From NCBI GenBank assembly GCA_937139605.1, contig CAKZQG010000005.1, positions 1 through 62,463 on the forward strand: a DNA stretch of 62,463 nt, given 5' to 3'. Numbering within the stretch: the first letter of the stretch is position 1; each line of letters opens with the position of its first letter. Both the position numbers and the translations under genes were made by a program. The notes under the pieces are model-generated. The model was not told the DNA's origin, did no database searches, and saw only the letters and a program-made list of their open reading frames with translations. This document shows, piece after piece, positions 1 through 62,463 of this stretch. This stretch comes from an uncultured bacterium (lineage in GTDB: Bacteria; DRYD01).

Positions 1-1200
1 GGTGGAGGTGGAGGTGGAGGTGGAGGTGGTAATAACATAACCCTAAACCAAGCCAACCCCACTGTTAATCCTACTGTTGTTTTTAATCATACAGCACTTT
101 GCGAATTCGCTAACGGATTATTTGATGGAACTAACTACTTCATAGCAGGTAATGATTTTCCACAAAGTGGTAATTTAAATGTATATGTATATAAACTCGA
201 TAATGCATTTAATAATGCTAATCCACCACTAACAATTGATTTTAATAATGGAAACTCTAATGCCCAATTAGGTAATCTTTATATAGAGCAAGATGCTAAC
301 AATGTATATGTATTAGGCTCAACACTTAATGGAACAGATTCAGATTTATTCATAGCAAAAGTGGTAAAAAACACTAATACGTTAGATAATGCATTTGTTG
401 GTGCAGGAACAATACAAGGAGTAGTTGTTTTAGATAGAGGAAATAATGAAACTCCAGGGGGATTACTAATAGATGCTGCTAACAATGTAGGATATGCAGC
501 AGGTTACAATAATCAAAGAAAAGTTGTAATATTTAAGTTTGATACTTCTAATGGTAATTTAATTAACGCATTCGGAACAAACGGATACGCAGAAATAGAC
601 CCAGATAATAATAATAATACAGCTGATATGGCTACAGATATCTTAACAGACGGTACTAATTTAATAATAGTAGGAGAACAAACAGACACAACCACAGGAA
701 CTACTAATTTAATATTATTCAAAGTAAATCCTACAAATGGGCAACTTGTTAGTAATAGTTTAATAACAATAGCTCCACCAAGTGGGCAAATGTTTTTAGC
801 AGCTCCTTTAGATGCAGCAATTAGTAATAACAAAGTATATTTAGGTGCTAATACCCAACCTGCTAACGACAGTATTTTAGCTGTTTTTGATCTCTCCAAT
901 AATTCCGCTACTTACTATTTACTAAAAGACCAAAATAATAATAATCTTAAAATAAATATAAACGACCTTGAATTAGATGGTACTACTCTATATATGAGCG
1001 GAACATTTACAAATGGCTCTAATAATAACTTAGCATATATCAAAATCAATACAACAAATCTAATTGGTACTTACTATATAAACAGCACTGTAACTGATAA
1101 TATAATCTGGGGCAACATACCTACTGCTAATTCATTAATACTATTAGGTGGAGATTCTAACGGAACTGAGTTTAGATTAATTCCAATTAATAATCCATAA
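1..1200 (+). CDS. Secreted delta-60-type repeat protein, 5' end outside window
   Basis: The frame is open from base 1, so the N-terminus is missing; the first Met inside the window (361) is internal. The visible part starts with ten Gly codons made of alternating GGT/GGA, then about 390 residues rich in Asn, Thr and Gly. Blade-like units recur, such as FGTNGYAEID followed by DGTNLIIVGE and LILFKVNPTNG, which resembles the delta-60 repeat of extracellular beta-propeller-like proteins. The C-terminus, LLGGDSNGTEF...INNP, resembles the end of the protein at 52670-54160, so the two are paralogues. An extracellular or surface role is inferred. No enzymatic motif is seen. A strong hairpin terminator follows. 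Confidence 0.75.
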   Translation, partial: GGGGGGGGGGNNITLNQANPTVNPTVVFNHTALCEFANGLFDGTNYFIAGNDFPQSGNLNVYVYKLDNAFNNANPPLTIDFNNGNSNAQLGNLYIEQDANNVYVLGSTLNGTDSDLFIAKVVKNTNTLDNAFVGAGTIQGVVVLDRGNNETPGGLLIDAANNVGYAAGYNNQRKVVIFKFDTSNGNLINAFGTNGYAEIDPDNNNNTADMATDILTDGTNLIIVGEQTDTTTGTTNLILFKVNPTNGQLVSNSLITIAPPSGQMFLAAPLDAAISNNKVYLGANTQPANDSILAVFDLSNNSATYYLLKDQNNNNLKININDLELDGTTLYMSGTFTNGSNNNLAYIKINTTNLIGTYYINSTVTDNIIWGNIPTANSLILLGGDSNGTEFRLIPINNP

Positions 1201-1254
1201 TTAATAAAACAAAGGTAATTTTTTAATTAAATCTTTTGGTAGTAATTAAATCTA

Positions 1255-1280
1255 GGGGGTGTTTAAACACCCCCTTTCTT
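1255..1280 (+). terminator. Rho-independent terminator
   Basis: A perfect inverted repeat GGGGGTGTTT/AAACACCCCC (1255-1274) is followed by TTTCTTATTTTT. It lies 55 bases after the stop of the delta-60 protein and ends that transcript. Confidence 0.85.
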
Positions 1281-1386
1281 ATTTTTCAATAATACTTTTA
1301 TTATTTAAGGAATTTTATTAGTTTTTTGTTAATTAATAAAAAAAAGGGGGGGGTAGTAGATATTAGTTAATTTAATAAGGGGGAAA

Positions 1387-1517
1387 AATAGTAACTTAGA
1401 TAAAGAAAAATCTACAAGCGACCCAGCAATAGATGCAGGTTTAGAGTCATCTTTGAAACTCATACCGATCCTGATATCAATACAGATGATGGACAATACG
1501 ATTACGTATATTTCTAA
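1387..1517 (+). pseudogene. Decayed duplicate of the adjacent small membrane protein gene
   Basis: The reading NSNLDKEKSTSDP...DAGLESS matches the C-terminal half of the intact gene at 1590-1799 (SNLNKDKSTSDS...DAGLESS). A two-base deletion after the Ser-Ser codons shifts frame, and the tail then reads ETHTDPDINTDDGQYDYVYF before TAA, parallel to the ETNTD...YYGYF end of the intact copy. The membrane-spanning half is missing. A ribosome-site-like run of eight G (about 1346-1353) remains upstream, as in the intact gene. This is a tandem duplicate that has lost its start and frame. Confidence 0.7.
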
Positions 1518-1589
1518 TACAATTAAAAAATCACTAATTAAAGTCCTAAAATAAAAATTTTATACTTTAAAAAGGGGGGGGGTAGGATA

Positions 1590-1799
1590 ATGGAAAATTT
1601 AATGAGTTTCATTTTCTGCTGCATTTTATCAGTAGGTCTTATCATTACTATATTTGCTATTTTAAGAACAAGTAATTTAAATAAAGATAAATCTACAAGT
1701 GATAGTGATACAGGAACCGACGCAGGCTTAGAATCATCCCTTCCTGAAACTAATACAGATAACCACTCTGGAGGGGATGATTACTACGGATATTTCTAA
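1590..1799 (+). CDS. Small single-pass membrane protein, unknown function
   Basis: A 69-residue protein with one strong membrane segment (about residues 5-25, MSFIFCCILSVGLIITIFAI) followed by a short acidic, Ser/Thr/Asp-rich tail ending YYGYF. It is preceded by a run of nine G plus TAGGATA directly before ATG, an unusual G-only ribosome site. A decayed duplicate lies just upstream, so the gene has undergone local duplication. I do not recognise a family. The convergent alaS gene ends nine bases away. Confidence 0.55.
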   Translation: MENLMSFIFCCILSVGLIITIFAILRTSNLNKDKSTSDSDTGTDAGLESSLPETNTDNHSGGDDYYGYF

Positions 1800-1807
1800 T
1801 TACAACT

Positions 1808-4438
1808 TTAAGTTGCTATTTTCAATTTTATTTGAGTAATAATTTCATCATAGATTTTACTGTCATTTATAACAACTTTCTTATAGCTCCCTAAATTTAT
1901 TAACTTTAAATTATATCTATTAAATAGTTGCATTAATTCATCATTGTTATTTTGATTAAAAATAAAAATGTATTTATTTAAATTTTCAACATAATATATG
2001 CCAAAATAAAGTGGGTTTTTAGTTTTTATTAAATCATGAACAAGAAGTAAATCATCTTCTTCTAACAAATTGAAATTAAAAACATTCTTGGAAAATAAAT
2101 TAGTTTGATTTATACATAATTGATAATATTTTTTCTTAATGTTAATTAAATTTTGTTTTAAATTTTTAGATTCCTCAATTAATTTAGAAATATAATTTTT
2201 AATTTTATCTACGTCAGTATTAGTTAAGGATGTTAAATCATTAAGAATATAAGAGAATTTATTAAAGATGGGTAATAAAGATAAATTACAAACTGCTTCA
2301 ATTCTTCTAACCCCAAGTTGCAAGCTTTTTTCAGATAATATTTTAAAGGTACCGATAAATGAAGTATTTTTAACGTGAGTACCTGCACAGAGTTCATAAG
2401 AAATAAAATCCTTATCAACTATCTTAACAGTTCTAACATTTTCAGGGTATTTTTCAGTAAATAAAGCGATAGCTCCCTCCTGTAAAGCTACATTTAATGG
2501 CTTATACTCTATTAGAACATCCAATTCCTTTAAAATTTTTTCATTAACTAAGTCTTCAATATTTTTTAATTCAATATCAGTTAAAGCTTGAAAGTGGGTA
2601 AAATCAAACCTTAATCTATCATAATCTACAAGAGATCCTGCTTGATAAGCATGAGGCCCTAAGATTTTCCTTAAAGCAGAATGTAGCAAATGAGTAGCAG
2701 TATGATGTATAGCAGTTAGTTTCCTTTTATAAAAATCTACTTCCAAATAAACTTGATCTCCTAATTTTAAATATCCATTTAATTTACCAATATGGAATAT
2801 AAAACCTTCAACATGTTTTTGGGTATCCTTAACTTCAAATTTAAAATTATCATTATAAATTATACCTTTATCTCCAACTTGTCCACCAGCTTCAGGATAA
2901 AAGGGAGTAATATCAGTTATTAAAATAATATCATCTTGGATGTTTTCACTTGAAATTTCATTAACCAGTTCTAAAGTTTTATCAGGATTAATTTTTAATA
3001 TTCCAATAATTTTACCTTCATAATTAATTTTATTGTATCCTATAAATTCAGTTTTAAATTCCTTGTTAATAGAGAATACTTTAATATCATTTTTATTTTG
3101 TCGGGATTTAATTCTTTGGGTTTCCATTTCTTTATGAAATTCATCTATATTTACTTGTAAAGAATTATTCTTAGCTAATTCCATGGTTAATTCTAAAGGG
3201 AATCCCAAGGTATCATATAAATAAAATGCTTTTTTACCATCAATTATTTTTATATTATTTTGAATTAATTCTTGCTTTATGCTATTAAAATAACTAATTC
3301 CTTTAGAGATATTTTTAAGAAAAGCCTTTTCTTCAGAATTAAGTACTTTTTTAGAAAAATCACTCCTAAGCTGAACTTCTGGATAAACATCTTTAAAAAT
3401 TTCAACAACAGAATCAACAATTTCATGACTAAATTCTTTTAAAATCCCTAAGAATTTAGAATAAAGTATAGCTCTTCTAATGAGTTTTCTTAAAACATAT
3501 CCTCTACCTTCATTAGAAGGGATAACCCCATCTGATATTAAAAATACAGCTCCCCTTAAATGATCAGCTACTATATTAAGATAAATATCTCTTTTTGATA
3601 GATAATTACTTAACTCAAATTGAAGATTAAAATTTTGATAAACTTTTTCGATATCTTTTTCAATAAACTGTTCTATCTTGGATAAAATGGGATAAAATAA
3701 ATCGGTGTAATATTGATTAGATTTATTTTGTAGTATTCGAGTTAATCGTTCAAGTCCCATTCCTGTATCAATGTTTTTTTGAGGTAAATCAAGGAGTTCT
3801 CCTTTTTCATTTTTAAAATATTGAGTAAATACGATATTCCAGATTTCAATAAATCTTTCTTTTTTTTCACATTCTAAGCATTCATATCCAGGCTTACAAT
3901 TACTATTAGAGCAATAAAAATTTTCAAAAAATATTTCAGTAGAAGGTCCACAGGGGCCTGTTAATCCCGCAGGTCCCCAAAAATTATCTTCTAATCTAAC
4001 AATTTTATCCTTTGAAATTATATTTTTCCAAATTTCTTCTGCCTCATCATCTTGAATATGAACGCTAACCCAAAGCTTACGAGGGTCTAATTTATAAACA
4101 TTAGTTAATAAATCCCAAGCATAATGGATTGATTCTTTTTTAAAATAATCTCCAAAAGAAAAGTTACCAAGCATTTCAAAGAAAGTATGATGTCTTAGAG
4201 TATAACCTACATTATCAATATCATCCATTCTAAAACATTTTTGGCAGGTAGCTACTCTAGTATACATAGGTTTAACTTTACCAGAAAATTCTGCCTTAAA
4301 AGGCACCATTCCAGCTGCTACAAATAATAATGAAGGATCATTATCAGGTATTAAGCTATAGCTTTTTAAAACTTTATGGTTTTTATTTTCAAAGTATTCT
4401 AAGAAAGTGTTTCTTATTGTTTTATGATCCCAACTCAC
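1808..4438 (-). CDS. alaS: Alanine-tRNA ligase
   Basis: It charges tRNA-Ala in the cytosol. The class II core is clear: ATCQKCFRMDDIDNVG, HHTFFEMLGNFSFGDYF, and GLTGPCGPSTEIFF with a four-Cys insert (CSNSNC...CLEC). The C-terminal half carries the editing-site metal ligands HTATHLLH and ELCAGTH and then a DHHA1-like end. The chosen start is GTG at 4438 (VSWDHKTIRNTF), which matches the usual AlaRS N-terminus and has AGAGGTGA just upstream. A longer reading to 4534 would add a hydrophobic leader that the family lacks. Length is about 876 residues, normal for the family. Confidence 0.97.
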   Translation of the reverse strand: MSWDHKTIRNTFLEYFENKNHKVLKSYSLIPDNDPSLLFVAAGMVPFKAEFSGKVKPMYTRVATCQKCFRMDDIDNVGYTLRHHTFFEMLGNFSFGDYFKKESIHYAWDLLTNVYKLDPRKLWVSVHIQDDEAEEIWKNIISKDKIVRLEDNFWGPAGLTGPCGPSTEIFFENFYCSNSNCKPGYECLECEKKERFIEIWNIVFTQYFKNEKGELLDLPQKNIDTGMGLERLTRILQNKSNQYYTDLFYPILSKIEQFIEKDIEKVYQNFNLQFELSNYLSKRDIYLNIVADHLRGAVFLISDGVIPSNEGRGYVLRKLIRRAILYSKFLGILKEFSHEIVDSVVEIFKDVYPEVQLRSDFSKKVLNSEEKAFLKNISKGISYFNSIKQELIQNNIKIIDGKKAFYLYDTLGFPLELTMELAKNNSLQVNIDEFHKEMETQRIKSRQNKNDIKVFSINKEFKTEFIGYNKINYEGKIIGILKINPDKTLELVNEISSENIQDDIILITDITPFYPEAGGQVGDKGIIYNDNFKFEVKDTQKHVEGFIFHIGKLNGYLKLGDQVYLEVDFYKRKLTAIHHTATHLLHSALRKILGPHAYQAGSLVDYDRLRFDFTHFQALTDIELKNIEDLVNEKILKELDVLIEYKPLNVALQEGAIALFTEKYPENVRTVKIVDKDFISYELCAGTHVKNTSFIGTFKILSEKSLQLGVRRIEAVCNLSLLPIFNKFSYILNDLTSLTNTDVDKIKNYISKLIEESKNLKQNLINIKKKYYQLCINQTNLFSKNVFNFNLLEEDDLLLVHDLIKTKNPLYFGIYYVENLNKYIFIFNQNNNDELMQLFNRYNLKLINLGSYKKVVINDSKIYDEIITQIKLKIAT

Positions 4439-4689
4439 AAAATCACCTCTATAAATAAAATTATCAATATTCTCTATTTTTCCTTTTTTTAAAATTAAAA
4501 ACAAAAAATATACTCTCTTAAACCAAATTAGCAAATTATTATCGATAAAGATTTTGATAAATTTTCTAGGAAGATGCCTATTCTACTTTATACTTCTACT
4601 TTACATTCTGCAGATTTACCATATACTTTATAAATATTTAGCTGAGCACACTGTTAGGGTATTCATTTTAAAATAAGTTTTAGTTAATT

Positions 4690-5035
4690 ATTTCCTAAGT
4701 AATTGCTCAATCTATTTTGTATAAAATAATTTTAACAATTTTCCGAATTCTAAAATCTCCTCTTTCAAAGTAGGATATTTTAATAACCTCTCTTTAGCAT
4801 AAATCCAAAATCAAAATCTCATTTATATAAACCCTACCATTAAAAAATATTTTCTGTGATCAATTTTACCAAAACCCATATTTTAGTAAGCCATCATAGC
4901 TTTTTAATTTATAAGTGTATATCAAACTATCTTTCCTGACTTTTTTATCGCCTTTTAATAAGAACTAATTACAGAAGTGGGAATTTTACTGATTCATTGT
5001 GGCTAATTATCACTTTAGAAGCTTTAGTTTAGAAC
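4690..5035 (-). pseudogene. Degraded ISXO2/IS1595-type transposase C-terminal remnant (copy A)
   Basis: No open frame exists here, but reading the minus strand across stops and shifts gives DKKVRKDSLIYTYKLKSYDG, then GKIDHRKYFLMVG, then FWIYAKERLLKY. These match in order the conserved tail of ISXO2-like transposases (GS.IYTD...SYDGL, H, then the .FW.YAK.RL block). The same string recurs at 27643-27872. The surrounding 4539-5149 interval has no intact gene; outside the fragment I see only AT-rich DNA. The element is long dead. Confidence 0.6.
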
Positions 5036-5149
5036 TTTTTCATTCTTATTAATTTTTAATTCATACCAAGTCTTATGTAAAAATTAATACCACTAATATT
5101 TTGAAAAAATCAATTCATTTCTCCTTTTAGAAGATATATACTTTTCAAT

Positions 5150-6355
5150 TTATTTATTAAATCCTATCCATGTTGGATGTGAATAACTAATAAAGGGGTT
5201 ATCACTTCCTATTAATTTAGAAATTTTATTTTGATTAGTTAAATCGATTAAGAATATTTCACTTTTTCTTTGTTGCTTATAATATCCTTGAGCTACTATT
5301 TTAGAGAAATCAGGTGACCATTTAGCATTTCTATATTCTATGTTTCCATTGCTTTTAGTAATCTGTTTTTTATTATCTCCATTTGAATCCATAACCCATA
5401 AATCATCTTTAGAAGTAAAAATTAATTTATCATTACTCCCCCAATCCCAAACAAAATCATCAACATTATTATCTGTTAATTTAGTTACATTATTTTTTGC
5501 AATATCAATAACATAGATCTCATAATCATCTTGTTCATTATCTTTAGCACTAATAGCTATTTTATTAGAATCATAAGACCATTCAATAGGAGCAAAAATT
5601 AATTTAGCTTTATAGATTTCTTTTAACTCATTAGTAAGGGGATTTACTAAGTACAATGCAAAATAATAATTTTTTAGCCTTTCAGTTCTAGGTTTAGTAT
5701 AATCTTCAAAATAACTAATAAATGCTAACTTTAATCCATCATGGCTCCATTTGGGATATATTTCATCACCCTTTATACCATTTTCATTTTTTGTTTGTGC
5801 TAAAAGTTTTAAATTAGAACCATCAATATTTACTATATAAAGGTCAAGGTTATCGCTATCCAAACGCCCAGCTATAAAATCCGAAGATAAGCCAGTAAAA
5901 GCAACTTGCTTTTCATTAGGTGAAATAGCAGGAAATCCACTATATGGATCCTCAGTAACTATCCTATATGAACTATTATTAAGTAAATCAATAACCAATA
6001 GTCCTTCTCCATAATCATCTATAACAATCTTAGAATTACCAATTGAATAACATCTTATTTCTGATTTATTATTTATTATTTTTTGAAAATTAAAAATATC
6101 AAATTTATCAGGATTAATAGACATTAAGGTGGAATATGAAATAGAGCTATATTTTGATTCCAAATTTTTATAATAATTACAAATAAAGAAGATTTTCTCA
6201 TTATTATTTTCAGAAGCCCAAACTTTTTCCAAGTAATTTTTTGTTAAACCATTTTTTAAATAACCATTATTAGCTTTTGTATCACTTAATATAATTCCCA
6301 GGAAATACAAGATTAATATAAAAACTATCAAATAAATAATTTTTCTCATTTTCAT
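5150..6355 (-). CDS. Membrane-anchored TolB-like beta-propeller protein
   Basis: About 400 residues. An N-terminal hydrophobic segment (IIYLIVFILILYFLGIIL) serves as signal anchor. The rest is a WD40-like (PD40) propeller with blades recognisable by GFPAISPNEKQVAFTG, YPKWSHDGLKLAFIS, IEWSYDSNKIAISA, FVWDWGSNDKLIFTS and AKWSPDFSKIVAQG. Such propellers sit outside the cytoplasmic membrane and usually bind partners. It lacks the TolB N-terminal domain and any Tol-Pal neighbours, so Tol function is not implied. The ribosome site is a run of seven G overlapping a possible GTG (6358); ATG at 6355 or 6349 is equally possible. Confidence 0.75.
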   Translation of the reverse strand: MKMRKIIYLIVFILILYFLGIILSDTKANNGYLKNGLTKNYLEKVWASENNNEKIFFICNYYKNLESKYSSISYSTLMSINPDKFDIFNFQKIINNKSEIRCYSIGNSKIVIDDYGEGLLVIDLLNNSSYRIVTEDPYSGFPAISPNEKQVAFTGLSSDFIAGRLDSDNLDLYIVNIDGSNLKLLAQTKNENGIKGDEIYPKWSHDGLKLAFISYFEDYTKPRTERLKNYYFALYLVNPLTNELKEIYKAKLIFAPIEWSYDSNKIAISAKDNEQDDYEIYVIDIAKNNVTKLTDNNVDDFVWDWGSNDKLIFTSKDDLWVMDSNGDNKKQITKSNGNIEYRNAKWSPDFSKIVAQGYYKQQRKSEIFLIDLTNQNKISKLIGSDNPFISYSHPTWIGFNK

Positions 6356-6427
6356 CACCCCCCCTACCCATTAATTATTATTATATTATAAAATAAAAAA
6401 TTACTGTTTTTTTATGTTTTTTATAAA

Positions 6428-7978
6428 TTATTTTATAGTTAATTTATCAAGATAATTTGGCTTTAAAATTTTAATATTTTTAAAAGTTTGCTTTATTTTT
6501 CTTTCTAAACAATTCCTTGCCTCATTACTTCCATGAGTTATTATAACAGTTTTAACACTTTTTAAATTTTGGATATATCTTAAAAGATAATTACTATCAG
6601 CATGAGAAGAAAATATTTCAGAATAATTTCTATTATATATATTATTAGAGTTTTTAAAAATATTAGATACTAGGGAATCAGGGGGAGCCCAAGATACTTT
6701 TATTACAGCAAAATTAGGATTATATAAATATTTTCTTAATAAAATTTTAGAATCACTAGATCCGCCACTAGCAGAAGGCGTTATTATTATATCATAATCC
6801 TTAGTTTTAAAATCTAAAACATCAAAATCAGATTCCTTGAATCTCTGAAAATCCCAAATAATACCCTTATATTTATTAACAATATTAAAATTTATTTTAT
6901 TTACATTAAAGAAAACGGTATAATCTGGATTTTTTAGCATTTCTAAATATGCGATAGTTATATCCCTAGAAGACTTTCCCCCAATAGCTATTTTTAAATC
7001 CTTATGAACTATATTATTTTCTATGCCATATAATATAGTAAATAATATTTTTTGAGTTCTATCGATAGCAAAAGCAGGAATAATTATTTTTTTCTTTATT
7101 CTTACTAAATAATTAATATAATTTAAAAAATCTAATAATTTTTTATTATATTCGTTTTGATTAATATAACTAAAATTTTTATCTCCGTAAGTAGATTCGA
7201 TTAAAAGATAATCTACATCAAATCTATTTAAATTGTTATAATCTATAGGATTTAAATGAATTATAAAATTATTTCCAACATCTCCTGAAAATAATATATT
7301 TTTATTATTTATTTTTAATAAAATGGAAATTGATCCTGGTATATGAGAATTTAATATAGGATAAGCCCTTATATTGTCCGTTAAATAAAAATACTCCTTT
7401 AATTTAATTATTTTTATATGTTGAATTATTTCGTTATAAATAGTTTTTTTAAATTTCTTTGGAATTTTACTGTAATTTATTATATCTTTTAATTTAGTGA
7501 TATATATTTTATATGTTGGCAAAGTCATATAGATTTTATAATTTTTATTACCAATATTATATAATTCATAAACAAGGTAATGTAATTTACCTATATGATC
7601 ATCATGAACATGAGTTATTAAAATTGCTTTTAATTTCATTAAATTATCATCAAAATTAATTTCATAATTATTGAATAAATTATTATTTATTTTATAATCG
7701 GAATTTTTTTCATATTCATTAGAAAAGAACGAACCAATATCTACAATAATTGATTCATTTTTAGTAGATAATAAATAACAAGATCCATCAACAATCCCCC
7801 CAACAGCCCCATAAAAATAAAGATTATAACTAACACTTAATTTATTAATATCCCTTGACTCTATAAAAAAATTTTTACTAAATAAACTAACAATAAATAA
7901 AACAAACAAAACTAAAAATAAATATCTAAAAAAATTGAAATTATTAACATTACTTTTATTTTTTATAAAACTAAACAT
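6428..7978 (-). CDS. Membrane-anchored beta-CASP metallo-beta-lactamase-fold protein
   Basis: 516 residues. Residues about 18-40 form one membrane segment (YLFLVLFVLFIVSLF), with the catalytic part behind it. The metal site HVHDDHIG is visible, then ILFSGDVGN, then the beta-CASP signature elements with FSSHADSNYLLRYI and a final VIITHGSNEARNCL. This is the layout of RNA-processing beta-CASP nucleases of the Ysh1/CPSF73 type. The membrane anchor is unusual for that group. Substrate is unknown, and whether the domain faces the cytoplasm or outside cannot be told. The gene lies between a propeller gene and truD, all minus strand. Confidence 0.8.
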   Translation of the reverse strand: MFSFIKNKSNVNNFNFFRYLFLVLFVLFIVSLFSKNFFIESRDINKLSVSYNLYFYGAVGGIVDGSCYLLSTKNESIIVDIGSFFSNEYEKNSDYKINNNLFNNYEINFDDNLMKLKAILITHVHDDHIGKLHYLVYELYNIGNKNYKIYMTLPTYKIYITKLKDIINYSKIPKKFKKTIYNEIIQHIKIIKLKEYFYLTDNIRAYPILNSHIPGSISILLKINNKNILFSGDVGNNFIIHLNPIDYNNLNRFDVDYLLIESTYGDKNFSYINQNEYNKKLLDFLNYINYLVRIKKKIIIPAFAIDRTQKILFTILYGIENNIVHKDLKIAIGGKSSRDITIAYLEMLKNPDYTVFFNVNKINFNIVNKYKGIIWDFQRFKESDFDVLDFKTKDYDIIITPSASGGSSDSKILLRKYLYNPNFAVIKVSWAPPDSLVSNIFKNSNNIYNRNYSEIFSSHADSNYLLRYIQNLKSVKTVIITHGSNEARNCLERKIKQTFKNIKILKPNYLDKLTIK

Positions 7979-8016
7979 ACCAATAACTATTTATTTAATG
8001 CTAATTATCTAACTAT

Positions 8017-9375
8017 TTAATTTAGTAAGTAATAGAACAAATTAGTAGCAAATGACCCCTTAGGTAAATAAAAACTAATCTCTAATTTTTTATATCCATT
8101 AAATATATCATCATCAAGCAATTTATAATATTTTAAAATAGGTTTTATAAAATAATCCCTATAACCCTCATACTTTGCATTATCTACATTAAATTTCTTA
8201 TAATTTAAATCATAATAAAACAGATATTCAAAATTATCCCAATTTTGAAAAATTTCTTTTATTTCTTTATTATTAATTTTTGATATTATATTTTCATTAA
8301 TAAAATTTTTATCTTCTTGAGGTATCTTTAGATCTATTTTTTTAGAAATAATATTAAATAAATTACTTTGTTGTTTTAGCAAAGTAAGTAATTTATAATT
8401 AAATATAAAAGAATTATAAGAATCTTTAAAGATGGATATGAATTTATAAGGGAAATCTTTCCAAGCCCTCTTATAATTTCTTTCTTTTAATAAAATACTT
8501 AAAAATACTTTTTCTAAGTCCATATATTGAGGGAGTTTTAAATCCTTAACTTCATTAATATTATTATTTAATAATAGTTCTTTAATTTTTTTTCGTTTAG
8601 ATTTAACTTTAGAGTTTTCATTATTAGAATAAACACACAATAATAAATAAGTTGCTTCATAATACATTTTATTATTTAAAGCTAAGCCGATTATATGATT
8701 TATCAATCTTTTACCAAATCGCTGAATATCATAGTAATTAGGTAAATAATTATTCTTTAAAAACTCAAGCCTTTTTATTAAAATATTTTCAAATTCTATT
8801 GGAATCTTCCTTATCGTTATAAAAAATTCATTACCAACTAATAAATCCTTTAAACTATCTAAACTACTATAAACTATCCCAACAAATGATAAATTAAAAT
8901 CATTATTATAAGAAGTAATTTCCAAATTTTGATTAAAATTTTCTATAAATTCATTTATTATCTTTTTTATAAAATCTAAATTAACTTTTATAAACAAAGA
9001 CTGATAAGTTATAGCATATTTATCTTTTTCTCCTAAAAAAAAGAAATCCTTAATAGGAATTTTAAGAATTTTTGATAATCTTAACAAAACATTAAATATA
9101 GTTACATTCTCTTTTTTTAAAATAAAAAACAAAAATAAATTCTTATTTTTAAATTCATCGCTTTTAGATAATATATTACTTAAATTGTTTATCAATAAAT
9201 CTTTAGAATTAATAAATTTAAAATGAAATTTATGACTAAAAGAAAAGTTAATCTTTTCTTTAACAATAAAATCATTTAATTGATACTTTAATATACCGTT
9301 ATTATGATTAATCATTAACTTATATAAAGTAATATAAATAATAAAATTAGTAAGCTTCTTCAGGAGGGAAAACAA
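8017..9375 (-). CDS. truD: tRNA pseudouridine synthase TruD family
   Basis: The protein is a member of the TruD pseudouridine synthases, which modify U13 of tRNA in known cases. Family blocks appear in order: LKYQLNDFIVKE, KKENVTIFNVLLRLSKIL, the catalytic GEKDKYAITYQ (Asp in KD), GNEFFITIR, and NYYDIQRFGKR (usual NYFG.QRFG). The sequence is strongly Lys/Asn/Ile biased and divergent. The longest frame overlaps the upstream gene by 29 bases; an internal ATG at 9315 just before the first conserved block is a good alternative start, but neither has a clear ribosome site. Confidence 0.8.
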   Translation of the reverse strand: MFSLLKKLTNFIIYITLYKLMINHNNGILKYQLNDFIVKEKINFSFSHKFHFKFINSKDLLINNLSNILSKSDEFKNKNLFLFFILKKENVTIFNVLLRLSKILKIPIKDFFFLGEKDKYAITYQSLFIKVNLDFIKKIINEFIENFNQNLEITSYNNDFNLSFVGIVYSSLDSLKDLLVGNEFFITIRKIPIEFENILIKRLEFLKNNYLPNYYDIQRFGKRLINHIIGLALNNKMYYEATYLLLCVYSNNENSKVKSKRKKIKELLLNNNINEVKDLKLPQYMDLEKVFLSILLKERNYKRAWKDFPYKFISIFKDSYNSFIFNYKLLTLLKQQSNLFNIISKKIDLKIPQEDKNFINENIISKINNKEIKEIFQNWDNFEYLFYYDLNYKKFNVDNAKYEGYRDYFIKPILKYYKLLDDDIFNGYKKLEISFYLPKGSFATNLFYYLLN

Positions 9376-9589
9376 GAGTTATCCTGTTCTTATTAACAAC
9401 CATAAAATTAACTCTATCTATTTCCAAGGAAGTAGTATTATCATATATAACGCAATCGGTTAATGGTATAAACTGGTTGGATTTATTAAATTCATCAACA
9501 ACCCTTGCACCAGGAATCAAATACATATATCCCTCTATTCTATAATTATCAATATAAACAACAACTCTTTTAGGTTCCTTTTTAACCAT
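9347..9589 (-). CDS. Small DUF6812-like protein
   Basis: An 80-residue protein with the pattern VVVYIDNYRIEGYMYLIPGA, RVVDEFNKSNQFIPLTDC, then a short beta segment and FMVVNKNRITLV. This fits a small all-beta domain found widely in bacteria (DUF6812-like), of unknown function. A good ribosome site (GGAGG) lies six bases before ATG. It sits between mutS and truD with short spacing and is likely co-transcribed with them. Confidence 0.6.
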   Translation of the reverse strand: MVKKEPKRVVVYIDNYRIEGYMYLIPGARVVDEFNKSNQFIPLTDCVIYDNTTSLEIDRVNFMVVNKNRITLVFPPEEAY

Positions 9590-9607
9590 AAAATACCTCC
9601 AATAAAA

Positions 9608-12079
9608 TTATTTTATTAATTTAGTTTGGACAATTTTAATGCCAGTGAATTTTTCGAAATTTTGTAAAATATTTTGAGCTATATTAATAACCTCTTGATT
9701 AACTCCAGCTATTTTAGCTACATGAATTCCATAGCTTTTATCAGCAAACCCTGGTTTTATCTTATAAGTAAAAATAATATTGTCTTCTTTTTCAATAACT
9801 TCAACATGATAATTTTTAATACTTTTAATATATTTTTCTAAATTAGATAATTGGTGGAAATGAGTAGCTAATAAGGTTCTACATTTTTTAGTTTTAGCAA
9901 AGTACTCACACAATGCCCAAGCTATAGCCATACCATCATAAGTACTTGTTCCTCTACCCACTTCATCTAATATTACCAAAGAATTCTCAGTAGAATTATC
10001 CAAAATATATGCAGTTTCAAGCATTTCTACCATGAAAGTAGATCGTTTTTTAATAATGTCATCCCCACTTCCCATTCTCGTTAAAATTCTATCAACTATA
10101 CCTATAGTAGCTTGCTTAGCGGGAATAAAACTTCCAATTTGCGCTAACAAAACATTTATTGCAACTGTTTTAAGGAAAGTAGATTTCCCACCCATATTCG
10201 GACCAGTTAATATCATAACATACTCATCTTCATTTAAATTAATATCATTATCTATAAAATATTCAAAATATTTTTCATATATTGGATGCTTTAAGCCTTT
10301 TATTTTTAAAACTTTTTCTTTTACTAAGTTAGGTTTTATATAATTATTTTCTATAGAAACATACGCAAAATTCACAAAAATATCTAATAAAGCAATATTT
10401 TCAATTAAATTTAATAAAAATTTTTGCTTAAGATTTATATAATCGGTTATTTCATAAATAACTAAACTCTGGATTTCAGAAATCTTTTCTAAAGAAGAAG
10501 CAAGTTTTTCTTCGAATTCTTTTAGCTCTATAGTAGTAAATCTTTCAGCATTTGTTAATGTTTGTTTTCTTTCAAAATAAGAAGGTACCATATTTAAATT
10601 AGCTTTAGTTACCTCTATATAATATCCAAAAACTTGATTATACCCTACTTTTAAAGATTTTATTCCTGTTTTTATTCTTAACTCATTTTCATATCTATCT
10701 AACCATTTCTTGCTATTTAACAAGATTTCAATATATTCATCCAAACTTTGATTAAAACCTTTATTAATATAGATTTCTATATCATTATATTTAAAAGCTT
10801 CATCTAGAATTGATTTATTTAATAATTCCCCTATATCTTTAGTTTCTATATAGTTTTTTATAATATTGTTTATAATATCTTTAGCAAGTAAAGGTAGTTC
10901 ATTATTAGTTTCTATATCTTTTAATAATTCTATTAAATCTATTATATTATTAAAAAATTTTTTTAAGATTAGAAATTCTCTAAATGAAGCTTTATATATC
11001 AAAAATTTAGGGAGAATTCTTTCAATATCAGTTAAAAGTTTCAAATTTTCTCTTATTGAAATTATATACCCGCTATTATTCACAAAAAAGTCAACTACTT
11101 CTAATCTTTCTTTTATTTTTTCTATATTTTTTAATGGTTTTAAAATAAAAAGTTTTAAAGTCCTTGAACCAAAAGGAGTCAGAGTTTTATCTATAACACT
11201 TAACAAACAAGGATTAGCATTAATTAAATCCAAATTCCTTAAAGTACTCTCATCTATTAAAAATGTATCGCCTTCTATGTAATCATATACCTTAAATCTA
11301 TAATTATTTATCATTGAATTATTTAAAAACTTTATTAATAGTTTAAAAGCTAAAGTAGAATCATTTTTTTCCAAAGTATATAAAGATATTTCATCAAATA
11401 AATACTTATCTACTTCAATACCTACTATCTCATTTACATTTAATGTATTAAAAGAAATATTATTTACTTTAAATATTTCATTTAATTTTTCAAGATATTT
11501 ATTATCTATTCTATTAGAAAGTATAATTTCAGAGGGTTTTGTAGTATCAATTAAGTTAATAAGTTCTTTAAAATAAGTTTTAGATACAAAAACTTTTAAA
11601 GCACTTATATCAGAAAGCAAAAATATAAAAGCATCCCCTATATAATCTATTACCATCAAAAAATTATAAGTACTATGATCTAAGTATTCGTTTTGTATAA
11701 TAGTCCCAGGAGTTATAACCTGAATAACATCTCTTTTTACTACTTGTCCTTTAGCATCCTTTGGATCTTCTAATTGCTCAGCTATAGCAACCTTATAACC
11801 AGCTTTTACTAGATTTTTTATATAATTATCAACAGAGTGAAAAGGAACACCAGATAACGGAATAGAATATCCATCAGGTAAAGTCTTCTTAGTTAATACA
11901 ACATTATTTATATTAGAAAATATTTTAGCATCTTCAAAATAAGTTTCATAAAAATCCCCAACCCTAAAAAGTAATATATAATCTTTATACTTATTCTTTA
12001 TAGTTAAATATTGCTTAAAAAGAGGAGTTAATGCTGATATTTTTACTTCATTATAATTTTCTATAACTTTTGCTTTCAT
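9608..12079 (-). CDS. mutS: DNA mismatch repair protein MutS
   Basis: It recognises mispairs and starts mismatch repair. The N-terminal mismatch-reading motif is present (FRVGDFYETYFEDA, with the Phe-x-Glu). The connector, lever and clamp regions follow, then the ATPase with Walker A GPNMGGKSTFLK, Walker B/ABC signature VILDEVGRGTSTYDG and ATHFHQL. Length is about 823 residues, normal for MutS1. The ATG at 12079 is preferred over a TTG three codons upstream. No mutL is in the window. The gene looks intact, so the many small frameshifts nearby are not explained by MutS loss. Confidence 0.97.
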   Translation of the reverse strand: MKAKVIENYNEVKISALTPLFKQYLTIKNKYKDYILLFRVGDFYETYFEDAKIFSNINNVVLTKKTLPDGYSIPLSGVPFHSVDNYIKNLVKAGYKVAIAEQLEDPKDAKGQVVKRDVIQVITPGTIIQNEYLDHSTYNFLMVIDYIGDAFIFLLSDISALKVFVSKTYFKELINLIDTTKPSEIILSNRIDNKYLEKLNEIFKVNNISFNTLNVNEIVGIEVDKYLFDEISLYTLEKNDSTLAFKLLIKFLNNSMINNYRFKVYDYIEGDTFLIDESTLRNLDLINANPCLLSVIDKTLTPFGSRTLKLFILKPLKNIEKIKERLEVVDFFVNNSGYIISIRENLKLLTDIERILPKFLIYKASFREFLILKKFFNNIIDLIELLKDIETNNELPLLAKDIINNIIKNYIETKDIGELLNKSILDEAFKYNDIEIYINKGFNQSLDEYIEILLNSKKWLDRYENELRIKTGIKSLKVGYNQVFGYYIEVTKANLNMVPSYFERKQTLTNAERFTTIELKEFEEKLASSLEKISEIQSLVIYEITDYINLKQKFLLNLIENIALLDIFVNFAYVSIENNYIKPNLVKEKVLKIKGLKHPIYEKYFEYFIDNDINLNEDEYVMILTGPNMGGKSTFLKTVAINVLLAQIGSFIPAKQATIGIVDRILTRMGSGDDIIKKRSTFMVEMLETAYILDNSTENSLVILDEVGRGTSTYDGMAIAWALCEYFAKTKKCRTLLATHFHQLSNLEKYIKSIKNYHVEVIEKEDNIIFTYKIKPGFADKSYGIHVAKIAGVNQEVINIAQNILQNFEKFTGIKIVQTKLIK

Positions 12080-12309
12080 ATTAACCAAAAATTTTATACT
12101 AATTTATTTTTTCTATTAATTTATTTTTATAAAAACATCCCTTTTACCTCTAAAAAACAAAAAATAAATAAAAAAAAGAATAAAGTATAAAGTATCTTAT
12201 ATCAAAAGTTTGACATTTAAAATGAAAAAATTATCTATAAATATAAAAAATTTATTTTTAAATCTAAAAACTTAACTCTAAAAGAAGAAGCTAATTATTA
12301 CCAATACTA

Positions 12310-12440
12310 AATCAAGTGACAAAAACTTTACCCTTGCTATCTACATATACACGGAAAATCCATAATCATAATCATTCGCGCCAGCGATATTATTAAAAGC
12401 AAAAAAATCACTATCTCCATATATGTTCTTTTTAAGATAG
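12310..12440 (-). pseudogene. Fragment of an SBBP-type beta-propeller protein gene
   Basis: On the minus strand the stretch reads NIYGDSDFFAFNNIAGANDY, DYGFSVY, and after a small shift VYVDSKGKVFVT. This is the pattern of one SBBP repeat (GDSD...D.G.SVYVDS.GNVYVTG). There is no start and stops interrupt it. The rest of the 12080-12470 gap is AT-rich with no other feature. It is a relic of a secreted propeller gene. Confidence 0.55.
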
Positions 12441-12680
12441 TTCCAAAATTATCTTATACTTTTCCTCTTTTTAATATAATAATTCATATTGGAAATTAAT
12501 CAAATTTTTATTGTTTTTATCAAACTCTATACCTATTAGATATATCTTTTGATAATTTAAATATTTTTTATATTTACATACAACTTCGGAAATACTTTCC
12601 TCGTTGTAGTATTCTTTTTCTTTTATCTGTTTTAATGCTTTCCCTTTTCCCTCTTCTTTCTCCAGCATCTTAAACTCCAT

Positions 12681-12701
12681 TATAACGAAAGTTATATGAA
12701 A
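12681..12701. repeat. 21-bp in-frame shortened hairpin element, site E, copy 1
   Basis: The inner hairpin is gone, leaving TATAACGAAAGTTATATGAAA. It adds seven residues (FHITFVI) immediately before the catalytic MEFK of the nuclease domain. It is present at the same place in copy 2. Confidence 0.8.
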
Positions 12702-13106
12702 TATATATACTAATTTGTTATTCACTATTATTGTTAAATCTATCCGGCCTTTAGACGTATTATCTTCTATTACTACATTATATCCTGTTGAATATACTAT
12801 TCCATATATTGCTGCAGAATAAACATACTCATTTTTCAGCACTTCATAACTTATTGAATTTATAAACACTTCTATTTGTTTTCTTATTTCTTCCAGATTT
12901 TCTTTTATTAATGCTAATTCTAAGGGTTTTGTTATATATTGTTTATAATCTCTCGTTATATAAAACAATAATTCATTGTTAAATGCTTCTCTTACTTCTC
13001 TATTTGGATAATCTAACGTATATACTTCCCTTGATCCTACTTTTTCTATCTCATTTATTGTTAAATACCCCGTTTGAAACATCAATGCTTCTATGCATAT
13101 ATATTC

Positions 13107-13139
13107 TATAACGAGAGATGTATTCTCGAAGTTATATGA
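13107..13139. repeat. 33-bp in-frame hairpin element, site F, copy 1
   Basis: The same outer arms TATAAC/GTTATA with inner arms GAGA/TCTC. At 33 bases it is in frame and adds SYNFENTSLVI to the protein. It is present at the same place in copy 2. Confidence 0.8.
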
Positions 13140-13342
13140 TAATATGTCAAACTTCTCTAATATCTCTTCTGTATAATATCTCTTATACAAATAAGGTAAA
13201 TCAAAGTTCCTTTGTTTTATTATTTTAAATAAGAACTCTGTTCTTCCCGTTTCGTACCAATAATTCCTTATCTCCTTTTTATCTAAATATAACAACACAT
13301 CAAACGGATTATACACTTTATTAGCTAAAAAATTATATCCGT

Positions 13343-13376
13343 TATAACGAACGCAGTATGCGTGAGTTATATGAAA
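13343..13376. repeat. 34-bp hairpin element, site D, copy 1
   Basis: Second tandem unit. Inner arms ACGC/GCGT. Removing both units (68 bases) joins GAGTGG to TATAACGGATAT and restores the conserved EWYNGYNF line of the family. Confidence 0.85.
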
Positions 13377-13410
13377 TATAACGAACACAGTATGTGTGAG
13401 TTATATGAAA
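13377..13410. repeat. 34-bp hairpin element, site C, copy 1
   Basis: First of two tandem units in reading order. Inner arms ACAC/GTGT with loop AGTAT. It abuts the next unit without a gap, and each junction carries TATA. Confidence 0.85.
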
Positions 13411-13554
13411 TATACCACTCTTTTACTTCTTCTATATTTACATCCTTTAAATACTCCTTAAAATAATGCTCTAATTCACTTTGAGTATATCCACATATAT
13501 CCCCATACCTCTTATCTAATGAGATATCCTTTAATTGATTTAATCCACTAAATA

Positions 13555-13588
13555 TTTTCATATAACTTCGGTATACTACCTCGTTATA
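13555..13588. repeat. 34-bp hairpin element, site B, only in copy 1 (inverted)
   Basis: It is in the opposite orientation to the others. Inner arms are GGTA/TACC. Removing 34 bases gives codons for VSLFSG, exactly what the paralogue reads at 43300-43318, which has no element there. This is a filled versus empty site. Confidence 0.9.
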
Positions 13589-14120
13589 GGGATACTTTTG
13601 CAAATTTTGAAACCCCTGTTACTAACACAAATCTTATATATCTATCTAACCCTTTTAATACTGAATAGAATCCCTTTAATGTTTTCCTTACTTCTTCTGC
13701 TTGAGTTCTATCCTCTATTACATCTAATATCGGCTTGTCATATTCATCTACTAATACCACTACTTGCTTATTATATCTCTTATTTAATATCATTATTAAT
13801 TCCTCAAATAAAAATATCTCATCTTCTCCTTCTTTCATTTCTATTTCATAATTTATGTAATTCTTTCTTAATTCTTCTTTCATTCTTTTTATCAATTTCT
13901 CTTTATTGTTTATATCCTTTGCAAAATTTATCCTAATAACTGGATACTTTTCATTTCAATCCCATTTATCTTCTATGTATAATCCTTTAAATAATTCTCT
14001 TTTTCCTTCGTATAAATATTCTATTGTTGATAATAATAAGGACTTCCCAAATCGTCTTGGCCTACTTAAAAATATATATCCCCCATTACTTACCAACTCA
14101 TATATATACTTTGTTTTATC

Positions 14121-14154
14121 TATAACGAAGGCGTAAGCCTAATGTTATATGAAA
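14121..14154. repeat. 34-bp hairpin element, site A, copy 1
   Basis: Outer arms TATAAC/GTTATA enclose inner arms AGGC/GCCT with loop GTAA; a trailing ATGAAA completes the unit. Removing exactly 34 bases restores NYIYVDKTKYIY, the usual N-terminal line of this protein family. The insertion shifts frame by one. Confidence 0.85.
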
Positions 14155-14220
14155 TACATATATGTAATTGTTTGTTATTAATTTCTTAAAATCACTTATT
14201 CCTATCGGTAATCTCTTCAT

Positions 14221-14534
14221 AAAAACACCCCTTTTAAATAAAGATTTTCTAAATTAATATTTAAATTAATTTAAAATATAATCCTGTTATTTTTACTTTA
14301 TTAGTTAAGAATTCTCTGAATACGAAGTTTAACTCTAAAATAAAAACTTCATTAAAAAAATTAACCTTAAATAAAAAAATCACTCTGAAAAAGAATTAAC
14401 TTTATTAAAAATATAAAAAATAAAATCTAATGAAACATTAAAATATCCAAAGAAAATTTAGCTTTATATGAACTAATAAAAAATAATATAACAACCAAAA
14501 CTGTTATATTAGTTTTGATATATAGTTGATTTTA
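14221..14534. other. Intergenic gap with a palindrome at 14485-14510
   Basis: AT-rich spacer between the start of the broken AAA-ATPase gene and the end of sufD. The only structure is a perfect inverted repeat AATATAACA/TGTTATATT (14485-14493 and 14502-14510), 25 bases past the sufD stop. It may act as a terminator for the suf operon. Its arms contain the same TATAAC/GTTATA as the hairpin elements next door, which may be chance in DNA this AT-rich. Confidence 0.45.
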
Positions 14535-15599
14535 CTAAATATATTCATATTCTTCTTCATTAGTTATTTCTTTATAAACCAAAGAATATATGTTATCTGA
14601 AAAATTATCATATAATTTATCCAATAAAAATCCATCAGTTATTAATTTAATAGCTTCTTGTCTAGATAATCCTTTAGAGGTTAAATAATATATACTATCT
14701 TCATCTAGGGAACTAACTACTGCTCCGTGAGTACAAACAACTTCTTGATTTAGGATCTCTAACTCAGGAATTGTATTAACTTTAGCATTTTTAGATAATA
14801 ATAAATTTCTACTATTTTGATAAGCTACGCAATGAGTGGCCTCTTTTTCTATCCTTAACATCCCAGTATATATACTTCTACTTCTTCCATTAACAATTGA
14901 TCTATATACACTTAAGCTTTTTGAATTAGATTTTAAATGAATATTTTCAGTTCTATAATCTACATGATCTATATTATCTGTTTTTGCCAACATATAAACA
15001 GCATAATTAGAATCTATGCCATCTAATATTGTCCTTATATGAGTTTTTTCATACTTAGGATTAAACGTTAAAAATAATTGTCTTAAATCTACATTATCAG
15101 TTAAATAAACATAATAAAATGAATGATAATAAGCATTATTAGCTTTATGTTTAGTATATAACTTAACTTTTGCCTTATTGTATATATAAATCTCATTAAC
15201 CTCGTTAACTTTTATTATATTTTCGTTAATCAAATCATTATTTATTATTAACTCACAATCTGAATAAATTTTAATAACATTTCTAACAACGTTAAAATTA
15301 CCAGAATAATTAAAATCTAATTTCCATATTCCACTTTCTTTTATTTCTATATTATATCCGTCTTGAAAATTTAATAGATTAAATAGAGTAATTTTTTCAG
15401 GGTATTTTAAAACTAAACTATTTATAAAATCCGTGTTATTTAGTTTTTCCAAATTTTTATAACTTGAAGTTAAATTAGTTTTAAAATTTAAAACAGTATT
15501 TAAATTTTCATCGAAAAATAAATTATAATCTGAGTATCTCCAGTTATGTTGGGTTTTTAAAGGTATAGGATAATTTTTATAAAACTCTTTTAATTCCAT
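14535..15599 (-). CDS. sufD: Fe-S cluster assembly scaffold protein SufD
   Basis: Partner of SufB and SufC in the SufBCD scaffold that builds Fe-S clusters in the cytosol. 354 residues. The C-terminal half has the SufBD beta-helix core (NGRSRSIYTGMLRIEKEATH, HCVAYQNSRNLLLSKNAK, ELEILNQEVVCTHGAVVSSL) and the family ending [21 protein letters not shown], with the SufD Cys-Thr-His. The N-terminal part is divergent. It follows sufB by 40 bases and is last in the sufC-sufB-sufD order. Confidence 0.92.
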   Translation of the reverse strand: MELKEFYKNYPIPLKTQHNWRYSDYNLFFDENLNTVLNFKTNLTSSYKNLEKLNNTDFINSLVLKYPEKITLFNLLNFQDGYNIEIKESGIWKLDFNYSGNFNVVRNVIKIYSDCELIINNDLINENIIKVNEVNEIYIYNKAKVKLYTKHKANNAYYHSFYYVYLTDNVDLRQLFLTFNPKYEKTHIRTILDGIDSNYAVYMLAKTDNIDHVDYRTENIHLKSNSKSLSVYRSIVNGRSRSIYTGMLRIEKEATHCVAYQNSRNLLLSKNAKVNTIPELEILNQEVVCTHGAVVSSLDEDSIYYLTSKGLSRQEAIKLITDGFLLDKLYDNFSDNIYSLVYKEITNEEEYEYI

Positions 15600-15639
15600 A
15601 GTGTTTCACTCCTTATTTAATAATTATTAATTATTATTT

Positions 15640-17064
15640 TTAACCTACACTACCTTCCATTTCTAAAGCAATTAATCTATTCATTTCAACAGCGTATTCC
15701 ATAGGAAGTTCCTTTATAAACTCTTCAATAAAACCATGAATAATTAGAGTTTTAGCTTCTTCTGGAGTTAATCCTTTAGAAGTTAGATAATATAATTGTT
15801 GTTCACTAATTTTACTAACAGTTGCTTCATGTGTTATTTGAGAATCTTCTTGTTCAACTTCTATAACTGGATACGTATCTGTTCTGCTTTCTGGATCTAA
15901 AAGTAAAGCATCGCATTGTACATTTACTTTTGAATTAACTGCTTCTTTATAAGCTTTAACTAAGCCTCTATAGCTAGCTCTTCCACTACCAACTGATATA
16001 GATTTAGAAGTAACAGTAGCACTAGTATTAGGAGCAGCTAAGATAATTTTAGAACCTGCGTCTTGATGTTGGCCTGTCTTTGCAAAAGCTACCGATAAAA
16101 TTTTGCCTTTAGCATTCTCACCTACTAAATATATAGCAGGGTATTTCATAGTTAATTTACTACCAATATTAGCATCTACCCATTCAACTAAAGCGTTCTC
16201 ATAAGCTATTGCTCTCTTTGTTACTAAATTAAAAACGTCAATTGACCAGTTTTGAATAGTAGTATACCTAACTTTAGAATTAGGTAAAGCTATTATTTCA
16301 ACTACAGCAGTATGTAAAGACTGAGTACTATATATAGGAGCGGTACAACCTTCTATATAATGGACTTCTGCACCTTCTTCAACTATTATTAACGTCCTTT
16401 CAAATTGTCCCATATTTTTAGCATTTATTCTAAAATAAGCTTGTAAAGGAATTTCTACTTTAACTCCTTTTGGTACATATACAAATGATCCCCCCGACCA
16501 AACCGCACTATTTAAAGCAGCAAATTTATTATCAGTGGGAGGAACAACTGTCCCAAAATATCTCTTAACTATTTCTGGATATTGTTTTACAGCTGAATCC
16601 ATATCGGTAAATATAACCCCTTTTTGTTCTAGGTCTTTTCTTATTGAATGATAAACTACTTCAGATTCATATTGTGCAGTTACACCTGCTAAAAATTTCC
16701 TCTCTGCTTCAGGAATCCCCAATCTTTCAAAAGTTTTCTTTATATACTCTGGTACTTCTTCCCAAGAAGTTTTTTGTTCATCAGTTGGCCTTATATAATA
16801 ATAAATATCATCAAAATTTATACTATTAAGTAATTCTGTGTTTCCCCAAGTTGGCATAGGTTTACTTATAAATATTTTATATGCATTAAGTCTGAATTCA
16901 GTCATCCAATCAGGTTCTTGCTTTATCTTGCTTATTAAATAAACTTTTTCTTCATTTAACCCTTTATCTAATTTTTTAACATATATCTCAGGATCTTTAA
17001 AATCATACTTATATTCCAAAGCAATTTCTCTTATATCACTATAATCTTGAATTTTTTCTTCCAT
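15640..17064 (-). CDS. sufB: Fe-S cluster assembly scaffold protein SufB
   Basis: Core scaffold subunit of the Suf system. 474 residues, full length. Conserved blocks: [59 protein letters not shown], and [20 protein letters not shown]. The end, [21 protein letters not shown], parallels SufD. A 189-base AT-rich spacer separates it from sufC; no hairpin is obvious in it. SufS and SufU/SufE are absent from the window, so the sulfur donor must be encoded elsewhere. Confidence 0.97.
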
Positions 17065-17253
17065 TTAAATCACCTCTTTTTATACATTTTTCAGTTATTA
17101 TCCAAACTCAAAAATATGCTATTTAACTCACTAACATACTATTCAACTTAACTAAGATATTATCCCAGCTATTTAACACTAGCACCCTTAATTAAATGAA
17201 ATATTTCTGCGTAATTCCCAAAATATTTAATAAACACACTACCACTAATTAAA

Positions 17254-18012
17254 TTAAGTATTATTTAAAGCGAGTTCTTCTATCCAGGTATAACCTTTAT
17301 CATCTATATCCTTAGCTAAAGAGCTATCACCCGTTAAAACTACTTTTCCATTTAACATAACATGAACCTTATTAGGAGTTAAATATTGCAATAATCTTGA
17401 ATAATGAGTAATAAAAATAATAGAAGAATCAGGATTAGATTCAATATATTCATAAACATACTTTACAACATTTTTAAGGCCATCAATATCAAGCCCAGAA
17501 TCTATTTCATCAAGTATAGCTAACTTCGGTTTATATAATAATACTTGTAAAGCTTCAATTCTTTTTCGTTCTCCTCCAGAAAACCCTTCATTCAAATATC
17601 TTTTCATAGAATCTTCAGGGATCCCAAATTTTTTAAGTAGCTCAATAATATTAGCCCTAACTTTGGGATAAGGAATATTTTCATCAAAGTACTTTTTAGT
17701 AGTATATCTAAAGAAATTAGCTAAAGTAACTCCAGGTATCTCAATAGGGCTTTGAAAAGCTAAGTATATTCCTTTTAAAGCTCTATCAGTTGTAGAAATT
17801 TCGTTAATTAATTCATTATTAAAATATATTTGTCCATCAGTTATTTCATAATCTGGATTACCCATTATAACATGCCCTAAAGTGGATTTACCACTACCAT
17901 TTCTTCCCATTATACAATGGATTTCCCCTTTATTAACTTCTAAATTAACACCGGTTAATATTTCTTTATTTAATTCCTTTACTTTTGCTTTTAGATTAAT
18001 TATTTTTAACAT
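17254..18012 (-). CDS. sufC: Fe-S assembly ATPase SufC
   Basis: ABC-type ATPase that drives the SufBCD complex; soluble, not a transporter. 252 residues. Walker A GRNGSGKSTLGHVIMG, Q-loop LAFQSPIEIPGV, signature FSGGERKRIEALQ, Walker B LAILDEIDSGLDIDGL and the H-loop FITHYSRLL are all present. First gene of the sufC-sufB-sufD set. Upstream lies a GC-rich structured leader. Confidence 0.97.
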   Translation of the reverse strand: MLKIINLKAKVKELNKEILTGVNLEVNKGEIHCIMGRNGSGKSTLGHVIMGNPDYEITDGQIYFNNELINEISTTDRALKGIYLAFQSPIEIPGVTLANFFRYTTKKYFDENIPYPKVRANIIELLKKFGIPEDSMKRYLNEGFSGGERKRIEALQVLLYKPKLAILDEIDSGLDIDGLKNVVKYVYEYIESNPDSSIIFITHYSRLLQYLTPNKVHVMLNGKVVLTGDSSLAKDIDDKGYTWIEELALNNT

Positions 18013-18025
18013 TTTAGTTATATTT

Positions 18026-18145
18026 TATGCGTCTTTTTTAGTTTTATTTTAGACGCGCTGGTACTTTTATTCCGCCTCCAGCTAGCGGAAATATATCGTG
18101 ATCTACCCCACCTATAGAAGTGGAGTTCTCTTATTAGGTATAATT
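18026..18145. other. Structured GC-rich leader or mobile-element relic upstream of sufC
   Basis: In a 320-base gap between the TPR gene and sufC, three inverted repeats cluster: GCGTCT/AGACGC, TCCGC/GCGGA and CCAC/GTGG. The DNA is visibly richer in G+C than its surroundings. It could be a 5' leader of sufC, transcribed on the minus strand. Alternatively it may be the end of a lost IS200/IS605-like element, since such ends carry similar short hairpins. I see no riboswitch family I can name. The rest of the gap (18146-18332) is plain AT-rich DNA. Confidence 0.35.
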
Positions 18146-18332
18146 ACTAACCTACTGCTTAAGTTCTAAATTTTTTATCTTTACTATCTTATATTGTAAT
18201 TAAAATTAAATCAATTTTAAATTAAATTTAAAATTAATTTTTTTTTAATCCCTTTCTATTATAAAATTACATATTTTTTACTAAAAATCCTTTATTATAT
18301 TTTAGGAGATTAAAAAATAAGTAAGAATTTAA

Positions 18333-21300
18333 TTAATTTATAAAGAACAAATCAGATAATCCAATAGATTCTTTTTCTAGTAATAAAGCTACTTTATCAT
18401 CATCAAGTATCAACTTTCTTAAAGCCAAATAGAAGAAGTATATTAATTTTTGATTTATATCATCTAATATTATCTCAATTTTTTCAAGGATTTTAATAGC
18501 TTCTTCTTTAAATTCTTCTAATTTAGTATCAATATATAAATAATAATTAATATAACTTAAGATTCCCAAAATAAGTGCTTGATTATCTATTTGCTCTTGG
18601 TTAGCTAATATATCTTCTAATTCAGTAATCCTAGTTTTAATATCATCCCTATTTTTATTTTCTTTATATTTTTTCAATAACAATAAAGTATCTACTAAAT
18701 ATATTTTTAAATTATTATCTTTTTTTAATAATAATGAACCATCTTTTAAATTAACTTCATTTATTAAAAAAATGATATTCAAAGGTAAATAAACTACATT
18801 CATATAAACAATAAATAAAACAGTTAAAAATTCACTAGCTATTTTTTCTTTGATGGCTTTCTTAAATATTTCATTAAAAAGTAGCGATAAATCTAATAAA
18901 TCACTTTTAGTATCATAAGAAGATAGATATGCTAATAAAATTAATAGCAATCTTCTCATTTCTAAATCATTAATAAAATAAGTCACCTTATTAATGCTTT
19001 CTTTAATATTATTATATAGCTCATCTATTTCTTTACTATTATTATTAAAATTAATAAAATTCAAAATAAAACTTTCAAAATCCTTTATATTAGAAGCTAA
19101 TTTAACTACTTCATCATTTTTACCATGTTCTATTAAATAATTTAAAATATCAATTAATTCATTATCTTTAATATCTATATCATCACTATTAATTAAATTT
19201 ATTAGAATCTCCTTAGGGAGTTTAGATTTTAAATGAGGATTTTCATTTATAAAATAAACAATAAAGTCTATCTCGTTTGATGATTCCCTAAATAAATCTA
19301 TTATTATATCTTCCAATTCTTCTTTTTTATCACTAAACTTTTGAATCAATTTATTATAAAACTGATTAAAAGTAAAGTATAATTTTTCATTTATTAAACA
19401 TCTAAAATACTCTTTTATATTATTTTTTACATTATTGAAATCATTATCTAATAAAACTTCAAATAAATATGAATAAGCATTCTTAGTATTAGAAGAATAA
19501 TTTATATAAGAAGTTATTTTATAATAATTTAATTCTTTAAGAACATTTATTAATTTTTGTTTTATTTTGTTTAATTTTAGAAGTTCGGAAATATTTAAAA
19601 TTCTAGTAATCCATAAAGCTAGTTTTAGTTTATCCTTACTTAATTCATATATATTATCTACTAGTTTTAACATAGTAAATATAACTAAATCGTTTTTATC
19701 TAAATTTTTTATAATTTCTGTTAACGCATTTTCAAATATTTCTACTTCTATATTAGCATTAGTTTTATCAGTAGTTTCAATTTTAATTTCTGTTTCTTCT
19801 ATTTTTTCTTCTATTAATTTTTCTGTTATTTTTTGTTGAATATTTACATCTTGAAGATTTACAGTAGAAGTAGATGATAAATTATCCAATTTTTCTAATG
19901 TATTTTCAAGCTCATTTAACTGTTTTTCTTCTTTATTAATTTCTTGCTTTCCTAATAAGCTTGGTTGATTTTTAAGGTTTTTTTCTAATTTTAGGATAGG
20001 TTTAGTAGAATCAGCTTCTGTTTTAGCCATATCTTTTAAAAGAGGTCGTTTTTCAAGAAAAGGTTGCTTTTCTTTTGTTCCTTGTTCTTCTTTAAGTAAA
20101 AATCCTTTCTTACTTGCTAAATCTAATTCCTTTTTTTCAGAAAATTTTGCTCCTTTTATTAATACTTTTTTTTCCCCTATATTAGGTTCATTAAAATCTT
20201 TTTTTATATATACCCCTGTGCTCCTTCTTTTTAAATTACTAAAAGTTGATCTTTTTTCCAAAAATTCTTCTTCTGTTTTAACCTTGTTTTCTGTTTCATT
20301 TTGTTTATCTAAACTTAATTCACTAAAACTTTCTAATTCATTTTTGGTGTCTTTAATATAATCATTAGTTTTTGATTGAAAATCTTTGATATCTGTATTA
20401 ATTATTTCTTTATTATCTTTATAATCTTTATTATCAATAGTTTGTAATTCTTTTTCTATTTTCATTTCAGCAGAATCTAAAGCAGCTTCAACTTTAATCT
20501 TTTCTTCTTCTTCCTTAAATATTTGTACTTCTTTTTCTTTAAACTCTTTCTCTAAAGAACTAAGTAATTCAAAGTATTTATAATGATAAGAGTCACTAAT
20601 TTCAGATAATATTTTGAAAGCTTGTTGGGATTCCCTTAAAAGCTTCATATTAACCAATTCTGGGAGTATTTCATCTAACATGTTTTCCACTTGGCTCAAA
20701 TTAGTTTTATTATAATAATTAACTACTGCATAAACATATTTATATTTGGGGTTATTAGGATCAGCGTCTAAAGCTTTCTTAGAAGCTACTAATGCACTTC
20801 TATAATTATTTAAAAGCATATCAACTTCCGCTATTTTTGAAATTATATCCAAATCATTTTGATTATATCTTAAGTAACCTCTTAAGGCCTTAGATGCCGC
20901 TTGATAATCACCATTAGATATATATAATTCTACTAAATTTAAAACATTATCCTTATTAGTAGGGTCTATTATACTTATCTGCTCCCTTATTTTAACTTGA
21001 TGATCCTTAGGAAGTCTATCAATTACTTGAAGATAAGTAGAAACCGCTTTATCTATTTGACCTTCTGTTTCATAAACTTCTGCAGATAACAACAAAATCT
21101 CCGTATCATTTGGATTTTGAGAAACTAATGAAGATATCAACGTTAAAGCTTTATTAAATTTTCCAATTAATGACAATAATTTTATATAACTTTTTATTAT
21201 TACCCCATATTCATCTTTAGAAATAATATTACTATTTTTATTTACTAAAATCTCTATTGTATTAACAAATTTTTCAAATATTTCATCATCTTCAGGAAAA

Positions 21301-21527
21301 ATAGCTAAAGCTTTTTGATATTCTAAAAATGCAGCTTCATAATTAGAGCTATTTAAAAATTTTTTTTCTATATAGTTTATTAAAGTATCTCTTAGTTCAG
21401 GTAATACCCCATATTTAGAAAAAACAACAATGGCTTCTTCTAGTTTATCTATTTCATCACTTTTTATATAATCTCTTAGTTCTTCTATTTTTAGCTGAAT
21501 TTCATCTTTTGTATATAAAATATCCAT
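18333..21527 (-). CDS. Large TPR-repeat protein
   Basis: 1064 residues, no signal peptide or membrane span. The N-terminal third has at least seven TPR-like helical pairs (SSNYEAAFLEYQKALAIFPE, GKFNKALTLISSLVSQNPND, GQIDKAVSTYLQVIDRLPKD, NNYRSALVASKKALDADPNN). The middle third (about 330-590) is a charged Lys/Glu-rich low-complexity linker. The final third is a divergent helical region rich in Leu/Ile/Asn. Such proteins scaffold complexes; no partner can be named. It is transcribed away from the unfoldase gene at 21629, with about 100 bases between the starts. Confidence 0.8.
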   Translation of the reverse strand: MDILYTKDEIQLKIEELRDYIKSDEIDKLEEAIVVFSKYGVLPELRDTLINYIEKKFLNSSNYEAAFLEYQKALAIFPEDDEIFEKFVNTIEILVNKNSNIISKDEYGVIIKSYIKLLSLIGKFNKALTLISSLVSQNPNDTEILLLSAEVYETEGQIDKAVSTYLQVIDRLPKDHQVKIREQISIIDPTNKDNVLNLVELYISNGDYQAASKALRGYLRYNQNDLDIISKIAEVDMLLNNYRSALVASKKALDADPNNPKYKYVYAVVNYYNKTNLSQVENMLDEILPELVNMKLLRESQQAFKILSEISDSYHYKYFELLSSLEKEFKEKEVQIFKEEEEKIKVEAALDSAEMKIEKELQTIDNKDYKDNKEIINTDIKDFQSKTNDYIKDTKNELESFSELSLDKQNETENKVKTEEEFLEKRSTFSNLKRRSTGVYIKKDFNEPNIGEKKVLIKGAKFSEKKELDLASKKGFLLKEEQGTKEKQPFLEKRPLLKDMAKTEADSTKPILKLEKNLKNQPSLLGKQEINKEEKQLNELENTLEKLDNLSSTSTVNLQDVNIQQKITEKLIEEKIEETEIKIETTDKTNANIEVEIFENALTEIIKNLDKNDLVIFTMLKLVDNIYELSKDKLKLALWITRILNISELLKLNKIKQKLINVLKELNYYKITSYINYSSNTKNAYSYLFEVLLDNDFNNVKNNIKEYFRCLINEKLYFTFNQFYNKLIQKFSDKKEELEDIIIDLFRESSNEIDFIVYFINENPHLKSKLPKEILINLINSDDIDIKDNELIDILNYLIEHGKNDEVVKLASNIKDFESFILNFINFNNNSKEIDELYNNIKESINKVTYFINDLEMRRLLLILLAYLSSYDTKSDLLDLSLLFNEIFKKAIKEKIASEFLTVLFIVYMNVVYLPLNIIFLINEVNLKDGSLLLKKDNNLKIYLVDTLLLLKKYKENKNRDDIKTRITELEDILANQEQIDNQALILGILSYINYYLYIDTKLEEFKEEAIKILEKIEIILDDINQKLIYFFYLALRKLILDDDKVALLLEKESIGLSDLFFIN

Positions 21528-21628
21528 CCTATATTTTTATTTCAACTTTTAATTATTTTTTTCCTTTTTATATAAAAAAGGAAATTACTTTATTTTAAGG
21601 AAATATTTATAAATAAAGGAGGGATTTT

Positions 21629-24031
21629 ATGGATTTAAGAAAAACTACTAAATCTGTACAAGATGCTTTTATAAAAGCCCAAAATTACCTAGAAAATTTT
21701 AAACATAATCAATTAGATATTGAACATATTGTATTAGCTTTCCTAGATAATGAAAATAATATAATTAATTCTATTTTAAATTCTATAGGAATAAATAAAG
21801 AATTATTTAAAAACCAAATAATAGAAGATCTAAAAAAGAGACCTACCTTAAATTATCTTTCAGATACAATCTATATAACTCCCAATTTAAAAGAAGTAAT
21901 GGAACTAGCAGAAAATTTTAAAAAAACTCTTAAAGATGAATTCATTGCTACTGAACATATTTTATTAGGAATAATAGAACAAGGTAAAAGTTTTACTGCT
22001 TCTTTATTAAAAAAACATAATATTAATACTGAAAGATTTCTTAATATTTTAAAACAAATAAGAGGTGATCATAAAGTGGATAGTATAAATGCTGAAGAAA
22101 AATATCAATCAATTAACAAATATGGAATAGATCTAAATGATTTAGCTAGAAAAGATAAATTAGATCCTGTAATTGGTAGAGATAAAGAAATTCAAAAATG
22201 TATAGAAACTTTATCTAGAAGAACTAAAAATAATCCAGTTTTAATAGGGGATCCTGGGGTAGGGAAAACAGCGATTGTAGAAGGGATCGCCCAAAAAATA
22301 GTAAAAAATGAAGTTCCTGAAAATCTAAAAAATAAAAGAATTATAAAACTTGATTTACCTAGGCTTTTAGCAGGCGCTAAATATCGTGGGGAATTTGAAG
22401 AAAGACTAAAAGCGGTAATAGATGAAGTTAAATCTTCTAATGATATTATTCTTTTCATAGATGAAATCCATACATTAATAGGAGCAGGAGCTGCGGAAGG
22501 AGCCATTGATGCAGCTAATATGCTAAAACCTGAATTAGCGCGTGGAGAAATCCAACTCATAGGAGCTACTACCATAACAGAATACAGAAAATACATAGAA
22601 AAGGATGCAGCACTAGAACGTAGATTTCAACCAATATATGTTGAAGAACCCGATATCCAAACCACTATAGAAATCCTTAAAGGCTTAAGACCAAAATATG
22701 AAAACTTTCATAACGTTAAAATAACAGACGATGCTATTGAATATGCTGTCAAGCTTTCTAAACAGTATATCCCATTTAGATTCTTACCAGATAAAGCAAT
22801 AGATTTAATAGATCAAGCCTGTGCTAAAATAAAAACCCAAGAATCAAAAATTCCTCCATCTTTACAACAACTAGAAGAAAAAATAAATAAACTAAATGAA
22901 GATTTAAATTGGGCTGTTTTAAATCAACAATACGAAAAAGCCGCTTCTATTCAAATAGAACTAAAAAAACTTCAAAAAGAATACGATGAACAATACCAAA
23001 AATTCAAAAATCAATATCCATTAAAAAATATAGTAGATAAAGAAGTAATAGCATTAGTAGTTTCTGAATTAACAAATATTCCAGTATCATCATTAACCCA
23101 AGATGAAAAAGAAAAATTACTAAAATTAGAAGAAATTATGCATCAAAGATTAATAAACCAAGAGGAAGCTATAAAAACTATTGCTGATGCTATAAGAAGA
23201 GCAAGAACTAATTTAAAGGACCCAAATCGTCCAATAGCTGTATTTTTGTTTTTAGGGCCTACAGGTGTCGGCAAAACTGAAAGTGCTAAAACTCTTGCAC
23301 AAGCACTCTTTGGGGATCCTAATATGCTCATTAGATTTGATATGTCTGAGTATATGGAAAAACATGAGGTATCTAAATTAATTGGAGCACCGCCAGGTTA
23401 TGTGGGTTATGAAGAAGGGGGACAATTAACTGAACAAGTTAGAAGAAAACCCTTTAGTGTTTTATTATTTGATGAAATAGAAAAGGCTCATCCAGAAGTA
23501 TTTGATATATTTTTACAAGTTTTTGACGAAGGTAGATTAACTGATAACCAAGGTAAAACAGCAGATTTTAAAAACACAATTATAATCATGACATCTAACT
23601 TAGCTAGTGAGTTAATAAGAGATCTATCTCAAAAAAGTACCCCTTATGAACAAATTAAAGAACAAGTTATAAAATACATAGAACATAGATTTAGACCAGA
23701 ATTCCTAAACAGGATTGATGAAATCATTATATTTAAACCTTTAACAACTAATGAAATCCTTAAAATTTTAGATATATTAATAAATAATTTAAATCAAAAA
23801 TTAAAAGATAATAACATCCAAGTAGAATTAACTAATAATTTAAAGGAATATGTAATTCAAAGTGGGTATTCAGTTATTTACGGAGCTAGGCCTTTAAAAA
23901 GAGCTTTCCAAAAAATAATAGAAAATGAACTAGCTAAACTTATACTACAAGATAAAATCAAACCCAATACTAAAATAATTCTAGATGTTGAAAATAATCA
24001 AATAATAGTAAAAGAGCTAGTTAGTAGATAA
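21629..24031 (+). CDS. Clp-family AAA+ unfoldase with mixed ClpC/ClpB features
   Basis: 800 residues with an N-terminal double Clp_N repeat (1-145), AAA domain 1 (Walker [14 protein letters not shown] at 207-219, Walker [14 protein letters not shown]), a short middle domain with a UVR-like helix pair ([19 protein letters not shown]), and AAA domain 2 ([25 protein letters not shown]). The short middle domain is ClpC-like; ClpB has a much longer one. After [10 protein letters not shown], however, the sequence runs ClpB-like and I see no [LIV]GF loop, which ClpC and ClpA use to dock ClpP. It may be a stand-alone disaggregase. The ribosome site AAAGGAGGG is strong. Confidence 0.93.
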
Positions 24032-24069
24032 GTCCTAAATAAATTACTAAGTCATAAATAAATAACACA

Positions 24070-24132
24070 GTGCTAACCTTAAAGGCTTAAGCTTTAAGAA
24101 GGTATAATTCTTAATGCTATAAAAACTAGCAC
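24070..24132. terminator. Structured intergenic hairpin between convergent genes
   Basis: An inner perfect repeat CTTAAAG/CTTTAAG (24078-24084, 24092-24098) lies inside outer arms GTGCTA/TAGCAC (24070-24075, 24127-24132). It sits between the convergent unfoldase and rlmN genes, so a bidirectional terminator is likely. There is no long T-run, so a small structured RNA cannot be excluded. Confidence 0.45.
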
Positions 24133-24169
24133 ACCGCAGTAATATTACGTTATTAAAACCCAAAACTTA

Positions 24170-25273
24170 CTAATTTACCCTAGTATTTAAAATATTTCTT
24201 CTAAGTTGTCCACAAGCTGCATTAATATCCCTACCTAAACTCCATCTAACATTAACTTCAAAATATTTTTTTACATACTCATAAAATCGATTAATAGATT
24301 CCATATCAGACTGCTCTAGTAAAATACTATCTAAATAAACTTCTCCTATTGAATTATAAGGGATAAGATTAATAAAGACTTTAAAATTATAATTTTTAAG
24401 GAGATTTACTAATTCTTTAGCATCTTCAGGGGTATCAGTTATGCCTTTTAATAAAATATATTCAATAGTTATTCTTTTTTTAGTTTTAAGAAAATAATAT
24501 TCAACTGCTTTTAAAATTTGTTGGATTGTATATTTTTTAGCTAAAGGGATTAGTTTTTGGCGTTTATGTTCAAAAGGAGAATGTAAAGAAATAGCTAATT
24601 TTACTTTAAATTTTTCATCAGCTAAGCTATAAATTTTATCAACTACTCCAGACGTTGAAACAGTTATATTCCTATTACTTATATTAAAAGCTTTATCATG
24701 GGTAAATATTTCTAAGGATTTTATTAAGTTCTCATAATTAAATAAAGGCTCACCCATCCCCATATATACTATATTAGAAACCCTTTTATTTTCTTTTAAA
24801 TAAATAAATTTTTGAATTAAAAAAAATTGGTCTATTATTTCGCTTAATTCAAGGTTTCTTTTTACACCATTAATTCCAGAAGCACAAAAAACACACCTTA
24901 CATTACAACCTACTTGTGTAGATAAACACACAGTATATCTATCAGGATGCTTCATCAATACACTCTCTATGTATTCATTATCTTCCGTTTTAAATAAAAA
25001 CTTAATAGAATCATTATATTTTGAAAACTTTATATCATAAATTTCCAAAGAATTCATTTTAAAACTATTTTTTAAAAATTCTCTAAAATTCTTAGATAGA
25101 TTAGAAAAATTATCAATATTTTCTTCATATTTTTTATAAATCCAATTAAATACCTGATCAACCCTATAATCAAAGAAATTTTCATTTAAATTACTATTAT
25201 CTTTAGTTAAAATATTTTTTATTAAATTTTTTAATTCATTATAAGTATACCCTTTTAAATAATAAAACCTCAT
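24170..25273 (-). CDS. rlmN: Dual-specificity RNA methyltransferase RlmN
   Basis: Radical-SAM enzyme that methylates C2 of an adenosine in 23S rRNA (and of tRNA in known members). 367 residues. The cluster motif CNVRCVFC, the substrate-side QVGC, the MGMGEPL box, SLHS, and the C-terminal Cys in NAACGQLR needed for the methyl transfer mechanism are all visible. The N-terminal helical part (QVFNWIYKK, NLSKNFREFL) is typical. It stands alone between the unfoldase and the transglycosylase genes. Confidence 0.95.
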   Translation of the reverse strand: MRFYYLKGYTYNELKNLIKNILTKDNSNLNENFFDYRVDQVFNWIYKKYEENIDNFSNLSKNFREFLKNSFKMNSLEIYDIKFSKYNDSIKFLFKTEDNEYIESVLMKHPDRYTVCLSTQVGCNVRCVFCASGINGVKRNLELSEIIDQFFLIQKFIYLKENKRVSNIVYMGMGEPLFNYENLIKSLEIFTHDKAFNISNRNITVSTSGVVDKIYSLADEKFKVKLAISLHSPFEHKRQKLIPLAKKYTIQQILKAVEYYFLKTKKRITIEYILLKGITDTPEDAKELVNLLKNYNFKVFINLIPYNSIGEVYLDSILLEQSDMESINRFYEYVKKYFEVNVRWSLGRDINAACGQLRRNILNTRVN

Positions 25274-25442
25274 ATTTTAAATTTTATCAATAAATTAACT
25301 TTTCCCTTTTTTGTATATTTTTTTTAACATTTTTAATTATTTTTTTACTTTTTTAACAATTTAAGAAAAAATTTTTAAATATAAAAATTATACTTAATAA
25401 TAAGTAAAAATATTAATTTAACTAAAAAGGGGGTTAAAAAAA

Positions 25443-26429
25443 ATGATGAATTTCAATTATTCTAATTTTTCATTTAATTTTACAAATACTAGTTTTAATT
25501 TTAGTAGTATAAGTATTTCTAATTTTCCAAATATAACAAACAACTACCCAATTGATAATTATAATCCATTAAATAATCCATTAACAGCTGGATTAGTAGG
25601 GGGATTATTAGGAGGAGTAGTAGGTGGGTTATTAGCTTCAGCTCTTCCTTTAATGAATAATTTTTCATCTCCACTAAATACCCCTTTTAGCTTCCCGTTT
25701 AACAATAATTTCAATAATTTCAATAATTTAAATTCTATAAATTCAACCAATCCTATGCTATTATTAACTTTATTAATGCTATTATTAATGTTAATCCAAA
25801 ATAAAGCTAATATGAATTCTATAGGTGGATTTCCTAATATGGGTGGATTTCCCGGTATGGGTGGATTTCCTAGTATAGGTGGATTTCCTAATATGGGTGG
25901 GGTTCCTAATATAGGTGGATTTCCTAATATGGGTAGATTTCCTGGTATGGGTGGATTTCCTAATGCAGGTGGATTTCCTAATATAGGAGGTTCATCTAAT
26001 ACAGGTTTTAGGAATTTCATTCCTCAAAATCAAATAGATAGAATAATATTACAAGCAGCACAAAGATACAATTTAGATCCTGCTTTAATAAAAGCAGTAA
26101 TAAAACAGGAAAGTGGATTTAATGCTAATGCTAGATCTCATGCAGGTGCAATGGGATTAATGCAATTAATGCCAGGTACCGCTAGATCCTTAGGAGTAGA
26201 TAACCCATTTGATCCTGTTCAAAACGTAATGGGAGGAGCAAAGTATTTAAGACAGATGTTAGATATGTTTGGAGGTAGAGTAGAATTAGCATTAACAGCA
26301 TATAATGCAGGCCCTGGAAACGTGAAAAGATACGGAGGAATCCCACCATTTGCTGAAACTCAAAACTATGTTAGAAAAGTAATGACATACTATCAACAAT
26401 ACAAATCAGAAATGAGATATATTGCATAA
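25443..26429 (+). CDS. Lytic transglycosylase (SLT) with Gly-Phe-Pro hexapeptide repeats
   Basis: The C-terminal domain (about 195-320) is a family 1 SLT lytic transglycosylase that cleaves peptidoglycan: [14 protein letters not shown] with catalytic Glu223, [18 protein letters not shown], and [15 protein letters not shown]. The first 190 residues are unusual. There is no standard signal peptide but an Asn/Phe/Ser-rich stretch, a Gly-zipper hydrophobic segment (48-70), a Leu-rich hydrophobic segment (105-118), and ten units of the type GGFPNM (128-187). How it reaches the wall is unclear. The ribosome site is AAAGGGGGTT before two Met codons. Confidence 0.85.
25824..26003 (+). repeat. 18-bp tandem coding repeat (ten GGFPNM-type units)
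   Basis: Ten tandem 18-base units code for [54 protein letters not shown] and GGSSNT. Unit number can probably change by slippage. They form the linker before the transglycosylase domain. Confidence 0.9.
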
Positions 26430-26448
26430 ATGCCTTAATAATAGAAAA

Positions 26449-27591
26449 TTATTTATTAATTGAAAGTTCAGTTTTAGGATTATAGAATAAATAAAAAAAC
26501 AAAGTAGCTAATAAATTAGTAAAAATAACAATAACTAAAGCTAAAAGGAAATACTTAGGAATAAATGAAACAGCAACTATACTAAATTCGCCTCTTATCA
26601 AAGATAAAAAAGAAACATTAAATAAATTCTTTTTAGAAACCCCAAAATTCTTAGCACCAATATAAGTAGTTAATAATTTTAAAAATAATAAAATAATAGC
26701 TAAAATTAAAACCAAATATTCATTAAACAAAAAAGAAATTTCTTTTTGATTTAAAATAGAATCAAAAAAGAATAAAAACATAAAAGAACTTAGTGCTAGA
26801 TCTTTAAATACATCTATTTTTAATCTTATTTTATCAGCTAAATACTCACCAAGAGATAACCCTAAAACAAAAGAAGAAATAAAATAAGGTAAATAAAAAA
26901 CTTGATAAAACAACCAAGTAGTAAACAACAGTATTCCAAAAATTAGGAAAATTCCTAAATCACTATCTAATATTAACTCTATATTTTTCTTATATTTATT
27001 AAAAATTTTATTTAAAAACAAAATGGTTATAAAAAATAAAATAATTCCAATAAGGAAATAAGATAGAGCAAATTTTTTGGTACTAATAAAAGAAAGAGCT
27101 AATATAAGTACAATATCTTCAAATAAGAGAACCCCTAATAGGAAATCAGCTTGCTTACTAAATAATAATTTATAATTTTCTAATTTTTTAACAATAATAG
27201 CAGTACTAGATGGATAAATTATTAAACTAAATATAAAAGCAATAAAAAAATCCCTAAATATAGCAAAAAATAACAAAAATGGAACAATTAAATTAATCAA
27301 ATCTAGCAAAGAAGGGGAAATAGATTTTAATAATATTTTATAAATTTTATTAAAATTATAACCCAATCCTAAATAAAAGAATAAAAAAATAAAGACATTT
27401 TCATAAAAAAACGAAAAATTATTTTTTATGTTGTAAAAAACATTCAAATCGAAATAATTCCTTAAAAAAAACATATAAATAATCCCAAAAATAACAGCTA
27501 AAATAATTGAAAAAAATACATAAGATAACTTAAAGTAATACGAAAAAACAAATAAAATTATAAAAAATAATCCCAATAATATATATTCCAT
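26449..27591 (-). CDS. Cation:proton antiporter of the CPA2/Kef type
   Basis: 380 residues, almost wholly hydrophobic, with about eleven membrane segments. Features of the sodium/hydrogen exchanger family include the YPSSTAIIVKKLE stretch (usual SSTA in Kef proteins) and LLGVLLFEDIVLILALSF (usual L.FQD.. acidic pair, here FED). It lacks the cytosolic TrkA-N nucleotide-binding domain of Kef channels. The transported ion is unknown. It lies convergent to the transglycosylase gene with a 19-base gap. Confidence 0.8.
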   Translation of the reverse strand: MEYILLGLFFIILFVFSYYFKLSYVFFSIILAVIFGIIYMFFLRNYFDLNVFYNIKNNFSFFYENVFIFLFFYLGLGYNFNKIYKILLKSISPSLLDLINLIVPFLLFFAIFRDFFIAFIFSLIIYPSSTAIIVKKLENYKLLFSKQADFLLGVLLFEDIVLILALSFISTKKFALSYFLIGIILFFITILFLNKIFNKYKKNIELILDSDLGIFLIFGILLFTTWLFYQVFYLPYFISSFVLGLSLGEYLADKIRLKIDVFKDLALSSFMFLFFFDSILNQKEISFLFNEYLVLILAIILLFLKLLTTYIGAKNFGVSKKNLFNVSFLSLIRGEFSIVAVSFIPKYFLLALVIVIFTNLLATLFFYLFYNPKTELSINK

Positions 27592-27642
27592 AAAAACTAA
27601 AACTAAAAAAATATTACATCACAAAAAATTTTTATTATTATA

Positions 27643-27872
27643 CCTGAATCAATTTTTTCTAAATAATACGGAAAATTTTCCTCTTTCAAAGTATAATACT
27701 TAAATACCCTTGCTTTTACATAACTCAAAATCACTATCTATATAACCCCTACCATTAGAAAACATTTTTTGTGATCAATTTTACTAAGACCTATAAGTAA
27801 TCTATCATAGCTTTTGAATTTATCAGTGTATATAAAACTTCCCTTTTTACTTTCTTCATCACTTCTTTTAGG
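27643..27872 (-). pseudogene. Degraded ISXO2/IS1595-type transposase C-terminal remnant (copy B)
   Basis: The minus strand reads KKGSFIYTDKFKSYDRLL, LSKIDHKKCFLMVGV, a stop, then YVKARVFKY and ENFPYYLEKIDS. In order this is the end of an ISXO2-like transposase (GS.IYTD...SYDGL, YAK.RL, F..YLKE..FR). Together with 4690-5035 it shows the element was once present in several copies. The 27592-27936 gap holds nothing else recognisable. Confidence 0.65.
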
Positions 27873-27936
27873 ATAGTTTTATTTTTAATAATAATCAATA
27901 TTAAAAAGTTCATCTTACAACATGCTTATTTTGATA

Positions 27937-29418
27937 TTACTTTTTAGGAAGCAAAGCTGGAAATAGTATAACTTCTCTTATAGATACATTATTAGTTAAA
28001 ATCATAACCAATCTATCTATTCCAAAACCTAATCCTCCAGTAGGTGGTAATCCATAGGATAAAGCGTTTATATAATCATTATCATACTCGTGAGCTTCAG
28101 ATTCACCTTTTTCTTTAAGTTTTTGTTGTTCTAAAAATCTCTTAGCTTGTTCATCTGGATCATTTAACTCACTAAACGCATTAGCTACTTCAAAATTAGC
28201 TACAAATAATTCAAATCTTTCAGCATATAAAGGATTATCATTTTTTGATATAGCTAAAGGAGAAATTTCAACAGGATAATCTAAAACAAAAGTAGGTTCC
28301 CATAAATCAACTTTTACTAATTCATCAAAAGCTTTATCTATAACGTGACTAATAACTCTGTTTTCTTTAGGGATCTTTAATTCATTAGAAATTTTTTCCA
28401 AATAATCCCTATCATTTCTGAGTTTTTCTATATCCACTCCCTTTTTAGCTAACTCTGTAGGAAAACTAATTTTTTTAAAAGGTTTATTAAAATTTAAGGT
28501 TTTCCCTTGATATTCAATTGCAAAAGAATTATGGATATGATATACTAACGAAGATATTAAATCTTCAGTTAAGGTTATCATATCATTTAAATCCGCAAAA
28601 GCTTGATATAATTCTAGAATAGTAAATTCAGGATTATGTTTAGTAGATATTCCCTCATTTCTAAAAACTTTTCCTAATTCATAAACTTTATCAAAATTAC
28701 CTACTATTAATCTTTTTAAATACAATTCAGGAGCTATTCTAAGGTACATATCTATATCTAAAGCATTATGATGAGTTTTAAAAGGTTTCGCTAATGCTCC
28801 AGTAGGGATTATATTCAACATAGGAGTCTCTACTTCCATAAACCCCTTACTTTCTAAATAATTTCGTAAAAATTTTATTATCTTACTTCTAATAATAAAA
28901 TTTTGTTTAACTTCATGATTAATAAATAAATCTAGATAACGTTGTCTATATCTAATTTCAGTATCTTTAAGTCCATGCCATTTTTCAGGCAAAGGTAAAA
29001 TACACTTAGCTAAAAAGTGAAAATCCAAAATATGTAAAGTTAATTCATTAGTTTTAGTTCGAAAAAGATATCCTTTAGCTAATATTAAATCCCCGCTATC
29101 TATATAATTCTTAAAAATATCAAACTTTTCATTAAGTTCATCTTTTTTGAGATATATCTGTAATTTATGATTAACACCTAAAAGGTCTGCAAATATACTC
29201 TTTCCATGGTGCCTAATATTTAATAACCTACCACCTAAAATATAAATATCTTCTTTATTAAAATTATTTTCGTCCTGAAACTTTAACTTTAATTCATCAA
29301 CACTAGTGTTAGGCTTATAAGGTAAAGGGTAACCATAAGGATTTATTGATAACTCCCTAAGTTTTTTCCTATTATTTAATCTTGACTCCTTTTCATCTAA
29401 TTTTACTTCTTCTATCAT
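27937..29418 (-). CDS. lysS: Lysine-tRNA ligase, class II
   Basis: It charges tRNA-Lys. 493 residues. An N-terminal OB-fold anticodon domain (YILGGRLLNIRHHGKSIFADL) precedes the class II catalytic core with motif 2 KVYELGKVFRNEGISTKHNPEFT split around the family Arg, and motif 3 GGLGFGIDRLVMILTN. The segment EVANAFSELNDPDEQ is also diagnostic. Full length. The ribosome site AAGGAGG is weakly spaced. It is downstream of trmD on the same strand. Confidence 0.97.
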   Translation of the reverse strand: MIEEVKLDEKESRLNNRKKLRELSINPYGYPLPYKPNTSVDELKLKFQDENNFNKEDIYILGGRLLNIRHHGKSIFADLLGVNHKLQIYLKKDELNEKFDIFKNYIDSGDLILAKGYLFRTKTNELTLHILDFHFLAKCILPLPEKWHGLKDTEIRYRQRYLDLFINHEVKQNFIIRSKIIKFLRNYLESKGFMEVETPMLNIIPTGALAKPFKTHHNALDIDMYLRIAPELYLKRLIVGNFDKVYELGKVFRNEGISTKHNPEFTILELYQAFADLNDMITLTEDLISSLVYHIHNSFAIEYQGKTLNFNKPFKKISFPTELAKKGVDIEKLRNDRDYLEKISNELKIPKENRVISHVIDKAFDELVKVDLWEPTFVLDYPVEISPLAISKNDNPLYAERFELFVANFEVANAFSELNDPDEQAKRFLEQQKLKEKGESEAHEYDNDYINALSYGLPPTGGLGFGIDRLVMILTNNVSIREVILFPALLPKK

Positions 29419-29516
29419 GATTTTTATTCCTCCTTAAAAATATTTTTATTTTCATCTCTTATAAAGAATTCTTTAATTTTAAAACTAATCCCTTTTAATT
29501 TTAATTTACAATAATT

Positions 29517-30347
29517 TTAACTAGGAATTATATTATCAAAAATAGCATCATATAAAATCTCATCTAATTCTTTTGTTTTAAAAAAACTGAAAAATTTATT
29601 TAGATAATATTTTTTATTTCCTTTTTTCTTTATTTCTAAGTACTTCAACATATTTAAAAATAAAATCGGTTTTTTATAAATAGTTTCAGATATTGCATTT
29701 TTTAAATTGTTTTTAATAATCTGGTTATGGTTTCCCTTTATTAAAACTTCAGGAACATTTAAAGTAAAAATATAATTTAAAGGATTTGGTATTTTATCAG
29801 GTCTAGTATATTGAGGATATTCAACTAAGAATGGATTATTAAACAAAGAAAAACTATCATCTAAAAAGCTATTAATATTTATAGTTAATTTTCTTAAAAC
29901 AGCTTCAAGAATAACAAAAACAGCTAGCTCCCCACTACTTATAATATAATCTCCTATAGATAATTCTTCATTTATAAATCGTAAAATCCTTTGATCTACT
30001 CCTTCATAATTTGGAGCTATAAAAATAAGTTCTTTTAACTTAGATAAATCATTTATTATATAATTATTTAATAATTTCCCTTTAGGAGAAGGCAAAATAA
30101 TATAAGGGTTATCACATTTGTTTTTGGAATATTCTATAGCTTTATATAAAGGCTCAAATTTAAAAAGCATTCCTTTTTTAGTTCCATATATATAATCATC
30201 TACTTTTTTGTGCTTATCATTAGAAAAATCTCTTATATTCACTATCTCAATTTCTAAAACATTTTTAGTAATAGCTCTTTTTATTATAGAAAAGCTAAGA
30301 AAATTATTAACTAAATCTGGGAAAATAGTCAAAATAAATGCTTTCAT
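29517..30347 (-). CDS. trmD: tRNA (guanine-37-N1)-methyltransferase TrmD
   Basis: It methylates G37 next to the anticodon and prevents frameshifting. 276 residues. The start MKAFILTIFPDLV, the substrate loop DDYIYGTKKGM (usually DD..YGGG.GM), and the trefoil-knot SAM site FIAPNYEGVDQR with ELSIGDYIISSGE are present. Two positions diverge from the normal glycine-rich pattern (GTKK for GGG, IAPNYEG for CG.YEG), but the rest fits. It is not in the usual rpsP-rimM-trmD-rplS operon; its neighbours are lysS and dapD. Confidence 0.9.
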   Translation of the reverse strand: MKAFILTIFPDLVNNFLSFSIIKRAITKNVLEIEIVNIRDFSNDKHKKVDDYIYGTKKGMLFKFEPLYKAIEYSKNKCDNPYIILPSPKGKLLNNYIINDLSKLKELIFIAPNYEGVDQRILRFINEELSIGDYIISSGELAVFVILEAVLRKLTININSFLDDSFSLFNNPFLVEYPQYTRPDKIPNPLNYIFTLNVPEVLIKGNHNQIIKNNLKNAISETIYKKPILFLNMLKYLEIKKKGNKKYYLNKFFSFFKTKELDEILYDAIFDNIIPS

Positions 30348-30550
30348 AATAGTAATTCAACTAAAGTTTTTATGGATTTTTATACCTTGAAAGATTTTCT
30401 ATAAATCTTAATATTTTTTTTAATGTTAGCATTTTTATAGTTTTTATTTATCTAGAAAGTAAGCATATTAAATTAAAAAGAAAAAAAAATACCAAGAAAT
30501 TACCTTTTAATCTGTTAGAACATGTACTTTGCCTACTATACTTATGATAA

Positions 30551-31363
30551 TTATCTAAGAAATTGATTAAGCATAGTTTTCAAATTAGTGGATTCCTTTC
30601 TTTTTCCAATTATCAATGCGCAATTTATTCCATATTTACTAGAATTTATTTCCTTATAATATGTTCCAGGTATAACTACACTATCTTCTGGAATATAAGA
30701 ATTATAAATTTCGCCAGTGTTAATATCAATTATTTTAGTGGAAGAAGTAATAACGACATTAGCAGCCAAGACAGCTCCTTTTTTTATTACTGCACCTTCT
30801 ACTATTATACATCTAGATCCAATAAAACAGTTATCTTCGATTATAACAGGTAAAGCAGAAGGAGGTTCCAAAACACCACCAATTCCCACTCCTCCAGCTA
30901 AATGAACATTTTTCCCTACATAAGCACATGACCCCACAGTAACCCAAGTATCTACCATTGTATTAGAACCCACATACGCACCTATATTTATAAAACTTGG
31001 CATAACAATAACATTAGATTCTAAATAACTCCCATATCTAATAATTGCCCCTGGAACTACTCTAATATTTTTTAAATCTTTTTTTAAAGGAATCTTATCA
31101 TAATAAGTAACTCCTTTAAAATTAATTTTCTTAGTTTTTGAGACCATAAAATATAACAAAATAGCTTTTTTAACGTATTCATTTACAACCCACTGATTAT
31201 TAATATTATCTACAACTCTTAAAATCCCTTTATCTAATAATTCTATTACTTTAAGAATATATTTTTTATTCTTTAATAATTGTTCTTTATTAGATTCCTT
31301 TATTTCCCAAAGATTATTTATAATTTCTTGTAGCTTTTGATTTTTAATAAGAGTTTTAGACAT
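30551..31363 (-). CDS. dapD: Tetrahydrodipicolinate N-succinyltransferase DapD
   Basis: It succinylates tetrahydrodipicolinate in the succinylase branch of lysine/diaminopimelate synthesis. 270 residues from the chosen ATG at 31363 (MSKTLIKNQKLQEII), which has AAGGAGGG seven bases upstream; a longer in-frame start at 31414 lacks a ribosome site. The helical N-terminus is followed by a left-handed beta-helix of hexapeptide repeats with NIGAYVGSNTMVDTWVTVGS and GGVGIGGVLEPPSALPVIIE. This confirms a meso-diaminopimelate-type cell wall need. No other dap gene is near. Confidence 0.95.
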   Translation of the reverse strand: MSKTLIKNQKLQEIINNLWEIKESNKEQLLKNKKYILKVIELLDKGILRVVDNINNQWVVNEYVKKAILLYFMVSKTKKINFKGVTYYDKIPLKKDLKNIRVVPGAIIRYGSYLESNVIVMPSFINIGAYVGSNTMVDTWVTVGSCAYVGKNVHLAGGVGIGGVLEPPSALPVIIEDNCFIGSRCIIVEGAVIKKGAVLAANVVITSSTKIIDINTGEIYNSYIPEDSVVIPGTYYKEINSSKYGINCALIIGKRKESTNLKTMLNQFLR

Positions 31364-31599
31364 TTTTTCCCTCCTTGTTTTTAATAAAGAATTACTAGAT
31401 AGTAGATTATTCACTTATAATTAGCGTATTTACTATTCACATTTTATAATAGCTTACAATCACTAAGCTTACTTTTACAGCTTTATAGCCTTAGGTTCTA
31501 AACTGTCTAATCCCTATAGTTTGTAAAATAAGCAACACTAATTCTGTAGATATCATGAAACTCATATGTTAGCAATATCAATTCATATATATATTAAGT

Positions 31600-32403
31600 T
31601 TAAGGTAAAAGGCTTTTTAAATTATAATTATCTTTTAATAAATTTGATTTAATAGGGTATTGATATGATTTAAAAAATGGGTAATTACTATTAGATGGTA
31701 AGGTAATTTCTAAAGAGTAGTCATCTAATTTTATTTTACCTGAATAAGGGATGTAGGTTCTTTTATCATAAGAAAAAGCATAAATAAGAAAACTTAAAGA
31801 AGAAGTCCCCCAATCGCTAACATAAACTCTAGATAAAGCCTCATTAGTATTTAATGTTATAATATAATTTTTTTTAGGATTTAAATCAGGATCTAATATA
31901 GCAATTCCTAATTTAAAAGCAGGAGAATTAATAGAATTACTCAAAGCATAGAAAAGTATAAAATTATTATTTAAAAACGTAGCATTCAAGGGAGTATCAA
32001 CGTAATCTGTAGAAATAAGCACATTTTTTAAAACTTCTCCTTCATAATCCAAAATACTTAACATCATATCAAAGTTATTAACATTTTTAATAATAGATTG
32101 AACCAAAAAACATGTGTAAATAGAATAAAGATAAGTAAAAGAAATACAATTAATAACCTTTAAATTATTACCTACTATTTTTGAAGTTAATATATTTTTA
32201 TTTTCATCGTATTTAACAAATAATATGGAATCGTTATATTGGCCTATTGCAAACTTATTCAAAACCCCATTTAATGTAGAGTTATAAGTAAACAAAATTT
32301 TATTTCCATAATTTGCAAAAACAATAGCAATTTTATAGCAAATAATCAAACCAAAAATAAATAAAGTCCTTATAATATTTATTGTAAAATTACTAATGCA
32401 CAT
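31600..32403 (-). CDS. Exported protein of unknown function
   Basis: 267 residues. Residues about 8-31 (INIIRTLFIFGLIICYKIAIV) form an uncleaved or cleaved signal segment, with FANYG at its end. The remainder is beta-rich, with repeated patterns such as FAIGQYNDSILFVKYDENKN and MLSILDYEGEVLKN that suggest a divergent propeller-like fold related in style to the delta-60 proteins at both ends of the window. No catalytic motif. I do not recognise a family. Confidence 0.6.
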   Translation of the reverse strand: MCISNFTINIIRTLFIFGLIICYKIAIVFANYGNKILFTYNSTLNGVLNKFAIGQYNDSILFVKYDENKNILTSKIVGNNLKVINCISFTYLYSIYTCFLVQSIIKNVNNFDMMLSILDYEGEVLKNVLISTDYVDTPLNATFLNNNFILFYALSNSINSPAFKLGIAILDPDLNPKKNYIITLNTNEALSRVYVSDWGTSSLSFLIYAFSYDKRTYIPYSGKIKLDDYSLEITLPSNSNYPFFKSYQYPIKSNLLKDNYNLKSLLP

Positions 32404-32641
32404 TTTTAATATCCTCCCTTATTAAAAAACACTTATTAAAAAATATAAAAAAACAATTTTTTGTTTTTAAAAAGAAGGATACAAAAAACCTTTATTTCTA
32501 GAAATGTAAATTCTAGTAGCAAGCAATTCACTATAGACTTGTGATAGCACTATTATTTGTTAATATTTTTAAACGTGGCAACTTAAATATTATACAGCTT
32601 TTTTATTAATATATTTTATCTTTTATTTTTTAAATATTTTT

Positions 32642-33514
32642 TTAATCTTCTAATTTACCTGGATCTTCTCCTTTAACAATAGGTACTCTAACAGAATTTC
32701 CCCATTCAGTCCATGAGCCATCATAGTTTTTCACTTTAGGATAGCCTAATAAATATTTCAAAACGAACCAAGTATGAGCAGAACGTTCCCCTATTCTACA
32801 ATAAGTTATTATTTCTTTGTCTTCTGAGATATTAAATTTTTCTTTGTATATTTTAATTAATTCTTGAGTAGATTTAAAAGTACCGTCTTGATTAACAGCA
32901 GTAGCCCACGGTATATTAATAGCAGTAGGTATATGTCCACCTCTAAGAGCTCCTTCTTGAGGATAATCTGGCATATGAATTAATTCTCCAGTATATTCTT
33001 TAGGACTTCTTACATCAATTAAGATTCCACCTTTTTTTATATGTTCTATTATTTCATCTTTAAAAGCTCTTATTAAAGAATCGTTTCTTTTTTTAGCTTT
33101 ATAATTAGTTTTTGGGAATTGTGGGATTTCTTTAGTTAGAGGTTTATTTTCACTAATCCATTTAGCTCTGCCACCATCCATTATTCTAACTAATTCATGG
33201 CCAAACAAATTAAATACCCATAAAGCGTAAGCAGCCCACCAATTATTTTTATCTCCATAAAAAACTACTATAGTATCATTAGCTATTCCTTTTTCACTGC
33301 ACAATTTTTCAAACTGTTCTTCATTAATATAATCCCTTTTAATTGGATCATTTAAATCAGTATGCCAATCTATTTTAACTGCATTAGGAATATGCCCTGT
33401 ATCATATAATAATACATCTTCATTAACTTCAACAATTCTAATTTTAGGGTTATTAATATTTTCTAATACCCAATCTGTACTAACCAAAACCGGATGTTCT
33501 AATTTTGTAGTCAT
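32642..33514 (-). CDS. Two-domain rhodanese (thiosulfate/mercaptopyruvate sulfurtransferase)
   Basis: 290 residues with two rhodanese domains. The N-terminal domain is inactive: the loop reads [15 protein letters not shown], with Asp where the active Cys would be. The C-terminal domain has the active loop [14 protein letters not shown], which is the CRxGxR type of thiosulfate sulfurtransferases. It transfers sulfur to cyanide or other thiophiles. No signal peptide, so cytosolic. The ribosome site AAGGAGGG is good. It may feed sulfur to Suf, but that is only conjecture. Confidence 0.93.
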
Positions 33515-33577
33515 AATTAACCCTCCTTAATAACTAAATTTTTTATGATACAATAAATTTTAGTAATAATAAAGAAA

Positions 33578-33597
33578 GGGGAGCAAGCTTGCTCCCC
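33578..33597 (-). terminator. Rho-independent terminator after hsp20
   Basis: A perfect ten-base-pair inverted repeat GGGGAGCAAG/CTTGCTCCCC. Read on the minus strand it is followed by TTTCTTTATTATT. It lies 37 bases past the hsp20 stop and before the rhodanese start. Confidence 0.85.
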
Positions 33598-33633
33598 TCA
33601 TTTCTATAATTCTATTTATTTATCTAAAAACCT

Positions 33634-34119
33634 TTATGATATTTGAACTTTATGAGATTTAGAAGTAGAGCTTATAGGAGTTAAGGTAACTCTTAATACA
33701 CCATTTTCAAATTTAGCGCTAACTTTTTCTGGATTAACGCTGAATGGTAAAGTCATTTGTCTATAAAATTCTCCGTGTGGGAATTCATATCTATATATTG
33801 TTGGAGTATTATTACCCCATGGAGTTGGGCATTTACCAGATAATGTTAAAGTATCTTCAGTAACATTTAATTCTATAGAATCTTTTGGAACACCAGGTAA
33901 ATAGAATTCTACTACTAATTCATTACCACTTTGCCACATATTGACATAAGGTAACCAAGTGGGGGTTTGGGTTGGGGTTGTTGTAGTTGTTAAAGAAGGG
34001 GTTACCCAGCTGCCAAATACTTCATTCATTAACTCATCAACTAAATTATGAATTCTATCAAATTCACTCATTAATCCTGTTCTTCTTAGTGGTCTTCTTT
34101 CTCTTGTCATTAACATCAT
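33634..34119 (-). CDS. Small heat shock protein (Hsp20/alpha-crystallin)
   Basis: ATP-independent holdase chaperone. 161 residues. The N-terminal arm (MSEFDRIHNLVDELMNEVFG) precedes the alpha-crystallin domain: NELVVEFYLPGVPKDSIELN, ...EDTLTLSGK, FYRQMTLPFSVNPEKVSAKF and ENGVLRVTLTP. A Thr/Pro-rich insert (TTTTTPTQTP) sits before the domain. The ribosome site GGAGGTGA is strong. Codon use is slightly richer in G+C than neighbours, consistent with high expression. Confidence 0.95.
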   Translation of the reverse strand: MMLMTRERRPLRRTGLMSEFDRIHNLVDELMNEVFGSWVTPSLTTTTTPTQTPTWLPYVNMWQSGNELVVEFYLPGVPKDSIELNVTEDTLTLSGKCPTPWGNNTPTIYRYEFPHGEFYRQMTLPFSVNPEKVSAKFENGVLRVTLTPISSTSKSHKVQIS

Positions 34120-34305
34120 ATTTTCTCACCTCCGTTAATTTATTATCTTTAATTATTTATTTTTATTATTTATTTCCCTCAAACCCCTTCCATATTTATA
34201 TATACCCAGATTAAAAAATTTTATACACTTTAAAAAAAAATTTTTTAAATTTTTTATACTAAATTTTAAAAAGGTTTTTTTAAATTTATTTTGAATAATT
34301 TTAAT

Positions 34306-34662
34306 ATGAATATTTTAGAGGGTCAGAATTTTTTAGTAATATATACAGTTTTTATTAGTTTTATAATGATAATAGCCGGGTTAATAGGAATAGTATATAG
34401 AAGAAATTTAGTAGCTATTTTAATATCAATAGAAGTAATACTAAATGCAATCAATTTGGATTTTATATTATTTTCAAGACTAAAAGATAATATAAATTCA
34501 GTAATAGATGGCCAAGTATTTGCATTATTTAATATATTAATAGCAGCAATAGAAATAACAGTTGGATTAGCAATAATTTTTGCTATAAGGAATCAGATTC
34601 AAACTTCAGACATAGATAAACTCAATAAAATAAACTCTATAAATGAATCAGAAGACCAATAA
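34306..34662 (+). CDS. nuoK: NADH-quinone oxidoreductase subunit K-like protein
   Basis: About 118 residues with three membrane segments and the core LVAILISIEVILNAINLDFI, which is the conserved NuoK/MrpC signature with its membrane Glu. A second Glu lies in AAIEITVGLAI, as in NuoK. In complex I it helps form the proton path. It stands alone: no other nuo gene is in the window, so either the nuo genes are scattered or this serves another complex. ATG at 34306 is chosen; a TTG at 34291 is in frame. No clear ribosome site is seen. Confidence 0.85.
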   Translation: MNILEGQNFLVIYTVFISFIMIIAGLIGIVYRRNLVAILISIEVILNAINLDFILFSRLKDNINSVIDGQVFALFNILIAAIEITVGLAIIFAIRNQIQTSDIDKLNKINSINESEDQ

Positions 34663-35134
34663 AAAATTTAACTAATAAATTAATCAAAAAAATTAATAAA
34701 AAATAACTAATTGAATATTACCGTTTAAAATCAATAATTTTAAAACAAATATTTTTTGTAAAAATTTTGTTGTTATGTTTAGCTTTATCTTATAAACTTT
34801 TTAACTACACTACTATCACTACTTGACAAATTTAATGCTAAAATTGCAATTAATTTTAATTATTTATATTTTGTTTTTCGCTATTATTTTGATAATCTAG
34901 CTATTATTTTGCTTACTTAACAAACCTATTCTTTATTCTAAGAACCCCATCAATTATTGATTAAAACAGCAAGAACTTTAAAAATTACAATAATAAATAT
35001 AGCATATCCTTCAACACTAACACTGCAAATTGTTATTATTCGCAAGTCTCAAGAAAACACAATTTCAAACCGCTATATTCCATTTTTCAAAAGCAAGCTT
35101 TTATTTACTTATTTTTGCCTACACAATAAAATAT
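34663..35134. other. Intergenic gap without recognised features
   Basis: About 470 AT-rich bases between nuoK and the convergent DUF503 gene. A 71-codon open stretch on the plus strand (34957-35172) runs into the DUF503 gene from the other side and has no ribosome site, so I do not call it. I see no RNA structure or mobile-element relic that I can name. Confidence 0.5.
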
Positions 35135-35428
35135 CTAAAACCCGCTTAAGTAATCGCAATAATAATCAATAATAGATATATCTTTGTAATTTAAAAAGAA
35201 ATCATATATTTTAGAAGATACTTTATAAAGAAAATCTATTTCATTAGATACAACAGAAATCCCGATTGTAGTTAAATGTAGAGAATTATAATCATCCACT
35301 TCAGCTATAGAAACATTAAATTTTTTTAAGACCTTATCTTTTAAGGAATTAACAATAATTCTTTTTTCTTTAAGATTAGACGGTTTATTAGTAAGGTATA
35401 ATTTGAATTTAATAGCAGCAATTATCAT
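35135..35428 (-). CDS. DUF503 (YlxP-like) small protein
   Basis: 97 residues. The family pattern is clear: LKEKRIIVNSLKDKVLKKFN, VSIAEVDDYNSLHLTTIGIS, VVSNEIDFLYKVSSKI. Members are small ferredoxin-like-fold proteins of unclear function, often encoded near rbfA and infB in Firmicutes and other bacteria. Here it stands apart from such genes, upstream of an empty stretch. Confidence 0.85.
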   Translation of the reverse strand: MIIAAIKFKLYLTNKPSNLKEKRIIVNSLKDKVLKKFNVSIAEVDDYNSLHLTTIGISVVSNEIDFLYKVSSKIYDFFLNYKDISIIDYYCDYLSGF

Positions 35429-35654
35429 GTAAAATATCTAATTCATATATAAGAAGCAACATAGTGATTAAATTATATATATACCTAATTTTATAGTGTT
35501 TTATAATTATATTCCCATTTATAACACGATATGCTAGTTATCAATACTTTTTTCAATAGCTTTATTTTTTTATTATTAATTATAGTTTGTTTTTTACCTG
35601 TAATAACTTAGCAATAATAGTCGGATATAAATTCTAATGTTGGTTAAAATATTT

Positions 35655-37250
35655 TTATTTAGTTTTAGCTAAAAAAGAGTTTTTAAAATTAGAGACCAAA
35701 TTATCAAAGAATTTTCCACGTTCTTCTGCTGATTTAAATTGATCAAAACTAGCAGCCCCAGGAATAAATAAAATAGCAACATTAGAATTATTGTCAATAT
35801 TATTAAGATATTCTTTAGCTAATGAAATAGCTTTTTCAAAAGCATATTCTAAGCTATCAAAGGAATAAAGGTAACCAAAATCTGTATTAGATTTAGCAAA
35901 CGCAGAAATAATACAATTTGCTCCTTTTCCAAAGCCTAAAACCCCAATAAATTTATTTCTATATTTCTTTATATCATTTATATTATTTAATAAATCTTGG
36001 ATAGCATATTCTTCTTTTAAATATTTAAGATATCCCCCACTTAATAAAATTACTTTATAATTTATTCTTAAATTATCCATGTATTCAAAAGCAGTTTTTA
36101 AACTACTAACCAATGCATGAAAATTAGTAGCTTTACTATCATTAAAAAATAATATATTTTCAACTGAAGTAAAATTGTCTAATCTATAAGATAAAGGTTC
36201 AAAATTATCTATTACTTCCTTTAAGATATGTTTATCTAATTTAATTTTCTCATAATTTTGTAACCAAACGTATGAAATCAAAGTAGATATCAATATATTT
36301 TCTTTATAAAAACCATTAGTCAATAAAGTTTTATATTTTTTTAATTCCCTTATATTAAATTCAAAGACCAAAGATAATTTATCAAGTTTAATCAAATTAC
36401 TATTATTAAAAGATGAAAAATAAATTTGCATAATATCATTTTTTAATTTAATTAAATAAACTTTTTTAGGTAAATTAGGTAGATTAACTTCATTTAATTC
36501 ATCATTACCTAAAAATAATAAAACATTAGAATTTACTCTATTTAAATTAGAAGCTATAATTTTATTATCAAGGTTAATAAAAGCAAAATCTTTTTTAGCT
36601 TGAAAATCAAATAATTTTAATTTAGAGTTAGCATAATCCTCAAAAGAAGGATGCCTATCTAAATGATCAGAATTTATATTAGTTATAACTGCTATTCTAC
36701 TTCTAAAATTTTCTGTAAATTTCAATTGAAAGGAACTAACTTCTAATACAACTACAGAATTATTTATATTTTTAGTTGTAATATCAAGTACTACTTGAGA
36801 AAAAGGGATTCCAATATTTCCAGCCAAAAAACTATTTACATTATGCTTTTTTAAAATTTGTTGTACTAAAAAAGTGATAGTGCTTTTACCGTTGGTACCT
36901 GTAATAGATATTATATTTTTAGGTTCAGGGAGAAATTTATAAGCTGCCTCTATTTCCGATATGACAGGTATTTTAAAAGATTTTGAGATATTTATAACTT
37001 CATGTTCAAAAGGGATTCCCGGGCTAACTATCATTAATTTATAGTTTTTTATTTCATTAAAAACATAATTAGGTTGCTTACCCAAATATAAATCTTTAAA
37101 AATGGAATTGTACTCAGGATTAAGCTGAAGATTAGTGTTATCGTCAAAGCCTACTATTTCAAAACCTTTACTTTTATAAAGTTTAGCAGCAGCCAAGCCA
37201 CTTTTTGATAATCCTAATATCCCTACCGTTATCTTTTTTACCCTTGCCAC
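35655..37250 (-). CDS. murD: UDP-N-acetylmuramoylalanine-D-glutamate ligase MurD
   Basis: It adds D-Glu to UDP-MurNAc-L-Ala in peptidoglycan synthesis. 531 residues, somewhat longer than usual. The N-terminal Rossmann part (VGILGLSKSGLAAAKLYKSK) is followed by the ATP site ITGTNGKSTITFLVQQIL, GNIGIPFS, NINSDHLDRHPSFEDYANSK, and the C-terminal FNDSKATNFHA and FIPGAASFDQFKSAEERGK boxes, which define MurD. The start is GTG. It is not in a mur-fts cluster here. Confidence 0.95.
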   Translation of the reverse strand: MARVKKITVGILGLSKSGLAAAKLYKSKGFEIVGFDDNTNLQLNPEYNSIFKDLYLGKQPNYVFNEIKNYKLMIVSPGIPFEHEVINISKSFKIPVISEIEAAYKFLPEPKNIISITGTNGKSTITFLVQQILKKHNVNSFLAGNIGIPFSQVVLDITTKNINNSVVVLEVSSFQLKFTENFRSRIAVITNINSDHLDRHPSFEDYANSKLKLFDFQAKKDFAFINLDNKIIASNLNRVNSNVLLFLGNDELNEVNLPNLPKKVYLIKLKNDIMQIYFSSFNNSNLIKLDKLSLVFEFNIRELKKYKTLLTNGFYKENILISTLISYVWLQNYEKIKLDKHILKEVIDNFEPLSYRLDNFTSVENILFFNDSKATNFHALVSSLKTAFEYMDNLRINYKVILLSGGYLKYLKEEYAIQDLLNNINDIKKYRNKFIGVLGFGKGANCIISAFAKSNTDFGYLYSFDSLEYAFEKAISLAKEYLNNIDNNSNVAILFIPGAASFDQFKSAEERGKFFDNLVSNFKNSFLAKTK

Positions 37251-37427
37251 AATTTTATTATTCTACAAACATATACATCAAACCTTTTTTTAGTTTTTTA
37301 AATTTACTTTCTAATTTATTCTTTTATCTATATTTTTAATTAAAGGAATAAAACTTAAAATATCTAATATTTATATTACTTATAGAAATTGCTTTTATAT
37401 TATTGTATAGTAAAATTTTAAAAATTT

Positions 37428-37955
37428 ATGACTATATTTTTTATATTTAAATTTAAAATAATTAAAATAGTATTTTTTCTTTTTACAATTAATTTATTTT
37501 CTTTAACTTTTTCAGAAGAAACAGAAAAGAAACAAAAAAATAAATATAAATTGACCTATGCATTAGAGTTAAATTTCTCTCTAAAAGATCATACAACAAC
37601 ATATAGAAATTACATAGAATATCAAATAAGTGAAAAATATAAACTCAGATTAATTTTTAGAGAAATAGATCAAAATACAGACTTTGATATAAGATTGTAT
37701 TACAAAATAAATAAAAATTCAAGTATATATATAGCTGAAAGTAGCAAATATTTTTCCTTTAATTACACTTATAAATTTGATACAAATTATCCAATAAGTA
37801 TAGAATCTACTTTTATAAAGCACAAAGATTTTATCCAAGTAAATCCGGCAATAAAAATAGAATTAAATGATAATTTTCATCTTAAATATGGAATAAATAA
37901 TATAACAAAAGAACCTAATCCGTATATAAGACCATCTTTTATCTTTAGATTCTAA
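37428..37955 (+). CDS. Small predicted outer-membrane beta-barrel protein
   Basis: 175 residues. Residues about 5-30 form a signal peptide (IIKIVFFLFTINLFSLTFS then EE). The mature part alternates polar and aromatic residues in about eight strands (YALELNFSL, YRNYIEYQIS, KLRLIFREI, FDIRLYYKI, SFNYTYKF, ISIESTFI, HLKYGIN) and ends in SFIFRF with a terminal Phe, as in BAM-targeted barrels. Function unknown. It is evidence for an outer membrane. It is convergent with the EamA gene, 6 bases apart. Confidence 0.6.
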   Translation: MTIFFIFKFKIIKIVFFLFTINLFSLTFSEETEKKQKNKYKLTYALELNFSLKDHTTTYRNYIEYQISEKYKLRLIFREIDQNTDFDIRLYYKINKNSSIYIAESSKYFSFNYTYKFDTNYPISIESTFIKHKDFIQVNPAIKIELNDNFHLKYGINNITKEPNPYIRPSFIFRF

Positions 37956-37961
37956 ATTTAA

Positions 37962-38837
37962 TTATTTTTTATTTTTAGCAATAGTTATTCCCAAAATAGT
38001 TAAAAATATTCCTATTATTTGATAAACAGTTAATTTTTCTTTAAGGATAAAAGCGGAAAGTAAAATAACAGTTGGTTGGTTAAGCATATTTAGTAATGAA
38101 ACATTAGTCGATCCTAAAATACTAAGAGCATATAAAAAAGCAATATTAGCTATACTTCCACTTATCCCACCATAAAAACCTACTAAAACACTCCCTAATT
38201 TTAAATTTTTAAAAACAAATGGAAATATAAATAATAATATAATTAAGCCATTAATCAAAAATATATAATTAGAAACAACAAATGGAGTATATTTATGAGT
38301 AAGGTAATCCAAAGTAGTTCTGTAAATAGTAGAGCTTAGAACGCCCAAAAAAGCAAAGAATACTCCTAAAAAATTCATTTTCCAATTTAAATTAAATAAT
38401 AAATCATATACCCCTATTGTTAAAGAAACCCCAATAAAAGCTAAAATAAATCCCAAAAAAAATTTTAAACTAACACTTTCTGATTTTTTTATTAAAGAAT
38501 TAGTTAAACCAACAAATAACGGAGTAATAGAATAAATAGTCAACATAATTATTGCAGGTATAAATTTTAAAGAAATAATTGACATAGATGTAGTAAATAA
38601 TAATAAAAACGAAACTTTTGATATATCTAAAATATCCCTCATTCTTAAAAACTTAAAACTTTTAGTAATAAAATAATTAAAAAAAGTAATAATAAAAAAT
38701 ATAATAAAGCTTACTAAATTTTTTACAACAATTATCTCAAAAGGATTAATATTTTTAAAACTATTATATCCAACTTTAATAATAATAGGTTCAATAGAAG
38801 CGCTAAAAACTGCTAAAACTATTATTAATCCTTTCAT
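37962..38837 (-). CDS. EamA/DMT-family transporter
   Basis: 291 residues with ten membrane segments in two EamA repeats. The end of each half shows the family pattern (IYSITPLFVGLTNSLI; then LLNMLNQPTVILLSAFILKE and IIGIFLTILGITIAKNKK). It probably exports or imports small metabolites across the inner membrane; the substrate cannot be told. It has no ribosome site stronger than AAAGGATT. Confidence 0.85.
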   Translation of the reverse strand: MKGLIIVLAVFSASIEPIIIKVGYNSFKNINPFEIIVVKNLVSFIIFFIITFFNYFITKSFKFLRMRDILDISKVSFLLLFTTSMSIISLKFIPAIIMLTIYSITPLFVGLTNSLIKKSESVSLKFFLGFILAFIGVSLTIGVYDLLFNLNWKMNFLGVFFAFLGVLSSTIYRTTLDYLTHKYTPFVVSNYIFLINGLIILLFIFPFVFKNLKLGSVLVGFYGGISGSIANIAFLYALSILGSTNVSLLNMLNQPTVILLSAFILKEKLTVYQIIGIFLTILGITIAKNKK

Positions 38838-38976
38838 TAATTTTAATATTAAATAAAAATTATCTAATCCCTTGAATTTTAATAATCAACTTACTTATAA
38901 ATATAAATCAATTCACATTTTTTATTTAACATTTTTTTTACATTATTGTTATTAAAAAGGTAAAAAAAAATGTAAG

Positions 38977-38982
38977 TATAAT
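38977..38982 (+). promoter_or_regulatory. Candidate extended -10 promoter for the subtilase
   Basis: TATAAT at 38977-38982 is preceded by TG at 38971-38972 and lies 24 bases before the ATG at 39007. No good -35 box at 17 bases spacing. The very strong ribosome site AAAGGAGGTG follows at 38990-38999. Confidence 0.35.
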
Positions 38983-39006
38983 AAAATAAAAGGAGGTGAA
39001 AAAAAA

Positions 39007-40401
39007 ATGGATATAAATCCAATAAGAGGTAATTATCAAAAGATAGAAAGCAGATCTCCAGAATATGAAAGAGTAATATTTACTGGAGATAAAGCAGAAA
39101 TAGAAAAACTACTTACTAAATTAAGTGTAGGTAAAATAGTAGAAGACTTAGGTAATGGATTTTATTTAGCACAAGTAAAAAAAGGAGCATCACCTGAAAT
39201 ATTTAAAGCATTACCAGATAATTTAAAAGCCTTCATAGATGAAAAAGTAGAATTAGTTAGACCTGAAGAAGAAAAAGAAGTTCTAAAAAAGAGAAAGCTA
39301 GAGGAACTTAAAAGGGAAGGAGAACAAAAACCCCCATCTTTGCCTGAAACTAATGTTACCTTAGATATAACCCAAGCAAATAAAGTCCATGAAATGGGGA
39401 TAAAAGGCCAAGGTGTAGTAGTAGCTGTTATAGATACAGGCATAGGAAAGCATGACGACTTTGGAGATAGATTAACATACTTTTATGATGCTACAAAAGG
39501 TGAAAGAACAGAACCAAGAGACGGTCATGGTCATGGAACCCATGTTGCAGGTATAGCTGCAGGTGATGGAAAATTTACTGGTTTATCACCAGCATCTGAA
39601 ATCTGGGGAATAAAAGTCTTAGGTGACGATGGTAGCGGATATACTTCTGATATCATTAGAGGAATAAACCAAGTAGTAGAAAAAGCTAAAGCAGAAGGTA
39701 AAAAGGTAGTAGCAAATATGAGTTTAGGAGGATATGCATTTAAACCTTGGAACCAAGATCCATTAGCATTAGCAGTAGAAAAAGCTATAAAAGATGGGGT
39801 ATATTTTGCAATAGCAGCAGGTAACAGTGGCCCATACCCTAACACAGTTGGAACTCCTGCTATAGCACCAAATGCAGTAACCGTTGCAGCATACGATGAT
39901 AAAAAAACTACCGACTTAAGCGATGATGATATAGCAAGATTTTCCTCAAGAGGACCAGTTAAAAATGCACCTGATGAAACAAGCAAATTAAAGCCTGATG
40001 TTTCTATGCCAGGGGTTAAAATATGGGCCGCAAATGTACCGGGTAGTGAATTAGATCAATTAGCTTCTCAAGGGAAAATTCCAAGAACAGCAGATGGAAA
40101 ATATATAGCAATAAGTGGTACTTCCATGGCAACCCCAGGTGTAGCAGGTGCAATGGCTTTAATACTATCTGCTAATCCAAACCTAACAGAAGCACAAGTA
40201 AAAGAACTACTAATGAAACATACTATTAAACTTGAAAAAACAGATCCAACAGATAATAAACCTTATGATCAATTCGACCAAGGTGCTGGTCTTGTTAATG
40301 TATATGAAGCTGTAAAAGAAGCATTAAGTATGTTGCCTCAACCTCCACAACCAGAACTTAATCCACAACCTAACCCCCAAGAGCCATCTCCTAAGAAGTA
40401 A
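39007..40401 (+). CDS. Subtilisin-like serine protease without signal peptide
   Basis: 464 residues. The catalytic triad is complete: Asp143 in AVIDTG, His176 in HGHGTHVAG, Ser373 in GTSMATPG, with oxyanion Asn273 in AAGNSGP. An N-terminal region of about 110 residues looks like an inhibitor-type propeptide followed by a charged linker (EEEKEVLKKRKLEELKREGE). There is no signal peptide or membrane segment, and the C-terminus is a Pro-rich tail (PQPPQPELNPQPNP). It therefore resembles intracellular or non-classically exported subtilases. Codons are richer in G+C and the ribosome site is near perfect, suggesting high expression. Confidence 0.93.
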   Translation: MDINPIRGNYQKIESRSPEYERVIFTGDKAEIEKLLTKLSVGKIVEDLGNGFYLAQVKKGASPEIFKALPDNLKAFIDEKVELVRPEEEKEVLKKRKLEELKREGEQKPPSLPETNVTLDITQANKVHEMGIKGQGVVVAVIDTGIGKHDDFGDRLTYFYDATKGERTEPRDGHGHGTHVAGIAAGDGKFTGLSPASEIWGIKVLGDDGSGYTSDIIRGINQVVEKAKAEGKKVVANMSLGGYAFKPWNQDPLALAVEKAIKDGVYFAIAAGNSGPYPNTVGTPAIAPNAVTVAAYDDKKTTDLSDDDIARFSSRGPVKNAPDETSKLKPDVSMPGVKIWAANVPGSELDQLASQGKIPRTADGKYIAISGTSMATPGVAGAMALILSANPNLTEAQVKELLMKHTIKLEKTDPTDNKPYDQFDQGAGLVNVYEAVKEALSMLPQPPQPELNPQPNPQEPSPKK

Positions 40402-40441
40402 TTTTTAAAGTAATTTTAAAGTAATCACTTAAATAAAAATA

Positions 40442-40475
40442 GGGGAGATATTTTCTCCCCTTTTATTTTTTTTAA
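40442..40475 (+). terminator. Rho-independent terminator after the subtilase
   Basis: GGGGAGA-TATTT-TCTCCCC stem followed by TTTTATTTTTTTT, 40 bases past the stop. The opposite gene ends at 40532, so it may work both ways. Confidence 0.85.
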
Positions 40476-40531
40476 TTATTTTTCTATAAACTATTCTATA
40501 AACTATAATCATTAAAAATAAACAAAAATCA

Positions 40532-41482
40532 TTAAAAATAAACCCATATTTCAAATTCATTAAAAGATTGAGTTATATTAAAATGTTGAGAACTAATATT
40601 TGAATTACAAAAAAAATATTCATTAATAGTTTTAAAAGCGTTTCCTTGGTTTATTGATATTTCTAAATAACCAAAGCTGCCTTTTATAAAAAATAATTCG
40701 TCTTTAATAGCTTGACTATATGAATTATATATTTTATCAATTACAATTTTATTATCATCATTAATTGTAGTTTTATTTTTAATTATTGCATATTTAAATT
40801 TACTTATTTTATTAGAAGGTATATTAGTTATTACATTTCCAAAATGATCATAATATAACAATTTCCCTTTTACATAATCTTTATTAGTATCTATTTTAAA
40901 CAAATCTTTAAGGATAAATGGTTTTAAAGTATAATCTTTAGTAATAAATTTATCTAAATAATTAATATGATACATTTTAAGGAGAGTTAAAGCAGCAATA
41001 GGAGCAAAAACGCATTTCCCATGAAAAGTATCATCTATTTCTTTTATCATACTTTTATAAAATATTCCTTTTGATTTAATATCATCTTCTATTTTTTTTA
41101 AAGAAATCTTATAAATATAGTCAAGTTTATAATTTTTGTTATAAAAAGCAGTCAAAATACCATTATTCCTTGCTACTATATACAATTCCCTTTTACTTTT
41201 ATTATTAATAAACTTAGCAAGTATAGGTTTATTATATATTAAATTTCTACTATCTCCTACCTGAGGATCTATAACTACTAAAAAGACAGATTTATTTTGC
41301 ACAATATCTAAAACCGCTTGTAAATTAATTATTCCCTCTATGATATTATGCCTTTGGATATCATGAGTTATATCTATTAAGCTTGTTTTTAGATTAAAAT
41401 TATCTAAGAAGTTATTTATAATTATTTTTAATGCGCTTACGAAATAATCTTTATTACCATAATCCGTTAAAAGATAAATCAT
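40532..41482 (-). CDS. SAM hydroxide adenosyltransferase family protein (DUF62)
   Basis: 316 residues. The N-terminal domain begins MIYLLTDYGNKDYFVSALK and contains DITHDIQRHNIIEG and VFLVVIDPQVGDSRNLI, the family's conserved Asp sites (usual DPGVG). The C-terminal beta domain has YYDHFGNVITNIPSNKI and FFIKGSFGYLEISINQGNAF. Characterised members hydrolyse SAM to adenosine and methionine or use halide. Here the tail (about 285-316) is extended. It is immediately downstream of accB on the same strand. Confidence 0.88.
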   Translation of the reverse strand: MIYLLTDYGNKDYFVSALKIIINNFLDNFNLKTSLIDITHDIQRHNIIEGIINLQAVLDIVQNKSVFLVVIDPQVGDSRNLIYNKPILAKFINNKSKRELYIVARNNGILTAFYNKNYKLDYIYKISLKKIEDDIKSKGIFYKSMIKEIDDTFHGKCVFAPIAALTLLKMYHINYLDKFITKDYTLKPFILKDLFKIDTNKDYVKGKLLYYDHFGNVITNIPSNKISKFKYAIIKNKTTINDDNKIVIDKIYNSYSQAIKDELFFIKGSFGYLEISINQGNAFKTINEYFFCNSNISSQHFNITQSFNEFEIWVYF

Positions 41483-41519
41483 TTCTCATTAAATATTTTC
41501 ATTAAATATTTTAAAATAT

Positions 41520-42071
41520 TTATTCTAAAACAATAATAGGATCACCTTCTTTAACAAAATCTCCATTTTTAGGAATAATTTTTTTAACTATTCCTTCATA
41601 TTCAGAATTAACTTCGTTCATAACTTTCATAGCTTCAATAACACAAACAACATCCCCTTTTTGTATATTTTTATTTAAACTAATTAATTCATTTCCCCCA
41701 ACGTTTATATAAAAATTCCCACTTAATGGTGCCCTAATAATCTTAGAGTATTTTGCTATGTCATCCTCTACTTTTAAATTATTTTCTTGTTTTAAATCGT
41801 TAAACTCCTCTACCTCTGAAAACTTTTCGTTTGAAATTAAATTAGATTTTAATAAATCTGTTTGATTTAATAACTGCTCATTTAATAACTTACTATTAAA
41901 TAGTTTTAATGAATCAATATTAATATCCTCTTTTGAAGAAATTTTTAGTTCAAAATCTTTTATTTTTATTTCTAATTCTTCTAAATTATTTCTTTTATAC
42001 AATTCTAAAATTTTATCTACTAATTCTAATATATCAATTTGATTTTCTTTTGTAAAAATTTCTTCCTTCAT
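41520..42071 (-). CDS. accB: Biotin carboxyl carrier protein of acetyl-CoA carboxylase
   Basis: 183 residues. The C-terminal biotinyl domain carries VCVIEAMKVMNEVNSEYEG with the biotinylated Lys in EAMKV. A central APLSGNFYINVG starts the domain. The N-terminal half is a charged helical region with a long linker. It carries carboxybiotin to the transcarboxylase in fatty acid synthesis. The partner accC is not adjacent; fabG, which acts later in the pathway, is at 55521. Confidence 0.92.
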   Translation of the reverse strand: MKEEIFTKENQIDILELVDKILELYKRNNLEELEIKIKDFELKISSKEDINIDSLKLFNSKLLNEQLLNQTDLLKSNLISNEKFSEVEEFNDLKQENNLKVEDDIAKYSKIIRAPLSGNFYINVGGNELISLNKNIQKGDVVCVIEAMKVMNEVNSEYEGIVKKIIPKNGDFVKEGDPIIVLE

Positions 42072-42428
42072 ATTATTCTAATTTTTTATTTAATATAATT
42101 TTCCTTCAAAAATAAACATTTTTTTATATCTTAAATACTTCAGTATTATTTATTACATTGTTATTCATTAAGCGGGAATTTAACTCCCTACAATTAACTT
42201 GAAATTTCATTTAAATTACTTATATCTATCTTCGATATCACTAAATTATTACTACTATTTTATCTTTTCATATTCAAAATCAACTACATCTTTCTTTACC
42301 TTATCAAACTCTATCCCCACTAAATATATCTTCTCATAATTCAAATACTTCTTATGATACTCCTTTTCTTTTATCTGCTTTAACGCACTCCCTTTTTCTC
42401 TTTCATTCTCTATTACCTTAAACTCCAT

Positions 42429-42449
42429 TATAACGAAAGTTATATGAAA
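42429..42449. repeat. 21-bp in-frame shortened hairpin element, site E, copy 2
   Basis: Encodes FHITFVI just before the catalytic MEFK of the nuclease domain, identical to copy 1. Confidence 0.8.
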
Positions 42450-42857
42450 TATATACACCAGCCTTTTATCTACCACTACCGTTAAATCTATTCTCCCTTT
42501 TGACGTATTGTCTTCTATTATCACATTTAACCCTGTTGCATATACTAATCCATATATTGCTGCTGCATATACATATTCGTTTTTTAACACCTCATAACTT
42601 ATTGTACTTATAAACACCTCTATTTGCTTTTTTATCTCTTGTAGATCTTCTCTTTTAAATGCTATATTTATTAATGTTGTTTTATCTATTTGGTAATCTC
42701 CTGTTATATAAAATAATATCTCACTATTAAATGATTTTCTTACCTCTTTATTCGGATAATCTAATGAATATAATACTTCCTCATTTTCATACTTATACTC
42801 CTCTTTTATTGTTAAATATCCAGTTTGAAACATTAATGCTTCTATGCTTATATATTC

Positions 42858-42890
42858 TATAACGAGAGATGTATTCTCGAAGTTATATGA
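42858..42890. repeat. 33-bp in-frame hairpin element, site F, copy 2
   Basis: Inner arms GAGA/TCTC. It encodes SYNFENTSLVI in frame, as in copy 1. Confidence 0.8.
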
Positions 42891-43093
42891 TAATATGTCA
42901 AACTTCTCTAATATTTCACTTGTATAATATTTCTTATGTAAATAAGGTAAATCAAAGTTCCTTTGTTTTATTATTTTAAATAAAAATTCTGTTCTTCCTG
43001 TTTCGTACCAATAATTCCTTATCTCCTTCTTCTTTAAATATAACAACACATCAAATGGATTATATACTTTATTAGCTAAAAAATTATATCCGT

Positions 43094-43127
43094 TATAACG
43101 AACGCAGTATGCGTGAGTTATATGAAA
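43094..43127. repeat. 34-bp hairpin element, site D, copy 2
   Basis: Inner arms ACGC/GCGT. Second tandem unit; excision of both restores EWYNGYNF. Confidence 0.85.
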
Positions 43128-43161
43128 TATAACGAACACAGTATGTGTGAGTTATATGAAA
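43128..43161. repeat. 34-bp hairpin element, site C, copy 2
   Basis: Inner arms ACAC/GTGT. First of two tandem units, as in copy 1. Confidence 0.85.
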
Positions 43162-43847
43162 TATACCACTCTCTTACTTCTTCTATATTTACATTATCCA
43201 AATACTCTTTAAAATAATATTCTAATTCTTCTTGGGTATATCCGCATATATCTCCATATTCCCTGCTTAATGAGATATCTTCTAATTGATTTAATCCACT
43301 AAAAAGAGATACTTTTGCAAATTTTGAAACCCCCGTTACTATCACAAACTTTATATACTCATCCAGCCCTTTTAACACTGAATAAAAACTCTTTAATGTT
43401 TTTCTTACCTCTTCTGCTTCTTTTCTTTCTTCTATTACATCTAATATCGGCTTGTCATATTCATCTATTAACACCACCACTTGATTATTATATCTTTCAC
43501 TTATTTCTATTATTAAATTCTGTAACATTAATCCTAACATGATTCTCTTCTTTTTCTTTTTCTTTTTCTATTTTCATTTTCTTATAATTTAACCTTACTT
43601 CATTCCTTATTACTTCATATATTTCACTTAGTGTTTTTATATCTACTGCAAAGTTTATTCTTATTACTGGATATTTTTCACTCCAATTCCACTTGTCTTC
43701 TATATACAATCCTTTAAATAATTCTCTTTTCCCTTCATATAAATACTCTATTGTTGATAATAATAATGATTTCCCAAAGCGTCTTGGTCTGCTTAAAAAT
43801 ATATATCCTCCACTATTCACTAATTCATATATATACTTTGTCTTATC

Positions 43848-43881
43848 TATAACGAAGGCGTAAGCCTAATGTTATATGAAA
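43848..43881. repeat. 34-bp hairpin element, site A, copy 2
   Basis: Same position and inner arms (AGGC/GCCT) as in copy 1. Removing it rejoins NYVYVDKTKYIY. Confidence 0.85.
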
Positions 43882-44097
43882 TACATATACATAATTTCCC
43901 GTTATTATATTCTTAAAATCACTAATACCTATTGGTAATCTCTTCATAAAAAACACCTCTTTTAAATAAACATTTTCTAATTAATATTTAAATTAATTTA
44001 AAATATAATCCTTTTAAATAATGAAAACTAATACTCTACCAAAAAGGATAATAACGAATATTTAAAGATTAATAACTAATAAATACAAAAATTAATA

Positions 44098-44631
44098 TCA
44101 GTAGTATTTTACAATAGAAATGTAATAAGCTAATTTTTTTACCATTGTATATTGGCCATTTTTAATATATCTACCTTTTGAAGCTCTATTATATACATAA
44201 ATTTTAATCTCATATAATACAGGCATATAATTATAATAAGTATTAGCAACCCAATAAATGTAATTTGATATTTTTTTAACTTTTGTTTTTGAAGGATATA
44301 GTGGGTTTGTTTCTATTTTAAATTCCTTAGGAGGATTCTTTTTTAAAGTAAAAGTATAATCATAAGTTTCTATTATAGTACTATCTGGGTTATTTCTAAT
44401 ATAAACATACCTTGATAAAGCCATAGCTTTCTCTATTTTTATACCTATTTCCTTTGCAGTTAATGTGTCATTTGTTAAATAATCCTGTTCTCTTTTTATT
44501 TTGTTATAAATCAAAAAAATTTGAACTAATATCCCTATCATTAGGGAGATAATAGCTAAGGAAACCATTACCTCCACCAAACTTAAACCCCTATTACCCC
44601 TAAAATTATACACCATCAAACTATTCTCCAT
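44098..44631 (-). CDS. Minor pilin/pseudopilin with prepilin N-terminus
   Basis: 177 residues. The class III signal NRGLSLVEVMVSLAIISLMI has Gly before the cut and Glu at mature position +5, then a long hydrophobic helix, as in type IV pilins and type II secretion pseudopilins. The globular part is small with basic Tyr-rich strands and no Cys pair. It is cleaved by a prepilin peptidase, not in the window. It follows the pilin-Hint gene by 41 bases in the same direction, probably one operon. Confidence 0.85.
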   Translation of the reverse strand: MENSLMVYNFRGNRGLSLVEVMVSLAIISLMIGILVQIFLIYNKIKREQDYLTNDTLTAKEIGIKIEKAMALSRYVYIRNNPDSTIIETYDYTFTLKKNPPKEFKIETNPLYPSKTKVKKISNYIYWVANTYYNYMPVLYEIKIYVYNRASKGRYIKNGQYTMVKKLAYYISIVKYY

Positions 44632-44672
44632 TAAAAAAACAATTTATAATCATTAAAAAATAAAACTAAACT

Positions 44673-45929
44673 TTATTTTCCTCCCGGCACAGGTTCTCCC
44701 CCTCCTCCCTTACAATCTGCCCATGCTACTGCCACAATAAAAGACAAGCTAGAAAATGCTATAACATCAATTAAATTTAGTTTCCTATATCCTGAATGAG
44801 CTAATATAAATGATTTACCATCTACTGATACTAAAAATGTATTTACATTACTTTTTAATTCTAATGTCATTACTTTATCAATTATTTTTTCTTTTCTTAT
44901 TTGTTTTATTTCTTGCCAGCTATAATCCCCATCTTGATAAACCAATACCTTATCTCCAATATTTAATTTTTCTGCTTTTTTAATATTATTATTTTTATCG
45001 ATAACTAAAGGATGATTTGGAGTTAATCTCAATTTAGAATTTTCCGTTATTATCTCTAATATCTCATATTCTTTTTTATCATGCATATGTATTTTCTCTA
45101 TTTCTATTTCTTTTAATTTATAATTTTCTACTGGATCTATTGTTATAATTATATCTCCTATTTTTACATCCCCCATCCTTTTTAGTTTATAATTATCATA
45201 TTCTTTTGCTAAAATTAGTGTTGATAGTTCAAAACACTTCTTGTCTTGATCCTCTTTCTTGTCAGGACCATCATCCTTGTCAGGACCTCCATCTTTGGCA
45301 AGACTTCCACCGCCACTACCGCCTATTGTATCAATCGTAATCTCAGTATAATTAGGTAAAAAGCTTGTAGTCTCTTTCTCAACAAAAACAGGGAGAAAAG
45401 TTTCTACCTTGTTTTCATTATCTTTACCTTTTATTTTATAATTTATAGTTAATTTTATATAGAATTTATATAGCATTTGGTTTTGCTTTTGGAGATAAAC
45501 ATTAGTTAAAGCATTTTGGACTTCACTACTACTTTCTATAGGATTAGCATATATACTTGTAATTACGATATTTTCTAAATCGTTATCTTTATTAAGTTTA
45601 GAAATTAAATAATTTGCATAATCATTTAATTTTGATGCTAATTCACTTAAAGTAGATACTTTTAAATATAGTTCTCGTTTATTTTCAATGTACAGGTTAA
45701 AATATGTTTGAGTTTTTTTAGCAATTAAGTCGTTATACATTACTTTATTATGCATTTTAATTATGCTATAATAAACAGAAGCTAATGCAAGGATACATAA
45801 AGTAACTATAGCAATAAATGCTACTACCTCTAACAAGCTAAACCCAATATTATTTAATTTATTCCTTAATTTGTCATTTTTTTTAAGATTTATTTTATTA
45901 TTTTTTATTTTTTTTATGTTTTTATTCAT
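44673..45929 (-). CDS. Pilin-Hint fusion: prepilin N-terminus plus C-terminal hedgehog/intein-type domain
   Basis: 418 residues. After a long basic leader (1-29), IGFSLLEVVAFIAIVTLCIL gives the prepilin cleavage site with Glu34 at +5 of the mature protein. A pilin-like ectodomain reaches about residue 200. A Gly/Asp/Lys linker (203-231) then leads to a Hint domain: Cys232 (KKCFELSTLIL), MGDVKIGDIIITI, LRLTPNHPLVI with the TxxH at 303-306, AEKLNIGDKVLV, and NTFLVSVDGKSFILAHSG ending at His378. There is no Asn before the last Ser, so thioester formation and N-terminal cleavage are plausible while splicing is not. A last hydrophobic segment (386-404) and GGGGEPVPGGK tail follow. Confidence 0.85.
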   Translation of the reverse strand: MNKNIKKIKNNKINLKKNDKLRNKLNNIGFSLLEVVAFIAIVTLCILALASVYYSIIKMHNKVMYNDLIAKKTQTYFNLYIENKRELYLKVSTLSELASKLNDYANYLISKLNKDNDLENIVITSIYANPIESSSEVQNALTNVYLQKQNQMLYKFYIKLTINYKIKGKDNENKVETFLPVFVEKETTSFLPNYTEITIDTIGGSGGGSLAKDGGPDKDDGPDKKEDQDKKCFELSTLILAKEYDNYKLKRMGDVKIGDIIITIDPVENYKLKEIEIEKIHMHDKKEYEILEIITENSKLRLTPNHPLVIDKNNNIKKAEKLNIGDKVLVYQDGDYSWQEIKQIRKEKIIDKVMTLELKSNVNTFLVSVDGKSFILAHSGYRKLNLIDVIAFSSLSFIVAVAWADCKGGGGEPVPGGK

Positions 45930-45941
45930 AACCCCACCACC

Positions 45942-46576
45942 CTATATTTCTTCCACGGATATTTTTACATTAAATGGAGGCTGATCACCATAATCACCAC
46001 TACCAGTTATTCGATATTTTATTTTTAATCTAATTGGATATTCCAATTCATTGAATACAACCGTATCCTTAATCTTATTTTTTATTTTTATTTTAAGTTT
46101 AGAATAATAATACACTACCAGATTTCCAGATTCATAAGTAAAGGTTCTAACTCTATCAGTAAAATCCACACCATATATACTAAACCTACTTTGGAGATTA
46201 TTTTTTACATTATCCTCAATTGTATTTTCTGTATCTAGAAAAAGTATCTTTTTTACATCTTCTATAGTTAATCCCGGCGGATCAGAAAATCGCTTAGTTC
46301 CATCAGGTAAATAGGGTTTATAATGTAATCCCCATTTCCAATTTTCAAAAAGGAAACCATAATTCATTAATTTAACCATATACAAATTAGTATTAACTTC
46401 TCTAAATGAGTTATAAAAATTAGAGTAATTCTTTTTTCTTCCATTGCTAATTTAAATATTCTACTGTTATAAGAATAAATAATCCCAATAATAGCAGAAG
46501 TAAAGAATAAAACAAAAAGAGCCAATAACAAAACTGTTCCTTTGTTTTTATGGAAAAAATTGCTATTTTTATACAC
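45942..46576 (-). pseudogene. PilX-like minor pilin gene with an A-tract frameshift
   Basis: From GTG 46576, preceded by a run of six G, the first frame encodes a PilX-like N-terminus (HKNKGTVLLLALFVLFFTSA, IIGIIYSYNSRIFKLAMEEK). It then runs out of frame at a tract of six A near 46435-46440. One extra A would continue as KNYSNFYNSFREVNTNLYMV into the frame 45942-46385 (WGLHYKPYLPDG...VKISVEEI). So one gene has a single-base shift. It could be real decay, sequencing error, phase variation, or programmed slippage on AAA. It ends 13 bases before the pilin-Hint gene. Confidence 0.65.
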
Positions 46577-46738
46577 TTTTATCCCCCCTAAAAAATAAAA
46601 ATTAAAATACTTTCCCATTTATATATTTATCAAAAAAAAAAAATCCTAAAAAATCATAAAAAAATTAACAAAAAATTTACAAAGCTATATAAAATAAAAA
46701 ATAATTTATTATAAAAACCTAAGAAAATTTTAGAAAAT

Positions 46739-47974
46739 CTAAGAATATTTTTGAAATATTTCTAAATAGTGTTTAGCTATTTCTTTACAATTAAAAATAG
46801 AAGCTATTTTATCTTTTAAATTTTGTAATGAAAAATTTAAGTTAATTTTTTCTAAGATTTCTCTTAATTTAAGATTAAAAGGATCAATAGGAAATACAAA
46901 AATATTTATTAAATCGGGATATAATTCATAGTATGGGCTATTTTGAGTTATAATTAACTTTTTATTAAAATAAAGAGCTTCTAAAGCAGTTAAAGAAAAA
47001 GTTTCTTCTAAACTAGGCAAAATAACAATATCACTTAACCCCATTAACTTCAAGGTTAAATATCTCTTTTCATAGTAAAAATTAGCAAAATCATTTATAT
47101 TAATTAAAAAAATATTTTTATTATCCTTAGTTAAATCCTTTAAAATTTTATAATAATTTAAATCATAATCTACAGGGTACCCTAAAATTACTAAAATAAA
47201 ATCTCTATAAAGTCTTTCTTTTTTATAAACTTTTATTAAATTTAATATATTTTTAATTCTATCAAATCTGCCAACAAAAAGCAATTTTAATTTTGAAATT
47301 CCTGCAATATCAGATAACAATCTATAATTTAAAAAACTATTTCTTAATAAAATATTGTTTATTTCTTCAAAATCTAAACAATTATAAATAACATATTTAT
47401 CTAATTTATTTAATATCTCATAAACCCTTTTATCAAGCTTAAATAAATTAATAAAGAAATCTTTTTCTCTATTAGAATTAAAGACAAAATATTTAATATA
47501 GTCATTTTTAAGAGCTAATAAAAATCCATCTATAAATTTAGAAAACTCCTTTTTAAAATAATATCTATTAATAAAATTGCTAAAAAAAGCAATAAAATTT
47601 TGATTAAATTTTAAAAATAATTTAGCTAAAAAGATATTCAGTAAAGAATTAGAAGTAATAAATTTAGAAAAAAAGAAGTTTGTATAATTAGCTGTAATCC
47701 CAATAGATTTACCCCTATATAAATATCCATATTCTTTAAAATTATAAAATAAATGAATATAAAATCCAAAAAAATGATTTAAAGCTAAATTAGGATCATA
47801 AGGCAAAATTTTTAAATTTTCTAAATTATTATCTTTCATATTTTGAATAATATTTTTAGTAATCCAATAAGCTTGTAAAACATCCCCAGCTAACTCTTTT
47901 TTTACAAAAACTTTATCATCTTGTATAAAAAAATTCTCATTTAGAGTTCTACAATATATCCCCACTTGCTTCAT
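46739..47974 (-). CDS. Glycosyltransferase, GT4-like
   Basis: 411 residues. The N-terminal half is divergent. The C-terminal half is a GT-B nucleotide-sugar domain: LKLLFVGRFDRIKNILNLIK, YRDFILVILGYPVDYD, and ADIVILPSLEETFSLTALEA in the form SDIVILPSLEETFSLTALEA, which is the usual EGFGL-type motif region. It transfers a sugar to an unknown acceptor in the cytosol. It lies upstream of the pilin genes on the same strand, about 160 bases apart, so pilin or surface-glycan modification is possible but unproven. Confidence 0.8.
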   Translation of the reverse strand: MKQVGIYCRTLNENFFIQDDKVFVKKELAGDVLQAYWITKNIIQNMKDNNLENLKILPYDPNLALNHFFGFYIHLFYNFKEYGYLYRGKSIGITANYTNFFFSKFITSNSLLNIFLAKLFLKFNQNFIAFFSNFINRYYFKKEFSKFIDGFLLALKNDYIKYFVFNSNREKDFFINLFKLDKRVYEILNKLDKYVIYNCLDFEEINNILLRNSFLNYRLLSDIAGISKLKLLFVGRFDRIKNILNLIKVYKKERLYRDFILVILGYPVDYDLNYYKILKDLTKDNKNIFLININDFANFYYEKRYLTLKLMGLSDIVILPSLEETFSLTALEALYFNKKLIITQNSPYYELYPDLINIFVFPIDPFNLKLREILEKINLNFSLQNLKDKIASIFNCKEIAKHYLEIFQKYS

Positions 47975-48191
47975 AGCTTATAATATCTTTATGCTATTTT
48001 TAAATTTTTTATTAAATTATTTTTTAATTTTATTATTTTTTTATTAAAAAAAAATCCCTTGTTAATTAATTATTAAAATCTATTTTATTAAAATCTATTT
48101 TTAAAGGTAATAATGAAAAAATGTAAAATATTATTAATAAGAGAAAAGAATACCTTTAGTTTATTAAAAATTAATAAAGAGGTGATTAATA

Positions 48192-48599
48192 GTGTTAAAC
48201 TTAACAGAGAGAGCTTTAAATAAAGCAAAAGAGCTAATATCACAAGAAAATGAACCTAATTTAGCATTAAGAGTTTTTGTCATTCCAAGTGGATGCTGTG
48301 GATTAGATTTTGGTTTAGAAATTACTAACGAATTTGATAGTTCCGATAACTTTATAGATATTAATGGCTTAAAAGTAGTAGTTGATGACTTTAGCTACCC
48401 ATTTATAGAAAACGCTGAAATAGATTTTGTAGAAAGAGAAGGGATGGGATATTTTATTATTAATTCCAATTTTAATAAAGGTTGTGGCTGCTCTAATGGA
48501 CAATGTGAATGCAATAAAGAAGAAAATTATGAAGAAGAATGCGGTTGTGGAAATGAAAAAGAATGTGGTTGCGGCGGTTCATGCGCTTGTAATAACTAA
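48192..48599 (+). CDS. A-type Fe-S carrier (IscA/SufA/ErpA-like) with a Cys-rich tail
   Basis: 135 residues. The first 100 residues follow the HesB/IscA fold: LTERALNKAKELISQ, ALRVFVIPSGCCGLDFGLEI with Cys35/36, GLKVVVDDFSYPFIENAEID, and the closing NKGCGC (Cys98, Cys100). The remaining 35 residues add eight Cys in CxC units (CECN, CGCG, CGCG, CACN), an unusual tail that could bind metal. GTG start with GAGGTGA upstream. It is encoded apart from suf and just before the ATP synthase genes, from which a hairpin separates it. Confidence 0.88.
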   Translation: MLNLTERALNKAKELISQENEPNLALRVFVIPSGCCGLDFGLEITNEFDSSDNFIDINGLKVVVDDFSYPFIENAEIDFVEREGMGYFIINSNFNKGCGCSNGQCECNKEENYEEECGCGNEKECGCGGSCACNN

Positions 48600-48641
48600 C
48601 AACAAACACCTAAATCTATTTCTTTAAAGATAAAAATAATA

Positions 48642-48678
48642 CCGCCTGTAAACAAAAATCATTAATAAAAGCAGGCGG
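48642..48678 (+). terminator. Hairpin between the Fe-S carrier and atpB
   Basis: Perfect seven-base arms CCGCCTG/CAGGCGG with a 23-base AT-rich loop. Strikingly GC-rich for this DNA. No T-run follows, so it may be a terminator, an mRNA end stabiliser or part of the atp leader. Confidence 0.5.
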
Positions 48679-48704
48679 AATATAAATAAGTAGGATAAAA
48701 AAGT

Positions 48705-49559
48705 ATGTTTTTAGCAAGTGATAGTCCGTTTTTAAAATACTTACTTTTTCCTAACTTCGAAATCCACCTTAATACCATAGTTAGTACCTACATTGTAATG
48801 TTTATTATCTTTATTTTCGGAATCCTATATAGAAATTCTGTATATAATACTATAAAAAAATTACAATTTTACCCATTAAATACAGAAATCTTAGTTCCCA
48901 AACCGCTAAGTATCCAAAACATTTTTGAACTCATCATTGAAGGTATCAATAATATCAACGAATCCATTTTAGGTAAAAAAATAGCAAATAGATATATGCC
49001 TTTATTAGTTTCATTTTTTATATTTATTTTATTCTCCAATTTATTAGGATATATACCACCAATATGGCAAGTATCAGGATACAGCATGATAACACCCCCA
49101 ACAAGTGACCTAAGCACTACTTTAGCATTAACTATAATATCAGTTATAGCTTATAATATATTAGCAATAAAAGAAACGGGGTTAAAAAATTGGTTAGAAC
49201 ATTTTATATTCCCAATTCCTACAATCTTAAAAAACAAAACTACCTTTACCATAATGCTCGCTATAATTTTATTACCATTATTTTTATTACTTAACGTATT
49301 TGATATATTTGCAAGAACATTGTCACTATCTGTAAGATTGTTTGCTAATATATTCTCTGAACATACAATGGTTGAAAAATTAGTACATATGGTAGTCTCT
49401 AATGAAACTAATATATTTTTAAAAATCTTTTTATTCTTTTTAAATTTATTTGTAATGTTAATAGGTATTTTAGCTGTTTTTATACAAGCGATCATATTTG
49501 AAATCTTAAGTGCAGTTTATTTAGGATTATACTTACACGGACATTCTGATGAACACTAA
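48705..49559 (+). CDS. atpB: ATP synthase F0 subunit a
   Basis: Membrane subunit forming the proton half-channels. 284 residues with about six membrane segments. The key block LSLSVRLFANIFSEHTM holds the essential Arg, followed by FVMLIGILAVFIQAIIFEILSAVYLG with the usual Gln and Glu region. Starts MFLASDSPFLKYLLFPNFEIHL. First gene of the atpB-atpE-atpF set. Confidence 0.95.
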   Translation: MFLASDSPFLKYLLFPNFEIHLNTIVSTYIVMFIIFIFGILYRNSVYNTIKKLQFYPLNTEILVPKPLSIQNIFELIIEGINNINESILGKKIANRYMPLLVSFFIFILFSNLLGYIPPIWQVSGYSMITPPTSDLSTTLALTIISVIAYNILAIKETGLKNWLEHFIFPIPTILKNKTTFTIMLAIILLPLFLLLNVFDIFARTLSLSVRLFANIFSEHTMVEKLVHMVVSNETNIFLKIFLFFLNLFVMLIGILAVFIQAIIFEILSAVYLGLYLHGHSDEH

Positions 49560-49602
49560 ACTAATAAATATAAAAACAAATAATAAAGGAGGGAAAAAAT
49601 AA

Positions 49603-49959
49603 ATGGATAACACAAAAAAATTAAAAAACTTATTTACAATAATTTATATATTATTTATAGTTAGTTTGTTAATTAGCATAGTTAGTTTGAAGGCTTTAGG
49701 AGCTGGAGAAGGAGAAGGAATAACTAACTGGTTAAGTAATATAAATATAAGTCAAAAAGCGTTAGGAACAATAGGATTAGGATTTGCTGCTGGAGGAGCA
49801 GCGTTAGGAATAGGTATTTTAGGTAGAGCACTATTAGAGGGGATATATAGAAATCCTCAAACAACCGGGGCTATGTTAGTTTGGTTCTTTGTAGCATTCG
49901 CATTAGCTGAAGCTCAAGTACTATATGTACTATTCATTGTATTAGCTATGCTTAAATAA
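49603..49959 (+). CDS. atpE: ATP synthase F0 subunit c
   Basis: Rotor ring subunit. 118 residues, longer than the usual 70-90. An N-terminal hydrophobic stretch (10-30, LFTIIYILFIVSLLISIVSL) and a short linker precede the hairpin. The two ring helices have the Gly/Ala pattern GLGFAAGGAALGIGILG, the loop RNPQ (83-86) and the ion-binding Glu103 in FALAEAQVLY. The N-terminal segment may be a cleaved signal peptide, as in some other c subunits, or an added helix. No obvious sodium-site pattern. The ribosome site AAAGGAGGG is excellent. Confidence 0.92.
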   Translation: MDNTKKLKNLFTIIYILFIVSLLISIVSLKALGAGEGEGITNWLSNINISQKALGTIGLGFAAGGAALGIGILGRALLEGIYRNPQTTGAMLVWFFVAFALAEAQVLYVLFIVLAMLK

Positions 49960-50027
49960 ATTGATTTACTTGCTTATCTAGCAGTAGGGATAAAATAACT
50001 TGAACGATTTCATTTAGGAGGTAAAAA

Positions 50028-50519
50028 ATGGAAATATTAAATATTCCTACTCTAATTTTACAGATAATTAATTTCGTTATATTTGTTATAATAGCTTACT
50101 ATTTATTTTATAAGCCATTTAAAGATATAACTCAAGCAAGACAAAATACTATCAAAGAAAATCTATCTAAAGCTGAAGAAATTAGAAAAGAAATAGAACA
50201 AATAAGATTAGATCTGGAATCTAAATTAAATAAAATAAATGAAGAAAGGGAGAAAATATTATCTGAAGCTGTAAAAGAAGCTGAAAATATTAAAAATTAC
50301 ATAATAGAAGAAGCTCAAAATAAATCAAATGAAATTAAAAATAAAGCATTAAAAGAAATAGAATATGCTAAAAAGCAAGCACTAAATGAAATTAAAGATA
50401 CTTATATTAATGTAATTACAGAGCTAGCTAAGGGAGTTTTAAAAGATGTAGTCGATGAAAATGTTAATAATAAAATAATAAAAACAGCTTCTGAAAAATT
50501 AAAAAATTTAGATAACTAA
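50028..50519 (+). CDS. atpF: ATP synthase F0 subunit b
   Basis: Peripheral stalk subunit. 163 residues: one membrane segment (LILQIINFVIFVIIAYYLFY) followed by a long charged coiled coil (AEEIRKEIEQIRLDLESKLN). RBS TTAGGAGG before ATG. The usual following genes atpH, atpA, atpG, atpD and atpC are absent; the next gene is a phosphohexomutase 610 bases away. Confidence 0.92.
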   Translation: MEILNIPTLILQIINFVIFVIIAYYLFYKPFKDITQARQNTIKENLSKAEEIRKEIEQIRLDLESKLNKINEEREKILSEAVKEAENIKNYIIEEAQNKSNEIKNKALKEIEYAKKQALNEIKDTYINVITELAKGVLKDVVDENVNNKIIKTASEKLKNLDN

Positions 50520-51129
50520 AAACAATATAAAAAATAAAATATCATAACAAAATAATGATTGCTAGATTTATAAGTACTAAAAAAGAAAATTTTAAAACTC
50601 AAGTCTTTTTGGTTTGTTATATAAAGTATATAGTACTAAATCCATCATTTAATAAGCAAGAAACACTAAAAGTAAAAGACACCAATACTAAAGAACACCA
50701 AAACTAAAAGGATATCAATATTAATGGCACAAAAAGTAAATTAATAACACAAAAGTAAGGGACACAAATCACAAGAAAAAATTTTTTATCTTCTATAAGC
50801 TAAATAAATTACAATTGATAAAAACCTAATTTCTGAACATAATATTATTGTAGAGCTGCTAGATTTAAGAGCATTAAGGATGCAAGAAATTGAACATAAG
50901 CCTTCAAAGCTTGGATTGTTAATAAAATGAGTTTATGCTACTTAGAAAAGGGCGTCTAACACTTAGGATTTTATTTATATAAGCAGTGGTAGTTTATACA
51001 AAAATCATACATTAAAGTTTAAAATTTCTAAGCGCTATACTTTTTAGTATTTTGTTTTATTGTTTTAATATCAATTTTTTATAAATAAAATAAACCAGAT
51101 AAAATAAACTTAGGGGGTGGAGTAATATT
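50520..51129. other. Long gap after atpF, possible relic coding fragment
   Basis: A 610-base stretch without a convincing gene. The plus strand around 50818-50930 reads DKNLISEHNIIVELLDLRAL then RMQEIEHKPSKLGLLIK before TGA, amino-acid-like but without start or ribosome site; it may be a relic. A 50-codon open stretch at about 50554-50706 has no ribosome site. The rest is AT-rich. No F1 subunit remains are recognisable. Confidence 0.4.
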
Positions 51130-52650
51130 ATGGATTTAACTAATGAAAAATCTATAGATACAAAAGAAAGTGAAATAAAATTTGGGACAGATGGATGGCG
51201 CGCTATCATTTCTCAAGATTTTAATTTTAATAACCTAATTAAAGTTAGTATTGCAATAGCTAATTTTATCAAAAGCAATCAAAGAAAAGAACTAGATATA
51301 TATAAAATAGATTATACTAAACATAAAGATGCATCATATAAAGTTAAATATAGAGATTATTCTTATGGTGTGGCAATAGGATATGATTTTAGATTTATGT
51401 CAGAAATATATGCTAAAAAGGTAGCAGAAATATTATCAGCGTTTGATATACCTGTATATCTAAGTGAATATAATTGTTCTACTCCAGCTTTATCATTAGC
51501 TACATACAAAAACTATAGTGCAGGGATAATGATAACAGCTTCACACAATCCATATTACTATAATGGGGTAAAATATAAAGCAGAATATGGTGGAAGCTCA
51601 ACCCCCGAAATGACTAAGCTAATTGAATCTTACTTAAAGGATATTCCTAATGAATTTAATAACTTAAAACCAAAACACAATTTAATAAAAAAAATAAACT
51701 TTAATAAAACTTATCTAAATGAATTATTAAATTTCATTGATATAGAAAAAATCAAAGACTATGTAATAAAAAATAACATAATAATAGTAGTAGATTATAT
51801 GTATGGAGTTTTAGCAAATTCTTTTAGATATTTACTTAATTTAGAGAATTTAATAGAGTTAAATAATAATAGGAACCCATATTTTGGGGGTAAATCTCCT
51901 GAACCTATACCAGCCAATTTAAAGGAATTAGAAAATGTAATAAACATGATAGGAGATAATTCAATAGGTTTTGCATTTGATGGAGATGGAGATAGAATTT
52001 TTGCTAAAACTAAAGACTCATGGATTACCCCCCATGAAATCTTACCTATTTTAGCACTACATTTAATTAAAAATAAAAATTGGGATGGAAAACTAATAAG
52101 AACCCTACCTACTTCAACTAAACTCAAAAGAATAGGAGACTATTTCAATATTGAAACAATAGAAGTACCAGTAGGTTTTAAATATATAGCAGATTTATTT
52201 GTTAAAGAAAATATTTTAATAGGAGGAGAAGAAAGTGGTGGCATTGGATTTAAAAATCATATTCCAGAAAGAGATAGCTTACTTAATGCATTATTTATAT
52301 TAGAATTTCTCGCTTATGAAAATCTTAAGCCCAATGAACTAATAAATTATTTACATAAATTTACCAAAGAATCTTATTGTTATAGATATGATTGGCACTT
52401 TGAAAATATAGAGCAACAACAAAATACTTTTAATAAAATAAAAAATAATTTGGATTTATTTAAAAATATTTTAGATGGGGAAATAGAAATAAAAGATTAT
52501 ATAAGGATAAAAAAAGATGACTATAATTGGATAATTTTAAGACCCTCAGGTACTGAACCACTAATAAGAGTATATTCAGAATCAATAACATATAATCAAG
52601 CCCAAAATCTAATAAACTCTTTATTAAACAAATTTAACATAAAAAACTAA
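51130..52650 (+). CDS. Phosphoglucomutase/phosphomannomutase family enzyme
   Basis: It interconverts hexose-1- and hexose-6-phosphates. 506 residues. The four family sites are clear: phosphoserine loop GIMITASHNPYYYNG, metal site FAFDGDGDRIFA, sugar loop GGEESGGIGF, and phosphate loop ILRPSGTEPLIRVY. FGTDGWR near the N-terminus is typical of the archaeal/thermophile-type subgroup. Whether glucose, mannose or glucosamine phosphate is preferred cannot be told. RBS TAGGGGGTGG upstream. Confidence 0.93.
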   Translation: MDLTNEKSIDTKESEIKFGTDGWRAIISQDFNFNNLIKVSIAIANFIKSNQRKELDIYKIDYTKHKDASYKVKYRDYSYGVAIGYDFRFMSEIYAKKVAEILSAFDIPVYLSEYNCSTPALSLATYKNYSAGIMITASHNPYYYNGVKYKAEYGGSSTPEMTKLIESYLKDIPNEFNNLKPKHNLIKKINFNKTYLNELLNFIDIEKIKDYVIKNNIIIVVDYMYGVLANSFRYLLNLENLIELNNNRNPYFGGKSPEPIPANLKELENVINMIGDNSIGFAFDGDGDRIFAKTKDSWITPHEILPILALHLIKNKNWDGKLIRTLPTSTKLKRIGDYFNIETIEVPVGFKYIADLFVKENILIGGEESGGIGFKNHIPERDSLLNALFILEFLAYENLKPNELINYLHKFTKESYCYRYDWHFENIEQQQNTFNKIKNNLDLFKNILDGEIEIKDYIRIKKDDYNWIILRPSGTEPLIRVYSESITYNQAQNLINSLLNKFNIKN

Positions 52651-52669
52651 ATAAAAGGAGGGTTTCAAA

Positions 52670-54160
52670 ATGATAAGAATATATTATTTTATATTTTGTT
52701 TAGTAATCCTTATAGAAATCAAAACATGGTTTTTAAAATCTTCTTATGCCTTAACATCATATAATAACTTTAATAATCCTGGAATTTTTAATAATTTCGA
52801 TAACGCCATTAACGTAGAACCTACTATTTTAAAAATTAATAGAACTAAAAATAAAATAATAGATAGTTTTTATTTTTCAGAAGGAGAATGTCAAAAAGAC
52901 GAAAGCTTATCATTTACTCTAACAGATGGATTAGTAGACTACAATTTAAATTCATTATTTACAGTAGGATATTATGATAAAATTAAATACACTAAAACGA
53001 ATACTATAGAAACCGAAATAGTTGATGGTAAAATAATTGTTTTTAAAAATGATATAAACAATTTGAATAATTTTACTTATTTAAAGATGCCATTTGAAAG
53101 TGGTGGGCCTGCTCGTATAGTTCAAGATGAAAATAGTATCTACATAGCAGGAGAAAAGTACAATCGTCCTATACCCAATAAACCAAGCATAAGTGATTTA
53201 TTCATAGCTAAAATAGATAAAAAATCCTTTGATTTTGATAAAAACTTTGGTTCTAATGGAATAATAACAATAAGAAATAACTATTCTGATATGTCTAGTG
53301 AATTCATAGGAGGTCTGGAAATTTCAGATAATTTTCTATTTATTATCAATATGAATATAATTCCTTTTCCTACATTAGCCAAAATAAATAAAATGGATTC
53401 TAAAATAAATGAAACTATAGATTTAAACACTGAATCATTAAAAAATAGTAATTTTTTTCCTTTATTATTTGACCCAGAGGTTCACGATATTTTACTAGAC
53501 AAAGGTAATAACTTAATAATAGTAGGAACAGTTTATAATCCTAATTTAGGTTCTATTGGAAATATGCCAAATCTCCCAAATATTCTAAATCCTACAAATA
53601 TTTCTGGAAGCTATAAAAGGCTTTTTGTTATTAAATTAAATAGCATAACAGGAAATATAGATAACGCCCTTATTCTAAATCCTCCTTTAAACAGAGATAA
53701 TAGTTATAATAGTTTCCGATGTGCACCAATTAATTCCACAATAATAAATAATAAAGTCTATATAGGTTCAACAATTATACATAATACTCAACCCAAAAAT
53801 TGGTCTTCATTAAATATATTCGATTTAGATAATAATAAAGCTAATTATTACATTTTTAAAGATTCTAAAACAGACGAGTATATCAAAATAGTTATTAATG
53901 ATGTTAAATATTACGGAGATAGCAATATATTATATTTAAGTGGAGGTGTAAGTAATCCAGGATATATTAAATTTGATTTAAATAATCCTAATAATAGTAG
54001 TTATTTCTTAGAAGATAATATAGATAACGTTGTTATATATGGGAATGCTTATGATAGAAAAAACTTATTCTTATTAGGAGGAAATTTAATACAAGGAAAA
54101 CAAGAAAATCATCCAGGACAAATTGCTAAATTAGTTATATTCAAAATAAATAATCCTTAA
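52670..54160 (+). CDS. Secreted delta-60-type repeat protein
   Basis: 496 residues with a signal segment (IYYFIFCLVILIEIKTWFL). Blade-like units include NLIIVGTVYNP, FDKNFGSNGIITIRN and LFVIKLNSITGNIDNA. The C-terminus LLGGN...IFKINNP matches the protein at 1-1200, its paralogue. A two-Cys pair (Cys at GECQKD and FRCAPI) may form a disulfide. RBS AAAGGAGGG before ATG, 20 bases after the phosphohexomutase stop, so the two may be co-transcribed. Function unknown; extracellular propeller-like binding is inferred. Confidence 0.75.
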   Translation: MIRIYYFIFCLVILIEIKTWFLKSSYALTSYNNFNNPGIFNNFDNAINVEPTILKINRTKNKIIDSFYFSEGECQKDESLSFTLTDGLVDYNLNSLFTVGYYDKIKYTKTNTIETEIVDGKIIVFKNDINNLNNFTYLKMPFESGGPARIVQDENSIYIAGEKYNRPIPNKPSISDLFIAKIDKKSFDFDKNFGSNGIITIRNNYSDMSSEFIGGLEISDNFLFIINMNIIPFPTLAKINKMDSKINETIDLNTESLKNSNFFPLLFDPEVHDILLDKGNNLIIVGTVYNPNLGSIGNMPNLPNILNPTNISGSYKRLFVIKLNSITGNIDNALILNPPLNRDNSYNSFRCAPINSTIINNKVYIGSTIIHNTQPKNWSSLNIFDLDNNKANYYIFKDSKTDEYIKIVINDVKYYGDSNILYLSGGVSNPGYIKFDLNNPNNSSYFLEDNIDNVVIYGNAYDRKNLFLLGGNLIQGKQENHPGQIAKLVIFKINNP

Positions 54161-54186
54161 AAATATTAATTTAAAAATACTAGTTT

Positions 54187-55056
54187 ATGAAAATATTTAT
54201 AACGCTTGCTTATAATAAAAGCCTTTATAATAAAAATCTTAAAAACGAATACTTTGAGATCTTTAATAACAAAAGTATATACTATTTAAAACTTAACTCA
54301 ATAAAGCCAATACATTTAAATTTAATAGAGTCTTTAAAGATATTAAAATCAGATAAAGATATAACTCATTTAGTATTTACGAGTAAAAACGGTGCTCATT
54401 TATTTTTTAATTATATATTACAAAAAGAACCAAAGATGCTAGAATTTTTAAGAAGTAAAGAATTTTTAGCAGTAGGTCCAGAAACCGCTAAAATAATTAA
54501 CCAATTTAAATTAAATATCTCTATTCCCGAAAAATATTTAACATCCTCCTTAGCAGATCTTATAATAAATATTAACTCAAAAAATAAAACCCCATCTAAA
54601 TTCCTTATCCTACGTTCAAAAATTTCAAATAAAATATTAACTAATAAACTTAAAAAAAATAAAATAAAATTCATAGAAAAACATATTTATACTATAAAAT
54701 CTAACCCATTTTTCAAAAAAACAAAAGAATATAAGCTATTAAAATTATTAATAAAAATAAATGGGAAATTAATTAATACTGATATAAACTCTTTAAATAA
54801 AGAGCAAATCTTTTTAGTATTTACAAGCCCATCAAATGTAAAAACATTTTTTAAACATTTTAAAATATCACAAATAATATCTATACCAAATATAAAAATA
54901 TTACCAATAGGACCTATAACTAATTATGAATTAGAAAATTACATAAAAAACTACTATAACATAAATGATATTTTATTAAATAAAATTTTAAAATTTCCAA
55001 AAAATTATACTTTAAAAGATTGCTTAGCTAATTTAAAAAACATTACAGATCTCTAA
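54187..55056 (+). CDS. hemD: Uroporphyrinogen-III synthase (HemD-like)
   Basis: It closes and inverts hydroxymethylbilane to uroporphyrinogen III in tetrapyrrole synthesis. 289 residues. The HemD fold signals are weak but ordered: THLVFTSKNGAHLFFNYI, EFLAVGPETAKII, KFLILRSKISNKIL, FLVFTSPSNVKTFF and ILPIGPITNYELENYI, which are the two TS.N/S loops and two GP.T sites. The sequence is long and highly Lys/Asn rich. No other hem gene is near. It starts 26 bases after the delta-60 gene. Confidence 0.78.
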   Translation: MKIFITLAYNKSLYNKNLKNEYFEIFNNKSIYYLKLNSIKPIHLNLIESLKILKSDKDITHLVFTSKNGAHLFFNYILQKEPKMLEFLRSKEFLAVGPETAKIINQFKLNISIPEKYLTSSLADLIININSKNKTPSKFLILRSKISNKILTNKLKKNKIKFIEKHIYTIKSNPFFKKTKEYKLLKLLIKINGKLINTDINSLNKEQIFLVFTSPSNVKTFFKHFKISQIISIPNIKILPIGPITNYELENYIKNYYNINDILLNKILKFPKNYTLKDCLANLKNITDL

Positions 55057-55520
55057 AGGAAATATTTTAAAAACTAAAATATTTTTTAAACTAAGCTATA
55101 TAAAATATTAAATAAAAAAAATCAAAAATTAATAATCAGCTTTAATTTCAATTTTCCTTATTATTCTGATAAAATCCTAACAAAATTGTATCTGAGGAAA
55201 TAAAAACATAAATATAAATATAGAATATAAATAAGGAATTTGATGAATTAAGTTAATCTATAAAATACTTTGTTAAACAGTTAATTCTTCAGCCACCGAT
55301 ATAATTATAAAAACCACAAAAATCACGTATCTCAAAGTTTTTGTAAATACATCTTTTAAGATTTATGCTTTTATACTATAGATATTATTATTTTTTGTTT
55401 TATGGATCTTAATGTGAGCTTGAGAATTCTTTATCAGGCTTCTACCTAAGCCTAAACATTACCATAGGTTCCTTCCCCACTGCTCCAGCTCAATTTAAGT
55501 AAAAATTTTTAATTAAATTT
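55057..55520. other. Convergent intergenic gap with a nested hairpin at 55415-55502
   Basis: Arms TGAGCT/AGCTCA (55415-55420, 55497-55502) enclose a perfect hairpin AGGCTT/AAGCCT (55436-55441, 55448-55453) and a GC-richer stretch. It lies between hemD and fabG, which face each other. It could be a terminator, a small RNA or a mobile-element relic. Signal-recognition RNA was considered and not supported. The remaining 350 bases are AT-rich with nothing seen. Confidence 0.4.
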
Positions 55521-56276
55521 CTACATATATAGTCCGCCACTAATGTTAATAACTTCCCCGGTAATATAGGAAGCTAAATCAGAAGCTAAAAAGACTACTA
55601 AATTAGCTACATCTTCAGGTTTTCCCGTTCTTCCTAAAGGAATGGAATTTATTATTGATTCTTTAATTTTTTCGGGGAGTTTATTAGTCATATCAGTTTC
55701 AATATAACCCGGAGCTACAACATTAACGGTAATATTTCTTTTAGCATATTCTCTTGCTAAAGCCTTAGAAAATCCAATTATTCCAGCTTTAGAGGCACAA
55801 TAATTTGTTTGTCCAGCACTACCTGATAACGCTACTATTGAGCTTATATTTATTATTCTTCCATATCTCTTTTCAATCATATCTCCTATAAATTCCCTAG
55901 TTACATAAAAAACTCCATTTAAATTAACATTAATAACATCTAACCATTCTTCATCTGTTAGATTTCTTAGCAATTTATCTTTATTAATTCCTGTATTATT
56001 TATTAATATGTCAATTTTTCCTAAATTAGAATGAATGAATTCCTTCATTTGTTTTACTTCTTGTAAGTTAGATATATTAGCTTTGAATAGGAGTGGAGTT
56101 ATATTGAAATCGGATTTAATTTTATTAGCTAATTCAGAGGCGGGTTGTTGATTTTGGTTGTAATTTATAACAACATTAGCCCCTGCTTGAGCTAACTTAT
56201 AAGCTATAGCAGCACCAATCCCCCTAGAAGCACCTGTTATTAATGCATTCTTATTCTTTAAATCTATTACTACCAT
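55521..56276 (-). CDS. fabG: 3-oxoacyl-ACP reductase (SDR family, FabG-like)
   Basis: NADPH-dependent reductase of fatty acid elongation. 251 residues. The nucleotide site is ALITGASRGIGAAIAYKLAQ, the structural NNTG is LINNTGINKD, the catalytic Ser-Tyr-Lys is INISSIVALSG...TNYCASKAG, and PGYIETDMT plus ASDLASYITGEVINISGGLYM at the end are typical FabG. Full length. RBS AAGGAGAA. Standing alone, it could also serve another ketoreduction, but the match to FabG is close. Confidence 0.92.
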   Translation of the reverse strand: MVVIDLKNKNALITGASRGIGAAIAYKLAQAGANVVINYNQNQQPASELANKIKSDFNITPLLFKANISNLQEVKQMKEFIHSNLGKIDILINNTGINKDKLLRNLTDEEWLDVINVNLNGVFYVTREFIGDMIEKRYGRIINISSIVALSGSAGQTNYCASKAGIIGFSKALAREYAKRNITVNVVAPGYIETDMTNKLPEKIKESIINSIPLGRTGKPEDVANLVVFLASDLASYITGEVINISGGLYM

Positions 56277-56335
56277 ATATATTCTCCTTTCAAATTATTT
56301 TAGTTTAAACTTTTTAGCAATAATTTCTATAAAGC

Positions 56336-57476
56336 TTATAATATTTTCAAATTTAACCCAAGTTTGCTCAAGTTTCTCCCCTTTTCTATTGGATCTATTT
56401 TAAATAAATTACCTATTATATTAATTATAGAAAATGTTAAATTAAGATTTAAATTTAGAGTTTTAGCTATTAAATAAGCAGGAACTAAGGTATTCAAAGT
56501 ATCCTCATATAAAAACCGATTAAAAATATCAGTTGGAAGTTTTGTATATCTGTAATTTGCTACTGTTTTTATAGCAGTTAGTAAATCCGATTTATCACAA
56601 GTATAGTATCTATAGAGCAATTCTTTAGGTTCTATTATATTTGTATTAAAAGCATTTGCTAAAGAATTAAATTCTTTATATAAATTTTCTATTAAAATAA
56701 CGGTATTTGGAGTTATCCCTTCTTGATAAAATAATATATCCTTTTTATTATCTATATTAGCTAAATTGATTATAGAGATAACAGGGTGAGCTAAAGCTCC
56801 AAAATCCGTTAACCCCCGCTGAATAAAATTATCCGCTACTTCTAAATCTATATCATTTATAAAATAATTTCTTAAAATTTTATAAATCTCTAAGTCAGGA
56901 TTAGATTGTAAGTAATCATTAGCAGTTATCATTAGATTCCATCGTTTTATTAGCAGTTATCATTAGATTCCATCGTTTTATTCCTCTTACCCAGATTTTA
57001 TTTTCCTCTATTTTTCTAGCAGCAAATAATGCATCAGTTTCTATTATATTTAAATCAAAAATATTATTATCATTAAATATCTTTTTAAAAACTAAAATTC
57101 CCCCTAATTTTGATGAAAATAAAATTATATTATGAAATTTCGGATTAAAATTTTTAGCTTTAATCAGTTTAGATGCTATTTCTTCATAGTATGTTGTAAT
57201 TGATGTTATAAATATATCCCTAGTTAATGCCAAAAATTCTTCCAAGTTATTAGTTATATAAAAATCTTTATCTTTAATTAACGTATGTTCTATTTTATCT
57301 ATAGAAAAAATAGTAGTTAATCCAAGGTTTTTAGGATTATTAGTAAATGCGATTATTTTTTGATTATGTTTTTTATTTAAATAAGCTAATAAAGATAAAC
57401 CTATATTTCCTAAACCATATATTCCTATCATTACAATATAATTTTCTATATTTAAATACATTTCCCTTTTTTTCAT
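56336..57476 (-). pseudogene. Opine-type NAD(P) dehydrogenase gene split by a 31-bp tandem duplication
   Basis: The upstream part encodes a Rossmann domain (MIGIYGLGNIGLSLLAYLNK, IFITSITTYYEEIASKL, ETDALFAARKI, VRGIKRWNLMITAN). It then ends early at NKTMESNDNC. The downstream frame restarts MITANDYLQS and encodes the octopine-dehydrogenase domain (ALAHPVISIINLANI, ILFYQEGITPNTVILIENLY). The cause is a perfect 31-base tandem repeat at 56920-56981. Deleting one unit joins WNLMITAN directly to DYLQS in one frame. The family reduces keto acids with amino acids; the exact substrate is unknown. Probable original start is MIGIYGLG (57431). Confidence 0.85.
56920..56981. repeat. 31-bp perfect tandem duplication inside the dehydrogenase gene
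   Basis: Two identical adjacent 31-base units (56920-56950 and 56951-56981), each beginning TAGCAGTTATCATT. 31 is not a multiple of three, so it breaks the gene. Confidence 0.95.
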
Positions 57477-57629
57477 ATCTACAAAAAAGAATTCTTAATT
57501 TCTTAATAAAAAAGTTTTATACAATTTTTTTCATATTTTAATTTTATTTTTTATTTTTTATTTTTAATAAACAATAAAAAGGAGATATAAAAAAAAAGTA
57601 GAATAGATAAAATAAAGGGGTGTTAAAAA

Positions 57630-57714
57630 GGGCAGGTGGCCGAGCGGTCAAAGGCATGGGACTGTAAATCCCACGGGCGAGAGCCCTTCAGTGGTTCAAA
57701 TCCACTCCTGCCCA
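57630..57714 (+). tRNA. tRNA-Tyr (anticodon GTA)
   Basis: Acceptor stem GGGCAGG/CCTGCCC with discriminator A at 57714. Anticodon arm GGGA-CTGTAAA-TCCC gives GTA. A long variable arm (GGGC-GAGA-GCCC) is right for bacterial type II tRNA-Tyr. T arm GTGG-TTCAAAT-CCAC. The CCA end is not encoded. The only tRNA gene in the window. Confidence 0.97.
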
Positions 57715-57848
57715 TCCTTTAGAAGCTTTAATAAGAATGTTCGCAAAAAAAGCAGGCCAGGTTATATAGGATATTTAGCTTCCAATAAGGAAGTTATGCT
57801 TACTAAAAAATGCTGCTTAATATACTAAATAAAAGTGAGTGATTACTT

Positions 57849-58394
57849 TTGCTTAAAGGTAAAAAAATATTTTTGCTCCCAATAGAACGCCATGACATAA
57901 TTACTCTAACTGAATGGCTAAAAAAAGACCTAGATTTTTCCTTAATTTCCCCAACAGCTTTATTTAGTCTTAATATAGATGAATTAGAAAATTGGTATAA
58001 TTCTTTAGTATATAACCCAAGAGTCAGAGTTTTTGTTATAAGAAACATAGAACATAAAACCCCTATTGGATTAATTGAACTTAATAACATCGATTGGAAA
58101 AATAGAAACGCAGAAATAGGGATATTTATTGCATACGAAAATCTACGAAGAAAAGGATTTGGTTCAGACTCATTACTTACTATTATCAATTTCTCCTTTT
58201 ATGAACTAAACCTTTTTAAATTATACGCTAAAATCTCTTCAGATAACTACCCATCTATTAAACTATTTGAAAAATTTAATTTCAAAAAAGAGGGAATATT
58301 AAGAAAAAATATATACAAAAATAATGAATATATCGACTTACTTATATATGGTTTGTTAAAAGAAGAATTTATTACCAACAATATCGATATATAA
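57849..58394 (+). CDS. GNAT acetyltransferase (RimJ/RimL-like)
   Basis: 181 residues. Acetyl-CoA-dependent transferase with KIFLLPIERHDIITLTEWLK, IGLIELNNIDWKNRNAEIGI, the coenzyme A loop ENLRRKGFGSDSLLTIINF, and the end ISSDNYPSIKLFEKFNFKKE followed by GILRKNIY. Substrate could be a ribosomal protein N-terminus or a small amine. The start is TTG at 57849 with GTGAGTG upstream, so the 5' end is somewhat uncertain. Confidence 0.85.
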   Translation: MLKGKKIFLLPIERHDIITLTEWLKKDLDFSLISPTALFSLNIDELENWYNSLVYNPRVRVFVIRNIEHKTPIGLIELNNIDWKNRNAEIGIFIAYENLRRKGFGSDSLLTIINFSFYELNLFKLYAKISSDNYPSIKLFEKFNFKKEGILRKNIYKNNEYIDLLIYGLLKEEFITNNIDI

Positions 58395-58406
58395 CTATAA
58401 ATTATA

Positions 58407-58670
58407 ATGAAAAAAAAATTATTTTTTATATTAAATTTTATTTTCTTTTTGATAATGATGTTTCTAATTTATAAAGAAATAGAGAAAAGTAAAATGATAA
58501 ATAAAAAAATAGAAGATGTAAAAAATCAAATAAATAATATCAAACTTGATTTAAATTTAGTTTTAATTCAAATTAATTTATATAAAAATCCTGAATACTT
58601 AAAGTCAGTTTTATTAAAAAATTATTTAATGAATCCTAAAGAATTTATTCTTGTTATAAAAATGTATTAA
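58407..58670 (+). CDS. FtsB/DivIC-like cell-division protein
   Basis: 87 residues: a membrane segment (LFFILNFIFFLIMMFLIY), a Lys/Asn-rich coiled coil, and NPEYLKSVLLKNYLMNPKEF, which parallels the region of FtsB/DivIC ahead of the (K/P)GE motif. Such proteins sit in the divisome with FtsL and FtsQ. Short and divergent, so this is tentative. Twelve bases after the acetyltransferase gene. Confidence 0.55.
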   Translation: MKKKLFFILNFIFFLIMMFLIYKEIEKSKMINKKIEDVKNQINNIKLDLNLVLIQINLYKNPEYLKSVLLKNYLMNPKEFILVIKMY

Positions 58671-58735
58671 TGTTTAATATTTTAGAAGAAGTATTTTAAG
58701 CAGAAAACAATAAGAAATAAAAGGAGGGAAGCTAA

Positions 58736-58900
58736 ATGTCTAAAAAAGATAATAAGAAAATTAATATGAATAAAATCAATAATACTGAGGAAAAAAACGA
58801 TAAAGATAGGGAATTTGAAAAAAAATTAAAAAAGTTTTTAAGAGATAGTGCCCAAAACATAGCTCAACAACGAAAAAATATCGAACGAAAACAAAAATAA
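58736..58900 (+). CDS. Small charged protein
   Basis: 54 residues, MSKKDNKKINMNKINN..., then a predicted helix FEKKLKKFLRDSAQNIAQQR and a basic end. RBS AAAGGAGGG six bases before ATG makes it a convincing gene despite its size. About one third Lys/Arg with many Asp/Glu. No family recognised. It lies between the FtsB-like gene and ileS. Confidence 0.6.
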   Translation: MSKKDNKKINMNKINNTEEKNDKDREFEKKLKKFLRDSAQNIAQQRKNIERKQK

Positions 58901-59073
58901 TAAAAACTATATTCAATATTATGTGCTAAATAAATTACTAAATAAATCTATTCTTATTATTTAAATCGTTGATTTTATCAGTGCTTTTTAATTACTTTTA
59001 CAAATAATAATTTAAAATTAATTTAAAATCAAATTAAGATTTTAAATAAATTAATAATAGGGAGGATAAAAAT

Positions 59074-61887
59074 ATGGATCTTTCAAAAACTGTGAATTTA
59101 CCTTATACTGAGTTTGAAATGAAAGCTAATTTACCTTTAAATGAGCCTAATATTATTGAATTTTGGAAAGAAAATAGAATATATTATAAAGCATTAAATA
59201 AAAATAAAAACAATAATAAGGTATTTATTCTACATGATGGTCCTCCATATTCTAATGGAAAAATCCATTTAGGACATGCTCTAAATAAAATTCTAAAAGA
59301 TATCATTGTAAAATATAAGACATTAAAAGGATATTATTCTCCATTTATTCCTGGCTGGGATACTCACGGACTGCCTAATGAAAAAGCTGCTATAGACACA
59401 TTTAAAATAGATCGGAAAAAAGTATCTCCTATTTATATAAGAGAAAAATCAAAAGAAATAGCAGTTAATTACTCAGAAATTCAAAAAGAACAATTTATAA
59501 GGTTAGGAGTCTTTGCAGATTGGGAAAATCCTTATTTAACTTTAAATCCATCTTATGAATCCATTATAGTCAAATCTTTTGGAGAATTATATCAAAATGG
59601 ATACATCTACAGAGATTTAAAACCAGTTTATTGGTGTTATGAATGTGAAACTTCTTTAGCAGAAGCTGAAATAGAATATAAAAATAAAATCTCCCCTTCT
59701 ATCGTTGTCGCCTTTAAATTACTGAATCAAGAATTTCTTAATAAATATAACTTAAATGAAGCCTATATACTAATATGGACTACAACTCCTTGGACTCTAC
59801 CAGCTAACGTAGCTTTAGCTTTTAAACCCGATTCTTCTTATGTTATCATTAACTACAATAATAATAACTATATAATCTCAAAAGAAGCATTATTTAATTC
59901 CTGGCAATTAGAATTCATAAGAAAAGGAGAATATAAAATATTATTTGAATTTAATTCTAACGAGCTAAATAACTTAAAAGCCAAACACCCATTTATTGAT
60001 AGAGAATCTATATTATTACCTGCAGATTATGTAGATATTTCTGATGGGAGCGGTATTGTACATACTGCCCCAGGACACGGTTTAGAAGATTACCTAACTG
60101 GTAAAAAATATAATCTTCCCATTTTATCTCCAATAGATTCGGAAGGGAAATTCACTGATGAAATCGATTTCCTTAAATCTATTCATGTTAATCAAGCTAA
60201 TAACATAATAATAGATATAATTGAAAAAAACAGATTGCTACTAAATAAAGGGAATTATGAGCATAGCTATCCTCATTGTTGGAGATGTAAGAACCCTGTC
60301 ATCTTTAGAGCCACTTATCAGTGGTTCCTTGATGTCCAAAAAATGAAAGATAAATTAGTAAAAGAAGTTAATCAAGTTAAATGGTACCCCGAATGGGGAT
60401 TAATAAGGATGTTAAACATGTTAGAAAACCGCCCCGATTGGTGTTTATCAAGACAAAGAGTTTGGGGAGTACCTATCCCCGTTTTATATTGTAATAACTG
60501 TAAAAAACCTAATGTAAATAAAGTTTTAGTTGATCATATTGCAGAAATAATTTCTAAAGAAGGTAGTGATTCTTGGTTTAAAAATGATTCAAATTACTTT
60601 AAACCTAATGGATATAAGTGTATGTATTGTTCTTATGAAGATTTTAGTAAAGAAGAAGATATTTTTGATGTTTGGTATGAATCAGCTGTTAGTCATTTAA
60701 GTGTTTTATACAATAATTTAAAATTTCATCCATCAGATTTATACTTAGAAGGAGCAGATCAGTATAGGGGTTGGTTCCAAGTATCTCTAATTACTAGCGT
60801 CGGAGTATTAGATAGAGCTCCTTATAAAGCTGTTCTAACACACGGTTGGGTATTAGATGAATTCGGCAGGGCTATGCATAAATCCTTAGGAAACGTCATA
60901 GATCCAATGGAAATAGTTGAAGAATATGGAGCTGATATCCTTAGATTATTCTTTGCTACTACAGAATATACTAATGACATAAAAATATCTAAAAAAACCT
61001 TAGCTACCATTGTAGAAATATATAAAAAAATTAGAAATACTATTAGATTTATTTTAGGAAACTTATACGACTTTGATATAAATGCCTTTGATTTAAATAT
61101 AGATAATCTTTTACTTTTAGAAAAATATATCTTGTTTAGATTTAAAGAACTTTTGAATGAAATAGAAGGATTTATGGAGAAATTCGAGTTTCATAGATAT
61201 GTTAATGAAATTTATGATTTTATTGTACATGATTTAAGCTCATTATATTTAGATATAAAAAAAGATGTGTTATATACATATGCTAAAGATTCTTTTGAAA
61301 GAAGATCCACTCAATTAGTTTTATATCATATTTTAAAATCATTATTAATAATTCTATTTCCTATTTTATCTTTTACTTGTGAGCAAGCTTATAAACACTT
61401 AAAATACACTGACTCTATTAGCTGCTACTTAGAATCCTTCCCCGATTTTAACAACATCAATTTTAATTTAGACGAAATTAATAATGTTAAAAATATTATT
61501 AATCTATATAAATCTTCTTTACCTATATTTGAAGTTCTTAAAAATCAAGGGAACTTTAAAACACTAAATGAAACTATCCTTAAAATATACTCTAATGATA
61601 ATTCATTACTTGATTATTTTCAAAATAACTTTAAATTAATCAAAGAAATATTTAGAGTAGCTGATATAGAATTATCTAATTCCTATAATTTTGCTAATTT
61701 AAAAGATAAACAAATTACTTTTAGCATTGGAGATAAAAATTACACTTTATTTATAGATTTTATTAAATCTAATTATCTAAAATGTGAAAGATGTTGGAAC
61801 TATTTTAAAGAGCTAAAACAAATTGAAAATCATAAAGTCTGTAATAGATGCTTAGATGTACTTAAAAATGTTGGTATTGTTATTTAG
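59074..61887 (+). CDS. ileS: Isoleucine-tRNA ligase
   Basis: It charges tRNA-Ile. 937 residues. HIGH motif HDGPPYSNGKIHLGHALNK, WDTHGLPNE, editing domain IWTTTPWTLPANVA and GSGIVHTAPGHGLEDY, and the KMSKS loop as MHKSLGNVIDPMEI (Met-His-Lys-Ser, a common variant). A C-terminal zinc site CERCWNYF...CNRCLDV completes the bacterial form with a Zn finger. RBS GGGAGGAT before ATG. Intact. Confidence 0.97.
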   Translation: MDLSKTVNLPYTEFEMKANLPLNEPNIIEFWKENRIYYKALNKNKNNNKVFILHDGPPYSNGKIHLGHALNKILKDIIVKYKTLKGYYSPFIPGWDTHGLPNEKAAIDTFKIDRKKVSPIYIREKSKEIAVNYSEIQKEQFIRLGVFADWENPYLTLNPSYESIIVKSFGELYQNGYIYRDLKPVYWCYECETSLAEAEIEYKNKISPSIVVAFKLLNQEFLNKYNLNEAYILIWTTTPWTLPANVALAFKPDSSYVIINYNNNNYIISKEALFNSWQLEFIRKGEYKILFEFNSNELNNLKAKHPFIDRESILLPADYVDISDGSGIVHTAPGHGLEDYLTGKKYNLPILSPIDSEGKFTDEIDFLKSIHVNQANNIIIDIIEKNRLLLNKGNYEHSYPHCWRCKNPVIFRATYQWFLDVQKMKDKLVKEVNQVKWYPEWGLIRMLNMLENRPDWCLSRQRVWGVPIPVLYCNNCKKPNVNKVLVDHIAEIISKEGSDSWFKNDSNYFKPNGYKCMYCSYEDFSKEEDIFDVWYESAVSHLSVLYNNLKFHPSDLYLEGADQYRGWFQVSLITSVGVLDRAPYKAVLTHGWVLDEFGRAMHKSLGNVIDPMEIVEEYGADILRLFFATTEYTNDIKISKKTLATIVEIYKKIRNTIRFILGNLYDFDINAFDLNIDNLLLLEKYILFRFKELLNEIEGFMEKFEFHRYVNEIYDFIVHDLSSLYLDIKKDVLYTYAKDSFERRSTQLVLYHILKSLLIILFPILSFTCEQAYKHLKYTDSISCYLESFPDFNNINFNLDEINNVKNIINLYKSSLPIFEVLKNQGNFKTLNETILKIYSNDNSLLDYFQNNFKLIKEIFRVADIELSNSYNFANLKDKQITFSIGDKNYTLFIDFIKSNYLKCERCWNYFKELKQIENHKVCNRCLDVLKNVGIVI

Positions 61888-61915
61888 TTAAAATTAATAT
61901 TCATGGAGGGGTTTT

Positions 61916-62218
61916 ATGATAAATCAAAATCAAAATGTTAAATTTGAAATAAAAGGTAAGGTAAGAATATATTCTCCTACAGAAACAGAAATATCTATTG
62001 CTAAGAATTGGAGCACATGGACTAAAGAAATTTCCGAATTTGATTGGTATTATCCAGAAAATGAAAAGTTTTATGTAGTTAGCGGAGAAGTAGAAGTGCA
62101 ATTAGAAGACGGAAGTACTTTTAAAATTCAAAGTGGGGATATGGTTGAATTCTACAAAGGAGTTAGCTGTAAATGGAAAGTTATTAAACCAATCCTTAAA
62201 CATTATACTTTCTTTTAA
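61916..62218 (+). CDS. Small cupin (DUF861/cupin_3) protein
   Basis: 100 residues. One compact cupin barrel: NWSTWTKEISEFDWYYPENE, KFYVVSGEVEVQLEDGSTFK, IQSGDMVEFYKGVSCKWKVI and KHYTF. This is the pattern of the cupin_3 group, including ureidoglycine-type and many unknown small cupins. The substrate is unknown. RBS GGAGGG. Same direction as ileS, 28 bases apart. Confidence 0.85.
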   Translation: MINQNQNVKFEIKGKVRIYSPTETEISIAKNWSTWTKEISEFDWYYPENEKFYVVSGEVEVQLEDGSTFKIQSGDMVEFYKGVSCKWKVIKPILKHYTFF

Positions 62219-62420
62219 AATTATTTTCTTATAAAAAATCTATTTTTTTTAACACTAATTTTTATTAATCACTTTATTATTAATAAAATATTCTTAAATT
62301 TTTATAATTTATAAAAGATTATCTATAATTTATAAAAGATTAATTCTTTTATCTTGTACTATTTTTTTGGTTTATTTCTATTTAAACCACTTAAACTATC
62401 TTCATTATTTAATTCATTAT

Positions 62421-62463
62421 TATTCATTACATTGTTATTCATTACATTGTTATTCATTACATT
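62421..62463. repeat. 15-bp tandem repeat reaching the window end
   Basis: The unit TATTCATTACATTGT is repeated almost three times and is cut by the window edge. A single related stretch (TATTACATTGTTATTCATT) lies at 42151-42169. The array may continue outside. The 62219-62420 gap before it is AT-rich with nothing else seen. Confidence 0.8.

What the first reader, a model, noticed from the sequence alone, without database searches (positions are those of the whole stretch)
25443..26429. Peptidoglycan hydrolase with a Gly-zipper and GGFPNM repeats but no standard signal peptide
The catalytic domain is intact, yet the N-terminal 190 residues are low complexity, with two hydrophobic segments and ten tandem hexapeptides. 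Such repeats can span the wall or self-assemble. The export route is unclear.
Basis: seen in the sequence. Interest (0 to 1): 0.5.

Follow-up and report, generated by a model that had tools for sequence, protein, structure and literature searches.

The report
Wall-cutting enzyme with unusual delivery module
A bacterial cell-wall-cutting enzyme carries, in place of an export signal, an almost charge-free sticky front module that the same lineage also fuses to a second, unrelated wall-cutting enzyme and seems to make on its own; it may mark cargo for a flagellum-like export machine that has lost its filament.

Summary
Observation confirmed. The 328-residue ORF at 25443-26429 has an intact SLT lytic-transglycosylase domain (PF01464, 4e-34) behind about 190 low-complexity residues: charge-poor leader, Gly zipper (47-68), Leu helix (105-118), ten tandem hexapeptides. 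It has no Sec-type N-terminus; the hydrophobic internal start M105 lacks a Shine-Dalgarno and is not conserved.

The front part is a module. In this genome and its relatives it also fronts an NlpC/P60 peptidase, and related zipper/Leu-helix proteins of about 175 residues stand alone. A profile of the stand-alone form matched 5 of 386 genomes, all of one family. Repeat units change between species.

Context found here: of 7 genomes of the order, 7 have one flagellar-type FlhA and 5 have FliG, but none has a detectable flagellin N domain, FliD N domain, T6SS VipB or contractile sheath. Five other SLT enzymes of the order that I scored lack membrane segments and signal peptides.

Best reading (0.4): cargo of a filament-less flagellar type III exporter, working like a two-domain harpin. 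Rival (0.33): signal-anchor insertion through SRP/Sec/YidC; the Leu helix's hydrophobicity favours it. Neither route is shown. New variant of a known kind; not filed as a harpin.

The parts
25427..25433 (+). AAGGGGG, Shine-Dalgarno-like stretch
   Evidence: sequence; a comparable stretch precedes the 12 other module genes examined
25443..26429 (+). gene for a 328-residue SLT lytic transglycosylase with N-terminal module
   Evidence: ORF; orthologues in G001, G002 and, cut by a contig end, G003
25443..25580 (+). N/S/F-rich leader, residues 1-46, one charged residue (D38)
25581..25646 (+). Gly zipper segment, residues 47-68 (predicted insertion dG +0.27)
25755..25796 (+). Leu-rich helix, residues 105-118 (dG12-17 -2.89; dG18-35 -0.41)
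   Evidence: parameters recalled
25821..26000 (+). ten tandem hexapeptides, residues 127-186, consensus GGFPNM
26046..26366 (+). SLT domain PF01464, residues 202-308; catalytic-motif E223
   Evidence: AlphaFold and Foldseek

Best explanation
Residues 1-190 are a transferable, almost charge-free delivery and membrane-assembly module. The enzyme has no Sec signal. Most likely it leaves the cytoplasm through the lineage's flagellar-type type III export apparatus, which appears to have lost its filament, with the disordered N/S-rich leader as signal. Outside, the Gly zipper and Leu helix associate with membrane, with each other and with the stand-alone zipper protein, while the disordered GGFPxM linker lets the SLT domain cut peptidoglycan nearby. 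In effect it works like a two-domain harpin (secreted Gly-rich part plus wall-acting enzyme). Shown by sequence: sharing of the module with an NlpC/P60 enzyme, intact catalytic motifs, absence of Sec features, flagellar export genes without detectable flagellin or FliD in 7 of 7 genomes. Inferred: export through that system, membrane association, assembly with the stand-alone protein, place of action.
For: Module shared in order from residue 1 by SLT and NlpC/P60 proteins (124 columns, 98.9% probability). FlhA 7 of 7, FliG_C 5 of 7, FlhB, FlgG, an FlgE/F/G-type protein and FliK recognised in sampled loci, flagellin N 0 of 7, FliD N 0 of 7. No VipB or contractile sheath in 7 of 7. Five other SLTs of the order, two of them beside flagellar-type genes, have no hydrophobic segment (lowest dG18-35 +3.26 to +5.89) and no signal-peptide-like start by eye, so signal-less SLTs are usual here. 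Leaders show the three T3SS-substrate patterns of PMC3338616 (abstract) in 5 of 10 SLT/NlpC proteins and at least two in 10 of 10 (4 of 9 and 9 of 9 without the module-less G006 SLT), against 9 and 119 of 508 other ORFs. Whole-segment dG (-0.75 to +0.99 in the 9 SLT/NlpC module proteins) is weaker than for ordinary single-span proteins and near the range reported for T3SS-exported membrane proteins (PMC6110835 passages). Precedent: a non-flagellated Lysobacter keeps a working flagellar T3SS said to be needed for toxin secretion (PMC9927559 passages).
Against: The Leu helix has SRP-like local hydrophobicity: dG12-17 is below -2.0, the reported peak of SRP substrates, in 6 of 9 SLT/NlpC module proteins (window -2.89) and is -4.2 and -4.4 in the two short proteins scored. 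Flagellar-type proteins of the same genomes do not share the leader patterns (7 scored, scores 0-1), and the short proteins score 1, 1, 1, 1, 2. Genes beside the module genes in the loci listed are not flagellar by eye. G006 has FlhA but no module match. Known flagellar SLTs BB0259 and SltF use Sec (PMC8517470, PMC7277832 passages). Export itself was not observed; rings, ATPase and stator genes were not searched for.
Confidence: 0.4

Rival explanations
1. Signal-anchor membrane protein. The Leu helix, with or without the Gly zipper as a second span, is inserted by SRP/Sec or YidC without cleavage; the GGFPxM linker reaches through the periplasm and the SLT domain stays tethered to the inner membrane.
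For: dG12-17 -2.89 for the window Leu helix and below -2.0 in 6 of 9 SLT/NlpC module proteins; two short proteins -4.2 and -4.4 (SRP range from PMC6110835 passages). Low-confidence AlphaFold helices at 46-71 and 104-119.
Against: Flanks carry N/Q instead of K/R and the first K is at 121, so topology is undetermined. Segments are weak in genus g2: SLT of G002 dG18-35 +0.99 and dG12-17 -0.44, G003 +0.95 and -1.25. Five related SLTs of the order have no such segment, so it would not explain them.
Confidence: 0.33
2. Cytoplasmic or self-assembling protein. The module forms inclusions, coacervates or scaffold, and the enzyme reaches the wall only on lysis or serves programmed autolysis.
For: No recognisable signal; module nearly charge-free with G, F, P, M and N dominant; a large related-looking protein with GMPGMGL repeats weakly matches Lamprin, below cut-off.
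Against: Catalytic motifs conserved in the orthologues that reach that region; PG hydrolases normally act outside; the module is kept on two different wall enzymes.
Confidence: 0.15
3. Antibacterial effector whose Gly zipper permeabilises a target cell membrane.
For: An N-terminal Gly zipper is needed for translocation of the T6SS effector Tde1 into target cells (PMC10240207 passages).
Against: No T6SS VipB and no contractile sheath in 7 of 7 genomes. Gene stands between rlmN-like and antiporter-like genes on the other strand (by eye); no immunity candidate was recognised by eye and none was searched for.
Confidence: 0.05

Closest known systems
Two-domain harpins of plant pathogens (HrpW1, HopP1, HopAK1)
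   Same: Signal-less, Gly-rich, Cys-free (window protein) part joined to a wall-acting enzyme; such proteins may target periplasm or plant wall (PMC6123991 passages). HopP1 is listed as a harpin in a passage of PMC4700148; that it carries a lytic transglycosylase domain is recalled.
   Different: No harpin family hit among Pfam matches up to E=1 for the window protein; module not acidic (1 acidic, 3 basic in 1-190); no injectisome: the only FlhA-type gate found is one per genome.
Flagellar lytic transglycosylases (FlgJ, SltF, BB0259, CwlQ-like)
   Same: SLT domain; best NCBIfam score is to BB0259_flg_lyt, domain only and below cut-off (115 against 234). SLTs in the order's flagellar-type loci are up to 65% identical over the domain.
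   Different: BB0259 and SltF use Sec; none is known to me with this front module; the window gene is not beside flagellar genes.
Filament-less flagellar T3SS (Lysobacter enzymogenes OH11)
   Same: Export gate kept, filament and cap genes lost, secretion still active (PMC9927559 passages).
   Different: FliG lost in Lysobacter, found here in 5 of 7; cargo unknown; different lineage.
Gly-zipper T6SS effector Tde1
   Same: N-terminal Gly zipper before an enzyme domain.
   Different: DNase, T6SS-borne; no T6SS VipB here.

Membership tests
SLT lytic transglycosylase (PF01464) | domain match above curated cut-off | tested here: met
   117 bits against 21.3
SLT lytic transglycosylase (PF01464) | catalytic Glu motif and GLMQ, AYNAG motifs (motifs recalled) | tested here: met
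   E223, 238, 286
SLT lytic transglycosylase (PF01464) | enzyme activity | not testable with these tools
   none
Harpin | sequence match to a harpin family | tested here: not met
   no harpin among Pfam matches at E up to 1 for the window protein and seven other proteins; at E up to 0.1 for the G000 NlpC protein
Harpin | Gly-rich, no Cys | tested here: met
   module 15% Gly, no Cys in the window protein (by eye); the NlpC paralogue has Cys
Harpin | acidic | tested here: not met
   1 acidic and 3 basic residues in 1-190
Harpin | secreted by a T3SS | not testable with these tools
   indirect only
T6SS or contractile injection effector | sheath genes in the genome | tested here: not met
   VipB 0 of 7, Phage_sheath_1 0 of 7
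Sec-exported hydrolase | n-region with K/R, h-region near the N-terminus | tested here: not met
   no K/R in 1-120, hydrophobic stretch from 47; no predictor run
SAR endolysin | single weak Gly/Ala-rich TM at the extreme N-terminus (recalled) | tested here: not met
   46-residue leader first, then a second Leu-rich helix
Flagellar T3SS substrate | gate recognition motif and N-terminal hydrophobic signal (PMC8983047, abstract and passages) | not tested
   motif too loose for a Phe-rich leader to be informative

The most novel reading that the evidence does not exclude
An uncultured lineage has turned its flagellum, minus the filament, into a general protein exporter, and the charge-free leader/zipper/Leu-helix/GFPxM module is a new class of type III delivery and anchoring domain, swapped between unrelated peptidoglycan hydrolases and also made alone as partner or translocator.
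Probability: 0.27. Interest if true: 0.8.

Novelty: new variant of a known kind. Interest (0 to 1): 0.55.

Why it matters
If right, it shows how wall hydrolases can leave a cell without Sec, and it names candidate cargo for filament-less flagellar machines, whose purpose is an open question. The module would be a small, swappable export or anchoring tag. If the rival is right, it is still a compact case of one membrane-tether design reused on two different wall enzymes.

Tried and rejected
Alternative start giving a signal peptide: M105 is the start next to the strong hydrophobic stretch; it has no Shine-Dalgarno and is not conserved. T6SS and contractile injection: no apparatus genes found. 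Phage origin: SLT genes on C21 and C31 look phage-like by eye but match the window only in the SLT domain, at 36-39% identity. Harpin homology: none found. Descent of the window SLT from the flagellar-operon SLT: suggestive only; the fork that holds it, the two G006 SLTs and a Sporosarcina SLT has 88/86 support and is drawn open. Flagellar regulation: by eye I saw no sigma-28-like box (motif recalled) upstream of the window gene; not scanned. The sister isolate in print: no paper with RSWP7. Structure of the module: AlphaFold pLDDT under 50 for 1-109 and 112-191. Two-zipper proteins of 232-268 residues (L045, L047, L143, L146) have different N-termini and were set aside. C27-type proteins (A4) share elements in another order and match the short proteins only over 23 zipper columns, and large 732-832-residue proteins (L087, L090, L149) share zippers and GMPGMGL-like repeats; I count neither as the same module.

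Hydrophobicity parameters were recalled, not fetched. Controls: window antiporter -4.69, AtpE-like -3.41, and 26 of the 48 window ORFs above +1.5. The 371 ORFs and 508 come from stretches mostly chosen because they hold module, zipper or flagellar-type genes, so they are no random sample.

Full report
What is there. The window is the whole contig C5 of a 1.88 Mb, 45-contig genome (G000, 88.5% complete), about 24% G+C over the window. The gene at 25443-26429 encodes 328 residues. Its C-terminal third is a complete SLT lytic transglycosylase, modelled with good confidence, with lytic transglycosylases as the best structural matches. Residues 1-190 hold 4 charged residues: D38, K121, R165 and R190. 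They comprise an N/S/F-rich leader, a Gly zipper (47-68), a Phe/Asn-rich stretch, a Leu helix (105-118) and ten hexapeptides (127-186).

The start is credible. A Shine-Dalgarno-like stretch lies before the annotated start here and before each of 12 other module genes, and none before M105. The protein is 76% identical from its first residue on in the sister species G001. Proteins of this window that look Sec-exported, such as the ORFs at 37428, 52670 and 5150, begin with K/R-bearing n-regions (by eye). No signal-peptide predictor was available.

It is a module, not a one-off. A search of the seven genomes of the order with residues 1-190 found SLT orthologues in G001 and, cut by a contig end, G003; the G002 orthologue came from the full-length search. 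One search also found a second gene in G000, on contig C15, with a like front and an NlpC/P60 domain (PF00877). NlpC forms also occur in G001 and G003 (frame ends early; Pfam) and, by alignment, in G002 and G005. SLT and NlpC profiles align from residue 1 across 124 columns through leader, zipper, Leu helix and first repeats (98.9% probability). The profiles are shallow and the sequence is of low complexity, so the E-value should not be taken literally; the collinearity is the argument. Proteins of 170-183 residues with zipper and Leu helix but no enzyme occur in G000-G004. Their match to the SLT profile covers 28 columns at the zipper, and to the NlpC profile 26 columns at the Leu helix, so their kinship is plausible but weaker. 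G004 also has a leader plus zipper cut by a contig end. A profile of the short protein matched 5 of 386 genomes, all of this family. G006, of another family, had no match to the module and one weak match (E=2) to the short protein.

The front is unusual in its genome. Of 371 ORFs in 475 kb of sampled stretches, 8 have no charged residue at positions 2-36: seven are SLT, NlpC or short proteins of this set, the eighth is hydrophobic from its start. The sample is biased towards these loci.

The repeats turn over fast. G000 has GGFPNM-type units, G001 [13 protein letters not shown]002 an eight-residue GGMPSMPF type. Within the G000 array codons are nearly identical from unit to unit. Composition is kept and sequence is not, which suits a flexible linker.

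How does it get out? T6SS VipB and contractile sheath were absent in 7 of 7 genomes, with controls ringing. FlhA occurs once in each of 7 and FliG_C in 5 of 7; the two without it are 71% and 79% complete. The flagellin N domain and the FliD N domain were found in 0 of 7, with controls ringing. Pfam recognises FlhB, FliG (three domains), FlgG, FlgE/F/G-type proteins and FliK in sampled loci; FliK of G002 is below its cut-off, that of G000 above. So the order seems to keep a flagellar export apparatus with rod-type proteins but no filament or cap. Divergent flagellins cannot be excluded, and rings, ATPase and stators were not searched for. SLT genes stand beside flagellar-type genes in G000, G002, G005 and G006. 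Five SLTs of the order other than the module type have no hydrophobic segment and no signal-peptide-like start by eye. Signal-less SLTs are thus usual here; they must use a route other than a classical Sec signal, or stay inside.

Does the front look like a type III substrate? By the three patterns in the abstract of PMC3338616, 5 of 10 SLT/NlpC proteins show all three and 10 of 10 at least two; without the module-less G006 SLT these are 4 of 9 and 9 of 9. Among 508 other ORFs the figures are 9 and 119. That paper's abstract also says the patterns are not absolutely required. Against this, the five short proteins score 1, 1, 1, 1, 2, the large proteins 3, 1, 2, and seven flagellar-type proteins of the same genomes 0-1. 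Hydrophobicity is mixed: whole-segment dG is marginal (-0.75 to +0.99 in nine SLT/NlpC proteins), near values reported for T3SS-exported membrane proteins, but the local 12-17-residue value is below -2.0, the reported SRP-substrate peak, in 6 of those 9 and in both short proteins scored (thresholds from passages of PMC6110835).

Weighing. A common module on two different wall hydrolases is well supported. The export route is circumstantial and partly contradictory, so type III export gets 0.4 and signal-anchor insertion 0.33. The design works like a two-domain harpin, described in passages of PMC6123991 as T3SS accessory proteins with an additional enzymatic domain that may target periplasm or plant wall. 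Two harpin features tested here, sequence match and acidity, are not met, so it is not filed as one. Passages of PMC9927559 give the precedent that a flagellar T3SS stays active in a non-flagellated bacterium. Passages of PMC8517470 and PMC7277832 give the counter-example: two known flagellar SLTs use Sec.

Literature limits. The nine library searches listed no title or abstract that I recognised as describing this module; I read listings, two abstracts with outlines and passages, no whole paper, and most subscription papers are not held.

Noticed in passing
window 44673-45929 (-): ORF that starts like a type IV prepilin (GFSLLEVVAFIAIVTL...) and ends in what looks like a Hedgehog/intein (Hint)-type domain, with an 18-bp repeat at 45258-45309 between them (domains by eye).
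   Followed up: no
window 13343-13414 and 43094-43165: The same 34-bp unit (2.1 copies, 94%) lies at two places, each at the start of one of two similar ORFs (12471-13388 and 42255-43139, both -) whose upstream reading frames look broken.
   Followed up: no
window 56900-56982: A 31-bp tandem repeat sits where two overlapping minus-strand ORFs (56336-56932 and 56919-57476) meet; they may be pieces of one dehydrogenase-like gene (by eye).
   Followed up: no
window 1-1200: The contig starts inside a GGTGGA array coding poly-Gly; L190 16150-17601 has a Cys followed by poly-Gly after a signal-like start, so this gene may be a lipoprotein cut by the contig end (by eye).
   Followed up: no
window 39007-40401 (+); L087 6676-7893; L089 15553-16470: Subtilase S8, carboxypeptidase M14 and peptidase M28 proteins without signal-peptide-like start or hydrophobic segment: possibly further signal-less export, or plain intracellular enzymes.
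   Followed up: partly
L087 16104-18452; L090 3529-6024; L149 292-2487: Large coiled-coil-like proteins (783, 832, 732 residues) with Gly zippers and GMPGMGL-like repeats; the G000 one has a charge-poor S/N-rich N-terminus. Pfam matches of two of them are weak and below cut-off.
   Followed up: partly
L136 2928-3614; L142 1676-2407; L148 1915-2637: Related-looking proteins of 229-244 residues with a Gln-flanked aliphatic helix, GFPPVGGPI-like repeats and a long C-terminal Gly-zipper region, in G000, G001 and G002.
   Followed up: partly
L003 and L004 (G000 contigs C21, C31): Phage-like gene clusters holding other SLT-domain proteins (cluster type by eye).
   Followed up: no

Follow-up and report, generated by a model that had tools for sequence, protein, structure and literature searches.

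What role might an autoprocessing Hint domain play at the C-terminus of a bacterial pilin? This question is raised by a gene in the window, which is the whole 62,463-nucleotide stretch of DNA that was analyzed. The initial annotation had placed a prepilin signal and a Hint domain in one reading frame at positions 44673 to 45929, and a single ORF encoding 418 amino acids is indeed present there; it lies on the minus strand, which the annotation left unstated. All of the landmarks that had been named were found in the sequence (NNIGFSLLEVV, Cys232, LTPNHPL, NTFLV, and His378-Ser379), and the Gly/Asp/Lys linker between pilin and Hint was confirmed as a low-complexity stretch preceding Cys232. What had been overlooked were a hydrophobic segment near the C-terminus and the existence of further copies, one in this genome and others in relatives. 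The coordinates of all features are collected in Table 1.

Table 1 Features of the pilin-Hint gene and of the adjoining minor-pilin genes in the window (aa, residues of the 418-aa protein).
Feature	Positions	Strand	Basis
Pilin-Hint fusion gene, 418 aa	44673..45929	minus	ORF, Pfam, AF2 model, structure alignment
Leader peptide of basic character, aa 1-29, with Gly29 at its end; prepilin peptidase predicted to cut between G29 and F30	45843..45929	minus	sequence
N-terminal hydrophobic helix of the mature pilin, aa 30-53, Glu at +5 (E34)	45771..45842	minus	sequence, Pfam, AF2 helix 32-72
Gly/Asp/Lys low-complexity linker, approximately aa 198-231	45237..45338	minus	sequence, pLDDT <50
Hint domain, aa 232-381	44787..45236	minus	Pfam, AF2, structure alignment, DNA identity to second copy
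Cys232 codon, predicted thioester nucleophile; exact 5' edge of shared DNA stretch	45234..45236	minus
His281-x-His283, invariant, near the Hedgehog general-base position D303	45081..45089	minus	hhalign and manual alignment
Block B TxxH (T303-P-N-H306)	45012..45023	minus	sequence, family alignment
His378-Ser379-Gly380; Ser379 at the terminal-Asn place of inteins	44790..44798	minus	family and structure alignments
Tail at the C-terminus, aa 382-418, with a predicted membrane anchor (hydrophobic segment, aa 386-404, positions 44718-44774)	44676..44786	minus
Neighboring minor pilin, 177 aa, next gene downstream, same orientation	44098..44631	minus	N_methyl 27.7 bits, cut-off 21.2
PilX-like minor-pilin gene upstream, two ORFs via frameshift at a poly-A run	45942..46618	minus

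The sequence of the window protein carries a class III signal, consisting of a leader that ends in Gly29 and a hydrophobic stretch with Phe30 and Glu34 (Glu5). The Pfam N_methyl match falls below the cut-off in this copy, and the Hint family PF01079 aligns to residues 230 to 348 with an E-value of 7.7e-7 and 29.3 bits, just under the cut-off of 29.7; Intein_splicing is also matched (2e-4). In a congener, a single ORF (L017) is matched by both N_methyl (21.4 bits, cut-off 21.2) and PF01079 (36.2 bits, cut-off 29.7). The pilin-Hint match exceeds chance.

An AlphaFold2 model of the window protein was built with five sequences. Residues 231 to 380 adopt the all-beta horseshoe of the Hint fold with pLDDT values of approximately 78 to 94, and thus the fold on which the initial annotation had staked its assignment is predicted with confidence. 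By using VIA-align, the Hint model was superimposed on Hedgehog with Z scores of 19.9 (6tyy) and 19.7 (1at0) and rmsd values of 1.7 to 1.8 over 137 residues, on the Clostridium thermocellum BIL 2lwy with a Z score of 19.1, and on inteins with Z scores of up to 20.2. The top Foldseek match is 2lwy. In the alignments to many inteins, the last model residue to be aligned is 379, opposite the last residue of the intein (e.g., 440 of Mtu RecA), and so Ser379 occupies the place of the terminal Asn. The globular domain of the pilin, when modeled alone, is predicted to form a long helix and antiparallel strands; at a mean pLDDT of 72, this model gave no Foldseek match to solved pilins in the PDB.

Six copies of the fusion were aligned, leaving out a decayed seventh. 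Cys232, Thr303, and His306, which correspond to Cys1 and the TxxH motif, are invariant among them, and both histidines of the HxH motif (His281 and His283) are constant. The residue before the Cys is Lys in the window copy and Gly in the other five, which carry a Gly-Cys-Phe junction. The Asn needed for splicing, which the initial annotation had reported missing, is replaced by Ser or Cys in 6/6 copies. Since Cys1 and TxxH are kept in all of them and the splicing Asn is absent, N-terminal thioester chemistry is a sensible prediction, by which the Hint domain would cleave itself at Cys232 via an N-S acyl shift. Asn-dependent splicing was ruled out because every copy lacks the Asn. Ligation of a C-extein to the N-extein likewise seems unlikely, given this absence and a downstream sequence of just 37 to 39 hydrophobic-tail residues. 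The short tail, together with weak PT-HINT scores, also ruled out delivery of a toxin in the manner of pretoxin HINT proteins.

A search for other pilin-Hint fusions, which had been proposed at the outset, identified a second one in the window genome. This protein (L002, 415 aa) differs in its pilin part and has TTTTAPTTTT as its linker, and its Hint domain is 79% identical to that of the window protein over 150 residues. Relatives in Candidatus Calescibacteriota provided four more copies and one decayed copy. The congener carries one fusion (L004/L017), genome G002 carries two that are intact (L011/L018 and L014/L019), and genome G003 carries one (L006/L020) in which an indel in the linker repeat puts pilin and Hint in separate frames (L020:1-1148), which may reflect a genuine off state or an error in sequencing. 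In the decayed G002 copy (L005/L021), the pilin ORF is open and ends within the linker, four codons short of Cys-Phe-Glu; the Hint behind it is frameshifted and partly deleted. A prepilin-like ORF precedes the Hint in all seven copies of the window's family.

The fusion-bearing relatives belong to this same family, as judged by kinship in the genome set. Named records comprise Candidatus Calescibacterium and unplaced or otherwise labeled MAGs, at least one of them from Tibet, and all related sequences come from metagenome-assembled genomes. The source group is one of little-known hot-spring bacteria. Genomes G004 through G006, which are incomplete, yielded no Hint. Among the loci inspected for the PT-HINT, Hint, and Hint_2 families in 386 genomes, there was no pilin fusion outside the window's family; when 84,980 species genomes were scanned for motifs with the family's own profile, matches came only from this family, and viral contigs and plasmid sets contained no pilin-Hint fusion, although absence from these genome, plasmid, and viral samples does not amount to proof of absence.

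The DNA of the window gene is 85% identical to L002 and 82% identical to L004, and this similarity is confined to the Hint stretch. In both comparisons the shared DNA begins exactly at the TGT codon of Cys232 and ends just past HSGY; between the window gene and L002, identity is 28% in the 60 bases before the stretch and 38% in the 60 bases after it. The pilin parts of these two proteins share 24% of residues, whereas those of the orthologous L002 and L004 share 73%. Because DNA identity reaches 85% from the Cys codon onward between pilin parts that are only 24% identical, we conclude that the Hint has come to be joined to two distinct pilins. The Hint sequences of the window gene and L002 are closer to each other than to any other copy in 91% of the bootstraps for dN and 72% of those for dS, and therefore grafting or conversion within the lineage is likely, though not certain. 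The Hint domain is under purifying selection, with omega values of approximately 0.21 on the window branch (a wide bootstrap range of 0.08-0.74) and 0.22 to 0.24 on other branches.

Behind the Hint, each of the six copies ends in a tail of 37 to 39 residues that includes a 19-residue segment with a mean Kyte-Doolittle value of 1.87 to 2.09, and the tail pairs compared share just 35 to 38% of residues. Four Hint-less paralogous pilins (L003, L007, L015, and L016) from the same operon types have no hydrophobic segment at their ends, which are linker-like and mostly Gly/Ser-rich. The tail therefore goes with the Hint, and because a membrane-type segment accompanies the domain and is absent without it, release from a membrane tether is our first reading of the architecture. 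Given their linker-like ends, the Hint-less pilins resemble the predicted cleaved product. Note that the tail might be buried rather than span the membrane as a helix. A MYXO-CTERM-like sorting tag was considered and dropped; the tail is preceded by Cys-Gly in two copies and by Ser-Gly in four.

The pilin-Hint gene sits in a minor-pilin context. The frameshift in the PilX-like gene may mark a pseudogene, an assembly error, or slippage. The matching pilin cluster of the congener is a deletion remnant (L012:1522-1920), wherein the N-terminus of a pilin runs into the end of the pilin gene that follows. Because of this remnant and the frameshifted PilX-like gene, the window cluster may be decaying. 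The second fusion is embedded in an arrangement that is syntenic across two species (L002/L017), comprising nfi, two minor pilins, pilin-Hint, and PLD, and the PLD-like (PLDc_2) gene follows pilin-Hint in both species of the genus (L002:70-1266 and L017:5698-7002). The window genome also encodes a prepilin peptidase (PF01478) and several T2SSE ATPases. Elsewhere in the window, two similar genes with near-identical starts (12471-13388 and 42255-43820) look as if they belong to a repeated mobile or decaying gene family; Pfam PDDEXK_9 is matched by the latter, whose upstream portion is fragmented into short ORFs. Long low-complexity repeat proteins of the FPNNFG/GGFGGFGG type are encoded at 25443-26429 of the window, L017:8531-9529, and L059:9030-10229, and two of the three are joined to apparent peptidoglycan-enzyme domains.

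Until assembly, pilins are anchored in the membrane through alpha1-N, and they have to leave it to assemble (PMC7248040, PMC10128026). The reading that we prefer, and to which we assign an even chance of being right, is that the window protein is a modular minor pilin whose predicted self-cut at Cys232 frees the pilin from a membrane anchor. Upon insertion of the prepilin, the leader would lie in the cytoplasm and the rest of the protein outside, and prepilin peptidase would cut at G29. The Hint domain would then be periplasmic, held to the membrane by the hydrophobic tail. With the aid of T303 and H306, Cys232 would attack the preceding carbonyl in an N-S acyl shift, and water or a small or envelope-borne nucleophile would resolve the thioester. 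The pilin and its flexible linker would thereby be severed from the Hint and tail and become free for extraction into the filament. A second anchor beside the pilin helix would hold the subunit in the membrane, and self-cleavage would remove this obstacle. We infer the topology, the cleavage, the nature of the nucleophile, and the gating of assembly by cleavage. This reading is supported by the Hint fold, the retained Cys1 and TxxH residues, the conserved tails, and the low omega values. It also draws support from the decayed copy, which keeps a pilin ORF ending just before the Cys, from the placement of 7/7 Hint copies behind prepilin-like ORFs, and from the presence of prepilin peptidase and T2SSE ATPases. 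Counted against it are the Lys before Cys232, the possible decay of the cluster, the wide omega range, the potential burial of the tail, and the lack of a PDB match for the pilin globular fold.

The thioester might instead be resolved as in Hedgehog, where cholesterol is the nucleophile and D303 serves as the base (PMC9163320). A nucleophile of the envelope or membrane (a lipid hydroxyl, an amine, the wall, or a partner protein) would attack at Cys232 and leave the pilin C-terminus covalently attached, with the tail acting as the SRR that holds the Hint at the membrane and His281 or His283 as the general base. The best Pfam match of both the window copy and L017 is to the Hedgehog Hint family, PF01079, and the Gly-Cys-Phe junction in five of the six copies is the Hedgehog cleavage motif. 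The invariant HxH falls at or within two residues of D303 (H281 by manual alignment, H283 by hhalign), and exchanging D303 for His leaves Hedgehog active (PMC9163320). The Hedgehog SRR is membrane-associated and directly follows the Hint (PMC7906309), but the pilin-Hint proteins lack an SRR. Furthermore, neither squalene-hopene cyclase nor phosphatidylserine decarboxylase was matched in the window genome, which is 88.5% complete, and at least one ordinary PT-HINT protein (L034) likewise has a His in the HxH region. On account of these last two observations, we take hydrolysis as the default and transfer as the alternative, which we regard as conceivable but unlikely. A bacterial ligation of this kind, in which the HxH base directs the pilin C-terminus onto an envelope nucleophile to give a C-terminally conjugated pilus tip subunit, is a slightly more doubtful proposition.

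The abrupt limits of the DNA shared by two unrelated pilins, at the Cys codon and just past HSGY, are also what might be seen if the Hint were a cassette of minor or no importance to the pilus, which spreads among pilin genes, cleaves itself from its host, and is tolerated because the pilin left behind functions normally. The decayed G002 copy with its retained pilin ORF and the absence of Hint from the incomplete genomes G004 through G006 fit this idea. However, the domain is under purifying selection and brings a conserved hydrophobic tail, the syntenic copy is retained in two species, no homing endonuclease is present, and the hosts are only pilins, which together make a cassette improbable. 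Modular pilins that display domains are common (PMC8179133), and a dead or structural Hint could be displayed by the pilus in the manner of lectin or vWA domains. The catalytic Cys and TxxH are nevertheless invariant in 6/6 copies and a membrane-type tail is unsuited to a displayed domain, and so we consider an uncleaved Hint very improbable.

Modular pilins with grafted C-terminal domains are a described class; one survey lists 264 architectures and annotates one module as a peptidase (PMC8179133). As described there, PilB and PilC of Streptococcus sanguinis share with the window protein a class III signal, a pilin module, a non-pilus domain behind a linker, and a minor-pilin position. The graft on the window protein differs in being an autoprocessing Hint with a membrane-type tail, which would be removed and not displayed. 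The Hedgehog Hog domain (1at0, 6tyy) has in common the fold, Gly-Cys-Phe (5/6 copies), TxxH, the lack of a C-terminal Asn, and a hydrophobic or membrane-interacting segment after the Hint. In contrast to Hedgehog, the pilin-Hint proteins are bacterial, reside on a pilin, and have the 37- to 39-residue tail in place of an SRR, His for D303 with no conserved Asp there, no C400, and no known lipid substrate. Type B BIL domains (defined in PMC4031507 and PMC5874633) are similarly bacterial and reside in host proteins that are not conserved; they have no block G ending of the intein type (terminal His-Asn) and would be expected to cleave without splicing. Unlike them, the pilin-Hint domains carry a conserved membrane-type tail and are always on pilins, as one family in two genera. 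Class 1 inteins share the fold, Cys1, and the block B TxxH, but the pilin-Hint proteins have no terminal Asn, real C-extein, or endonuclease. The initial annotation knew of no characterized pilin with a Hint, and none appeared in the literature searched; the set of 264 architectures may still contain one.

Pilins are matured at the N-terminus by prepilin peptidase. The pilin-Hint fusion joins two known things and predicts a new maturation step. If the prediction is true, this would be a second, self-executed step in pilin maturation, or a way to put a chemical group on the pilus tip. The architecture suggests that the pilin has to cut itself loose from the membrane before use, which would be a step not previously described for pili. 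Two unrelated pilins with the same Hint stretch also offer a convenient example of how domains are grafted. The processing domain of Hedgehog would, in addition, gain a membrane-tethered bacterial relative, one that resides in thermophiles, is likely heat-stable, and would be useful both as a ligation tool and in tracing the origin of Hedgehog-type transfer.
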